Shown piece after piece: positions 1 through 46,602 of a stretch of DNA of 46,602 nt. The first letter of the stretch is position 1. Each line of letters opens with the position of its first letter. The translations under genes were made by a program, and so were the position numbers. The notes under the pieces are model-generated. The model made no database searches, was not told the origin of the DNA, and saw only the letters and a program-made list of their open reading frames with translations. This DNA comes from an uncultured Clostridia bacterium (lineage in GTDB: Bacteria > Bacillota > Clostridia > Christensenellales > CAG-138), in contig CAMVMM010000017.1 in the NCBI GenBank assembly GCA_947168565.1, positions 1-46,602 on the forward strand. The letters are read 5' to 3'.

Positions 1-53
1 CCTATGACCCTCTGCTTGTAAGGCAGATGCTCTCCCAGCTGAGCTATGCTCCC
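1..53 (-). tRNA. tRNA-Val (TAC), 3' end cut by the window edge
   Basis: Read on the minus strand from 53, the acceptor 5' arm GGGAGCA, the D arm (AGCTCAGCTGGGAGAGC) and an anticodon stem TCTGC/GCAGA with the 7-nt loop CTTACAA are visible, giving anticodon TAC (valine). The T arm and 3' end lie beyond base 1. A consensus sigma-A promoter lies just upstream at 85-113. Confidence 0.93.
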
Positions 54-84
54 GATTGCCGCCATCACTTCAAGCGGCTTTGCT

Positions 85-113
85 ATTATAATACATTGCG
101 TGTGCGTTGTCAA
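85..113 (-). promoter_or_regulatory. sigma-A promoter of tRNA-Val
   Basis: On the minus strand TTGACA (108-113) is separated by 17 nt from TATAAT (85-90). Both hexamers match consensus exactly. Expected transcription start is near 78, about 25 nt before the tRNA 5' end. Confidence 0.85.
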
Positions 114-143
114 GTGGTTTTGGGGTAAAGAGGTGATATATAA

Positions 144-554
144 TTATTGATCGCCCCCGGCCTGCCCGCTCTCCGTATCGGAGCCGCTTTTTGCCGGGAT
201 CGGCAAGCCCCTTTTGTCAAACTGCCCGATAAGCTCCATTCCTTCAAGCCGGGCTATCGCGTTTGTGAGAATCACCGGCTTATGGGGATCAAGCATGCCC
301 ACGATGAAGTCGCTTTCGGCGATGCACCGATACAGCGCCTTTGTTTTTTTAATGCCCTGCCCCATCGTAACAAGGGTGAGCTTCTCCGTTTCATCGGTTT
401 CATCCGCCCTGCAATGCCCGCAATAAAGCTGCATTCCCGCAAGCCGCTTTTGGGCCGCCGCCAAAAAAGCGCCGACCACCGCATCCTCCCCGCCCCTTTC
501 ATGCACTTTCGCGGGATCGAATCTGAACCCGAGCGCAAAGCGTTTTATCTCCAT
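144..554 (-). CDS. uncharacterised 136-aa protein
   Basis: I do not recognise this family. The 136-residue product is soluble-looking, with no signal peptide or membrane segment. It carries a CxxC pair (YCGHC, about residues 44-48) and an alternating hydrophobic/charged middle section containing FIVGMLDPHKPVILTNAI, compatible with an alpha/beta fold. The C-terminal 20 residues are Gly/Ser/Asp-rich and probably disordered. The ATG at 554 is preceded on the minus strand by GGGGGA about 8 nt upstream, a plausible ribosome binding site. It lies 84 bp downstream of rodA on the same strand and is probably cotranscribed with it. The opposite strand is also open here (147-731), but that frame runs into rodA antisense and lacks family features, so the minus frame is preferred. 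Confidence 0.6.
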   Translation of the reverse strand: MEIKRFALGFRFDPAKVHERGGEDAVVGAFLAAAQKRLAGMQLYCGHCRADETDETEKLTLVTMGQGIKKTKALYRCIAESDFIVGMLDPHKPVILTNAIARLEGMELIGQFDKRGLPIPAKSGSDTESGQAGGDQ

Positions 555-638
555 TTGTCATTCCCCCGTTTCGTAAATACCCGCATACCGCAGCGGCAAA
601 GGCCATGCTCAAGGCTTAAGGTGCGTTTCCCGTTCGCT

Positions 639-1811
639 TCAGCCGTTCGGATGAAGCCTTGTGCGCTCCACCCTGCGCATATACACGTTCAGCACGATGC
701 CCACTCCGATAAGGTTTACCATCATATTTGAGCCGCCGTAGCTTATGAATGGAAGCGGTATGCCCGTTACCGGCATAAGCCCCATGGTCATGCCGATATT
801 TTCAAAGATATGCGCCGTGAAAAGCCCCACAACGCCCACCACGAGCAGCATGCCGAAATTATCCTTGGCGCGCATTGCGATATAGATCCAGCGCAGCAAA
901 AGGATGAAATACGCCGCTATCAGCGCGGCGCTGCCGATGAAGCCGACCGCCTCCGTGATGCCGCTGAATATGAAATCCGTGTGCCTTGCGGGAACGTAGC
1001 GAAGCTGCGCCAGAGTTGCCTCACCGAACAGTCCCTTGCCGTTTATCCTGCCGGAGCCTATAGCCATTTTGGATTGCTCCACGTGGTATTTCGCATCGCT
1101 GCTCACGGCGGAGGGATCCAGGAAAACATCTATTCGCCTGCGCTGCGTATCGGTAAGCACGTATTTATACACGAGCGGCAGCCCGACCGCCGCCGCGCCC
1201 GCCGCGCCCGCGATATAGTACCATTTTATTCTTGCGGCAAAGAAGATGCACACGGTGATGACAAGCAGCACGATCGCCGTGCCGTAATCCGACTGGCGCA
1301 CGATTATCAGGAAGGGAACGGCGGTGAACGCCAGCGCCTTCAGCACGTCCACAAACCGAAACAGCCCGCCGTGCTCATCCATAGCGGCTGAAACTATCTT
1401 CGCCTCCATAATGATTATGGCGATCTTGCTGAGCTCGCCCGGCTGAATCGCGCGCTCAAGCGAATCAAACACGAACCAGCCCAGCGCGCCGCCGCGAACC
1501 GCACCGAAAACGAACAGCAGCAGAAGCAGGCCGATTATTCCGGCGTAGAGCAGCATGGCAAAATGCTTGAAATAGCTGTAATCCACAACGAGGAAAACGG
1601 CAAGCGCCGCAAGCCCCACGGCGATATTTACGATGTGCTTTTTCAGGTATTCGCGGTTGAAATGGCTCAGATAATCGCTCAAGCCCGACTCGGTGCCGTC
1701 GTAGGGCCTGCTCATCACGGAGGCAAGCGCAACTATGCCGAACCCGATTATGGCAAGCACGAGCAGCACGGTGAACCAGTCTGTTTTTTTAAGGCTGAAA
1801 TTATGAAACAA
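639..1811 (-). CDS. rodA: rod-shape SEDS glycosyltransferase RodA
   Basis: SEDS-family peptidoglycan polymerase that extends glycan strands from lipid II at the membrane, working with a class B PBP in cell elongation. The 390-aa protein has about ten hydrophobic segments from residue 14 onward. It has the family motifs QPGELSK, YVPARHTDFIF (its Asp is the conserved catalytic acid in the extracellular loop) and PFISYGGS near the C terminus. The length is typical for RodA. No convincing ribosome binding site precedes the ATG at 1811: the nearest purine run, AAAGGAA, is about 35 nt upstream. The N terminus (DWFTVLLVLAIIGFG) nevertheless aligns with the usual first helix. RodA is favoured over FtsW by overall resemblance and by the absence of division genes nearby. 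The upstream neighbour is pgi, 69 bp away. Confidence 0.9.
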   Translation of the reverse strand: MFHNFSLKKTDWFTVLLVLAIIGFGIVALASVMSRPYDGTESGLSDYLSHFNREYLKKHIVNIAVGLAALAVFLVVDYSYFKHFAMLLYAGIIGLLLLLFVFGAVRGGALGWFVFDSLERAIQPGELSKIAIIIMEAKIVSAAMDEHGGLFRFVDVLKALAFTAVPFLIIVRQSDYGTAIVLLVITVCIFFAARIKWYYIAGAAGAAAVGLPLVYKYVLTDTQRRRIDVFLDPSAVSSDAKYHVEQSKMAIGSGRINGKGLFGEATLAQLRYVPARHTDFIFSGITEAVGFIGSAALIAAYFILLLRWIYIAMRAKDNFGMLLVVGVVGLFTAHIFENIGMTMGLMPVTGIPLPFISYGGSNMMVNLIGVGIVLNVYMRRVERTRLHPNG

Positions 1812-1856
1812 TCCGGATAAAGCGCGGCGCGTTTTTTTTGCCGCTTCCTTTCAAAT

Positions 1857-1884
1857 AATATACTATACAGCTCTGCGCCGTCAG
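1857..1884 (-). promoter_or_regulatory. possible promoter for rodA
   Basis: On the minus strand CTGACG (1879-1884) lies 16 nt before TATATT (1857-1862), overlapping the pgi stop codon. The -35 match is moderate, so rodA may instead be read through from pgi. Confidence 0.3.
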
Positions 1885-3308
1885 ATAATGAATCCATCGC
1901 TCTTGGCGGAGCGGCTTTCAAGCTCCCTGAGCTTTTCCTCATAGCCGGGCTTGCCGAGCAGCGCGTAGGTTGCGTTCTTGCCCTCCTCCACGCCGGGCTG
2001 ATCGAAGGCGTCTATGCCGAGCAGCTCGCCCGCAAAGGCGGTCTGCAGCTCAAACAGCATCAGAAGCTGGCCGATCGTAAACTCGTTTACCTCGGGCAGG
2101 AGAATCGTTTTATTCATGTGTCCGCTCACGGTGACGGCGTGCTCCGTTGCGATCCGCTCGGCGGTGATAAGCTCGTTCAGCGTGTGACTCGAAAGGAACG
2201 CAACGGCGGGGATATCGTCAAACACGTGCGGTATCTCCACGGTTTTGCGGAAGCGCTCCACGCCGATAAAGGTGATGGTTTTATCGAACGGGCCGTCGGT
2301 ATAAAGCTGCACCTGCGAATGCTGATCGGTTACTCCGAGCGCCTTCACCGGGGTTTGCCCAAAGTGCAGCATTTTGCCGTTTTCAAGCTTTTTCTTGCCG
2401 AGGGACTCCGCCCAAAGCTGCGCATACCAATCGGAAAAATACTTGAGCGAATCCGCATAGGGCATGAGCACGCCGATATTCGCGCCGTGGTTCTCCATAG
2501 CCAGCACCTCAAGGCCCGCAAGCATCAGCGCGGGATTGCTTTCCACCTGCTCGTTTGAGCAAAGGCAGTCCATAAGCTCCGCGCCGTCCAGCATTGCGGA
2601 AATATCTATGCCCGCCACCGCCGCGGGAAGAAGCCCCACGGGGCAGAGCTCCGAAAACCTGCCGCCAACGCCGTCCGGCACCACGAAGGTGTGCAGCTCG
2701 TATTTTTTTGCGATGCCCACAAGATTGCCCTTTTCCTTATCGGTGGTCACGATAAGATGCTCCCGCAGATCCTTTTCACCGAACCTGTCCAGCAGCAGCC
2801 TTGTGATGATGAGAAACTGCGCCATGGTTTCGGAGGTGCTGCCGGATTTTGTGATAACGTTGAAAACGGTTTTATCAAGGTCTATCACGTCCAGAAGCGC
2901 CGCCATGCGCTCGGGGTCGATATTATCCTCCACAAAGATGCGCGGGCTGCCAGTGACGGCCTTGCCGAGGTCATTATGCCTGAGATGCGCAAGCGCCTGC
3001 TGCACCGCGATGGGGCCGAGGGCGCTGCCGCCGATGCCGAGCACCACGAAATTTTCCGCGCGGTAGCGAATAAACTCCGCCGCTCCAAGTATTCTGAAGA
3101 TATTTTCACGCTCAGTTTTATACAGATCGCGCCAGCGCATTGCATCGCGCTTCGCGTTTGCGGAGCGCAGCGCCGCCTCAAGGCGGGGGCGCATTGACTC
3201 AAGCTCCTCCGGCGTGATGCCATGCTCGCCCACAGCGGAGGAAAGCATATTGTTGTAATCAACGCGGATGCGATCCTCCGAGCTGCCAACGCATTTATTC
3301 CTGTTCAT
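1881..3308 (-). CDS. pgi: glucose-6-phosphate isomerase
   Basis: Interconverts glucose 6-phosphate and fructose 6-phosphate in glycolysis; cytoplasmic. The 475-aa protein shows the SIS-type sugar isomerase core with TKSGSTSETMAQF and the C-terminal PGI signature region GIDAFDQPGVEEGK, and its length fits the clostridial/bacillar PGI type. The frame is open further upstream to 3380, but the start at 3308 (MNRNKCV) is chosen because AAGGAGAG lies about 8 nt before it, while the upstream extension has no ribosome binding site. It lies between proS and rodA on the same strand. An intrinsic terminator for proS (3391-3421) separates it from that gene, so pgi probably has its own promoter in the short gap. 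Confidence 0.95.
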   Translation of the reverse strand: MNRNKCVGSSEDRIRVDYNNMLSSAVGEHGITPEELESMRPRLEAALRSANAKRDAMRWRDLYKTERENIFRILGAAEFIRYRAENFVVLGIGGSALGPIAVQQALAHLRHNDLGKAVTGSPRIFVEDNIDPERMAALLDVIDLDKTVFNVITKSGSTSETMAQFLIITRLLLDRFGEKDLREHLIVTTDKEKGNLVGIAKKYELHTFVVPDGVGGRFSELCPVGLLPAAVAGIDISAMLDGAELMDCLCSNEQVESNPALMLAGLEVLAMENHGANIGVLMPYADSLKYFSDWYAQLWAESLGKKKLENGKMLHFGQTPVKALGVTDQHSQVQLYTDGPFDKTITFIGVERFRKTVEIPHVFDDIPAVAFLSSHTLNELITAERIATEHAVTVSGHMNKTILLPEVNEFTIGQLLMLFELQTAFAGELLGIDAFDQPGVEEGKNATYALLGKPGYEEKLRELESRSAKSDGFII

Positions 3309-3390
3309 AAAAGCACTCTCCTTAACAAGGGATTTGTCCCCCTCATTATAACACAGCGCGGCGGGAAAATGAATAAGCAAAACGCGCGAA

Positions 3391-3421
3391 AAAGAGCGGA
3401 GCGCCCGGATTCGGACGCTCC
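3391..3421 (-). terminator. intrinsic terminator after proS
   Basis: On the minus strand GGAGCG...CGCTCC forms a stem with an inner CCG/CGG extension and a GATT-type loop (3398-3421). A GC spacer and five T residues follow (3391-3395 read as TTTTT). Confidence 0.75.
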
Positions 3422-3449
3422 ATGAAGAAAATCATAGTGAGAACGGCTG

Positions 3450-5189
3450 TCAGATGCTTTCGGGAACCTTGGAATTCACCTGCGCGATCAGCTCGTTGAC
3501 CTTGTTTGCAACGGTTTCGCAGGCGCTTGCGGCCTCGATATCCTCCCTGAAGGACTTATCGCGGGCGGAGAACTCGAAGCAGCCCCTTGAAAGCGTTTTG
3601 GGGCTGATTACCACGCGCAGAGGCGCGCCAAGAAGGTCGGCGTCGGAGAACATAACGCCGGCGGACACGGGGCGATCGTCGAACAATACCTCGACGCCCG
3701 CGTTTTTCAGCTCCGAATAGAGCTTTTCGGCGGCAGCCTTGACCGATTCGTCATCGATTCGCAGCGCGCAGATCTGCACCTGCCAGGGCGCTATCGTGAT
3801 GGGCCAGATGGGGCCGTAATCATCGTGATGCTCCTCGCAAACGGAAGCCATGAGCCTGCCCACGCCTATGCCGTAGCAGCCCATGATGGGATTTTTCCTT
3901 TCGCCGCTTTCGGTATCGTAGGTCATGCCCATCGCCTCCGTATAGCGCTTGCCGAGCTGGAAGATATTGCCGACCTCGATGCCCCTTTTGATATTGAGCG
4001 AATGCTTTTTGCAGCTCGGGCAAACGCCGCCCTCCACCGCCTTTGCAAAATCCGCATACACGGTATCGGCGGGAAGATCGCGCGAGGGGGTGAAGCCGGT
4101 GAGGTGATACTCCGCCTTGTTTGCGCCGCAGACGAGGTTTGTGGCGGAAACGAGCGAGCGGTCAAACAGCACGGTTGCCTTTGTTTCAAGGCGCACGGGG
4201 CCGATGTTTCCGGCGGCAAGGTTTGCGTTTTCAATATCCGCTGCGGGATGGATCTCGCTTTTAAGGAAGTTTGTGAGCTTGGTTTCGTTTATTTCAAGAT
4301 CGCCGCGAATGAACACCAGCACGTAGGAATCATCCTCATTTTTCTGATAAACCACGGCCTTGCAGGATTTTTCATTGGGCATTTTCAGCATTTCGCCGAC
4401 CTCGTCGATGGTTTTCGCCTCGCCGGTGAAAACCTCCGTGAGCGGGAGCAGCTCGCCGTCCGCCTCGTTTTCGATTATGGCCTCGCAGGCCTCCATATTG
4501 GCGCGGAAGCCGCATTCCGGGCAGAACACGACCGAATCCTCGCCGATGCTCGTGAGCAGCATGAACTCGTGGCTGACCTTGCCGCCCATCATGCCGCTGT
4601 CGGACTTGACGGCGATGACCTCCGGCAGGCCGCAGCGGGCGTAGATGCGCTCATAGGCGCGGTAGGCGCGCTCGTAATACGCCTCCAGATCCTCCTGGGA
4701 GGTATGGAAGGAATACGCGTCCTTCATAGTGAACTCGCGCACGCGGATAAGACCGCCCCTCGCCCTCGGCTCATCGCGGAACTTGGTTTGGATCTGATAG
4801 ATCATGAAGGGATACTTTTGATAGGTTCCGGCAACGTTGTTTGCAAGCTGCACCGCCGCCTCCTCGTGCGTCATGCCGAGCACCATATCGGCGCCGCTCC
4901 TGTCCTTAAACCTAAGAAGCTCCCTGCCTATGGACTCGAACCTGCCGGAGGACTGCCAGAGCGTTGCGGGCATTACCACGGGGAAAAGCACCTCCTGCCC
5001 GTCTATCCTGTCCATCTCCTCGCGCAGGATGCGCTCGATCTTATTCTGAATGCGCTTTGCCGGGGTGAACAGCGAGTAGATGCCGTTGCCCACCTGCTTC
5101 ATATAGCCGCCGCGCGTCATAAGATTCTGGCTTTCTATATCGTATGCGCGCTCCTTGAATCTTTCACCGAGTATATTGCGAACCTTCAT
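3450..5189 (-). CDS. proS: prolyl-tRNA synthetase (bacterial type with editing domain)
   Basis: Class II aminoacyl-tRNA synthetase charging tRNA-Pro. The 579-aa product has the N-terminal catalytic module, with class II motif 2 near FRDEPRARGGLIRVREFTMKD (about residues 137-157). An insertion (INS, YbaK-like editing) domain follows at roughly 225-395, then motif 3 (GCYGIGVGRLMAS, about 445-457) and a C-terminal anticodon-binding domain beginning APWQVQI. A Cys pair, CPECG, precedes the insertion and another, CPSC, follows it. The length and insertion match the bacterial type 1 enzyme. The ATG at 5189 is preceded by GGGGGAT. It is upstream of pgi, with an intrinsic terminator at its end, so it looks monocistronic. 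Two ATATCGATAT palindromes lie upstream. Confidence 0.97.
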   Translation of the reverse strand: MKVRNILGERFKERAYDIESQNLMTRGGYMKQVGNGIYSLFTPAKRIQNKIERILREEMDRIDGQEVLFPVVMPATLWQSSGRFESIGRELLRFKDRSGADMVLGMTHEEAAVQLANNVAGTYQKYPFMIYQIQTKFRDEPRARGGLIRVREFTMKDAYSFHTSQEDLEAYYERAYRAYERIYARCGLPEVIAVKSDSGMMGGKVSHEFMLLTSIGEDSVVFCPECGFRANMEACEAIIENEADGELLPLTEVFTGEAKTIDEVGEMLKMPNEKSCKAVVYQKNEDDSYVLVFIRGDLEINETKLTNFLKSEIHPAADIENANLAAGNIGPVRLETKATVLFDRSLVSATNLVCGANKAEYHLTGFTPSRDLPADTVYADFAKAVEGGVCPSCKKHSLNIKRGIEVGNIFQLGKRYTEAMGMTYDTESGERKNPIMGCYGIGVGRLMASVCEEHHDDYGPIWPITIAPWQVQICALRIDDESVKAAAEKLYSELKNAGVEVLFDDRPVSAGVMFSDADLLGAPLRVVISPKTLSRGCFEFSARDKSFREDIEAASACETVANKVNELIAQVNSKVPESI

Positions 5190-5252
5190 AAAAATATTAT
5201 CCCCCGATCGTATAGGTTGAATGGATTTTGCTTTTAAAAAACCGAGCTGAAA

Positions 5253-5274
5253 ATATCGATATAAATATCGATAT
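5253..5274. repeat. tandem palindromes ATATCGATAT x2
   Basis: Two perfect 10-bp palindromes ATATCGATAT at 5253-5262 and 5265-5274, separated by AA, lie between the groEL terminator hairpin and proS. They could be an operator or part of an AT-rich promoter region for proS; the function is unknown. Confidence 0.7.
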
Positions 5275-5312
5275 AAAAATAGTTATCGGAGCCGCCTGTT
5301 CGGGCGGCTCCG
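5275..5312 (-). terminator. probable terminator after groEL
   Basis: A 10-bp perfect stem CGGAGCCGCC/GGCGGCTCCG (5287-5296 with 5303-5312, 6-nt loop) lies 30 bp past the groEL stop. The following T run on the minus strand is offset (ATAACTATTTTT), so the terminator is less than ideal. Confidence 0.6.
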
Positions 5313-5342
5313 AGGTAAGCTTAAAATAAGCTCACAGCTTCA

Positions 5343-6974
<1,632 letters not shown>

Positions 6975-7046
6975 TTACTTCCTTTCGATTCTGTATCAAT
7001 AGAATTAAGCTGCAATGAGCTTGGTTTTATGCAGGATCCGGCATTG

Positions 7047-7069
7047 AAAGCCCGCTCGGGCTTTTTTTG
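7047..7069 (+). terminator. terminator-like hairpin in the groES-groEL gap, oriented against the operon
   Basis: AAAGCCC-GCTC-GGGCTTT is followed by further T residues when read on the plus strand, antisense to groESL. On the operon strand the same stem is followed by CAATGCC and has no T tract. It could limit antisense transcription, or act as a processing or stability stem between groES and groEL. Confidence 0.5.
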
Positions 7070-7108
7070 GGCCGAAATCCTGCCCTTTCGGGCGACGCGG
7101 CAGGGAGA

Positions 7109-7393
7109 TCACTCCACGACCGCAAGAATATCGCTCTGGCGAACGATGATGTACTCAACGCCGTCAAGCTTGACCTCGTTGCCGGCATACTTGGAATAGA
7201 TGACCTTGTCGCCCGCTTTAACGGTCATTTTGACCTCTTTTCCGTCCACCATGCCGCCGGGGCCGACCTCTACCACTTCAGCCATCTGGGGCTTCTCCTT
7301 GGCATTTCCGGTAAGGATGAGGCCGCTCTTGGTGGTCTCCTCGGCTTCGCAGCTTTTGATAACCACTCTGTCGAATAAAGGTCTGAGTTTCAT
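7109..7393 (-). CDS. groES: co-chaperonin GroES (Hsp10)
   Basis: Heptameric lid of the GroEL chamber. The 94-aa protein starts MKLRPLFDRVVIK and ends YIIVRQSDILAVVE. The mobile loop region (CEAEETTKSGLILTGNAKEKP, about 16-36) and the GDKVIYSKYAGNEVKL segment are typical. The start at 7393 is chosen over an in-frame upstream extension because AAGGAGGAACAATT places a strong ribosome binding site right before this ATG and the length then fits the family exactly. It is first in the groES-groEL operon, behind a near-perfect sigma-A promoter (7480-7507). No CIRCE inverted repeat was found. Confidence 0.98.
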   Translation of the reverse strand: MKLRPLFDRVVIKSCEAEETTKSGLILTGNAKEKPQMAEVVEVGPGGMVDGKEVKMTVKAGDKVIYSKYAGNEVKLDGVEYIIVRQSDILAVVE

Positions 7394-7479
7394 AATTGTT
7401 CCTCCTTGAGTGTTTCCGCAAGGGAAAGCGGCGCAAAGGCCATATTCCCTCACGATAATTATTGTTTCCTATAACTGGT

Positions 7480-7507
7480 ATTATATTCAACAGCCGTAAT
7501 ATGTCAA
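7480..7507 (-). promoter_or_regulatory. sigma-A promoter of groES-groEL
   Basis: On the minus strand TTGACA (7502-7507) and TATAAT (7480-7485) are spaced by 16 nt. Expected start is near 7473, giving a leader of about 80 nt. No TTAGCACTC/GAGTGCTAA element occurs in the leader or around the promoter. Confidence 0.8.
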
Positions 7508-7559
7508 GCGCGGCTAAAGAGGGCGCGAAAAATATATACATCGTTTTTGTAAAATCGGG

Positions 7560-7588
7560 TTGAAATACGCTCCGCTTTTCAGTATAAT
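7560..7588 (+). promoter_or_regulatory. sigma-A promoter of the leader ORF and ABC exporter operon
   Basis: TTGAAA (7560-7565), a 17-nt spacer and a perfect TATAAT (7583-7588). The expected transcription start near 7595 is about 10 nt before the ribosome binding site of the leader ORF. Confidence 0.82.
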
Positions 7589-7620
7589 AGCTGCATTATC
7601 AAGGAAAGGAGGTCGCAACC

Positions 7621-7716
7621 ATGTTCAACAGCATCAATCTTTACGGTTTCCATGGCGACGTGTTCGCCATGCTTTCGCGCGCGGCCTCGTTCCCTGCTCC
7701 CTTGCTGCATAAATAG
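7621..7716 (+). CDS. 31-aa regulatory leader peptide
   Basis: A 32-codon ORF begins ATG at 7621 with an excellent ribosome binding site AAAGGAGGT (7605-7613, 7-nt spacing) and ends TAG at 7716. The product begins MFNSINLYGF and ends FPAPLLHK. It is not hydrophobic enough to be an obvious secreted or membrane peptide. It lies between a sigma-A promoter and a strong intrinsic terminator (7743-7776), ahead of a two-gene ABC exporter. Two hairpins overlap the ORF: a perfect 8-bp stem CATGGCGA/TCGCCATG (7651-7658 with 7664-7671), and CTGCTC/GAGCAG (7694-7699 with 7716-7721) spanning the stop codon. Known parallel: BmrB, whose translation controls termination ahead of bmrCD in B. subtilis. Inference: this peptide is translated to sense ribosome stalling rather than to act as a protein. 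Confidence 0.75.
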   Translation: MFNSINLYGFHGDVFAMLSRAASFPAPLLHK

Positions 7717-7742
7717 AGCAGTCAATGGATCTTGGGCTTTTC

Positions 7743-7776
7743 CGGACCGCAGCGCAGAGCTGCGGTCCGTTTTTTT
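7743..7776 (+). terminator. intrinsic terminator / attenuator ahead of the ABC exporter
   Basis: A perfect 11-bp stem CGGACCGCAGC/GCTGCGGTCCG (7743-7753 with 7759-7769) has a 5-nt loop GCAGA and is followed by seven T residues (7770-7776). It starts 27 nt after the leader stop and about 100 nt before the exporter start, so full termination would shut off the operon. The 5' arm can alternatively pair with TGCTGC (7703-7708) or GCGGCCT (7681-7687) in the leader ORF, giving candidate antiterminators. Confidence 0.88.
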
Positions 7777-7876
7777 GCGCCGCGCAAGCGGCGGGTTCAG
7801 CAGTGAATCAAACGACTCTCGGGCGCGGCATGAAAACGGCATATCCGTGCCGGAGAGAATGAAATAACGAGGTAAT

Positions 7877-9787
7877 ATGGAAAACAACACCGAAAAAGGC
7901 TCCAAAAAGAGCTCCGAAAAAAAGCCCATGAGCCGCGAGGAAAAGCGCAGGCGCGGCAGGGTCAAGCGCAAGCTTATAAAGGAATTCAGCCGAGGCACGA
8001 AAGGGCATTTTGTCGTCGGCATATTCGCCATAATCGCCGCAATAGTTTCGGCATACGTTATTCCGCTCATCACAAGCTTCACAATAGACTACGTGCTGCT
8101 TGATTACGCGGAAACGGGCTACACCGGCGGCATGGTGGTGGCGCCGTGGATAGCCTCGCTCGTGGAGCGGCTTGGCGGAAAGACCTTTCTTGCAAACAAT
8201 CTTTACATCATGGCGCTGCTGCTCGTGCTTGCCACGGCCCTCAACGCCTTTATGACCTATCTGCGCCGCAGCAGGGTGGCGATGGGCGCGGAAAGCCTTG
8301 CGTACAATATGCGCACAAGGCTCTACGACCATCTTTCAAACGTGCCCTACGACTACTATAAGCACGTTTCAAGCGGCGACATCATCCAGCGCTGCACCTC
8401 GGACGTGGACACGATCCGAAGATTCGTTCAAAATCAGCTTCTTGAGATAGTGCGCACCGTTTTCATGGTGGTGATAGCCGCCTACATCATGTTCAGCATG
8501 AGCGCGAGGCTTGCGCTGATCTCCGTGATGCTGATGCCTTTTCTTGCGATCGCCGCCTATCTGTACTGCAAGGGCGTGAAGAAGCATTTCGCCCTTTCGG
8601 ACGAGGCGGAGGGCGCTTTGAGCGCAACGATACAGCAAAACGCCACAAGCGTGCGCGTGGTGCGCGCCTTCGGGCAGCAGCGCGCGGAGATGGACGCCTT
8701 CACGGAAAAGAACCTTGACTACAAGAAAAAGACGCTGCATCTGAACAAGCTGATGGCGTATTTCTGGGGCTGCTCGGACACGATAGGCTTTCTTCAGATA
8801 GCGATAAGCCTTTGCTTCGGCGTGTATTTCGTGATAAAGGGGCGCATCTCCATAGGCGAGATGCTCGTGTTTTCATCCTACACCTCCATGCTGGTTTGGC
8901 CCGTGCGCCAGCTTGGGCGAATACTTGCGGATCTTGAAAAGGCGGGCGTTTCGCTTGGAAGGATCGCCGAGATTCTTGAATCGCCCGTGGAGGAGGAGCC
9001 CGGCAGGGCGCTCACGCCGCAGATAAAAGGAAATATTGAGTTTAAAAACGTTTCCTTCGGCTATGAGGACGATCAGGTGGTGCTTGACGATATAAGCTTT
9101 AGCGCGAAGCGCGGCGAGACCGTGGCCATACTCGGCTCCACCGGCTCCGGCAAATCGAGCCTTGTGCAGCTGCTTCAAAGGCTTTACACGGCGCGCAGCG
9201 GTGAGATACTCATAGACGGCGTGAATATAAACGATATAGAGCGCCATCATTTAAGGCGCAATATCGGAATAGTTTTGCAGGAGCCGTTTCTTTACTCAAG
9301 AACCATAATCGAGAATATCCGCATCACGCGGCCGGAGGCCGAGGAGAGCGAGGTTCACGAGGCCGCCTCCGTTGCCGCCATCCACGAGGTGATAAAAAGC
9401 TTTGACCGGGGCTACGACACGATAGTGGGCGAAAAGGGCGTTACGCTTTCCGGCGGTCAGAAGCAGCGCGTGGCGATAGCCAGAATGCTTATGCAGAATG
9501 CGCCGATAATCATACTGGACGACTCCATGAGCGCCGTGGACACGGAAACGGACGCGGCGATACGCGACGCGCTCCAGTCAAGGCGCGAGGGCTGCACCAC
9601 CTTCATTATTTCGCACAGGATAACCACGCTCTGCCGCGCGGATAAGATACTTGTGCTTGAGGGCGGCAGGCTCGTGCAGCAGGGCACGCACGAGCAGCTT
9701 TTGCAGCAGGACGGGCTTTACAGGCGAATTGCGGATATACAGACCCTGCTTGAAACCGACCTATTAAACGAACAGGAGGCTGAATGA
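7877..9787 (+). CDS. heterodimeric ABC exporter subunit with degenerate Walker B (BmrC-like)
   Basis: Fused membrane-ATPase half transporter of the multidrug/lipid exporter type, 636 aa. The N-terminal 35 residues are basic and cytoplasmic; six membrane helices span about residues 40-350. The ATPase domain has Walker A GSTGSGKSS (about 420-428), signature LSGGQKQ and Walker B IIILDDSMSAVD (about 544-555). The residue after the Walker B Asp is Asp rather than the usual catalytic Glu (canonical form LDEATSALD), as in the non-canonical half of heterodimeric exporters such as BmrC. The start at 7877 has ACGAGGT upstream. Its stop overlaps the next gene by 4 bp (ATGA), implying coupled translation. 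It is transcribed through the leader attenuator. Substrate unknown; drug efflux is inferred from context only. Confidence 0.93.
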   Translation: MENNTEKGSKKSSEKKPMSREEKRRRGRVKRKLIKEFSRGTKGHFVVGIFAIIAAIVSAYVIPLITSFTIDYVLLDYAETGYTGGMVVAPWIASLVERLGGKTFLANNLYIMALLLVLATALNAFMTYLRRSRVAMGAESLAYNMRTRLYDHLSNVPYDYYKHVSSGDIIQRCTSDVDTIRRFVQNQLLEIVRTVFMVVIAAYIMFSMSARLALISVMLMPFLAIAAYLYCKGVKKHFALSDEAEGALSATIQQNATSVRVVRAFGQQRAEMDAFTEKNLDYKKKTLHLNKLMAYFWGCSDTIGFLQIAISLCFGVYFVIKGRISIGEMLVFSSYTSMLVWPVRQLGRILADLEKAGVSLGRIAEILESPVEEEPGRALTPQIKGNIEFKNVSFGYEDDQVVLDDISFSAKRGETVAILGSTGSGKSSLVQLLQRLYTARSGEILIDGVNINDIERHHLRRNIGIVLQEPFLYSRTIIENIRITRPEAEESEVHEAASVAAIHEVIKSFDRGYDTIVGEKGVTLSGGQKQRVAIARMLMQNAPIIILDDSMSAVDTETDAAIRDALQSRREGCTTFIISHRITTLCRADKILVLEGGRLVQQGTHEQLLQQDGLYRRIADIQTLLETDLLNEQEAE

Positions 9788-11646
9788 TGGACGAGCTTGC
9801 AACTTCCGCTCTTCATGAAGAGGAGTTCAGCAAAAAGATAGATCTTAAGCTGTGGAAGCGCCTGCTTTCATACGCGCTGCGGTATCGCGGCATGTTCATT
9901 GCGATAGTGCTTTTGATGCTGCTTGTGGCGCTTATAGACCTTGTGTATCCGCAGCTCACAAGATACGCGATAGACAATATCATTTCCAAGGGGGAAGGCG
10001 GCATACGGGAGCTTGTGCCCTTTGCGGCCGTATACGGCGCAGTGGTGCTCGTTCAGGGCGGCTGCGTGGTTGCCTTCATCTATTTCTGCGGAAAGCTGGA
10101 GCTGAATATGAGCTTTGATATTCGGCAGGACGCCTTTAAAAAGCTTCAGGAGCTTTCGTTTTCCTACTACGACAAAACCGCCGTTGGCTACATCATGGCG
10201 CGCATGGTGGGCGACATCACCCGACTGAGCGAGATGATAGCGTGGAGCCTGACGGATATTTTCTGGTCCACCGGCTTCATACTCGGCTGCATAGCCTTCC
10301 TGCTTGCCATGAACTGGAAGCTGGGGCTGCTGGTGCTGATAGTGCTGCCCCCGCTTGCGGTGATAAGCGTTTATTTTCAGCGCAGGATCCTTGCGCAGCA
10401 CAGGATAGTCAAAAAACAGAATTCGCGCATTACGGGCGCCTTCAACGAGGGCATAATGGGCGCGGTGACTACAAAAACGCTCGTGCGCGAGGAGCGCAAT
10501 TTTGAGGAGTTCAAGAGCGAATCCGGCACGCTGAAAAAGGCGTCCATCCGCGCGGCGGTGCTCTCCGCGCTGTTCACCCCCATCGTGATGACGCTTGGCT
10601 CCATCGCCACCGCGATAGCGCTTTACGCGGGCGGCCGCACCGTTATCGCCCCCACGGTGTTCGGAGTGGGGATGACGCTTGGCGTGCTGACCACCTTCAT
10701 ATCCTACACCACGAATCTTTTCGACCCCATGCAGCAGCTTGCGGGCATATTCGCTGAGATGCAGAGCGCGCAGGCGAGCGCGGAGCGCGTTATCTCCCTT
10801 TTGGACACCCCCTGCGATATTACCGACACGCCGGAGGTTATCGCAAAATACGGCGACAGCTTCGACCCCAGGCGCGAAAACTGGGAGGAGCTGCACGGCG
10901 ACGTGGAGTTTAAAAACGTTTCCTTCGCCTATAAGGACGGCGAGCGGGTTTTGAAGAATTTCAATCTGAAGGTGAAGCAGGGCGAGACCGTGGCGCTCGT
11001 TGGCGAAACCGGAGCCGGAAAAAGCACCATAGTGAACCTTGTGTGCAGATTTTATGAGCCGACCGAGGGCGAGATACTGATAGACGGCAGGGATTACCGC
11101 GAAAGAAGCCAGCTTTGGCTTCAGGACAGGCTCGGCTACGTGCTTCAGACCCCGCATCTTTTCAGCGGCAGCATAAAGGATAATATCCGCTACGGGCGCA
11201 AGGACGCGGGCGACGACGAGGTTATGGAGGCGGCGAAGCTCGTTCACGCGCACGAATTCATAACGGGGCTTGAAAAGGGCTACGATACCGAGGTCGGCGA
11301 GGGCGGCGCAAGGCTCTCCACGGGGCAGAAGCAGCTCATAAGCTTCGCCCGGGTCATACTTGCCAACCCGAGGATCTTCGTGCTGGATGAAGCCACAAGC
11401 TCCATCGACACCGAGACCGAGGCGCTCATCCAGAGCGCGATAGGCGAGGTGCTGAAAAACCGCACCAGCTTCATAGTTGCCCACAGGCTCTCCACCATCC
11501 GCTCGGCGGACAGGATACTGGTTATCCGCGGCGGCAGGATCACCGAGAGCGGCACCCACAGGGAGCTTTTGAAGCTGCGCGGCTACTACTATAACCTTTA
11601 CACGACGCAGTTCACGGAGAACAGCACCGAAAAGCTGCTTTCGTAA
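9784..11646 (+). CDS. heterodimeric ABC exporter partner subunit (BmrD-like)
   Basis: Second half transporter, 620 aa, with about six membrane helices between residues 30 and 335 and a C-terminal ATPase domain. Walker A is GETGAGKST (about 408-416) and Walker B is FVLDEATSSID (about 532-542) with the catalytic Glu intact. The signature is LSTGQKQ, so its second Gly is replaced by Thr. In the ABC dimer this weakened signature faces the Walker A/B of the first subunit. One ATP site is therefore doubly degenerate and the other canonical, the known pattern of asymmetric exporters. It overlaps the first subunit by ATGA, so equimolar synthesis is expected. No clear terminator follows. The next gene begins 91 bp later, after direct repeats of TTTTAAACCG. 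Confidence 0.93.
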   Translation: MMDELATSALHEEEFSKKIDLKLWKRLLSYALRYRGMFIAIVLLMLLVALIDLVYPQLTRYAIDNIISKGEGGIRELVPFAAVYGAVVLVQGGCVVAFIYFCGKLELNMSFDIRQDAFKKLQELSFSYYDKTAVGYIMARMVGDITRLSEMIAWSLTDIFWSTGFILGCIAFLLAMNWKLGLLVLIVLPPLAVISVYFQRRILAQHRIVKKQNSRITGAFNEGIMGAVTTKTLVREERNFEEFKSESGTLKKASIRAAVLSALFTPIVMTLGSIATAIALYAGGRTVIAPTVFGVGMTLGVLTTFISYTTNLFDPMQQLAGIFAEMQSAQASAERVISLLDTPCDITDTPEVIAKYGDSFDPRRENWEELHGDVEFKNVSFAYKDGERVLKNFNLKVKQGETVALVGETGAGKSTIVNLVCRFYEPTEGEILIDGRDYRERSQLWLQDRLGYVLQTPHLFSGSIKDNIRYGRKDAGDDEVMEAAKLVHAHEFITGLEKGYDTEVGEGGARLSTGQKQLISFARVILANPRIFVLDEATSSIDTETEALIQSAIGEVLKNRTSFIVAHRLSTIRSADRILVIRGGRITESGTHRELLKLRGYYYNLYTTQFTENSTEKLLS

Positions 11647-11736
11647 GGATCGGAGCGAATGACGAGGGCATTCCCCGCGAATGACGCAGAAGTTCGTTTT
11701 AAACCGAATTTTAAACCGTAAAAGGAGCGGAAACGG

Positions 11737-13164
11737 ATGGCAAAGGCGCTTCCCGAAAAATTCACCCTTCGCATGAAGGCGCAGCTCGGCGCGGAATACG
11801 ATGCTTTTATTGCCGCATACGAGCTGCCGCCCGTGCGCGGAATACGAATAAACACGCTGAAGCTGAGCAAGGAAAGGTTTTTGCAGCTCTGCCCGTGGAG
11901 CGTGGAGCAGTCGCCCACGCTGGACGAGGGGCTTATCCTTTGCGAGGACGTGCCGCATATCGGCTCGCACCCCTTCCATATCGCGGGAATGCTTTACGTT
12001 CAGGAGCCCTCCGCAATGAGCGTTATAGATATGGCGGAGATAAGCCCCGGCATGAGGGTGCTGGATCTTTGCGCGGCGCCCGGCGGCAAATCCGGCGGCA
12101 TCGCTGCAAGGCTACGGGGCAGCGGGCTGCTCGTTTCAAACGAAATAGTGCCCGCCCGCGCAAGGCAGCTTGCACGCAATCTTGAGCGGCTCGGCGCGGT
12201 CAACTCCGTCGTTACCTGCGCCCGTCCGGACGCCGTTTCGGAAGCGCTCCCCCGCTTTTTCGACCGCGTTATCGTGGACGCGCCCTGCTCCGGCGAGGGT
12301 ATGTTTCGAAAGGACGACACCGCGATAGAGGAATGGTCACCGGAGCACGTTGCCTCCTGCGCCGCAAGGCAGAGGGCGATACTTGAGAGCGCGGAAAAAT
12401 GCGTTCGGGAGGGCGGCAGGCTCATCTATTCCACCTGCACCTTTTCGCCCGAGGAAAACGAGGGCGTTATCGAAGCTTTTCTTTCAAAGCACCCCGAATA
12501 TTCGCTTGAAACAATGCGCAGGCTTTACCCGCACACCTCCGCCGGCGAGGGGCATTTCGCGGCAAGGCTGATAAAAGCCGGCGCTTCGGCTGCCGTGCCG
12601 CAGAAGGTCAGGCCCGGCGGCAGGGGCGAAGCTGCAAGGCGCGAAACGGCTGTTAAAATGCCCGACAAACAAACGGAAGCGCTTGCCGCGAGCTTTTTTG
12701 ACGGGGTATTGAGCGGCGCCGCCCCAAGCTTTTCCGCGCTTTATTCCGCGGTTTCGGCAAAGGGCGCCTTCTCCGAAAGGCTTTTGTACTGCCCGTTTGA
12801 ATTCCCAAAGGAGCTGCTTCTTCTGCCCATCGTTTCATTCGGCGCTGCCGTGGGCGAAAGAGCGGGAAGGGTCTTTAAGCCCTCGCACTCCTTCTTTATG
12901 GCGGCGCACGGGCTCGGGTATCGAAACGGGCTTGAATTGGCGGGCGACCCCGCCGCGCTCCCCGCCTTTCTTCGCGGCGAAGCCCTGAGCGGTGATGCAG
13001 CGGCTTTGCACGGCTTTGATATTTCAAACGAATACTCCCGCTATATGCCCGTTTGCGTTCACGGCTGCCCGGTGGGCTTCGGCAAGCTTTCGGACGGCTG
13101 TTTAAAGAACCATCTTCCCAAGGGGCTTATCGTTTCAAGAAGCGCGGCGCTTGCGGATGAATAG
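11737..13164 (+). CDS. rsmF: NOL1/NOP2/Sun-family rRNA cytosine-C5 methyltransferase, RsmF-like
   Basis: SAM-dependent RNA m5C methyltransferase, 475 aa. The SAM-binding loop is DLCAAPGGKSGG (about 110-121). The two family cysteines are present: C184 in DAPCSGEGMFRK (motif IV) and C234 in YSTCTFSPEENE (motif VI, the nucleophile). The C-terminal about 190 residues look like the RsmF-type RNA-binding extension ending in a PUA-like fold, with VCVHGCPVGFGKLSDGCLKN. The architecture matches proteins annotated RsmF in Firmicutes; the exact rRNA target (C1407 in E. coli) is not proven here. The start at 11737 has AAAGGAG upstream. The gene is independent in character from the exporter in front of it. 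Confidence 0.88.
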   Translation: MAKALPEKFTLRMKAQLGAEYDAFIAAYELPPVRGIRINTLKLSKERFLQLCPWSVEQSPTLDEGLILCEDVPHIGSHPFHIAGMLYVQEPSAMSVIDMAEISPGMRVLDLCAAPGGKSGGIAARLRGSGLLVSNEIVPARARQLARNLERLGAVNSVVTCARPDAVSEALPRFFDRVIVDAPCSGEGMFRKDDTAIEEWSPEHVASCAARQRAILESAEKCVREGGRLIYSTCTFSPEENEGVIEAFLSKHPEYSLETMRRLYPHTSAGEGHFAARLIKAGASAAVPQKVRPGGRGEAARRETAVKMPDKQTEALAASFFDGVLSGAAPSFSALYSAVSAKGAFSERLLYCPFEFPKELLLLPIVSFGAAVGERAGRVFKPSHSFFMAAHGLGYRNGLELAGDPAALPAFLRGEALSGDAAALHGFDISNEYSRYMPVCVHGCPVGFGKLSDGCLKNHLPKGLIVSRSAALADE

Positions 13165-13247
13165 TATATAGTTCTGCGTTTTTTGCGGCAATATACTTTT
13201 TATTGTAAAATAAAACAGAAAACTTGCCAAGAATATTGTTTTTGATG

Positions 13248-13276
13248 TTGATTTAATTCTTCAGGTGGTATATAAT
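13248..13276 (+). promoter_or_regulatory. sigma-A promoter of fba
   Basis: TTGATT (13248-13253), 17 nt, then TATAAT (13271-13276). The leader from about 13283 to 13389 can form a hairpin closed by GGATCGC/GCGATCC (13287-13293 with 13348-13354). Confidence 0.75.
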
Positions 13277-13389
13277 GGAGCAAGCAGGATCGCTCTTGCG
13301 CCGTTTTGACGCGCTTCGCCCGGTTTCGGCGTTCCGCAGGCGGCTGTGCGATCCATGTACAACACAAAAGATTTTGGGAGGATCATCCT

Positions 13390-14325
13390 ATGCCACTCGT
13401 AACCAGTACCGAAATGTTCAAGAAGGCCTATGAAGGCGGCTACTCCATCGGCGCATTCAATGTGAACAACATGGAGATCATTCAGGGAATCACCGAGGCT
13501 GCGAAGGAAGAGAACGCGCCCCTTATTCTTCAGGTCAGCGCCGGCGCAAGGAAATATGCCAACCACACCTACCTTATGAAGCTCATCGAGGCTGCCCTGA
13601 TCGAAACCGATCTTCCGATCTGCGTTCATCTTGACCATGGCGACAGCTTCGAGCTTTGCAAGAGCTGCATCGACGGCGGCTTCACCTCCGTTATGATCGA
13701 CGGCTCCCACCTCCCCTATGAGGAGAATATCAAGCTTACCCGCCAGGTGGTTGAATACGCGCACGATCACGGCGTTGTGGTCGAGGGCGAGCTCGGCCGT
13801 CTTGAGGGCGTTGAGGACGACGTGAACGTTTCCGCCGAGGACGCAAGCTACACCAACCCCGCGCAGGTTCAGGATTTCGTCGGCCGCACCGGCGTGGACA
13901 GCCTTGCCATCGCAATAGGCACCAGCCACGGCGCATACAAATTCAAGCCCGGCACCAAGCCCCAGCTCAGGTTCGACATTCTTGAAGAGGTCGAGCGTCT
14001 GCTTCCCGGCTTCCCCATCGTGCTTCACGGCGCAAGCTCCGTTATCCCCGAGTTCGTTAAAATGATAAACGAGCACGGTGGCAATATGCCGGACGCGATC
14101 GGCGTGCCCGAGGATATGCTGCGCAAGGCGGCGAGCATGGCCGTTTGCAAGATCAATATCGACAGCGACCTGCGCCTTGCCATGACCGGCACGATCCGCA
14201 AGTATTTCGATGAGAACCCCTCTCATTTCGATCCCCGTCAGTACCTCAAGCCCGCCCGCGCCGCCATCAAGGAAATGGTTCGCCACAAGCTGATCCACGT
14301 TCTTGGCTGCAACGGCAAGGCATAA
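13390..14325 (+). CDS. fba: class II fructose-1,6-bisphosphate aldolase
   Basis: Zinc-dependent aldolase of glycolysis and gluconeogenesis, cleaving fructose 1,6-bisphosphate to two triose phosphates. The 311-aa protein has the catalytic Asp and first zinc ligand in HLDHGDSFE (D82, H83), the acidic EGELG (around 132-136), and the zinc-ligand His residues in GTSHGAYKF (H180) and VLHGASSV (H213). INIDSDLRLA near the C terminus contributes to phosphate binding. The start at 13390 (MPLVTSTEMF) is preferred to an upstream in-frame ATG at 13306, because GGGAGG lies upstream of it and the family begins here. It is driven by its own promoter with a structured leader of about 105 nt. Confidence 0.97.
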   Translation: MPLVTSTEMFKKAYEGGYSIGAFNVNNMEIIQGITEAAKEENAPLILQVSAGARKYANHTYLMKLIEAALIETDLPICVHLDHGDSFELCKSCIDGGFTSVMIDGSHLPYEENIKLTRQVVEYAHDHGVVVEGELGRLEGVEDDVNVSAEDASYTNPAQVQDFVGRTGVDSLAIAIGTSHGAYKFKPGTKPQLRFDILEEVERLLPGFPIVLHGASSVIPEFVKMINEHGGNMPDAIGVPEDMLRKAASMAVCKINIDSDLRLAMTGTIRKYFDENPSHFDPRQYLKPARAAIKEMVRHKLIHVLGCNGKA

Positions 14326-14338
14326 TTCGCTCATCTAT

Positions 14339-14383
14339 CCTCCGGCGGGCGTTTCGGTCACGGATCGGAGCTCCTGCCGGAGG
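14339..14383 (+). terminator. hairpin after fba, weak terminator
   Basis: CCTCCGGC (14339-14346) pairs perfectly with GCCGGAGG (14376-14383). Only TGATATTATTTT follows, with no compact T tract. It could be a leaky terminator or a stability stem between fba and the DUF1292 gene. Confidence 0.45.
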
Positions 14384-14417
14384 TGATATTATTTTGGAAC
14401 GATAATCGGAGAACAGC

Positions 14418-14675
14418 TTGGAACAGAACGATCAGATCAGATCCATCCTCCTTACGGACGAGGACGACAACGAAATAGAATTCGATATTATGGACAATTT
14501 CGCTTTCGAGGGCGAAAGCTACTACGTGCTTCTGCCCGTGGATGACGAGCGGGACGATATCGAATACGTTATCCTGCGCGACAGGGGCGAGGGCGAGCTT
14601 ATCGGCATCGAGGATGAACGCACGCTCGACCGCGTTTTTGAAGAATACAAGAGGCGCAACAGCATCGAAAACTGA
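14418..14675 (+). CDS. DUF1292 family protein (YrzB-like)
   Basis: Small acidic cytoplasmic protein of 85 aa, belonging by pattern to DUF1292, a family common in Firmicutes and of unknown biochemical role. Features are an N-terminal DEDDNEIEFDI stretch, the FEGESYYVLLPVDD core and a helical C terminus (LDRVFEEYKRR). The start is a TTG at 14418 with CGGAGAA a few bases upstream; no ATG or GTG gives a full-length domain. It is usually found with ruvX and other cell-cycle genes, but here it follows fba and precedes a lipoprotein gene by 26 bp, so it is probably cotranscribed with the latter. Confidence 0.85.
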   Translation: MEQNDQIRSILLTDEDDNEIEFDIMDNFAFEGESYYVLLPVDDERDDIEYVILRDRGEGELIGIEDERTLDRVFEEYKRRNSIEN

Positions 14676-14701
14676 TTTCGCCTTTTTCCGGAGAATACCT
14701 G

Positions 14702-15241
14702 ATGAAACGCTTTATTACAACCACGGCCGCCGCGCTTTGCGCCGCCTTCCTTTTGGCTTGCAGCAACGTAACGCCCAAGCTTGACCCGCTCACCACTCCC
14801 CCGCCCATGCCCGAAACGGCGCCTCCCGCTTCGGACGTGCCCGACCCCGTGGTGACTGCCGAGCCCACGCCCGATGCGTCGCTTGAGCCAGGTGAAGCAA
14901 AGGACGTGCTTGGAAACATAATCTACGGCAGCGATCATTTCGAGCGCTATATTCGCTTTGAAAACGTTTATGTTTACGAGGAAAACGGCGATACCTTCGT
15001 GGATCTCACCGCGGACAACAGCTACCCGAAAACGATAATGTGCGCCGTGAATATCGCCTTTTATGCCGAGGACGGCTCAATAATCGCCTCAAGCAGCCTC
15101 CAAATGCCGGACGGCTCGTTTATGCTCTCCCTCGGCAGCGGCAAAACGAATCTTTACGCCCGCGTGATGACCGATACGCTTTTGACCGATAAGCCCTTCC
15201 GCCTTATCTTCGATCAGCAGACCGGCGTTAAGCCCCAGTGA
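14702..15241 (+). CDS. predicted lipoprotein of unknown function
   Basis: 179-aa secreted lipoprotein. The N terminus MKRFITTTAAALCAAFLLAC is a signal peptide with a lipobox (LLAC, Cys20), so it should be anchored to the outer face of the membrane. Residues 24-65 are a Pro/Thr/Ala/Asp-rich linker, typical of cell-wall-spanning spacers. The remaining about 110 residues are predicted beta-rich (FVDLTADNSYPKTIMCAVNI, then a GSGKTNLYARV segment) and look like a small FxLYD-type beta-sandwich, but I cannot assign a family with confidence. The start at 14702 has GGAGAATACC upstream. A 19-bp repeat array begins about 60 bp after its stop. Confidence 0.8.
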   Translation: MKRFITTTAAALCAAFLLACSNVTPKLDPLTTPPPMPETAPPASDVPDPVVTAEPTPDASLEPGEAKDVLGNIIYGSDHFERYIRFENVYVYEENGDTFVDLTADNSYPKTIMCAVNIAFYAEDGSIIASSSLQMPDGSFMLSLGSGKTNLYARVMTDTLLTDKPFRLIFDQQTGVKPQ

Positions 15242-15302
15242 TGCGGGCCTTCTGCGCCGATTTGATGCTTCGGCTTTTCCGTTTGGTTTACTCCGCGCCG
15301 TG

Positions 15303-15413
15303 CCTTCGGTTTGCGGCCGTGCCTTCGGTTTGCGGCCGTGCCTTCGGTTTGCGGCCATTCCTTCGGTTTGCGGCCATTCCTTCGGTTTGCGGCCATTCCT
15401 TCGGTTTGCGGCC
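15303..15413. repeat. 19-bp minisatellite, six copies
   Basis: CCTTCGGTTTGCGGCC recurs at 15303, 15322, 15341, 15360, 15379 and 15398, an exact 19-bp period. The 3-nt linkers between copies are GTG (after copies 1 and 2) and ATT (after copies 3, 4 and 5), so two sub-types sit in two blocks. The period is not a multiple of three and no gene covers it, so it is not protein-coding. It lies between the lipoprotein gene and tRNA-Lys. Confidence 0.92.
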
Positions 15414-15514
15414 TGTCGCCCTGTTTTTCCCCGTCCTTCAAGCGTTTTTTGCGCTTTGATACCGTTTTGAAACTGCTTTTGTAAAATATATCTCGTTTTA
15501 TGCGCCAAATGGGG

Positions 15515-15542
15515 TTGACTTTTGCGGAAATTCGGGTATAAT
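15515..15542 (+). promoter_or_regulatory. sigma-A promoter of tRNA-Lys
   Basis: TTGACT (15515-15520), a 16-nt spacer and TATAAT (15537-15542). The tRNA begins 28 nt after the -10 box. Confidence 0.8.
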
Positions 15543-15569
15543 AGTTTATGCGCTTTGGGAAAAGCAAAT

Positions 15570-15645
15570 GCACCTTTAGCTCAGCTGGTAGAGCACCTGA
15601 CTCTTAATCAGGGTGTCCAGGGTTCGAGCCCCTGAAGGTGTACCA
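15570..15645 (+). tRNA. tRNA-Lys (CTT)
   Basis: A 76-nt cloverleaf: acceptor GCACCTT pairs with AAGGTGT; the D arm is GCTCAGCTGGTAGAGC; the anticodon stem CCTGA/TCAGG encloses the loop CTCTTAA, giving anticodon CTT. The T arm has GGTTCGAGCCCC, and the 3' CCA is encoded. A promoter lies upstream and an intrinsic terminator directly downstream, so it is a single-gene unit. Confidence 0.97.
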
Positions 15646-15648
15646 CAG

Positions 15649-15679
15649 AAAACGGCGTCCCCTTTGGGATGCCGTTTTT
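15649..15679 (+). terminator. intrinsic terminator of tRNA-Lys
   Basis: AAAACGGC-G-TCCC (15649-15661) pairs with GGGA-T-GCCGTTTT (15666-15678) around a CTTT loop, with a terminal T run. Confidence 0.88.
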
Positions 15680-15780
15680 GCTATAATAAAACACCGAATG
15701 GGCGAGAAAAGAGCCGTAAGGTTCGGTAGAAATCGACTTCCAATCGACGGATATTTTTGCTATAATCGGTGTAAGCAAAA

Positions 15781-15836
15781 AGCCGCGCGGAAAAAAAGCC
15801 GTTTTCGGTACTAAAAACTGTACTCACGTGCGGCAG
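15781..15836 (+). ncRNA. possible small structured RNA or leader element
   Basis: GCCGCGCG (15782-15789) pairs with CGTGCGGC (15827-15834, one G-U). It encloses a second small stem GCCG-TTTT-CGGT (15798-15809) and, as a partly exclusive alternative, GTAC/GTAC (15808-15811 with 15820-15823). A TATAAT lies about 20 nt upstream (15760-15765) but with a poor -35. The rest of the gap between the tRNA-Lys terminator and the next promoter shows nothing else. Confidence 0.3.
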
Positions 15837-15851
15837 CCCTGCATTTTCTTA

Positions 15852-15880
15852 TTGTAAGCCGCGCTTTTTCATGCTATACT
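15852..15880 (+). promoter_or_regulatory. sigma-A promoter of the Sel1-repeat gene
   Basis: TTGTAA (15852-15857), 17 nt, then TATACT (15875-15880). The gene starts 50 bp downstream. Confidence 0.65.
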
Positions 15881-15929
15881 TATCCCATCGGAACGCAACG
15901 TTTTTATAATCTTTTTTGGAGGAGGAATT

Positions 15930-16595
15930 ATGGATAATAAGCTTGAGCTTTCCGCCGCCGATCATGCTGCGGTGGAGTTTAAGGACAGCAACTATATAAA
16001 CAACAAGGGCGCGAAGCTCTATCAGGACGAGGCCTACGGCAAGGCGGTGGAATACTACCATCTTGCCGCCGCGATGGGAAACACGAACGCGATCGCCAAT
16101 CTGGGCTACTGCTATCTTTACGGCAGGAGCATCGAGCCGAACACCGCGCTTGCCATCGCGTACTTCAAAACGGCGGCGCTCAACGGCGACGCGGACGCGG
16201 CGTATAAGCTTGGGGACATCTACTCGCGCGATAAGTGGGTGGCGAAGGATAAGGAGCTTTCGCTTTACTATTACCGCATGGCGGCAAACGTCATTTTGGG
16301 CGAGGACGTCGATTCCCGCCAAGGGCTCATGATCTCCCGCAGATTGCAGGCCTATCCGAGCCTGTGCTTTGCGCTCGGCAGGGAGATGGCGCCCGGCGGC
16401 GATATGAATACCGACCTTGAGCAAGCTTACATCTTTTTGAGGCACGCCCAGCTCGGCTACGAAAGGGAGCTTGCGAACGGAAGCGAGATGTATCGGGAAT
16501 CCTACGAAGCGGTGATGAAGCTGCTTGCCGATCCGCAGTATGACATAGTCCGCCTGCGGATTGAGCGGTTTTTGGATTTGGAGGAAGGGCTTTGA
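15930..16595 (+). CDS. Sel1-like repeat protein
   Basis: 221-aa soluble helical-repeat protein. Residues about 20-145 hold Sel1/TPR-type repeats: AYGKAVEYYHLAAAMGNTNAIANLG, then TALAIAYFKTAALNGDADAAYKLG, then ELSLYYYRMAA. These carry the repeat's usual A-x-x-x-L-G and Y-x-x-A-A pattern. The C-terminal third (DLEQAYIFLRHAQLGYERE) is a further degenerate repeat. Such scaffolds mediate protein-protein contacts; the partner is unknown. There is no signal peptide, so it is cytoplasmic. The start at 15930 has an excellent GGAGGAGG site. It is a single-gene unit with its own promoter and a downstream terminator. Confidence 0.85.
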   Translation: MDNKLELSAADHAAVEFKDSNYINNKGAKLYQDEAYGKAVEYYHLAAAMGNTNAIANLGYCYLYGRSIEPNTALAIAYFKTAALNGDADAAYKLGDIYSRDKWVAKDKELSLYYYRMAANVILGEDVDSRQGLMISRRLQAYPSLCFALGREMAPGGDMNTDLEQAYIFLRHAQLGYERELANGSEMYRESYEAVMKLLADPQYDIVRLRIERFLDLEEGL

Positions 16596-16712
16596 GCCCC
16601 AAAAAGCGGCTTTTGACGGATTCACTCTGCATTATTGCGCACTGGCCGGAGGGAGCCGCTTGCCCAACCCCGTTCCCTAACGGCTTTTCAATTCTTTATG
16701 CCAATATGATCT

Positions 16713-16736
16713 GCCCCTTTTTTTTGGGGCTTTTTT
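16713..16736 (+). terminator. intrinsic terminator after the Sel1-repeat gene
   Basis: GCCCC (16713-16717), an eight-T loop, GGGGC (16726-16730) and six T residues. The stem is short but GC-only, and the tail is good. Confidence 0.65.
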
Positions 16737-16798
16737 ATTTGACAAAAGCCCGCCCTTTGCGCGTTCCGCGGCTGAATAAGTATATTATTGAACAAGTA

Positions 16799-16827
16799 TT
16801 GACAATCCTCATGTTTTTTGATTTAAT
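16799..16827 (+). promoter_or_regulatory. sigma-A promoter of the XRE-cupin regulator / potABCD region
   Basis: Perfect TTGACA (16799-16804), 17 nt, then TTTAAT (16822-16827). The expected start near 16834 gives a leader of about 170 nt. Confidence 0.7.
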
Positions 16828-16837
16828 ATGCACTGTT

Positions 16838-16980
16838 GTTTAGTTTAATTAAACACAAAGTTTAGATTGCTTGCACACGCGGCTTTATGGCGTTAAACGC
16901 GGTGTTTAGCGCTTCAAAACCCCGTGTTTTGCGGCGTTTAACCCAGGGTAAAGCCGCTGTAAACCTTAAACAAAGCGGCT
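16838..16980 (+). promoter_or_regulatory. leader with clustered GTTTA/TAAAC boxes and hairpins upstream of the pot locus
   Basis: Half-site-like boxes lie at 16838 (GTTTAG), 16843-16854 (perfect palindrome GTTTAATTAAAC), 16860 (GTTTAG), 16893 (TTAAAC), 16904 (GTTTAG), 16936 (GTTTAA), 16959 (GTAAAC) and 16966 (TTAAAC). The same stretch can fold into three successive stems. Stem one is ACACGCG with CGCGGTGT (16875-16905, one bulge). Stem two is TTTAGCGC-tt-CAAAAC with GTTTTG-cg-GCGTTTAA (about 16905-16941). Stem three is AGCCGCT with AGCGGCT (16952-16958 with 16974-16980). It may be a multi-site operator for the adjacent regulator, a regulatory RNA, or both. Confidence 0.5.
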
Positions 16981-17004
16981 CGGTGCTGAACGGAGGTGGA
17001 AAAA

Positions 17005-17550
17005 ATGGTGGATATCGGCGCAAAGATCAGAAGCACGAGGCTCAAGCTCGGGCTTACACAGGAGGAGCTTGCCGCGCGCACGGAGCTTTCAAAAGGCTTT
17101 ATTTCCCAGCTTGAAAGAAACCTCACCTCCCCCTCCATCGCCACGCTTGTGGATATCCTTGAGGCGCTTGGGACGGACACCGCCGCGTTTTTCACCGCGA
17201 GCGATGCAAACGAAAAGGTCGTTTTCACTCCGGACGATATGTTTGAGAGCGAAAACGGTGATTTACGCTCCAAGATATGCTGGCTGGTTCCGAACGCGCA
17301 GAAGAACGCGCTTGAGCCGATACTCGTTTCCATCGAGCCGGGCGGCTCCACCGCGGAGGACGATCCGCATGAGGGCGAGGAATTCGGCTACGTGCTTTCC
17401 GGCAATATCATTCTGATCCTCGGCAGCAAGCGGCTGAAGCTTAAAAAGGGCGACAGCTTCTGCTTTAAGCCGATCGAGCCGCACTACATTATAAACAGCT
17501 CCAAGCGGGAGGCGAAGCTCGTGTGGGTCGCCACCCCGCCCTCATTCTGA
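17005..17550 (+). CDS. XRE-family transcriptional regulator with cupin domain
   Basis: 181-aa two-domain regulator. The N-terminal helix-turn-helix (IRSTRLKLGLTQEELAART, LSKGFISQLER, about residues 7-60) is XRE type. A C-terminal cupin_2 sensor (about 105-180) contains PGGSTAEDDPHEGEEFGYVLSG and GDSFCFKP-EPHYI. Proteins with this architecture (PuuR-like) commonly regulate polyamine or amino-acid genes, and it sits 57 bp ahead of potABCD on the same strand, so control of polyamine uptake is a strong inference. The ATG at 17005 follows CGGAGG at about 8-nt spacing; an in-frame GTG at 16996 overlaps that site and is rejected. The long upstream leader has repeated GTTTA boxes that may be its operators. 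Confidence 0.92.
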   Translation: MVDIGAKIRSTRLKLGLTQEELAARTELSKGFISQLERNLTSPSIATLVDILEALGTDTAAFFTASDANEKVVFTPDDMFESENGDLRSKICWLVPNAQKNALEPILVSIEPGGSTAEDDPHEGEEFGYVLSGNIILILGSKRLKLKKGDSFCFKPIEPHYIINSSKREAKLVWVATPPSF

Positions 17551-17607
17551 GGAAAAAGCAGGCAATAACCAACAGTAATCAAGCGAACAGCGAAAGAGGT
17601 ACGGGAA

Positions 17608-18717
17608 ATGGAAAGCAAACGACTTATCGAGTTTAAAAACGTTTCTAAGGAATACGACGGCGATCTTGCCCTCAAGGATATCAACCTTTATATCCGCGAC
17701 GGCGAGTTTCTGACCCTGCTTGGCCCCTCCGGCTGCGGCAAAACCACGCTGCTGCGCCTCATCGCGGGCTTTATTATGCCTACCTCGGGGCAGATACTGA
17801 TGGACGGCAGGGATCTTGTGTCCGTTCCCCCGTATAAGCGCAGGGTCAACACCGTTTTCCAGAAATACGCTCTGTTTCCCCATCTGAACGTATTCGACAA
17901 TATCGCCTTCGGGCCCGATCTGAAAAAGATGCCCAAGGCTCAAATAAAGGAAAAGGTTACCGAGATGCTGGAGCTTGTGAACCTTGCGGGCTATGAAAAG
18001 CGCTATATCGACCAGCTCTCCGGCGGTCAGCAGCAGCGCGTTGCGATAGCAAGGGCGCTATGCAACGAGCCGGATGTGCTTCTGCTGGACGAGCCGCTTG
18101 GCGCTCTGGATCTGAAGCTGCGCAAGGGCATGCAGATAGAGCTCAAGCGAATGCAGAAAAAGCTTGGCATCACCTTTATATACGTGACCCACGACCAGGA
18201 GGAGGCGCTCACCATGAGCGACACCATCGTGGTTATGAATCACGGCGTTATACAGCAGATCGGCACCCCGATAGACATTTACAACGAGCCGAAGAACCGC
18301 TTCGTTGCAAGCTTTATAGGCGAAAGCAATATCTTTGAAGGCACCATGCGCCGCGACTACCTTGTGAACATCCACGGCATCGACTACGAATGCGTGGACG
18401 CGGGCTTTGGCGAGGAGCAGCCGGTGGACGTTGTGATCCGCCCCGAGGACGTGGACTTCGTGCCCATCGGCAAGACCGCGCTTCACGGCATCGTGACGAA
18501 CGTTATCTTCATGGGCGTTCACTACGAATTCAGCGTGGATTGCAGCGGCATAAACTGGAGGGTGCAGTCCACGGATTTCGTGCCGGTGGGCGAAAAGGTG
18601 GGCATAGAGGTCGTGCCGGACGCTATACAGATCATGAAGCCCGACCGCGACAGCGGCATACCCACAACCGGCGGCGAGCTTTTTGCGGCGGATAAGAAGG
18701 CGGTGAGCAGGGCGTGA
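17608..18717 (+). CDS. potA: spermidine/putrescine ABC transporter ATPase PotA
   Basis: Cytoplasmic ATPase of the polyamine importer, 369 aa. Walker [10 protein letters not shown] is at residues 39-47, signature [15 protein letters not shown] near 137, and Walker [13 protein letters not shown] near 157. The switch His is in [14 protein letters not shown]. Residues about 240-350 form the C-terminal TOBE domain ([15 protein letters not shown]). The start at 17608 has AAGAGGT upstream. It is the first gene of a tight operon: its stop overlaps the GTG start of potB by 4 bp. The position behind an XRE-cupin regulator supports the polyamine assignment over other class I importers. Confidence 0.95.
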
Positions 18718-19544
18718 AAAGAGTTATTCTATCCTACCCGTACGTGTTCGTGTGGATGCCGCTGTTCATCATCGCGCCGATGCTGTTTGTGCTCTACTAT
18801 GCGTTTTTCCGCGACGGACAGTTCACGCTTGAATACGTTCAAAACGTGGTGGCGAACGATACCTACCTCGGCGCCTTCTGGAACTCGCTTTGGATCGCGC
18901 TTGCCACAACGGTGATCTGCCTGCTGATGGGCTACCCCATCGCGTACATCCTTTCGCAGATGAAAAAGCGCACCGCCGCGCTGGTTTCGCTTCTGTTCAT
19001 CCTGCCCATGTGGATGAATATGCTGCTGAGGACCCTTGCATGGAAGGTGCTGCTGTTTGACGGCGGAGTGTTTCAGCAGATACTTTCATTCTTCGGCGCG
19101 GGGAACGTGCAGCTTATTTACACGCCCGGCGCGGTGCTGCTTGCAACGGTTTACGATTTTCTGCCGTTTATGATACTGCCGATCTACACCACGCTGCAAA
19201 AGCTGGACCGCTCGCTCATCGAGGCGGCGCACGACCTTGGCGCGAACGGCGCGCAGACCTTCACAAAGGTGGTGCTGCCGCAGTCTGTGCCCGGCATAAT
19301 CTCCGGCATCACGATGGTATTCGTGCCCGCCATGTCCACCTTCGCGGTTTCCACGATGCTGGGCGGCAAGCAGGTGATGCTGCTTGGGCAGGTGATCGAG
19401 GAAAAATTCCTTGCGGGAACGGACAGCGTGCTTGGCATAGGCTCAACGCTTTCGCTCGTGCTCATCATTCTCGTTATCGTTTCCATGGTGATAATGAACC
19501 GTATCGACAAGGATAATTCCGCTTCGGGAGGTACGCTCTGGTGA
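18714..19544 (+). CDS. potB: spermidine/putrescine ABC transporter permease PotB
   Basis: 276-aa integral membrane permease with about six helices. It contains the cytoplasmic EAA loop ([20 protein letters not shown], about residues 165-184) that docks on PotA. It starts with GTG at 18714, overlapping the potA stop (GTGA), and ends overlapping the potC start in the same way, so the three proteins are translationally coupled. Residues 1-20 form the first membrane helix rather than a cleaved signal. The order potA-potB-potC-potD and strong resemblance to PotB/PotH permeases make the call secure; the exact polyamine preference is not visible. Confidence 0.94.
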
Positions 19545-20365
19545 AAAGATTTTTAAGCTTTCTAAAGCATTCCTATCTCGGGCTCGTGATACTGTTCATG
19601 TATCTGCCCATCCTCGTGATGATAGTGATGTCCTTCACCGAATCGAGGACGGCGGTGCAGTGGCGCGGCTTCTCCTTCGGCGCGTACACCAGCCTTTTCA
19701 AGGATGCGGACGTGCTGGACGCGCTGATAACCACTCTCGTTGTGGCGGCGGTTTCAAGCATCGTTTCCACCGTTATCGGCACCGCCTCCGCCATCGGCCT
19801 GCACTCCATGCGCAGGCGCCCGCGAATGGTGGTGGAATCCTTCACGCAGCTACCCATGGTCAATCCCGACCTTGTGACCGGCGTTTCGATGATGCTGCTT
19901 TTCGCCTTCATAGGCATCAGGCAGAGCTGGGGTCTGCTCAGGCTGATCATAGCGCATACCACCTTCAATATTCCCTACGTTATCTTCTCCGTGCTCCCCA
20001 AGCTGCGCCAAAGCAGCGACTCGCTCTATGAGGCGGCGATGGATCTTGGGTGCAGCCCGCTTCAGGCGCTCACCAAGGTGGTGATACCGGATATCATGCC
20101 CGGCATAGTTTCCGGCCTGGTACTCGCCTTCACGCTGAGCATAGACGACTTTGCGATAAGCCTTTTCACCGGAGGCACCAGCATGAACCTTTCCATGCTC
20201 ATCTTCTCCAAAACGGCGAAGGGCGGCGTACACACCAAATTCTGCGCGCTTTCCGCGCTGATGTTCCTTGTGGTCGGCGTGCTGCTTCTGATCGTGAACC
20301 TGCGCAGCATCCATCAGGAAAAGGTTGCCGCAGAGCAAAAAAAGAAGGTCATGAGCAGGGCCTGA
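19541..20365 (+). CDS. potC: spermidine/putrescine ABC transporter permease PotC
   Basis: Second permease, 274 aa, about six membrane helices. The EAA loop is EAAMDLGCSPLQALTKVVIP (about residues 164-183). GTG start at 19541, preceded by GGGAGG and overlapping the potB stop. The C terminus ends in a basic tail (QKKKVMSRA). It pairs with PotB to form the membrane channel. A 109-bp A/C-rich gap separates it from potD. Confidence 0.94.
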   Translation: MKRFLSFLKHSYLGLVILFMYLPILVMIVMSFTESRTAVQWRGFSFGAYTSLFKDADVLDALITTLVVAAVSSIVSTVIGTASAIGLHSMRRRPRMVVESFTQLPMVNPDLVTGVSMMLLFAFIGIRQSWGLLRLIIAHTTFNIPYVIFSVLPKLRQSSDSLYEAAMDLGCSPLQALTKVVIPDIMPGIVSGLVLAFTLSIDDFAISLFTGGTSMNLSMLIFSKTAKGGVHTKFCALSALMFLVVGVLLLIVNLRSIHQEKVAAEQKKKVMSRA

Positions 20366-20474
20366 GATCGCGCACGACCCATCTGCCCCCGCTGTAAACG
20401 AAAATTTACATAAAACGAAAACAAACAGAAAAACCAAAACCAAAACCAAAAAACCCGGAGGTAAAACACTTAAA

Positions 20475-21590
20475 ATGAAAAGAACCCTTTCCATCATCCT
20501 CTCTTCCCTTATGGCGCTTGGCGTCGTGCTTGCCCTTGCTTCCTGCAAATCGGGAGGCGGCGAAACCACCCCCACCGGCTCTGCCGATCCTAAGGCAACC
20601 GGAGATTCCGGCGAAAAGACCATTTATCTTCTGAACTGGGGCGATTACCTCGATAAGGAAGTGAAGGACGAATTCAAGAGGCTGACCGGCATCACCGTTA
20701 AGGAGACCCCCGTTACCAGCAACGAGGAAATGATAATCAAGCTTGACACGGACGACTGCCCCTACGACCTTTGCATCCCCTCCGATTACGCGGTGGAGCG
20801 CCTTATTGCAAAGAACAGGCTTGCCGAGATCAATTTCGACAATATTCCGAATATTGCGAACATCGACCCGCAGTACCTCAAGCTTTCCGAGGTTTTTGAC
20901 CCCGGCAACAAGTACTCCGTGCCGTACACCTGGGGCGTGCTTGGAATCCTCTACAATAAAAACATGGTGGATGAGGCCGACCTCGGCTCCTGGGATCTGC
21001 TCTGGAACGAAAAATATTCCGGCAAGATCATCATGTATGATAGTGTTCGTGACTCCATGGCGGCCGCTCTGTGCAAGCTCGGCTACGATCTGAACACCAC
21101 GAACGAGGAGGAGATCAACAAGGCGGCGGACGAGCTTATTGCCGTTAAGCCCCTTGCCCGCGCCTGGCTCACCGACAGCATTAAGGACAGCATGGTGCTC
21201 GGCAGCGGAGCGGTTGCCCTTGTTTACTCCGGCGACGCGGTTTGGAGCATGATGCCCGACGAAGGCAGCGACGAGCTTGAGTTCTTCGTTCCCAAAGAGG
21301 GCAGCAACATTTACTTCGACAACATCGTTATCACCGCGAACAGCCCCCGCAAGGCTATGGCGGAGCAGTTTATAAACTTCCTGCTCGACGGCGAGATCGC
21401 CACCAGGAACACCGAGTATATCGGCTACTCCTCCCCCAACGTGAAGGTTGCGGAGAATATCGACGAATTCTTCCTCAACTGTTCGGCATACAACATCAGC
21501 GCCGAGGACGTGGCCCGCTGCAAGGTTTTCCGCGATCTTGGCGACAAGATCAGCCTGTATGACGCCGCATGGAACAGGATCTTCAAATGA
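20475..21590 (+). CDS. potD: spermidine/putrescine-binding lipoprotein PotD
   Basis: Extracellular substrate-binding lipoprotein of the importer, 371 aa. A signal peptide is followed by a lipobox (LASC, about Cys24) and a Gly/Thr/Ser linker. The mature protein begins with IYLLNWGDYLDKEV, a typical PotD/PotF first strand whose Trp lines the polyamine pocket. YDLCIPSDYAVERL, YTWGVLGILYNK and YSGDAVWSMMP are further family segments. The start at 20475 follows GGAGGTAAAACACTTAAA. The upstream gap of about 100 nt is unusually unstructured and A/C-rich, which may raise translation of the binding protein over the permeases. A strong terminator closes the operon. Confidence 0.95.
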   Translation: MKRTLSIILSSLMALGVVLALASCKSGGGETTPTGSADPKATGDSGEKTIYLLNWGDYLDKEVKDEFKRLTGITVKETPVTSNEEMIIKLDTDDCPYDLCIPSDYAVERLIAKNRLAEINFDNIPNIANIDPQYLKLSEVFDPGNKYSVPYTWGVLGILYNKNMVDEADLGSWDLLWNEKYSGKIIMYDSVRDSMAAALCKLGYDLNTTNEEEINKAADELIAVKPLARAWLTDSIKDSMVLGSGAVALVYSGDAVWSMMPDEGSDELEFFVPKEGSNIYFDNIVITANSPRKAMAEQFINFLLDGEIATRNTEYIGYSSPNVKVAENIDEFFLNCSAYNISAEDVARCKVFRDLGDKISLYDAAWNRIFK

Positions 21591-21639
21591 TCGCCCAACG
21601 GCATTAAACGTTGCGCCGCTTGAAACGGCGCCGGATCAA

Positions 21640-21673
21640 GGCCGCCCGCTTGCTTTACGCGGGCGGCCTTTTT
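21640..21673 (+). terminator. intrinsic terminator of the pot operon
   Basis: A 10-bp perfect stem GGCCGCCCGC/GCGGGCGGCC (21640-21649 with 21659-21668, 9-nt loop) followed by five T residues. Confidence 0.92.
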
Positions 21674-21779
21674 CGCATTTTCGCGGCGCTGCGAATCGGT
21701 TCTTCCGGCGGCATTCGGCGGCGAAACGCTTGATTTCTTTTGCAAATCCGAGCTTTTTTGATATATTGCAAAAAAATCG

Positions 21780-21808
21780 TTTACATGGCTTGCTATGTGT
21801 GCTATAAT
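21780..21808 (+). promoter_or_regulatory. sigma-A promoter of tig-clpP-clpX
   Basis: TTTACA (21780-21785), 17 nt, then perfect TATAAT (21803-21808). It gives an 80-nt leader containing a small GCGGC-TAAC-GCCGC hairpin. Confidence 0.78.
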
Positions 21809-21897
21809 AGATTATTGTGGATGTTTGGCGTGTTGGCCGAGCATCGTTTCAAAAGATAATCTGCGGCTAACGCCGCGCAAGCAATACGGAGGAAACT

Positions 21898-23190
21898 ATG
21901 TCTGAACTCATCAAGGTTGAAAACGGAAAGGCGACTCTCACCCTGCAGGTATCCGCAGAGGATTACAAAGCCGCTCTTGAAAGCGCTTACAGGCGCCTTG
22001 GCCACAAGTACCCCATCCCCGGCTTCCGCGCCGGCAAGGCTTCCCGCAGGAAGATCGAGCAGGTCTACGGCATGGATGTTTTTTGGGACAGGGAGCTTGA
22101 CGCATGCGTGAACAAGGCTTATTCCGAGGCGCTCAGCGAGCATAATATCGCCGCCGAGCTTCAGCCCAGCATCGAGTTCACCGAGGTGTCCGAGGAAAAC
22201 GGCGTTTCCATCAAGGCGGAGGTCGTCGTAAGGCCCGTGGTCAAGCTGGGTCAATACAAGGGTATAGAAGCGCCCGCCATAGAGTATAATGTTACGGATG
22301 AGGAAGTGGACGCGGAGATCCTCAGGCGCCGTCAGGCAGTTGCCACCACGGAAAACGTTGAGCGCCCCGTGCAGGAGGGCGACGAGGTCACCTTCGATTT
22401 TGCCGGTTTTCTTGGCGACGAGCAGTTTGAGGGCGGCACCGCCGAAAACTACACCCTGAAGATCGGCTCCCACACCTTCATTCCCGGCTTTGAGGAGCAG
22501 ATGGTGGGCATGAATATCGGCGAGAGCCGCGATCTGCACGTTACCTTCCCCGAGGATTACCAGGCGGAGCATCTTGCCGGCAAGGAAGTGGTGTTCAAGG
22601 TGCTTGTGCATTCCATCGCCGTTGAGAAGGTGCCGGAGCTTGACGATGAATTCGTTAAGGACACCTCCGAGTTCGACACCGTTGAGGAATACAGAGCGGG
22701 CGTTCGCAGCGAGCTTGAGCAGGCGGCGGCCGAGAGGGCAAAGAACGAGCGCATAAACGCGATAGTTCAAAAGGCGATCGACAATGCCGAGGTGGATATC
22801 CACGAGGACATCATCCATGAGGAGGTCCACGCGCAGCTCCACAGGTTTGAGGATCAGCTCAAGCAGCTTGGCGTGACCCTTAAGGACTACCTTGAATACG
22901 CCAACCTCACCATGGACGATATTCATAAGGACTACGAGGAGGCGGCGAAGCGCAACCTCAAGGCGCAGTACGTGCTCTTTGCGATAATCGACGAAGAAAA
23001 GCTTGAGCCCTCTGATGAGGATTTCATCACCGCGATCAGGCATTCCGATGCGGCACGGCGCGAGCATTGGGACGATGAGCGGGTCAAGACCGAGCTTGAG
23101 AAGAACCGCTTCAGGTACGCGGCTCAGGCGCTGAACGAGGCCCTTTTCCGCTTCCTGGCTGAAAACGCCGTTGAAGCGAAGGCGGAATAA
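21898..23190 (+). CDS. tig: trigger factor
   Basis: Ribosome-associated chaperone and peptidyl-prolyl isomerase, 430 aa. The N-terminal ribosome-binding domain contains the docking loop region GFRAGKASRRKIEQVYG (about residues 41-57, the family GFRxGKxP signature with Ala-Ser in place of the usual Val-Pro). The FKBP-type isomerase domain spans about 155-245 (GDEVTFDFAGFLGDEQFEGG, IPGFEEQMVGM). The C-terminal substrate-cradle helices follow. The start at 21898 has CGGAGGAAACT upstream. It precedes clpP and clpX, the conserved Firmicutes order, with gaps of 59 and 75 bp. Confidence 0.97.
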   Translation: MSELIKVENGKATLTLQVSAEDYKAALESAYRRLGHKYPIPGFRAGKASRRKIEQVYGMDVFWDRELDACVNKAYSEALSEHNIAAELQPSIEFTEVSEENGVSIKAEVVVRPVVKLGQYKGIEAPAIEYNVTDEEVDAEILRRRQAVATTENVERPVQEGDEVTFDFAGFLGDEQFEGGTAENYTLKIGSHTFIPGFEEQMVGMNIGESRDLHVTFPEDYQAEHLAGKEVVFKVLVHSIAVEKVPELDDEFVKDTSEFDTVEEYRAGVRSELEQAAAERAKNERINAIVQKAIDNAEVDIHEDIIHEEVHAQLHRFEDQLKQLGVTLKDYLEYANLTMDDIHKDYEEAAKRNLKAQYVLFAIIDEEKLEPSDEDFITAIRHSDAARREHWDDERVKTELEKNRFRYAAQALNEALFRFLAENAVEAKAE

Positions 23191-23249
23191 CGCTTTTTCC
23201 GGCCGAACCGAAAGCTTTGTTCCCGTAAAAATACAAAAAGGAGGTCTGT

Positions 23250-23837
23250 ATGAGCGGACTTATACCCATTGTAGTTGAACAGACGAATAAGGGCGAACGC
23301 TCTTATGATATCTATTCCCGTTTGCTGAAGGACAGAATAATCTTCCTTGGCGGACCGGTTACCGACGACGAGGCTAACCTTATCATAGCCCAGATGCTTT
23401 TCCTTGAGGCCGACGATCCCGATAAGGATATTTACCTTTACATCAACTCCCCCGGCGGAAGCGTTTCCGCGGGGCTTGCCATCTACGATACCATGCAGTA
23501 CATCCGCTGCGAGGTTTCCACCATCTGCGTCGGGCTTGCGGCGTCCATGGGCGCGTTCCTTCTTGCCGCCGGCGCGAAGGGCAAGCGCAAGAGCCTGCCC
23601 AACAGCGAGATAATGATCCATCAGCCCCTCGGCGGCGCGCACGGTCAGGCGAGCGACATAAAGATCCAGGCGGAGCAGATAATAAAGACCCGCTCCAAGC
23701 TCAACGAGATACTTGCCGAAAGAACGGGCAAAAGCGTTGAGCAGGTGGCGCTGGACACCGAGCGCGACAATTATATGACGGCGGAAGAAGCGCTTTCATA
23801 CGGTATCATAGATGAAATAGTGCCTCCCAAGAGGTGA
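23250..23837 (+). CDS. clpP: ATP-dependent Clp protease proteolytic subunit ClpP
   Basis: Serine protease barrel of ClpXP, 195 aa. The catalytic triad is visible: S99 in [10 protein letters not shown]124 in MIHQPLGG and D173 in TERDNYM. The substrate-binding SPGGSVSAG strand is at 67-75. The N-terminal [21 protein letters not shown] is the axial loop and handle entry. The start at 23250 follows AAAAAGGAGGTCTGT, a very strong site. It lies between tig and clpX, an operon dedicated to folding and degradation. Confidence 0.98.
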
Positions 23838-23912
23838 TCCTGCCCGCAGGGGCAAAAAAGAAAGGTCGGCGGCGCGAATGAGCCTCGCGCATGCCAAGGT
23901 AATTTTGAGATA

Positions 23913-25199
23913 ATGGCAAAACACAGCGAAAACGATTCCATCAAATGCTCCTTCTGCGGCAAGTCCAGAAGCGAGGTAGATCGCATCCTTGCCGGACCCG
24001 GAGTATACATCTGCAACGAATGCATCGACGTTTGCAGGGAGATCCTTGAGGATAACCCCATCACCGCCGACGTTGAGTCCGAAAGGTCTGCCGATCAGCT
24101 TCCCAAGCCCAAGAGCATTGTGGCGGCGCTGGATGAATACGTGATCGGTCAGGAGCACGCAAAGCGCGCCCTCGCCGTTGCCGTATACAACCACTACAAG
24201 CGCATCTACGCCAAAAAGACCGCCACCGAGGCGGAGCTTGGCAAGAGCAATATCGTTATGCTCGGACCCACCGGCTGCGGCAAGACCCTGCTTGCGGAAA
24301 CGCTTGCAAGGATACTCGACGTACCCTTCGCCGTTGCGGACGCCACCGCGCTCACCGAGGCGGGCTACGTTGGCGAGGACGTTGAAAACATTCTGCTCAA
24401 GCTGCTTCAGGCCTGCGATTACGACGTGGAGCGCGCGCAGAAGGGCATAATCTATATCGATGAGATCGACAAGATCGCCAGAAAGAGCGAGAATCCCTCC
24501 ATCACGAGGGACGTATCCGGCGAGGGCGTTCAGCAGGCGCTTTTGAAGATACTTGAGGGCACCGTGGCGTCCGTTCCCCCGCAGGGCGGAAGGAAGCACC
24601 CCCATCAGGATTTCATCCAGATCGACACCACCAATATTCTTTTCATCTGCGGCGGCGCCTTTGCGGGCATAGAGAGCATCATCCAGAAGCGCACCGGCAA
24701 AAAGAACATGGGCTTTGGCGCGGACGTGCAGTCCAACATCAAAAAGGATATCGGTGAAACCTTAAAAGATATTCTGCCGGAGGATCTGCTTAAATTCGGT
24801 CTTATCCCCGAATTCATCGGCCGCGTTCCCGTTATAGTTACGCTTGATCAGCTCACCGAGGAGGCGATGATGAGCATACTTACCGAGCCGAAAAACGCGC
24901 TCGTGAAGCAGTATAAGCGCCTTTTCGAGATGGACGGCGTTCAGCTTGAGTTTGAGCCCGATGCGCTCAAGGAGGTGGCAAGGCTCACCATCAAGCGCAA
25001 CACCGGCGCGCGCGGTCTGCGTGCCATCCTGGAGGACATAATGCTGCCCATCATGTATGAAACCCCTTCGAGGGACGACATTGAAAAGGTGATAATCACC
25101 TATAAGGCCGTTACCAAGGAGGAGGAACCGAAGTACATCTACCGCAGCATAGTTCCCGGCGCCGATACCGATACCGACGACGAGAACAAGATCGCTTGA
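23913..25199 (+). CDS. clpX: ATP-dependent Clp protease ATPase subunit ClpX
   Basis: AAA+ unfoldase feeding ClpP, 428 aa. The N-terminal zinc domain has four cysteines, C12, C15, C34 and C37 ([16 protein letters not shown]). Walker A is GPTGCGKT (about 119-126) and Walker [12 protein letters not shown]. The ClpP-docking loop reads MGFGADVQS, a variant of the usual [LIV]-G-[FL] tripeptide, and sensor 2 is in the GARGLRAI segment. The C-terminal tail is acidic. The start at 23913 has AAGGTAA 11 nt upstream. A terminator follows at 25207-25246, so the core tig-clpP-clpX operon ends here. Confidence 0.98.
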
Positions 25200-25206
25200 T
25201 CAATAT

Positions 25207-25246
25207 AAAGGCAGGCGGCATTCCGTGCCGGCTTGCCTTTCTTTTT
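25207..25246 (+). terminator. intrinsic terminator after clpX
   Basis: AAAGGCA (25207-25213) pairs with TGCCTTT (25234-25240), with an inner GGCA/TGCC stem, followed by CTTTTT. Some readthrough into the FAH gene 29 bp later is possible. Confidence 0.72.
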
Positions 25247-25274
25247 CAAATTCGATTTTTCAGAGGTACTCATT

Positions 25275-26036
25275 ATGAAGATCATCCGTGCAAGGCACAA
25301 CGGCGAAAGCTTTTACGCAGTTATCGAGGGAGAACGCGCTCTGCGCCTCGCCCGCGCACCCTACGACGGCATGGAATACACCGGCGAGAGCTATGCGCTC
25401 GACGGGCTCGAGCTGCTCCCCCCCGCCGAGCCTTCCAAAATAGTCTGCATCGGCAAGAATTACAAGGCGCATGCGGACGAGATGGGCGAGGGTCAGCCGC
25501 CGGAGCCCGTGCTTTTCATCAAGCCGAACACCTGCATAGTCGGAAACGGCGACGACGTGGTCTACCCCGCCATAAGCAATCGCGTGGATTTTGAGGGCGA
25601 GCTCGGCGTGGTTATCGGCAGGTGCGCGAGCAAGGTTCAAAAAGGGCACGCCCATGAATACATTTTCGGCTACACCTGCCTGAACGACGTTACCGCAAGG
25701 GATATTCAAAAATCCCCCGCGCAGGGCACACAATGGACGCGCGGCAAGGGCTTTGACACCTTCTGCCCCATCGGGCCGCATATCGAAACGGAGCTTGACG
25801 CGCAGAACCTTGAGATAGAGACCCGCTTGAACGGCGAGGTGAAGCAGCATTCAAACACGCGCCTTATGACGCACGGCATCGACAGCCTGATCTGCTTCAT
25901 AACCGAGGGCATGACGCTGCTGCCCGGCGATATTGTTGCCACCGGCACCCCGGAGGGTATTGGCAGTATGCAGCGCGGCGACGAGGTGGAGGTTGAGCTC
26001 GAAGGTATCGGCGTTCTCAAAAACAGGATCGTTTGA
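25275..26036 (+). CDS. fumarylacetoacetate hydrolase (FAH) family protein
   Basis: 253-aa member of the FAH superfamily, metal-dependent hydrolases, decarboxylases or isomerases acting on beta-keto/enol acids. Family segments are KIVCIGKNYKAHADEMG, the metal-site acids in DFEGELGVVIG, NDVTARDIQ, GKGFDTFCPIGPHI and the closing TGTPEGIGSMQRGD. The start at 25275 (MKIIRARHNGE) is chosen because CAGAGG lies upstream; an in-frame ATG at 25233 falls inside the clpX terminator. No aromatic-degradation genes surround it, so the specific substrate is unknown; many such orphans act as oxaloacetate tautomerase/decarboxylase-like or acylpyruvase enzymes. No promoter is clear. Confidence 0.88.
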   Translation: MKIIRARHNGESFYAVIEGERALRLARAPYDGMEYTGESYALDGLELLPPAEPSKIVCIGKNYKAHADEMGEGQPPEPVLFIKPNTCIVGNGDDVVYPAISNRVDFEGELGVVIGRCASKVQKGHAHEYIFGYTCLNDVTARDIQKSPAQGTQWTRGKGFDTFCPIGPHIETELDAQNLEIETRLNGEVKQHSNTRLMTHGIDSLICFITEGMTLLPGDIVATGTPEGIGSMQRGDEVEVELEGIGVLKNRIV

Positions 26037-26065
26037 TACGGCTCTCGGCTGCCATGAAAGCTAAA

Positions 26066-26098
26066 GCGCCGCCGGGAAATGGCGGCGCGTTCTTATTT
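26066..26098 (+). terminator. probable terminator after the FAH gene
   Basis: GCGCCGCC (26066-26073) pairs with GGCGGCGC (26081-26088) around GGGAAAT, followed by GTTCTTATTT. The stem is strong, the tail imperfect. Confidence 0.6.
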
Positions 26099-26164
26099 GC
26101 AAAGGCTCTGCAACCATTGGATTCAACCGTAATAATCCAAAGCTTTGACGATCAGGTAATATAA

Positions 26165-27853
26165 ATGGACGGACTAACCCTTGCCGCCTCCGTGGCTGAG
26201 ATAAAAAATGCGCTAATCGGCGGCAGAATAGAAAAGATACAACAGCCGGAAAAATACGAGCTGCTTTTTTCGGTGCATTCAAAGGCGGGCTCCAAAAGGC
26301 TGCTCATCTCCTCATCCTCCGAAAACTGCCGCCTGCAGCTAACGAATGAAAAGCGCCCCTCCCCCATCGACGCGCCGAATTTTCTGATGCTGCTGCGAAA
26401 GCACCTCACTGGCGCGCGCATCTGCTCCATCGAGCAGCCCAGACACGACAGAATAGTTCTTATCCGCTTCGAGGGCTTCACCGAGCTGAGCGACAGCACG
26501 AGCTTTACGCTCGTTTGCGAGATAATGGGCAGGCACTCAAACATCATACTTGTGGACGGCGAAGGGCTTATCCTTGATTCGATACGCCGCGTTTCCGCGG
26601 GCATGAGCAGCGTTCGCCTGGTTCTGCCGAGGCTTAAATACGAGCTGCCGCCCATGCAGAACAAGCTCGACCCGGAAGGCGTTTGCGCGGAGGAATTTGC
26701 GCGGATCCTTTCCGGCTCCGAGCGGGCGGACAAGGCGCTTTCCGGCGCGGTGTGCGGGCTCTCCCCCGCCGTTGCCTCGCTTATGATAGAATCGCTTGAG
26801 GAGGGGCTGCTGCCGAATGATTTTACCTCCCTTTCAAAGCGCATAGCGGAGCTTTACGCGCGGCTTTTATCCGGCAGCTTCACCCCTTGTACCGCCGAAC
26901 GCGGCGAAAAAAAGCTGCTGCTGCCCTTTTTGCCGGCAGGCGGCAGCGTGAAGCGCTTTGCCTCCCTTGGGGAAGCCGCAGACGAATTCTACCGCAGCAG
27001 AGCGGAGGATGAAAGCGTAAGACGGCGCACCTCCTCGCTTGAAAAGGTGCTTTCAAGCGCGATCTCCCGCCTTGAGCGCAAGGCGGATAAATTTGCGCTT
27101 GCGATAGGTGATGAGCAGGAGATAGAGCGGCTGAAGCTTTACGGGGAGCTTATCACCGCCAATATCTATGCAATTCCCGACCGCGCGAGGGAAGCGACGG
27201 TGGAAAACTACTATGCCGACCCTCCGGAGCGCGTGACAATTGAGCTGGACGACACGCTTTCGGCCTCCGACAACACCCAGCAATACTACAAAAAATACAG
27301 AAAGGCGAAATCCGCGCGGGATATCGCTCTTGTGATGCAAAAGGAAACGCTGGAGGAGCTTGCCTATCTGCGCGGTATACTCGCCTCCCTTCCGCAGTGC
27401 CTGACCGATTCCGATTTTGAGGAGGTGCGAGGCGAGCTTGCCTCGGGCGGGTATGTTCGTGAAAGCAGAAAAAAGGCGCAGAAGCTGCCGAAGGCAAGGC
27501 CCTATTCCTTCCGCGCAAGCGACGGCACCGAGATACTGGTTGGCAAAAACAATATTCAAAACGACAGGCTGACATTCAAAGAATCCTCCCCGGAGGATAT
27601 CTGGCTGCACACGAAGGATATCCACGGCTCGCACGTGATACTGCGCTGCGGCGCGGGAGAGCCCTCGGACGCGGCGCTGCTTGAGGCGGCGCAGCTTGCG
27701 GCATACTATTCGCAGGCAAGGAGCGCCCCGAGCGTGCCTGTGGACTACACCCGAAGGAAATTCGTTAAAAAGCCTGGCGGCGCAAAGCCCGGCATGGTGA
27801 TATACACCCATCAAAAGACCATCCTCGCAGTGCCGAAGGGCGCAAAGAGCTAA
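26165..27853 (+). CDS. rqcH: ribosome quality control factor RqcH (NFACT / Rqc2 family)
   Basis: Binds stalled 50S-peptidyl-tRNA complexes and recruits tRNA-Ala to add C-terminal alanine tails that mark the nascent chain for ClpXP. The 562-aa protein has the NFACT-N domain (about 1-200) with the Asp-Arg pair in QPRHDRIVLIRF (D95-R96, needed in characterised RqcH). A coiled-coil middle follows (about 280-430). The C-terminal NFACT-R domain has ILVGKNNIQNDRLTF, DIWLHTKDIHGSHVIL and RKFVKKPGGAKPGMV. Older annotations call it fibronectin-binding protein FbpA. It lies close to clpXP, the protease that removes Ala-tailed products. The ribosome binding site (CAGGT) is weak. Confidence 0.95.
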   Translation: MDGLTLAASVAEIKNALIGGRIEKIQQPEKYELLFSVHSKAGSKRLLISSSSENCRLQLTNEKRPSPIDAPNFLMLLRKHLTGARICSIEQPRHDRIVLIRFEGFTELSDSTSFTLVCEIMGRHSNIILVDGEGLILDSIRRVSAGMSSVRLVLPRLKYELPPMQNKLDPEGVCAEEFARILSGSERADKALSGAVCGLSPAVASLMIESLEEGLLPNDFTSLSKRIAELYARLLSGSFTPCTAERGEKKLLLPFLPAGGSVKRFASLGEAADEFYRSRAEDESVRRRTSSLEKVLSSAISRLERKADKFALAIGDEQEIERLKLYGELITANIYAIPDRAREATVENYYADPPERVTIELDDTLSASDNTQQYYKKYRKAKSARDIALVMQKETLEELAYLRGILASLPQCLTDSDFEEVRGELASGGYVRESRKKAQKLPKARPYSFRASDGTEILVGKNNIQNDRLTFKESSPEDIWLHTKDIHGSHVILRCGAGEPSDAALLEAAQLAAYYSQARSAPSVPVDYTRRKFVKKPGGAKPGMVIYTHQKTILAVPKGAKS

Positions 27854-27867
27854 AGGCCTTTTATCGT

Positions 27868-27896
27868 GGAGCCAAAGCTTATGCTGAGGCTCCTTT
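27868..27896. terminator. bidirectional hairpin between convergent rqcH and gpr
   Basis: GGAGCC-aa-AGC-ttat-GCT-ga-GGCTCC (27868-27893) lies between the two stops and overlaps the end of gpr. It is flanked by TTTA on the plus side and by TAAAAGG, slightly further out, on the minus side. The tails are short. Confidence 0.5.
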
Positions 27897-28815
27897 ACGA
27901 TATAAGGCTTCTTACGCGCTCCAGATTCTTCCCGAAAAGCGCTGCGTTTACGGCGTTTGCGATTATCCCCGCCATATCCGAAACGATCGCGTCAATATCC
28001 TTCGGGGTCACTATCATATCATCGAGCTGCTTTTCGCAAACGCTTTGCGCAAGCTGCTTCAGCTTTTCCTCGTCCGCATGAAGCCCCGTTTCGTTCGCCA
28101 TGAGCGAAAGCGTGTCCGTCATGATGGTTGCGGCGCGCACCACCAGCGGCACGCCTATCGCCAGCACCGGCACGCCGAGGCTTTCGCGGCTCAGCTCCGC
28201 CCTTTGGTTGCCCACTCCGGAGCCGGGGCTTATGCCTGCGTCCGTAAGCTGGATGGTGGTGCTTATCCTTGCCGCCCTTCGTGACGCAAGCGCGTCTATT
28301 GTAATAATGCAGTCGGGATGCACGCGCTCCACCACGCCCTTCACTATATCCATGGTTTCAACGCCCGTTACCCCAAGCACGCCCGGCGCGATGGCGCACA
28401 CGCCCGGCGCTTCAAAATCAAACGCCTCAGGCACGAACTGCTTCACGTGCCGCGTTACGAGTATTCCCTCCACCACGCGCGGGCCGAGCGAATCCGGCGT
28501 TACCTCCCTGTTTCCAAGCCCCACTATCAGCACGGTGCTTTTTCCGCCGTTTCGCCGCAAAAGCTCCGCAAGCTCCGTTGCAAGCCTTTTTTCAACCGCC
28601 TCAAACAGATCGAGCGGGCGCTCCGAAAGCGCGCGCGCATCCAAAGTGACGTATCTGCCCATCGCCTTTCCTATGCGCCGCGCCGCCGATGGATCCAATA
28701 TGCCGATGCGCGTTATCTCTATCTCTCCGTCCGCGTCCTTTTCCTCCACCACACCCTTTATATCCGGCGAAAGCTCGCGCAGCTCCGCCGCAAGATCCGT
28801 ATAAATGCCCCTCAT
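27895..28815 (-). CDS. gpr: spore germination protease GPR
   Basis: Aspartate-type endopeptidase (MEROPS A25) that degrades the small acid-soluble DNA-protecting spore proteins early in germination. The 306-aa protein begins MRGIYTDLAAELRE, close to the conserved (R)TDLA.E segment where the zymogen is processed, so any propeptide is very short. STVLIVGLGNREVTPDSLGP and DCIITIDALASRRAARI are family landmarks, as is DTGI-like TDAGISPGSGVGN with its acidic residue. The start at 28815 follows ACGGAGG. It is divergent from rpsT, a conserved arrangement in spore formers. A sigma-G-like promoter is visible (28909-28938). Its presence argues that the organism, or its recent ancestors, sporulate. Confidence 0.95.
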   Translation of the reverse strand: MRGIYTDLAAELRELSPDIKGVVEEKDADGEIEITRIGILDPSAARRIGKAMGRYVTLDARALSERPLDLFEAVEKRLATELAELLRRNGGKSTVLIVGLGNREVTPDSLGPRVVEGILVTRHVKQFVPEAFDFEAPGVCAIAPGVLGVTGVETMDIVKGVVERVHPDCIITIDALASRRAARISTTIQLTDAGISPGSGVGNQRAELSRESLGVPVLAIGVPLVVRAATIMTDTLSLMANETGLHADEEKLKQLAQSVCEKQLDDMIVTPKDIDAIVSDMAGIIANAVNAALFGKNLERVRSLIS

Positions 28816-28908
28816 TCTGCCTCCGTTTTGCCGATGCCTCTTTCGGCCGTGTTGTTTAAAACAGGTGCTTCAACGCGCCTTTTCCCATAGTTTGCGCATA
28901 AACTGCGG

Positions 28909-28938
28909 GATTATGAAAAGCGCCGCACAATATATTGA
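28909..28938 (-). promoter_or_regulatory. putative sigma-G/sigma-F type promoter of gpr
   Basis: On the minus strand TCAATA (28933-28938), 17 nt, then CATAATC (28909-28915). This compares with the B. subtilis forespore pattern TGAATA-N17/18-CATAnTA. No sigma-A-type pair is evident for gpr. Confidence 0.45.
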
Positions 28939-28968
28939 AGCAATATGAAAAAATCATCGGTTTAGGGC

Positions 28969-28997
28969 TTGCATTTTTAATAATACGGTGGTATAAT
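28969..28997 (+). promoter_or_regulatory. sigma-A promoter of rpsT
   Basis: TTGCAT (28969-28974), 17 nt, then TATAAT (28992-28997). The leader is about 30 nt and carries AAAGGAGGTG. Confidence 0.78.
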
Positions 28998-29033
28998 TGC
29001 CTTTGTTTGAGTATTAAAAGGAGGTGAACCGAT

Positions 29034-29294
29034 TTGGCAAACATTAAGTCAGCAATGAAGCGTGTCAAGGTGTCCCGTCAGCAGAATCTGCGCAACCGCA
29101 TGATCCTCTCCGCGACCAAAACCGCTATCAAGAGGTTTGACCAGGCTTTGGAGTCTAACGACGAGGCTGCTATCGAAAAAGCATATACCGCCGCAGTCAG
29201 CAAGGTTGACAAAGCTGTTACCAAGGGCGTTATCCACAGGAACGCAGCCAATCGTAAAAAGGCTCAGCTTGCAAAAAAGCATGATGCCAAATAA
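29034..29294 (+). CDS. rpsT: 30S ribosomal protein S20
   Basis: Small basic ribosomal protein binding 16S rRNA in the 30S body, 86 aa. The sequence MANIKSAMKRVKVSRQQNL, then ETAIKRF-like TKTAIKRFDQAL and HRNAANRKKAQLAKK, is a full match to the S20 pattern. The initiation codon is TTG at 29034; the family N terminus MANIKSA starts exactly here and AAAGGAGGTG is 9 nt upstream. A weak start codon on a highly expressed gene is also known for E. coli rpsT, where it takes part in autoregulation. It is monocistronic, with its own promoter and a strong terminator. Confidence 0.98.
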   Translation: MANIKSAMKRVKVSRQQNLRNRMILSATKTAIKRFDQALESNDEAAIEKAYTAAVSKVDKAVTKGVIHRNAANRKKAQLAKKHDAK

Positions 29295-29318
29295 GGTTTA
29301 TCGATAGATCGATAATTC

Positions 29319-29349
29319 AGACCGCGGGAGCAGGCTCCCGCGGTCTTTT
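29319..29349 (+). terminator. intrinsic terminator of rpsT
   Basis: A 12-bp perfect stem AGACCGCGGGAG/CTCCCGCGGTCT (29319-29330 with 29335-29346, loop CAGG) followed by TTTT. Confidence 0.9.
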
Positions 29350-29384
29350 GTGCTGCCCGCCTTTCCGCAAAAGCGGCTTGCGGC

Positions 29385-29810
29385 TTATACCTTTTTTTCA
29401 AACTGCTTTCCGCACTGCCTGCAGGTAACGCGGATCTTGCCCTTACCCCTGGGCGCGCGGTACTCCCTGCCGCAATCTGGACATTTGAAATATTTATATG
29501 CGGGATCCTTCGCCTGCCCTGCGCCGGAAGCGTCCGCGCCCGCGCCCTTTTTTGAAAAGCCGCCGAAGATGCGGCTGAAAAAGCCTTTTATCGAGTTCAC
29601 AATAGCTTCATAGCCGATAAGCTCATCCTGCCTGCGCCGCGTATCGGCGGAAAGCGTTCTGAAAAGTATCAGCCCCATCAGAAGCGTTGAAACGGCGCAG
29701 AGGATCATTCCCGCAGTGCCGCGCCACAGAAGCACTCCCAGAAGGCTGAACGCAGCGGAAGCGATCAGCGCGTCCCTTGAGAGCCTGTCAAAGCCATAGC
29801 CGTTTTTCAT
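29385..29810 (-). CDS. small membrane protein with C-terminal zinc ribbon
   Basis: 141-aa protein of unknown function. An N-terminal soluble stretch (MKNGYGFDRLSRDAL) is followed by two membrane helices (about residues 15-50, LIASAAFSLLGVLLW and MILCAVSTLLMGLILF). A linker with SKKGAGADASGAGQAK comes next, then a zinc ribbon, CPDCGREYRAPRGKGKIRV then TCRQCGKQFEKK, whose four Cys form two CxxC knuckles. The start at 29810 is preferred to an upstream ATG at 29921 because GAGGTGA lies before it and the longer form would overlap the end of the GH13 gene. It follows the GH13 gene by 76 bp on the same strand. Confidence 0.82.
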   Translation of the reverse strand: MKNGYGFDRLSRDALIASAAFSLLGVLLWRGTAGMILCAVSTLLMGLILFRTLSADTRRRQDELIGYEAIVNSIKGFFSRIFGGFSKKGAGADASGAGQAKDPAYKYFKCPDCGREYRAPRGKGKIRVTCRQCGKQFEKKV

Positions 29811-29886
29811 AAGCTCACCTCGTACAAGTATTCTGTTAAACACATTTAAACACATTATTCGAGCCATATCGGGCGTGGAAGCCTGC

Positions 29887-31866
29887 TCACTCGCCCGTGC
29901 GCTCCTCATTCGCTCCGCCAAGCAGCACGCACGCGCCGTACCCGTCCAGCTTCAGCACGATGCCGCCCGTTTCGGGATTTTTGGCATATAGCCTGCCGCT
30001 CAAAAGATCGACGTAGCGGCTTGCAAAGGGGATATCGCCGGCATCCGGCCCCTCGAAAAACTCGCTTTCACGAATGGAGAAGGTCTTGTTTTCACGCGAA
30101 CGGTTGACAATGGCAAGCACCGAGCCGCCCTCATCGCCCCTCAGCACCGCAAACACATCCTGCGACACGGCGAAAAACGCCGCCTTGCCCGAATTCAGTG
30201 CGCTTTTGGCTCTGCGCAGCTTTCCAAGCAGCCTGAAGCGCTCCAGCAGCTCTCCGTCCTCATGCCCCCATGGGTAGGTGCCTCTGTTGAAGGGATCGAA
30301 CAGCCCAAGCATGCCCGCCTCGTCGCCATAATACACGCTTGGCGGCTGCGGCATTGCAAACTGCAGCACGGCGGCGCTCATCAGGCGCCTCCTGCCGCGC
30401 TCAAGCGCCTCCTCTGTATAGGTGAATCTTGCCTGTTTTTCCCTTGAAAGCTCCTCCCTGCCGGGAATATCGCAGAGCGCTGAAAGTATGCGCTCGCTGT
30501 CGTGACTGCCCAGAAGATTCATGCAAGCCCGATAGAAGGGCTCCGGATAGCGCTCTCGCTGACCCGCAAGCTCCTCGTTCAGCTCGTATGCGTCGATCCT
30601 TCCGGTGAAAAAATCCACCAGCGCGTAGCGGAAGGGATAGTTCATCACGGAATCGAGCTCATGGCCGTACACGTAGCGCCTCAGACCCCTTTCCCAAAGC
30701 TTGTTTGAAGCATCCTCCCAAACCTCGCCGAGCAGAACGCCCTGCTTATCGAGCCTTTTGAGCTTGGTGCGCAGCAGCTCTATGAAGCTTTCCGGCAGCT
30801 CATCCGCAACGTCCAGCCGCCACGAGGTTGCGCCGCATTTCGCCCATTTTTCAAGCACTTCGCCTATAAAATCGCAATACGACTGGGTTTCCTCCGCCAC
30901 CTCCGGCAGGGATTTGAAGCCCCACCAGCAGCGGTATTTGGTTGGAAATTTATCAAAATGATACCAATCGTAATAAGGAGAGCTTCTGCCGGAATACGCG
31001 CCGACAGAGTTGTAGCGTCCGTATTTATTGAAATACACGCTGTCATCGCCGGTATGGGAGAAAACGCCGTCCAGCATCACGCGCATACCGAGCCTGCCAG
31101 CCTCCCTGCAAAGCCTTCTGAGCTCCCGCTCATCCCCAAGCACGGGATCCACCGCCATATAATCGGAGGTATTGTAGCGATGGTTGCTTGCCGCCTCAAA
31201 GATGGGGTTCAGATAGATGCAGGTGATGCCGAGCCTGGCAAGATAGGGCAGCTTTTCGCGTATGCCCTTCAGGTCTCCGCCGAAATAATCGCATGGGGAA
31301 TAATACTTTTCTCCGGGCAGCGGCTTATAGAGCACCTGCTCGTTCCAATCCTCGTGGCGCACCACGGTGCGCCCCATCTGCTCATGGAAGCTGAGCCGAT
31401 CGAGCGCGGTTTTGCCGTTTCCATCCTTGCCGCCTCTATAAAATCTATCCGGAAAGATCTGGTAAACCGTGCCTTTTTGGAACCATTCCGGCGTTTCAAA
31501 GGAGGGCTCGTAAACGGTGATCTGATAATCCTGCGCGGGGGTGTTCGACAGCCTGCCAACGCCGCTTTTGCCGCCGTAAACGAGCCTTTCGCCCCGTGCT
31601 TCTATTGCGAAATAATACCAGATGAGCTGCGGCTCGCCCGGCGCCTCCACCGTGAACTCATGCACCGCGTCGAACCCGTCGTAAAAGCAGCGGCTCGGCA
31701 CGAGCGTTTCGCGCGAATCCGCCCAAAGCCTCAGCGTGACCCTTGCGCCGTGCGCGTCCGCCCCCCAGAGCTTGATGCGCAAAGTCACTTTTTCGCGGCA
31801 GCGAAGCGCGCCCTGCGGTAGGCGGTAATATTTCTCTCTTGAATTATGATATGCAAAAAGCTCCAT
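29887..31866 (-). CDS. glycoside hydrolase family 13 (neopullulanase/maltogenic amylase-like)
   Basis: Alpha-glucan hydrolase, 659 aa, no signal peptide, so cytoplasmic. Residues about 1-120 form a beta-sandwich module resembling the N domain (CBM34-like) of neopullulanases. The catalytic barrel starts at TVYQIFPDRFYRG. Conserved regions are DGVFSHTG (about 265-272), WRLDVADE with the nucleophile Asp (about 349), GEVWED with the acid/base Glu (about 380) and LLGSHDSER with the transition-state Asp (about 453). The C-terminal beta domain closes the protein. Likely role: trimming maltodextrins, pullulan-like or glycogen-derived oligosaccharides. It starts 18 bp after ychF ends, so the two are cotranscribed. 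Confidence 0.93.
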   Translation of the reverse strand: MELFAYHNSREKYYRLPQGALRCREKVTLRIKLWGADAHGARVTLRLWADSRETLVPSRCFYDGFDAVHEFTVEAPGEPQLIWYYFAIEARGERLVYGGKSGVGRLSNTPAQDYQITVYEPSFETPEWFQKGTVYQIFPDRFYRGGKDGNGKTALDRLSFHEQMGRTVVRHEDWNEQVLYKPLPGEKYYSPCDYFGGDLKGIREKLPYLARLGITCIYLNPIFEAASNHRYNTSDYMAVDPVLGDERELRRLCREAGRLGMRVMLDGVFSHTGDDSVYFNKYGRYNSVGAYSGRSSPYYDWYHFDKFPTKYRCWWGFKSLPEVAEETQSYCDFIGEVLEKWAKCGATSWRLDVADELPESFIELLRTKLKRLDKQGVLLGEVWEDASNKLWERGLRRYVYGHELDSVMNYPFRYALVDFFTGRIDAYELNEELAGQRERYPEPFYRACMNLLGSHDSERILSALCDIPGREELSREKQARFTYTEEALERGRRRLMSAAVLQFAMPQPPSVYYGDEAGMLGLFDPFNRGTYPWGHEDGELLERFRLLGKLRRAKSALNSGKAAFFAVSQDVFAVLRGDEGGSVLAIVNRSRENKTFSIRESEFFEGPDAGDIPFASRYVDLLSGRLYAKNPETGGIVLKLDGYGACVLLGGANEERTGE

Positions 31867-31884
31867 TGCTTTTCACCTTTTACG

Positions 31885-32973
31885 TTACACGTTGAAGCGG
31901 AACACGATGATATCCCCATCCTGCACCACATAGTCCTTGCCCTCGCTGCGCACAAGGCCCTTGTCCTTGCAGGCGTTCAGGCTGCCTTCACGAACGAGCG
32001 TTTCATAGGGCACGACCTCGGCTCTGATGAAGCCGCGCTCAAAATCGGTGTGTATCTTGCCCGCAGCTCCCGGCGCCCTGGTGCCCTTTGTGATGGTCCA
32101 TGCGCGCACCTCGTCGGTTCCGGCGGTAAGGAAGCTGATGAGCCCGAGCAGCGAATAGCTTGCCCTCACGAGCTTGTCAAGCCCGCTTTCGCCGATGCCG
32201 AGCTCCTCGATAAACGCCGCTTTTTCCTCGTCCGAAAGCTCGGAAAGCTCCTCCTCCACCTTCGCGCACACCGTCATGGCCTCCGCGCCCTCCTTCGCCG
32301 CCTGCTCATAGAGCTTCTTCACGGCTTCGGGCTCGGTGCCGATCTCGTCCTCCCTGATATTGGCAACGTAGATCACCGGCTTTGTGGTAAGAAGAAACAG
32401 CTCCTCCGCCGCCTTTTTCTCGTCCTCGGTCATATCCATGCTGCGAACGGGCTTCATTTCATCCAGATGCGCCTTTATGCGCTCCAAAAATTCTATTTCC
32501 GCGAGGTATTTTTTATCTCCGCTTTTGGAATTCTTTTTTGCCTTGTCTATCCTGCGGTCGATGGTTTCAAGATCGGCGTAGATAAGCTCAAGATTTATCG
32601 TGTCCATATCGCGGACGGGATCCACGGAGCCGTCCACGTGCACGATATTCATATCCTCAAAGCAGCGCACGACGTGAACTATCGCGTCCACCTCTCTGAT
32701 ATGGGCAAGGAATTTATTGCCAAGCCCCTCGCCCCTGTATGCGCCGCGCACAAGACCCGCTATATCGACGAATTTTATCACGGCGGGCACGAGGCTCTTC
32801 GGGTGATACATTTCATTCAGCACGTCAAGGCGGTGATCGGCCACCGCCACCACGCCTTCGTTCGGCTCGATGGTGCAGAAGGGATAGTTTGCCGCCTGCG
32901 CGCCGGCCTTGGTTATTGCATTGAACAGGGTGCTTTTTCCGACGTTCGGAAGACCCACGACTCCGAGTTTCAT
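31885..32973 (-). CDS. ychF: redox-regulated ATPase YchF (Obg family, OLA1 type)
   Basis: Universally conserved P-loop NTPase of the Obg family that prefers ATP and associates with ribosomes. The 362-aa protein has G1 GLPNVGKST (residues 7-15), a switch with [11 protein letters not shown]3 [16 protein letters not shown] and a non-canonical G4 ([11 protein letters not shown]), consistent with ATP use. A coiled-coil arm lies between about 125 and 180. The C-terminal TGS domain ends with [22 protein letters not shown] is upstream, at a rather long spacing. The leader contains a perfect 8-bp hairpin and a sigma-A promoter. Confidence 0.97.
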
Positions 32974-33033
32974 AAGAATACAATTCTCCTTCGATTTTCG
33001 GAGCGGAAAGCCCGCGCCTGCCGCTCCGTTATG

Positions 33034-33063
33034 ATTATATCACACACCGCACGGCTTTTTCAA
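33034..33063 (-). promoter_or_regulatory. sigma-A promoter of ychF
   Basis: On the minus strand TTGAAA (33058-33063), 18 nt, then TATAAT (33034-33039). The leader forms CGGAGCGG/CCGCTCCG (33021-33028 with 32999-33006) just before the ribosome binding site. Confidence 0.75.
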
Positions 33064-33111
33064 CGATATGCGGCAAATGCGAGGGCGAGGTGCGCGGCTT
33101 GCCGCCGAAAC

Positions 33112-33200
33112 AAAAAAACGGTCCCGCGGGAAAACCCGTGAGACCGAAACACCATGCGACGGTTCAGCGGGGAGGATAGCTGCCCCTCCCCGAACGCATG
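33112..33200 (-). terminator. terminator of the winged-helix regulator gene with an extra upstream hairpin
   Basis: On the minus strand CGGTC...GACCG with an inner (A/G)CGGG/CCCGC stem (33119-33146) is followed by seven T residues (33118-33112), a strong terminator. Just before it lies a second nested hairpin: CATGCG/CGCATG (33153-33158 with 33195-33200) outside CGGGGAGG/CCTCCCCG (33168-33175 with 33185-33192). Read on the plus strand that second hairpin is followed by AGTTTTTTG, so the element may terminate in both directions. The rest of the 32974-33265 gap holds the ychF promoter. Confidence 0.75.
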
Positions 33201-33265
33201 AGTTTTTTGAATGATGCAGCGCCCGCTTGCTGTGCGGAAAAGCGCCGCAAAGCGGATATGCCGCG

Positions 33266-34396
33266 TTATTTCCCCGTAATATAGCTTTCAATATCCCTCA
33301 GGGCGTGCCGTATCGCATCTAAATCGGTGCTGTAATACGTTCTGCCCATATCCCTTTCCTTAAGAAGCAGACCGCAGTCATACAGCGAGGTAAGATGCCG
33401 GGACACGTTTCCGGCATTGAGCTTGAGAAGCTGCGCCAGATTGAGGCAGTAATCCGGCGATTTATAAAGCTTGGAAAGGATATCGAGCTTTACCGGGTCG
33501 GAAAAGGATTTCATTACCTCGGCAAGCTTCTCCACGCGCTGCTCGGAATAGCCCTTTGTGTACTCATGGTATACGGCGGCGCCTATGAACACGGTGCTCA
33601 CCTCGTCGTCCGCACCGTGTAAAAAGTCGTATCCATAGCCTATCTCATTGAAGAAGAACAGGCTGACCGCGGCATTTGTGGCAAGCGTCTTCTCGCTTTC
33701 CGGATTGATGCGCAGCAGCTCCAAAAACTGACTCCTTGAAAGGCTGTCAAAGCTATGCTCCCAGCGCTCGGCGCAGTATGCGTAGATAGGAATCAGCCTT
33801 GCAAGCCCGGCCTTGAGCCTTTCGGCGTACGGACGGAGTATATCCGCAAGCTTATCGATATAAAAATCGAAATTATCGAGCGCACGGAACGAATCCATCT
33901 TCGCCTCATGCGGATACTGGAGGGCATAAAGCTGCTCAAAAAGCGTGGGCATGGGTCTGCCGTGGGCGCTTGACATGGATATGCCGGCATTTGTGAACTC
34001 CAACACCTCTATGCCTTCCTCTTTCAGCAACCTCCAGCGCTGCTTGGTTTCCTCTATTTGCTCGTCAAAACCGGTTGAGGTGAGCTCGATGAACGAAAGC
34101 AGCATCACCCTTGCAACGCAGTTTATCTCGTTTGGATTGCCGGTATCAAAGGGCTTGAAGAAAAACTTAACGTCCGGAGATTCAAGATCCAAATCGGCGC
34201 ACGCAACGTTGGTGAACTGCTCGGCAATCATGGCGTTGCTGTTCAGCTCGCTGAGCTGGCTTTCGGAAAGCAGCGCTCCGTATTTGGCTGTAAGCGCTTC
34301 GGCGGTTGCAATATATGATCTTTTTGTGTAGTATCTGCCAACCATCCCAAGCGTTTCATACAGCAGGAACGGCTCGCTGATCATATTCACTTTCAT
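33266..34396 (-). CDS. ArsR-like winged-helix transcriptional regulator with large N-terminal domain
   Basis: 376-aa protein. The C-terminal about 85 residues are an ArsR-type winged helix: LAEVMKSFSDPVKLDILSKL, LNLAQLLKLNAGNVSRHLTSL and LLLKERDMGRTYYST. The N-terminal about 285 residues are helical and carry no recognised enzyme motif; related long ArsR regulators in Firmicutes have a similar uncharacterised sensor part. The classic metal-binding CVC motif is absent, so it is probably not a metal sensor. The ATG at 34396 has no clear ribosome binding site; a second in-frame ATG at 34384 (MISEPFLLYE) with GAAAGTG before it is an alternative. It has its own promoter and terminator, with no partner gene in the unit. 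Confidence 0.85.
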   Translation of the reverse strand: MKVNMISEPFLLYETLGMVGRYYTKRSYIATAEALTAKYGALLSESQLSELNSNAMIAEQFTNVACADLDLESPDVKFFFKPFDTGNPNEINCVARVMLLSFIELTSTGFDEQIEETKQRWRLLKEEGIEVLEFTNAGISMSSAHGRPMPTLFEQLYALQYPHEAKMDSFRALDNFDFYIDKLADILRPYAERLKAGLARLIPIYAYCAERWEHSFDSLSRSQFLELLRINPESEKTLATNAAVSLFFFNEIGYGYDFLHGADDEVSTVFIGAAVYHEYTKGYSEQRVEKLAEVMKSFSDPVKLDILSKLYKSPDYCLNLAQLLKLNAGNVSRHLTSLYDCGLLLKERDMGRTYYSTDLDAIRHALRDIESYITGK

Positions 34397-34442
34397 GGCA
34401 AAAATCGCTTAATAAAGCACTCCATTCTGTTTATCTAACGCC

Positions 34443-34471
34443 ATTATAACACGATTATGCAATTTTTGCAA
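34443..34471 (-). promoter_or_regulatory. sigma-A promoter of the winged-helix regulator gene
   Basis: On the minus strand TTGCAA (34466-34471), 17 nt, then TATAAT (34443-34448). The leader is about 40 nt. Confidence 0.75.
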
Positions 34472-34597
34472 CATTGATTATCAGTTTTTGGATAATTCAA
34501 GCAAGCGCAAAACGGCCCTGAGAGCCGCGCAGGAAGCTGCGGAAATCGCATCGGGAGCTTTTTCCGGAAAGATTTTCACAAAAAGTTTATAAAAGCG

Positions 34598-34628
34598 TCT
34601 ACAATTTTTCTTTAAAATGTGTTATGAT
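34598..34628 (+). promoter_or_regulatory. possible promoter of cdaA-cdaR
   Basis: TATGAT (34623-34628) with TCTACA (34598-34603) at a long 19-nt spacing. This is the best candidate in the 34449-34753 stretch, which otherwise holds only a TTTCCGGAAA palindrome and no recognisable element. Confidence 0.4.
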
Positions 34629-34753
34629 ATAGTAGTCTTATAAGGTAAGTTGGATCACTTTTGGCAAAAAGCGCAGCTTGAGCCGGATTTTTCCTTGCTT
34701 CCTTTGAATTTTTTGCGTCATGCGAAACTCGCACCATCAAACCGGAGGGACAG

Positions 34754-35587
34754 ATGCATTTTGACGAGATAATGAGCGCGATAAGAAACGGCCTTGGGCA
34801 GTTCAGGTTTCAGGATCTGCTCGATATTCTTATTATCGCTTTTATAATATACAAAATTATAGACGTATCCATCAACACCCGCGCCTATCAGCTTTTGAAG
34901 GGGCTTGCGGTGCTGCTCATAATCATGCTGCTCAGCGCCGTGTTCAACCTATACACCGTGAGCTACCTTATAAACACGCTGCTGGTTTCCGGTATCGTTA
35001 TAGTTATAGTGCTTTTCCAGCCGGAGATAAGGCGGGGGCTTGCGCACCTTGGCAGATTCAAGCTGAACCTTACCGGCCGATCCGAAACGGACGGAGCGGA
35101 CATCGTGCGCGAGATGACCGGCGTGCTTATCCGCCTTTCCAAGCGCAAGGTGGGCGCGCTTATCGTGATCGAGCGCGACACAAGGCTTGATGAATACCTG
35201 CCCACCGGCACGTGCGTGGACGCGCATATCACAGGGGCGCTTATAGAGAATATTTTCGAGCCGAACACCCCCCTGCACGACGGCGCCGTGATAATCCGCG
35301 AGGGCCGCATCCACTATGCCGCCTGCGTGCTGCCACTTTTCAGCGAGGCGAATATCTCCCGCGAGCTTGGCACGAGGCACCGCGCCGCGCTTGGCATCTC
35401 CTCCGTTTCGGACTGCCTTACGCTGGTGGTTTCCGAGGAAACGGGCGTTATCTCCTACGCCGAGAACGGCAAGCTTACCCGCTATGTGGACAAGGCCGCG
35501 CTCACCGAGCTGCTTGAGGGCGTGTTTGTGCAGAGCGAGCCGGAAAAGCCTTTATCAGCTATTACCAAGAGGTTGTTTAAAAAATGA
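34754..35587 (+). CDS. cdaA: membrane diadenylate cyclase CdaA
   Basis: Makes cyclic di-AMP from two ATP, the second messenger controlling potassium and osmolyte uptake and wall homeostasis. The 277-aa protein has three N-terminal membrane helices (about residues 20-95) and a cytoplasmic DAC domain. The two active-site motifs are intact: DGA in LHDGAVII (about 176-178) and RHR in GTRHRAALG (about 208-210). The start at 34754 follows CCGGAGGGACAG. It overlaps cdaR by 4 bp (ATGA), so cyclase and regulator are coupled. glmM, the usual third member of the module, is not adjacent. Confidence 0.97.
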   Translation: MHFDEIMSAIRNGLGQFRFQDLLDILIIAFIIYKIIDVSINTRAYQLLKGLAVLLIIMLLSAVFNLYTVSYLINTLLVSGIVIVIVLFQPEIRRGLAHLGRFKLNLTGRSETDGADIVREMTGVLIRLSKRKVGALIVIERDTRLDEYLPTGTCVDAHITGALIENIFEPNTPLHDGAVIIREGRIHYAACVLPLFSEANISRELGTRHRAALGISSVSDCLTLVVSEETGVISYAENGKLTRYVDKAALTELLEGVFVQSEPEKPLSAITKRLFKK

Positions 35588-37149
35588 CAACGATCCATAA
35601 AATAAAAATAGATACAAGCGACGCAGCGGACGGCGTCGGCGCTTCCTCGGGCGAGCATTTTGCATCCGCTCCCTCCGCAGGCGAGGCCTCCGCTGTCTCC
35701 GGCTCCGTTGCTTCCTCCCCCGCCGCTCAGCCGCCGAAGGGCGAGGCGGGCGCGAAGCCTGCCGCGGTATCGGTCGCGGAGAGCGGTGAAAAGCGTACCG
35801 TTTCCGCCGCCGAGGCTTCTTCAGGCGCAGGCGCGGAGGGCGGCGAAGCGGAGCAAAAGCCCCGCTGGTACAAGCGTCCGTTCATACATAAGCTCGGCTA
35901 CGGGCTGCTTTCGCTGCTGATCGCGGTCACGATCTGGGGCTATGTGTTGATGAGCGAAAACCCGGTGCGCATAAAGCGCGTTGACAACGTTCGCCTTTCA
36001 ATCGACGGCGGCAGCGAAGCAAGCTTCCTGCAGAGAAACCTTATAGTGGTGGACGATCTTACCAGCCTTCTGCCCACCGTTTCGGTAAACGTTGAAACAA
36101 GGCTGAACGACCTTGCAAGGTTCGACAGCGCCACCGGCAACGTTGTGACGGCTTATATCAATTTAAACGACATCCGCGGCCCCGGCATATACGAGCGGCA
36201 GATCTCCGCCGTTTCCACCGTCGGCACTCCGGTTTCCATAGAGCCGAAAACCGTAACCATCACCGTTGAAAACAACGTAACAAGAACCATTCCCGTCACC
36301 TATTCGATAGTGGGCGAGCTGCCTGCGGGCTATTGGCACGGCGAAGCTGCGCTGCCCTACGGCGACACGATCAGCCTTTCCGGCGCGGAGAGCAAAATCA
36401 GAAGCATCGTGCGGGCTAACTGCGTGATAGATCTCACCGGACGCACCTCGGAGATAAACGAATCCTTCGAGCCCGTGCTGCTTGACGAGGATCAGAACGT
36501 GCTGGATAAAACGGGTATAGTGGGCGTTATGCCCTCCGTGATAATCCGCATGCCGGTGATGCCGTATACGGAGATTCAGGTGGATAAATACATAGCCTTT
36601 GCGGGCGAAATAAACGAAAACTACGAGCTTTCCTCCCTTTCCATCAACCCCGGCACGCTGAGCGTTGCCGCGCCGCGCGAGGTGCTTGACACGCTCGAAA
36701 GCTCGATCTACATCGAGCCGATAAACGTTGCAAACCTCTACCCCGGCACCCATCAGCAGCGCGTGAGCGTGATGGGGCTTGCGAGCGAGGCAAGGCTTTT
36801 GAGCGACAACAACTTTATAGTTACCATCGTGATAGCCGATAAGCACGTGACGCGCAGCCTGAGCATTCCAAAGGACGACGTTGAGATCGAGGGTGAGGAT
36901 CACACCCTGTTCAACTACCTGTACGGCACGAACAGCTTCTCAGTGCAGTTTTCGGGGCCCGCCCGAATAGTGAACGCTTTGCGCGAGAGCGACGTGCATC
37001 TGTACCTAAACGTCCGCAGTTTCCTTCGCGGCACGCACGAGATAACGCCCAAGCTTTCCATAGCGGGCGACCCCGCATGGCTCTATGACGGCAGCGTGGA
37101 GATCACGGTGCAAAAATCCTTCTGCACCGTTACCACCGCAACGAGCTGA
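35584..37149 (+). CDS. cdaR: CdaA regulator CdaR (YbbR-domain protein)
   Basis: Membrane-anchored extracytoplasmic protein that binds and modulates CdaA. The 521-aa protein has a long Ala/Ser/Gly/Glu-rich, probably disordered cytoplasmic N terminus (residues 1-95). One membrane helix follows (LGYGLLSLLIAVTIWGYVLM, about 104-123), then about four YbbR repeats outside. Signs of these are NNVTRTIPVTYSIVG, VMPYTEIQVDKYIAFAGEIN and the closing KSFCTV strand. The disordered N terminus is longer than in typical CdaR, which has only a few residues before the helix. It starts inside the cdaA stop (ATGA). Confidence 0.93.
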   Translation: MTTIHKIKIDTSDAADGVGASSGEHFASAPSAGEASAVSGSVASSPAAQPPKGEAGAKPAAVSVAESGEKRTVSAAEASSGAGAEGGEAEQKPRWYKRPFIHKLGYGLLSLLIAVTIWGYVLMSENPVRIKRVDNVRLSIDGGSEASFLQRNLIVVDDLTSLLPTVSVNVETRLNDLARFDSATGNVVTAYINLNDIRGPGIYERQISAVSTVGTPVSIEPKTVTITVENNVTRTIPVTYSIVGELPAGYWHGEAALPYGDTISLSGAESKIRSIVRANCVIDLTGRTSEINESFEPVLLDEDQNVLDKTGIVGVMPSVIIRMPVMPYTEIQVDKYIAFAGEINENYELSSLSINPGTLSVAAPREVLDTLESSIYIEPINVANLYPGTHQQRVSVMGLASEARLLSDNNFIVTIVIADKHVTRSLSIPKDDVEIEGEDHTLFNYLYGTNSFSVQFSGPARIVNALRESDVHLYLNVRSFLRGTHEITPKLSIAGDPAWLYDGSVEITVQKSFCTVTTATS

Positions 37150-37230
37150 CGCGGAGCGAAAGGCCGAGCATCAAAGGCCGCGGCGGAAAAAGCCGCGCAG
37201 CACATACTTTCGGAGAAGATTATTTATAAT

Positions 37231-38838
37231 ATGGAGCTTATTGCAACAAACCTGAATATGCCCTTCAACGCCGTTGAAGGCGCACTGCCGCTGCTGCTTT
37301 CGGCGCATATCCGTTTGCCCGTTTCCGAGATAGAGAATATCCGCATCGTGCGGCATTCGATCGACGCGAGGGACAAGGCGGATATCCGCAGCATTTACAG
37401 CGTTTCATTCGAGGTTTCCCTTGAAAACGCAAGGCGCATTGCCGAGCTTGAGCTGAAGAATATCGGCAGAGCGCCCGCCGCAAAGCGGGATGAGCCCGTG
37501 TTCGGCGCCAAGGAGCAGGATGCGCCGATCGTGGTGGTGGGGCTCGGCCCCGCGGGCCTTTTTGCCGCATACGAGCTTGCGAAATACGGCTACGACGTGG
37601 TGGTGCTTGAGCGCGGCAGGGATATTGAGCGCCGCAAAAGGGACGTTTCAAATTTCTTCACCACCGCCACGCTCGATCCAATCAGCAACATAATGTTTGG
37701 CGAAGGCGGCGCGGGCACCTTCTCCGACGGCAAGCTCACCACGCGCATAAAGGATCCGCGCTCGAAGGACGTGTTAAAAACCTTGATCGAATTCGGCGCG
37801 GGCGAGGAGATAGCCATCGAAGCCAAGCCCCATATCGGCACGGACGTGCTGAGCCGAGTGGTTTTGAATATGCGCAAGAAGCTTCAGGAGCTCGGCGTGA
37901 GCGTGCGCTTTGAATCCACCTTCACCGGCTTTGAGGAAAAGGACGGGCGGATAAGCGCCGTTATCGTGAACGGCAGCGAAAAGCTGCCCTGCTGCGCCGT
38001 GGTGCTTGCGCTCGGTCAGGCGGCGAGGGATACCTATCGCATGCTGCTTTCAAGCGGGCTTGAGATCGCCCCCAAGCCCTTTGCGGTGGGCGTTCGCATC
38101 GAGCATCCGCAGAGCTTTATCGACAGGTCGCAGTACGGCAAATTTGCGGGGCATCCCCGCCTCGGCGCGGCGGAGTACCATCTTGCGGGCAAAACCGGCG
38201 TTCGCGGCGGGCGCGGTGTGTACACCTTCTGCATGTGCCCCGGCGGCGTGGTGGTCGGCTCCTCCTCCGGTGAAAACGAGGTGGTTACAAACGGCATGAG
38301 CTATCACGCAAGAAACGGCGAAAACGCGAACTCCGCCATAATAGTGCAGGTGCATCCCTCCGATTTTCGAAACGAAGTCCTCGGCGGGCTCATCTTTCAG
38401 GAAAAGCTTGAAAAAAAGGCGTTCAGGCTCGGCGGCTCGGACTATTCCGCGCCCGCGATGCGCGTTGGCGATTTTCTGCTTCAAAGGCCGCCCTCCGGCT
38501 TTGGGGGAGTTAAACCCACCTACCGCCCGAACGTTGTGAATAAAGATATTTCCGAGTGCATGACACCCACGATCTCAAACGGCATTCGGGACGGAATAAG
38601 GGCGTTTTCCCGAATGATAAAGGGCTTTGATATGTATGATGCGGTTCTTACCGCCGTTGAGACCCGCTCAAGCGCGCCCGTGCGCATCATGCGCGATGAA
38701 AACGGCGAGGCAACGCGCCTCAAGGGGCTTTACCCCGTTGGCGAGGGCGCGGGCTACGCGGGCGGGATCGTGAGCGCCGCCGTGGACGGAATGCGCGCCG
38801 CGGAGAGGATAATCTCCCTTTATAAAAGCGCAAGGTAA
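37231..38838 (+). CDS. FAD-dependent dehydrogenase family protein (COG2509 type)
   Basis: 535-aa predicted flavoprotein of unknown substrate. Residues 1-85 form a small N-terminal domain (VSEIENIRIVRHSIDARDKADI) typical of this family. A Rossmann FAD-binding motif follows, VVVGLGPAGLFAAYELAKYG (about 101-120), with VVVLERG ending the second strand. FGEGGAGTFSDGKLTTRI is the family signature. The C terminus has YPVGEGAGYAGGIVSAAVDG, contacting the flavin. The family is widespread in Clostridia and often lies near cdaA-cdaR and glmM, as here. The ribosome binding site is weak and distant (GGAGAA). The gene probably belongs to the cdaA operon, 81 bp downstream of cdaR. Confidence 0.9.
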   Translation: MELIATNLNMPFNAVEGALPLLLSAHIRLPVSEIENIRIVRHSIDARDKADIRSIYSVSFEVSLENARRIAELELKNIGRAPAAKRDEPVFGAKEQDAPIVVVGLGPAGLFAAYELAKYGYDVVVLERGRDIERRKRDVSNFFTTATLDPISNIMFGEGGAGTFSDGKLTTRIKDPRSKDVLKTLIEFGAGEEIAIEAKPHIGTDVLSRVVLNMRKKLQELGVSVRFESTFTGFEEKDGRISAVIVNGSEKLPCCAVVLALGQAARDTYRMLLSSGLEIAPKPFAVGVRIEHPQSFIDRSQYGKFAGHPRLGAAEYHLAGKTGVRGGRGVYTFCMCPGGVVVGSSSGENEVVTNGMSYHARNGENANSAIIVQVHPSDFRNEVLGGLIFQEKLEKKAFRLGGSDYSAPAMRVGDFLLQRPPSGFGGVKPTYRPNVVNKDISECMTPTISNGIRDGIRAFSRMIKGFDMYDAVLTAVETRSSAPVRIMRDENGEATRLKGLYPVGEGAGYAGGIVSAAVDGMRAAERIISLYKSAR

Positions 38839-38843
38839 AGGCG

Positions 38844-38861
38844 GCGCCGAGGCTTCGGCGC
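38844..38861 (+). terminator. short hairpin after the FAD-dehydrogenase gene
   Basis: GCGCCGA-GGCT-TCGGCGC is a perfect 7-bp stem, but TTGCGCC follows rather than a T tract, so termination is doubtful. Confidence 0.35.
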
Positions 38862-38929
38862 TTGCGCCTGCCTGCGGGATATAACCGTTAAAAATAAAGG
38901 ATAAAACCGATACTTAACAGGTAAATACA

Positions 38930-39643
38930 ATGAAAAAATACATTGTGGTAATTGGCAATTTCGGCTCAGGCAAAACCGAGCTTTCGCTGAATCTGGCTTT
39001 TGAGGAGGCGGCGAAGGGCAGCAGCGTTACGCTTGTGGACCTGGACATAATAAACCCATATTTCCGTTCCACCGAGCGCAGGGCGGAGCTTGAGGCAGCG
39101 GGGATAAAGCTTTTCTCCCCCACCTACGCCATGCTCGGCGTGGAGATACCCAGCCTTCCGGCGGAGATCTATTCCGTGTTTTCAAACGACAGCGACGTGG
39201 TCATTTTCGACGTCGGCGGGGATGCGGCGGGCGCGATCGCGCTCGGGCAGTACAAGCGCTTTTTCAAGGATATTGAAAATATCGAGGTGCTGTACGTTAT
39301 AAACGCGCGCAGACCCTTCTCCTGCGAGCTTGATTTGAATCTGGACATGATTCAAAAGGTGACCGAGGCGGGCAGGATAAGCATTTCCGCGCTTGTGAAC
39401 AACACCAATCTTTCGCAGGAGACCGCGCTTGCGGAGCTTATCGACGGCTACGATATGGTAAAGCGCGTGAGCGAGGCCACCGCGCTTCCCGTGAAGTACA
39501 CCATCGGCTGCGAGCCCGTGATCTCGCAGTTTCGTGAATATGCCGAAAGGGAGGGGCTCGACCCCGCCTACGTCGGCATGATAAGGCCGATAGAGCGCTA
39601 TATGCACCGCGATTGGGAGCGCTATACCACAAGCGGCCTGTGA
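38930..39643 (+). CDS. MinD/ParA-like P-loop ATPase
   Basis: 237-aa soluble ATPase of the SIMIBI/MinD class. The P-loop is GNFGSGKTE (about 8-16). LVDLDIINPYFRS is the switch I region, and VIFDVGGDAAGAIALGQY the Walker B/switch II. VNNTNLSQET supplies the base-recognition Asn. There is no membrane-targeting helix or DNA-binding partner gene, so chromosome partitioning is unlikely. In Clostridia close relatives often accompany 2-oxoacid:ferredoxin oxidoreductase (kor/vor) genes, but none are adjacent here. Function unknown. The ribosome binding site is modest (CAGGTAA). Confidence 0.82.
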   Translation: MKKYIVVIGNFGSGKTELSLNLAFEEAAKGSSVTLVDLDIINPYFRSTERRAELEAAGIKLFSPTYAMLGVEIPSLPAEIYSVFSNDSDVVIFDVGGDAAGAIALGQYKRFFKDIENIEVLYVINARRPFSCELDLNLDMIQKVTEAGRISISALVNNTNLSQETALAELIDGYDMVKRVSEATALPVKYTIGCEPVISQFREYAEREGLDPAYVGMIRPIERYMHRDWERYTTSGL

Positions 39644-39705
39644 GCCTGTGATGATTCTTCCGTTCTGCCGCAGATGCGGCAAGGCGGCATGATTTGGAGT
39701 GCAGC

Positions 39706-41625
39706 ATGCCTTTACTGGGTGTTCGTGAATTAAAAAAATCCTTCGTTACCAGGGTTCTTTTTGAGGGGATCTCCTTTGAGGTGAACGAGGGCGATCATAT
39801 CGGCTTCGTGGGCGTCAACGGCTGCGGCAAGTCCACGCTTTTCCGCATACTTTTGGGGCTTGAAAGCTGCGACGAGGGCGACGTTTACCTGCCCTCCACC
39901 ACCGTTATAGGCAGCATGGAGCAGAAGGTTTCAAACGAAAGCTGCTCGCTTTACGACTACACGCTCTCCGTGTTCAGCGAGCTTATGGATATAGAAGCGG
40001 AGCTTGAGCGCATTGCGGAGCGGATAGCCGAAAGCGGAGAGGCGGACGAAAAAACGCTTGCCCGCCAGCAGAAGCTTCACGACCGCTATTACGATAAGGA
40101 CGGCGCGACCTACCGCGCCCGCACCCGCTCCACGCTGCTTGGGCTCGGCTTTACCGAAGCGGAGCTTGTTAAGAGCATCAGCGCCTTCAGCGGCGGCCAG
40201 AAAAACAAGGCGCAGCTTGCAAGGCTGCTGCTTTCGGACGCGAATCTGCTGCTGCTCGACGAGCCTACCAACCATCTGGACGTTTCCTCGATAGAATGGC
40301 TTGAGGGCTTCCTGAGCGCGTATCGCGGCTCATTCATAGTTATTTCGCACGACAGATATTTTCTGGACCGCGTAACGAACCGCACCATGGAGCTGAAGGA
40401 TCAAAGGCTCTATATTTCGCAGGGCAATTACACGCGGCACATGGAGCTGCGCAGCACCGCGCGCGAGCTTGAAATGCGCAGGTATCTTCGCACTCAAAAA
40501 GAAATAAAGCGCATAGAGGGCATAGTGGAGCAGCAGCGCCGCTGGGGGCAGGAGCGCAATTTCATCACCGCCGCCTCCAAGCAGAAGCAGGCGGACAGAT
40601 TAAGGGCGACCCTTGTGCGCCCGGAGCGGGACAGCGCGTCCATCCACTTCAATTTTGAAGCGAAGCAGATCAGCGGAAACGACGTGCTCGTGGCGCGTTC
40701 GCTCGGCAAGGAGTTTGACGGCAGGCGCATCTTTTCCGGCGTGGATCTGCTTATCAAGAAGGGCGAAAAGGTTTTTCTGCTTGGCGACAACGGCTGCGGC
40801 AAAACCACCCTTTTGAATATAATCGCCGGGAGGCTCCGCGCAAGCTCCGGCAGCTTCTACCTTGGCGCGCACGTTGAGTGCGCTTATTACGAGCAGACCC
40901 TCACCGGCTTTGACCCGAACAACACGGTTTTAAGGGAGGTTTGGGACAAATACTATACCACGATCTCCCATAAGGACATCTGCAACGCGCTTGCGGCGTT
41001 TCTTTTCCGGGGGGACGACATAAACAAGCCCATAGGCACCCTCTCCGGCGGCGAGCTTGCGCGAGTGCAGCTTCTGAAGCTTATGCTCACCAAGGCAAAC
41101 CTGCTGCTGCTCGACGAGCCCACGAACCATCTGGACATAGCTTCCAGGGAGGCGCTTGAGAGCGCGCTTGAGGAATACAACGGCACCATGCTCATAGTTA
41201 CGCACGACCGCTACCTTGTGAACCGCCTTGCCGACCGCATTCTCCGAATGACGAAGGACGGGCTGGAGGAGTATATCGGCGGGTACGACGACTATCTTGA
41301 GGCCGTTTCAAACAAGCAAAGGGAAGCCGCGGGCGATGAAAAAGCCGTGTCGAAAAACGCCCTTGATTACCGCGAGCGCAAGGAGCGCCAAAGCGCGATA
41401 AACCGCGCGAAGGGCGAGCTTGAGCGCTGCGAAAGGGCGATAGCGCAAAAGGAGGAGGAGCTTGAAAAGCTCGATGCGGCTCTTGCCTCCCCCGCCGCCT
41501 TCTCGGACTATAAAAAAGCGGGCGAGCTTTCCAAAATGAGCGATGCGCTTCACGCGGAGCTCGACGCATTATATAAAAAATGGGAGGAGGCGGGCGAAAG
41601 GCTTGCTTCGCTCTCGGCGGAATGA
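39706..41625 (+). CDS. ABC-F family ATPase (Uup/YfmR-like translation factor)
   Basis: Soluble twin-ATPase protein of the ABC-F family, 639 aa, without membrane segments. These bind the ribosomal E site and rescue or tune translation; some confer antibiotic protection. Domain 1 has Walker A GVNGCGKST (about 38-46), signature FSGGQKNK and Walker B LLLLDEPTNHLD. Domain 2 has GDNGCGKTT, LSGGELARVQ and LLLLDEPTNHLD. The inter-domain P-site linker (about 240-310) is basic and helical. The C-terminal about 80 residues form a coiled coil (ERCERAIAQKEEELEKLDAAL), as in Uup/YfmR. The ATG at 39706 is taken over an in-frame TTG at 39694 because GGAG lies between them. A housekeeping role is favoured over resistance. 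Confidence 0.93.
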   Translation: MPLLGVRELKKSFVTRVLFEGISFEVNEGDHIGFVGVNGCGKSTLFRILLGLESCDEGDVYLPSTTVIGSMEQKVSNESCSLYDYTLSVFSELMDIEAELERIAERIAESGEADEKTLARQQKLHDRYYDKDGATYRARTRSTLLGLGFTEAELVKSISAFSGGQKNKAQLARLLLSDANLLLLDEPTNHLDVSSIEWLEGFLSAYRGSFIVISHDRYFLDRVTNRTMELKDQRLYISQGNYTRHMELRSTARELEMRRYLRTQKEIKRIEGIVEQQRRWGQERNFITAASKQKQADRLRATLVRPERDSASIHFNFEAKQISGNDVLVARSLGKEFDGRRIFSGVDLLIKKGEKVFLLGDNGCGKTTLLNIIAGRLRASSGSFYLGAHVECAYYEQTLTGFDPNNTVLREVWDKYYTTISHKDICNALAAFLFRGDDINKPIGTLSGGELARVQLLKLMLTKANLLLLDEPTNHLDIASREALESALEEYNGTMLIVTHDRYLVNRLADRILRMTKDGLEEYIGGYDDYLEAVSNKQREAAGDEKAVSKNALDYRERKERQSAINRAKGELERCERAIAQKEEELEKLDAALASPAAFSDYKKAGELSKMSDALHAELDALYKKWEEAGERLASLSAE

Positions 41626-41670
41626 GGCTGTTTCATTCCGATAATTTCCGATTTTTGAATACGTGTTTCG

Positions 41671-41710
41671 TCCCTGCGGCATGGGCATGGTTTTATTTGC
41701 CCCGCAGGGA
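41671..41710 (+). promoter_or_regulatory. leader hairpin directly before the RNase J ribosome binding site
   Basis: TCCCTGCGG (41671-41679) pairs perfectly with CCGCAGGGA (41702-41710), with an inner GGCA/TGCC extension (41684-41687 with 41698-41701). The GAAAGGAG ribosome binding site begins 4 nt after the stem. No T tract follows, so it is not a terminator. Confidence 0.7.
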
Positions 41711-41727
41711 TGCGAAAGGAGAATAAT

Positions 41728-43401
41728 TTGGCAGCAAAACAGACCGCGAAGCTGAAGATAATACCTCTCGGCGGTCTTGGTGAGATAGGCAAGAATATGA
41801 CCGTGCTCGAATACGGGAACGATATGATAGTTATCGACTGCGGGCTTGCCTTTCCGGATGAGGATATGCTGGGTGTGGATATGGTGATACCCGACATGAC
41901 CTATATCGAGGCCAACCGCGACAAGCTTCGCGCATTTATAATCACACATGGGCATGAGGACCATATAGGCTCCCTGCCGTTTGCCCTTCAGAGGGTGAGC
42001 GCGCCCATTTACGGCACCCGCTTCACGCTTGCGCTGATCGAGCACAAGCTTGAGGAATACGGGATAATCAACGCGGAGCTTAACTGCATGGCAAGCGGCG
42101 ACAGCGTGCAGCTCGGCTGCTTCGGCGTTGAATTCATAAAGGTGAATCATTCCATCGCGGGCGCGGTGGCGCTTGCCGTAACCACTCCGCTCGGCGTTGT
42201 GATCCACACGGGCGATTTTAAGGTGGACTATACCCCCGTGAACGATGAGCCGATAGACATAAACCGCTTTGCCGCTTACGGCGCAAACGGCGTGCTTGCG
42301 CTTTTGATGGACAGCACGAACGCCGAGGCGGAGGGCTCCACACCCTCCGAAAAGGAGATAGGCAAAACCTTTGAAAAGGTGTTTTCCGAGGCGCAGGGCA
42401 GGATAATAGTCGCCTCCTTCGCCTCCAACGTGTACCGCATACAGCAGGTGGTGGATACCGCCGTGCGGCACAACAGGGTGGTCTGCTTCCAGGGGCGCTC
42501 CATGGTGAATATCGTTGGGATCGCGTCCGAGCTTGGCTATCTGAACCTTCCCGAAAACTGCGTTGTGGAGCTTGAGCAGCTTCGCAGCTACGAAAACAGC
42601 AAGGTTTGCGTGCTCACAACGGGCAGCCAGGGCGAATCCATGAGCGGGCTTTTCCGCATGGCGAACGCCAACCACAGGCTGAGCGTGGGCAAGGGCGACA
42701 CGGTTATTATCTCCGCCTCCGCGATCCCGGGAAACGAGCGCAGCGTGGGCAGGGTGATAAACAGGCTTTTCCAGCGCGGCGCGAACGTTATCTACGACCG
42801 CCTTGCGGACGTTCACGTTTCGGGTCACGCGCGCAGGCAGGAGCTTCGGATGATGTTTAACCTGCTCAAGCCCAAATATTTCATTCCGGTGCACGGCGAA
42901 ACGCGGCATCTGTACCGCCATGCGGGGCTTGCCGGGCAAATGGGCATAGACGAGGGCCGCATCTTCGTGATGTACAACGGCAACGTGCTTGAAATAAGTC
43001 AAAAAGAAGCGAAGATAAGCGGCGGCGTTTCCTCCGGCTCGCTCCTTGTGGACGGACTCGGCGTGGGCGACGTTGGCGCTTCCGTGCTGCGCGAGCGCAG
43101 GCTGCTTTCGCAGGCGGGCATCTTCTCCGTGATGATACCGCTCAACTCCACCACCGGTGAGCTTGCGGGCACTCCGGAGATAGTCACAAAGGGCTTTATC
43201 TACCTGAACGATTCGCAGGAGCTTATAGACGAGGTCCGCAGTCAGGTATACGCCATCGCCTCCGAGCGCGTGGTGAAGCCAAACAAGGAGGATCGGCAGG
43301 AGCTTATAGCTGCCGTAAAATCCTCCGTGAAGCAGCTTTTAATGGAGCGAACGCGCAGAACGCCGATAATCATACCCGTTGTGCTTGAGATAGATATTTG
43401 A
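41728..43401 (+). CDS. rnj: ribonuclease J
   Basis: Metallo-beta-lactamase/beta-CASP nuclease with 5'-3' exo- and endonuclease activity, central to mRNA decay and rRNA maturation in Firmicutes. The 557-aa protein has the zinc motif THGHEDHIG (about 72-80), HTGDFKVD (about 159-166), the beta-CASP region with TTGSQGE and the late HVSGHARRQEL and PVHGETRH motifs. The C-terminal domain ends IIIPVVLEIDI. The start is taken as TTG at 41728, because GAAAGGAG sits right before it. An in-frame ATG at 41710 lies in the 3' arm of a leader hairpin and precedes the ribosome binding site, so it is unlikely to initiate. The next gene is a YlbF-family protein. Confidence 0.96.
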   Translation: MAAKQTAKLKIIPLGGLGEIGKNMTVLEYGNDMIVIDCGLAFPDEDMLGVDMVIPDMTYIEANRDKLRAFIITHGHEDHIGSLPFALQRVSAPIYGTRFTLALIEHKLEEYGIINAELNCMASGDSVQLGCFGVEFIKVNHSIAGAVALAVTTPLGVVIHTGDFKVDYTPVNDEPIDINRFAAYGANGVLALLMDSTNAEAEGSTPSEKEIGKTFEKVFSEAQGRIIVASFASNVYRIQQVVDTAVRHNRVVCFQGRSMVNIVGIASELGYLNLPENCVVELEQLRSYENSKVCVLTTGSQGESMSGLFRMANANHRLSVGKGDTVIISASAIPGNERSVGRVINRLFQRGANVIYDRLADVHVSGHARRQELRMMFNLLKPKYFIPVHGETRHLYRHAGLAGQMGIDEGRIFVMYNGNVLEISQKEAKISGGVSSGSLLVDGLGVGDVGASVLRERRLLSQAGIFSVMIPLNSTTGELAGTPEIVTKGFIYLNDSQELIDEVRSQVYAIASERVVKPNKEDRQELIAAVKSSVKQLLMERTRRTPIIIPVVLEIDI

Positions 43402-43415
43402 TTGCTGCGCGGAAG

Positions 43416-43535
43416 CTCTGCGGCTAAACCTTTGCGGGTAAGTACTTGCGTATAACCCCTGCGTTTAAACCCTTGCGGACAGCCCCAGCGGTTGAGTCCT
43501 TGCGGACAGCTCCTGCGGCTAAACCCTGCGGAGGG
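43416..43535. repeat. degenerate GCGG-core tandem repeats
   Basis: A run of short units built on TTGCGG/TGCGGC fills the gap between the RNase J gene and the ylbF-like gene. CCTTGCGGACAGC occurs exactly at 43471 and 43498 (27-bp period), and TGCGGCTAAACC occurs at 43419 and 43514. The units are more diverged than in the arrays at 15.3 and 46.2 kb. Confidence 0.7.
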
Positions 43536-43555
43536 TTCGCGCGTTATATAGGTGT

Positions 43556-43906
43556 ATGAACGATATCATATTCAAAAAAACCGATGAGCTTGCGGCGCTT
43601 TTGAGGGAAAGCGGAGAATACGCGGAGTTTGCCGCGGCGCGCGATGCGGCGTTTTCAAACGAGACCACGCGCGTGCTTTTGAAGGACTACCGCGCGCTTC
43701 AAACGCGGCTTCAGGCGGCAGCCGTATACGGAGCGCCAAACGAAGCTGAGCTTGAGCGGCTCCAGCGCCTTGGCGAGCTTTTGCAGCTCGATCCCGCCGC
43801 AAGCAGATACCTTTTTGCGCAGTTTCGGCTGAACGCGCTGCTTGCGGACATATATAAAGCGCTTGCAGGGGCAGTCGATTCGGATCTAAGCATGCTTGAG
43901 GACTGA
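43556..43906 (+). CDS. YlbF/YmcA family protein
   Basis: 116-aa all-helical cytoplasmic protein of the YlbF/YmcA (DUF964) family. Pattern: N-terminal IIFKKTDELAALLRESGEYAEFAAARDAAF, then LLKDYRALQTRLQAA, then a C-terminal helix pair. In B. subtilis YlbF, YmcA and YaaT form the Y-complex that steers RNase Y and phosphorelay output; whether this single member does so is inference. Its place right after RNase J fits a role in RNA turnover. The ribosome binding site is weak (ATAGGTGT), and the upstream gap is filled with degenerate repeats. Confidence 0.85.
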   Translation: MNDIIFKKTDELAALLRESGEYAEFAAARDAAFSNETTRVLLKDYRALQTRLQAAAVYGAPNEAELERLQRLGELLQLDPAASRYLFAQFRLNALLADIYKALAGAVDSDLSMLED

Positions 43907-43976
43907 GCGGCCCGATCACTCATTCAAACTAAGAGCGGTCGGCGCGCTATAAGCCGCGCCGGCTGAAGGGAGAGTT

Positions 43977-45497
43977 ATGAAATACAACGAAATTCTTGAA
44001 AAAATGCGTCTTGGCGTGCAGAGCCTGCAGCCGGAAAGCTATAAAAAGAAGGTAAAGGCAAGGGAAGCTGCCGAATTAAGGGCCGCCGAGCGCGCCGGCG
44101 GGAATGCAGGCGGCGCTGCCCGCGCCGATGACGCCATCTACGCCGATATGAACGAATACTTCGACGGCAAGCTTTCCGAGGAAAAGGAGCGCAAGCTTTT
44201 CTCCTCGCGCAGCGACAGGCCGCTTTCCGCCAAAAAGCAATACGCGCGCAAGGCTTCGGCCGCCGCCGTGAACGCGGATCCGGACGATCCGGAGTTTGAC
44301 TCGCTTCACGGCCACCGCTATTTTAAAACCGAGGCGGAGATACGCGAGCGGGCGGACGCGAAGGAAAACCTGCAAAAAAGCGTGCGCATCTTCTGGCGTG
44401 TCTGGTCCATCGTGCGGGTTCCGATCATCCTTGCGGCGTCCGTGCTGATAGTTTACACGCTCGTTTCCAAGGTGGGAACCAAGCTCGTGGATAAATATAT
44501 CATGCCCGTGGATAAAAACGACCCCACCCCCGTTGTGGTTACCATCGCGCCGGGAAGCGGCGCTTCCGAGATAGCCAAGGTTTTATACGAGGCCTGCGGC
44601 GAGGGCAAGGAGGGGCTTATATCAAACAAGGCCATCTTCAAGGTGTACGTTGACTTCATAGGCAAATCCAGCAGGCTTCAGGCGGGCACCTACGTGCTTT
44701 CCAAAAATATGAGCATTCCCGACATTGTGGACACCATCTGCCGCGGAATGCCCCCGCGCGAGGTTCGCAAGCTTCAGGTCACGGAGGGTATGACCATAGA
44801 AGCCATGGCGCAGAAGCTTGTGGCGGACGGCATTCTTTCAAGCCCCGACCGCTTCCTTGAGCTTTGCAAAACCGGCGCCGCTTTTGTGAACGATCACCCC
44901 TTCATAAAGGATATTCCGGATGACGAAACCGGCGAGCGCAAGTATAAGCTTGAGGGCTTCCTCTTCCCCGCCACCTACGAGGTGTTTGTGGACGCAACGG
45001 AGGAAACCATAATCGACAAAATGCTTTCCCGCTTTGGTCAGATCTGGGGCCCCATCTACACCGCCCGCGCAAGGACGCTCGGCCTCTCCATGTATGAGGT
45101 GGTTACGCTTGCCTCCACAATCGAAAAGGAAGCGAGGCTGAAGGAGGACTTCGGCAAGGTTTCCGCCGTGTTCAAAAACCGTATGGCGCGGGATATGATG
45201 CTTGAATCGGACGCGACCATAGAATACGTGCTCAAGACAGGCTCCATAAAGCTTACCGAGGAGCAGCTTGCCACGCCCTCCGGGTACAACACCCATATAA
45301 ACAAGGGTCTGCCCATCGGCCCCGTTTCCAACCCGGGCGACGCGGCGCTGAACGCGGTGCTGTTCCCGAACGAGGAATTCATGCAGGACGGCTACCTGTA
45401 CTTCTGCCTTACCGACCCGAATATCGGTGCGCTCGTGTATGCGAAAACTCCCGAGGAGCATGCCGCGAACGTTGCAAAGTACAGCCCGCTGTGGTAA
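43977..45497 (+). CDS. mltG: endolytic murein transglycosylase MltG (YceG-like)
   Basis: Membrane-bound lytic transglycosylase that cleaves nascent glycan strands and sets their length. The 506-aa protein has a cytoplasmic N terminus of about 140 residues rich in Lys, Arg, Ala and Glu, one membrane helix (IVRVPIILAASVLIVYTLV, about 144-162) and a LysM-like segment (VTEGMTIEAMAQKLVADGIL). The catalytic YceG domain carries the active-site Glu in ASTIEKEAR (about residue 383). SGYNTHINKGLPIGPVSNPG and YFCLTDPN are family landmarks. The long cytoplasmic region resembles that of other Firmicutes MltG. The start at 43977 follows AAGGGAGAG. Confidence 0.95.
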   Translation: MKYNEILEKMRLGVQSLQPESYKKKVKAREAAELRAAERAGGNAGGAARADDAIYADMNEYFDGKLSEEKERKLFSSRSDRPLSAKKQYARKASAAAVNADPDDPEFDSLHGHRYFKTEAEIRERADAKENLQKSVRIFWRVWSIVRVPIILAASVLIVYTLVSKVGTKLVDKYIMPVDKNDPTPVVVTIAPGSGASEIAKVLYEACGEGKEGLISNKAIFKVYVDFIGKSSRLQAGTYVLSKNMSIPDIVDTICRGMPPREVRKLQVTEGMTIEAMAQKLVADGILSSPDRFLELCKTGAAFVNDHPFIKDIPDDETGERKYKLEGFLFPATYEVFVDATEETIIDKMLSRFGQIWGPIYTARARTLGLSMYEVVTLASTIEKEARLKEDFGKVSAVFKNRMARDMMLESDATIEYVLKTGSIKLTEEQLATPSGYNTHINKGLPIGPVSNPGDAALNAVLFPNEEFMQDGYLYFCLTDPNIGALVYAKTPEEHAANVAKYSPLW

Positions 45498-45518
45498 TAA
45501 AAACGGTGTTCGATTGCT

Positions 45519-46220
45519 ATGAGCTTTAACGGGTTTTATAAGGAAACCTTTGAGTTTCTGTTTGAAATAGCGTTCAACAACAACGTCGAGTGGTTCAATG
45601 AAAACCGCTCGCGCTATGAGCGCTTTGTGCGCGACCCGATGCGGCTTCTTGCCTCCGAGCTGATGGAGGACGCGCTGCGGGTGGACCCGAATTTCAACCG
45701 AAGCCTCACCACCAGCGTTTCGAGGATCAGGCGCGATACGCGCTTTACCTACGACAAATCCCCGTTTCGCAACCATATGTGGATAGGCTATCGGTACCCC
45801 AAAACGCGCATCAGCGAAAGCAGCATGATCTATTTTGAGATCACGCCGGAGGGCTATTCCTACGGCTTCGGGCTTTATTCCGCCACCGCCGAGTTTATGG
45901 CGGCGTACAGGAAGCGGCTGCTTGCCGACCCGCAGGGCTTTTTGAAGCTTGCCCGTGCGCTTGAAAAGAAGGGCTACTCCCTTAACGCCGAGAGCTATAA
46001 GCGCGACAGGCATCCCGATGCGCCCGCCGAGCTCAAGCCCTATCTGAACGTGAAATATTTCGGCTGGGGCAAGCGCTTTTCCGGCGTTTCCGAGCTTATC
46101 GCCCCCTCCGATATAGAGCAAAGGCTGCGCTCCGAAATGAAGGCGATGAAGCCGATGTATGACTTTATCCGCTCCGTGCAGAGCAGCCTGCAGGGTGACG
46201 AGGGCGGTCTGGAGGTATAG
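45519..46220 (+). CDS. DUF2461 family protein
   Basis: 233-aa cytoplasmic protein matching the DUF2461 (TIGR02453) pattern of unknown function. Landmarks are the N-terminal ETFEFLFEIAFNNNVEWFNENR, SRIRRDTRFTYDKSPFRNHMWIGYR, the FEITPEGYSYGFGLY strand pair, and a C terminus with LNVKYFGWGKRF. The R-x-x-R-D-x-R-F-x-x-D-K-S-P segment is the strongest family mark. It starts 21 bp after mltG with a weak ribosome binding site, so it is probably translated from the mltG message. It is followed by a repeat array. Confidence 0.88.
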   Translation: MSFNGFYKETFEFLFEIAFNNNVEWFNENRSRYERFVRDPMRLLASELMEDALRVDPNFNRSLTTSVSRIRRDTRFTYDKSPFRNHMWIGYRYPKTRISESSMIYFEITPEGYSYGFGLYSATAEFMAAYRKRLLADPQGFLKLARALEKKGYSLNAESYKRDRHPDAPAELKPYLNVKYFGWGKRFSGVSELIAPSDIEQRLRSEMKAMKPMYDFIRSVQSSLQGDEGGLEV

Positions 46221-46222
46221 CA

Positions 46223-46332
46223 GCCCACGCGGTGCCGAAAACCCACGCGGCACGAAAAGCCATGCGGCACGGAAAAGCCGTGCGGCACGAAAAGCCATGC
46301 GGCACGAAAACTCACGCGGCACGGAAAAGCCG
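46223..46332. repeat. 17/18-bp minisatellite, six copies
   Basis: The GCGG core recurs at 46229, 46247, 46264, 46282, 46299 and 46316 (periods 18, 17, 18, 17, 17). The unit is approximately CC(A/G)(C/T)GCGGCACGAAAAG. Several units contain the odd palindrome CGTGCGGCACG or near versions of it. It lies between the DUF2461 gene stop and the isochorismatase-like gene, with no coding role. Confidence 0.88.
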
Positions 46333-46375
46333 GAGGATCCTCATTTATTGACGCAGACCGAACGAAGGTGATACT

Positions 46376-46602
46376 ATGAGAAGATTTCTTGTTGTGGTGG
46401 ATATGCAGAAGGATTTTGTGGACGGTGCGCTCGGCACTCCCGAGGCTGAAGCCATAATTCCGAATGCCGTAAAAAAGATAGAGAGCTTCGTTGGCGATAT
46501 TTTCGTGACCTTCGACACGCATTTGGAAAACTATCTTGACACGGCGGAGGGCAAAAAACTTCCCGTGCCGCACTGCATAATCGGCACCGACGGCTGGCAG
46601 CT
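46376..46602 (+). CDS. isochorismatase-family cysteine hydrolase, N-terminal part only
   Basis: The first 75 codons of a nicotinamidase/isochorismatase-like hydrolase; the gene continues past the window edge. MRRFLVVVDMQKDFVDGALG contains the family's catalytic Asp (D9 in VVDMQKDF). VTFDTHLENY matches the segment that carries metal or substrate ligands in nicotinamidases (usually TxDxH). HCIIGTDGWQ corresponds to the HC-x-x-G-T-x-G-x-x motif typical of PncA-like enzymes. The catalytic Cys lies beyond the window. The start at 46376 follows CGAAGGTG. Nicotinamidase is the likeliest activity. Confidence 0.85.
   Translation, partial: MRRFLVVVDMQKDFVDGALGTPEAEAIIPNAVKKIESFVGDIFVTFDTHLENYLDTAEGKKLPVPHCIIGTDGWQ

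Follow-up and report, generated by a model that had tools for sequence, protein, structure and literature searches.

What switches on the pair of ABC exporter genes that begins at position 7877 of this 46,602-nt stretch of clostridial DNA (hereafter the window), when a short open reading frame and an intrinsic terminator stand between those genes and the nearest promoter? An earlier note, made from the sequence alone, had proposed a BmrB-like attenuator that senses translation. Every part from which it set out, namely the promoter, the 31-codon upstream ORF (uORF), the 11-bp terminator with its seven T residues and the overlapping ABC genes, lies where it had been placed. The notion that a terminator upstream of the exporter pair answers to translation is supported, but the anatomy is not that of bmrB. 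On the comparison of related leaders given below, the attenuator is a real, conserved element, and it probably acts on transcription through the ribosome, governing a heterodimeric exporter by a logic sensitive to early ribosome arrest.

The leader, which lies entirely on the forward strand, opens with a sigma-70-type promoter found by sequence scan (7560–7588; TTGAAA and TATAAT, 17 nt apart) that carries 11 of 12 consensus bases. Five promoter-grade sites occur in the 5.5 kb scanned against 3.1 ± 1.8 expected, so the promoter by itself is within chance; leaders of orthologs in the genus have, by eye, like hexamers at the corresponding place. The Shine-Dalgarno (SD) block of the uORF, AAAGGAGGTCGC (7605–7616), includes a strong SD, AAAGGAGG (7605–7612), and its portion at 7609–7616, here element 1, is the partner of the uORF tail. 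According to the ORF list the uORF, which we regard as regulatory, occupies 7621–7716; its 31 codons encode MFNSINLYGFHGDVFAMLSRAASFPAPLLHK, a peptide whose sequence is not conserved. Element 2 is the uORF tail GCGGCCTC (7681–7688), which pairs with GAGGTCGC at 7609–7616 to form the 1:2 helix, with one G-U pair. Element 2 also overlaps a candidate antiterminator, whose 5′ strand at 7677–7686 could form 10 pairs, with two bulges, to 7744–7755. The segment GCGGCCT (7681–7687), which the earlier note had picked out as a possible partner of the terminator, is real and is the key element; its pairing with the uORF SD had been missed.

The intrinsic terminator (7743–7776) starts 26 nt after the uORF stop at 7716. 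It consists of element 3, the 5′ arm with the start of the loop (7743–7756), and element 4, which together span 7743–7769, and of a T7 tract at 7770–7776; its 11 pairs are the most among 18 terminator-like sites (7.1 ± 3.0 expected). The 182-nt leader as a whole folds better than 200 of 200 shuffles (z −4.33). The covariance models of Rfam 15, run against the window only, returned no family at the gathering threshold, and the best local match (E 0.12) lies on the opposite strand, far below its threshold. Pairing of 7703–7708 with the 5′ arm of the terminator is possible in the window by inspection. A mid-ORF hairpin (7651–7671) is present there by inspection as well, but it is not kept among relatives (mean z 0.08 over 49 leaders), and we rejected it as a conserved pause hairpin.

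The two genes downstream, half-exporter A (7877–9787, 636 aa) and half-exporter B (9784–11646, 620 aa), lie on the same strand, share a 4-nt overlap and both encode ABC proteins, A with a membrane domain. At Walker B, A carries ILDDSMS, which by motif rules we take to be a degenerate catalytic site, and B carries VLDEATS, presumably a canonical one; by these rules ILDD and VLDE point to an asymmetric heterodimer, which A and B would form. By sequence, the best solved relatives of both halves are P-glycoprotein-type chains. Among the bacterial ones, Sav1866 comes first for A with BmrC (YheI) just behind (E 1.8e-94), and for B the top chain belongs to what we take to be TmrA, with BmrD (YheH, 5e-92) ranked after several bacterial exporters including TM0288 and Sav1866. 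BmrC and BmrD are therefore among the solved relatives of A and B, respectively, and neither is the top match.

An RsmF-like 16S rRNA m5C methyltransferase gene (11737–13164) follows on the same strand, 90 nt after the exporter, and beyond it a 357-aa ORF on the reverse strand (13261–14334) matches nothing in Pfam or PADLOC at E ≤ 0.001. On the other side, the groES-groEL operon points away from the leader, with the groES promoter within 7420–7540 on the reverse strand. Relatives in a sister clade have a perfect CIRCE at this promoter (L025–L027, L029–L031, L035, L037, L128–L130); the pattern occurs in 18 of 201 loci, copies included, and is absent from the window. Genus members have instead, by eye, a near-palindrome like ACCGATAATTGGT adjoining the groES −10, and the two arrangements hint at an operator swap.

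Comparison with relatives, which the earlier note had suggested as a check, showed that the uORF is conserved and that an alternative pairing, of the tail with the SD, co-varies. Against dinucleotide-shuffled tails, the 1:2 duplex was significant at p ≤ 0.05 in 26 of 32 leaders, 13 of which also passed p ≤ 0.01. Four of the 32 (L098, L112, L113, L117) had been found by a pattern demanding SD–tail pairing, the reversed control of which matched in many genomes as well; without them, 23 of 28 leaders reach p ≤ 0.05. A second set of 18 leaders, in which the uORF was selected on SD strength and the presence of a terminator nearby, with pairing ignored, yielded p ≤ 0.05 in 15 and p ≤ 0.01 in 10; this set omits L135 (p 0.07), L136 (which duplicates L062) and L178 (p 0.04), which surfaced later under a looser terminator rule. 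Among 105 long ORFs with strong SDs that served as a control, four reached p ≤ 0.05 and none p ≤ 0.01. For these counts the duplicates L114–L116 were dropped, L005 was left out because its leader is identical to that of L004, and named records of genus genomes were counted once; terminator limits were hand-set in 7 of the 32 leaders. Own tails also pair better with their own SD than the tails of other species do, including within hand-set clades (p 5e-5). The window itself is a modest case, with p 0.023 and its own tail placed 17th of 32 for its SD.

Over 50 leaders the longest helix has a mean of 9.14 bp versus 6.94 bp with shuffled tails (highest set mean 7.32), and it touches the SD in 49. 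Helices of at least 7 bp are frequent by chance (58% of shuffled tails versus 47/50 observed), and those of at least 8 bp occur in 28% of shuffled tails versus 42/50 leaders. The helix of L058 extends to 17 bp and includes the start codon, and in a few leaders (e.g. L012, L031, L034) the longest unbroken helix is short or other than the main SD–tail duplex. SD and tail strings have changed together, as in L041 (AGGTCGTG/CACGACCT), L029 (AGACCGCA/TGCGGTCT) and L037 (AGGTTGCGCA/TGCGCAGCCT). Complementarity was tested leader by leader, and not with a covariance model, because the MAFFT alignment misplaces the tail in several rows. Comparison of these sequences shows the layout and the co-varying 1:2 pairing, and it strongly supports the 1:2 helix as a putative anti-antiterminator.

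The uORFs of the 50 leaders run from 21 to 43 codons, with the terminator starting 8–79 nt past the stop, its choice having demanded a place near or after that stop. Their peptides are free to vary: in a tally covering positions 2–6, no residue beyond Met1 is found in more than 11 of 50, and orthologous leader peptides are unlike one another. The SD side of the longest helix takes 45 distinct strings in 50 leaders and the tail helix is spread over all three reading frames (21/15/14), which argues that RNA pairing is kept and not the peptide. These observations bear on a leader of the ErmC or TlrB type, in which drug and nascent peptide jointly halt the ribosome at a fixed codon and the terminator is then blocked by that ribosome or by a strand it frees. 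Such peptide-specific arrest would suit the exporter context and a gene order like that of known drug-sensing leaders, but we consider it unlikely given the variable residues after Met1, the use of all three frames and a terminator judged to lie mostly beyond the reach of a ribosome on the ORF.

The other pairing that an attenuator of this kind would use, between the tail and the 5′ arm of the terminator (2:3), is the weaker one. The earlier note's proposal that this arm pairs alternatively with the uORF tail describes a possible structure with a weak signal: against shuffled tails, 2:3 reaches p ≤ 0.05 in 9 of 32 leaders, and the window's own 2:3 (p 0.18) does no better than chance. Own versus other-species pairing gives p 1.5e-4 overall and 0.16 within clades. 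Clear examples of a candidate 2:3 antiterminator are L034, L041, L061 and L098.

We simulated the ribosome by cutting the leader just before the 3′ arm of the terminator and masking a ribosome footprint (assumed to reach 15 nt upstream). Averaged over 32 leaders, 5′-arm capture by upstream RNA was 0.62 in free RNA, 0.81 with the ribosome at the AUG and 0.59 with the ribosome near the stop. Capture at the start codon rose by more than 0.1 in 17 of the 32 and fell in none, and the rise of +0.19 compares with +0.02 for shuffled tails (highest of 20 sets 0.056). The second set behaved alike, with +0.20 versus −0.04 for shuffled tails (highest 0.023), a rise in 9 of 18 leaders and a fall in one; a rise above 0.1 at the AUG is absent in 24 of 50 leaders. 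A ribosome at codon 5 gave more capture than one near the stop in 17 of 32 leaders, and less in 6. A codon-by-codon walk over 50 leaders gave 0.74–0.775 at codons 1–4; capture then dropped to 0.66 at codon 5 and 0.63 at codon 6 and levelled off at about 0.60 from codon 7, against a free value of 0.58. Because the effect is largest at codons 1–4 and near the free value from codon 7, it appears tied to cover of the SD. In the window, capture was 0.75 at codons 1–4, 0.44–0.75 at codons 5–14, mostly 0.25–0.42 at codons 15–25 with the ribosome over the tail, 0.67–0.87 over the six final codons and 0.12 at the stop, a curve by which the window fits the model only partly. Since the terminator is very stable, the logic would depend on kinetics, which a cut transcript and an assumed footprint can only imitate.

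The simulation also speaks to a plainer arrangement, a leaky operon insulated by a terminator, in which tail–SD pairing does nothing but silence a useless ORF. Weak support for 2:3 is what such an operon would predict; a strong SD and a start codon that are kept although the peptide is not, and a lift in arm capture on SD masking that far exceeds shuffled tails in two sets, are not, and we hold this explanation to be very unlikely.

For the ribosome-mediated attenuator we envisage the following logic, with the uORF SD block as element 1, the uORF tail as element 2 and the terminator arms as elements 3 and 4. With no ribosome loaded, 1:2 would pair, the terminator would form and the exporter would be off. 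During smooth translation the ribosome would sit on or near element 2, or would depart and let 1:2 re-form; the terminator would win in either case, and the exporter would stay off. Arrest within the first four codons or so would keep element 1 covered and leave element 2 free to capture element 3, so that the terminator would fail and the exporter would be on. Because element 2 shuts the SD once it is transcribed, the first ribosome would mainly decide the fate of each transcript. The natural inducer would be some compound or stress by which ribosomes are stalled soon after they start on the uORF.

The same 1:2, 2:3 and 3:4 topology characterizes attenuators of the trp and his kind, which respond to starvation for an amino acid through its charged tRNA. 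Here, however, the pooled peptides have no dominant residue (A 10%, V 8.5%, S 8.3%, R 8.1%) and share no run of a single one, the uORF of the window has no regulatory codon run and the genes downstream encode an exporter, with no biosynthetic role, which together make starvation control highly improbable. That the 1:2 helix is instead a site for a small molecule or protein, as in a riboswitch or the target of an RNA-binding regulator, would suit its standing as the best-kept element of the leader, but is hardly credible, since the helix is nearly free in sequence and the window's leader matches no Rfam family.

Among known systems, the nearest mechanism to that proposed for the SD–tail leader is found, as far as the cited texts go, in the ABCF genes vmlR of B. 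subtilis and cplR of C. difficile. Their 5′ hairpin holds a tripeptide uORF, and arrest on that uORF undoes the hairpin and lets an antiterminator form; in vmlR the hairpin is the anti-antiterminator, and the uORF SD is essential and lies in a single-stranded region (PMC9226507, PMC10201436). The uORF start is essential in both genes, and the SD of the main gene is hidden too. Two of three natural peptide variants serve vmlR as well as MIN does, while the cplR paper states that uORF identity matters for vmlR induction (PMC9226507, PMC10201436). Unlike in the accounts cited, the uORF here has 31 codons (21–43 in relatives), the tail is the partner of the SD and the gene downstream encodes an ABC protein with a membrane domain.

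In bmrB-bmrCD of B. subtilis, a leader ORF, terminator, antiterminator and anti-antiterminator precede a heterodimeric ABC exporter that is induced by ribosome-targeting drugs, and nt 60–162 of the 162-nt ORF, which starts with GTG, contain all three structures (PMC4191407). As far as that description extends, the two share an SD-bearing leader ORF ahead of two consecutive ABC half-exporter genes; unlike in bmrB, the terminator here follows the uORF and the anti-antiterminator strand would be the uORF SD region. An attenuator ahead of an ABC exporter is likewise predicted for patAB of S. pneumoniae, with terminator, antiterminator and anti-antiterminator, fluoroquinolones or DNA damage as inducers and, in the cited portions, no leader ORF described, in contrast to the uORF here (PMC4319486). 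For tlrB (yxjB) of B. subtilis, the cited sections describe a leader peptide and terminator, arrest before the last arginine of an RXR motif and a stalled ribosome that itself blocks the terminator; initiation must precede an SD-hiding hairpin, and the leader SD is weakly hidden in B. pumilus (PMC6851288). The timing problem, to initiate on the leader before the SD-hiding hairpin is complete, is the same as here.

How far does this leader extend? Within the genus, the orthologous exporter is present in 11 of 11 genomes, each with the SD–uORF–terminator arrangement: a uORF of 22–39 codons, a strong SD and a terminator after. These terminators were first read by eye, and a script found them again in 9 of 10 leaders. 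Among named genomes, a scan confined to the best 80 of 343 loci contained 25 that were at least 58% identical; the leader was present in all 24 of these with upstream DNA (that of L036 was entered by eye). It also occurs in Tissierella sp. P1 (L041), a Tissierellaceae MAG (L044), Robinsoniella peoriensis (L058), Maledivibacter halophilus (L039, 588 nt upstream) and an Oscillospiraceae MAG (L053), and was absent from 10 other examined loci at ≤50% identity (L038, L040, L042, L046–L052) and from L055. Two tandem terminators with similar stems stand, by eye, upstream of the exporter gene in some distant leaders, namely L041, L044, L191, L192 and L193. A DNA match in another genome (L017 in G073) was discarded as a leader, being by eye a chance match inside another gene.

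An order-wide draw of 297 genomes contained 70 with an ortholog at E ≤ 1e-150, 67 of them examinable (G143 and G156 meet contig ends, and L137 has 138 upstream bases). The leader was found in 30 of the 67 and not in 37, two of which (L138, L139) are at 58–60% identity. A phylum-wide draw of 398 genomes added four orthologs, three with the leader. On a quick exporter tree of 64 rows, whose forks are open, the leader label changes 7 times versus 21.1 with shuffled labels; 14 order-level leaderless exporters form a single branch, the 23 others lying outside the tree. Sixteen leaderless or unsure loci were viewed. A primosomal-helicase-like gene precedes several of them, and a sugar-transporter-like ATPase gene faces several (both named by eye); two (L135, L136) have the leader under a looser terminator rule.

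The arrangement keeps close company with this exporter. Across 81 sequences (1.0 Mb), 21 distinct SD–uORF–terminator units reached p ≤ 0.05 and 20 of them stand ahead of it, although only the flanks serve as background because the loci were picked around such exporters; the 21 units are 24 rows, three with a second start, from 74 candidate rows of which 52 were at p ≤ 0.05 before merging. In the genome of the window itself, none of the six paralogous exporter genes examined (of 11 further ABC matches) has the leader within 1500 nt upstream.

What seems new here, judging from the sequences, is a uORF of 21–43 codons whose tail locks its own SD, the sequence drifting while the pairing holds; a search of the open-access literature returned no paper describing this leader among the matches listed. 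We tentatively suggest, as a possibility somewhat short of an even chance, that such self-sequestering uORF attenuators are a widespread, undescribed class of RNA regulator, in which each transcript senses once, independently of the peptide, whether its first ribosome is arrested in the first four codons or so. They might then serve one ABC exporter lineage, from Christensenellales to Tissierellia and Lachnospiraceae, as general sensors of arrest in the initiation phase. The design rule, an SD block complementary to the uORF tail, would find switches that have neither a conserved peptide nor a conserved RNA sequence. The proposed logic predicts induction only by arrest at about codons 1–4, and, across a large and mainly uncultured section of the gut and rumen flora, exporters that would be induced by translation-blocking compounds without a protein regulator.
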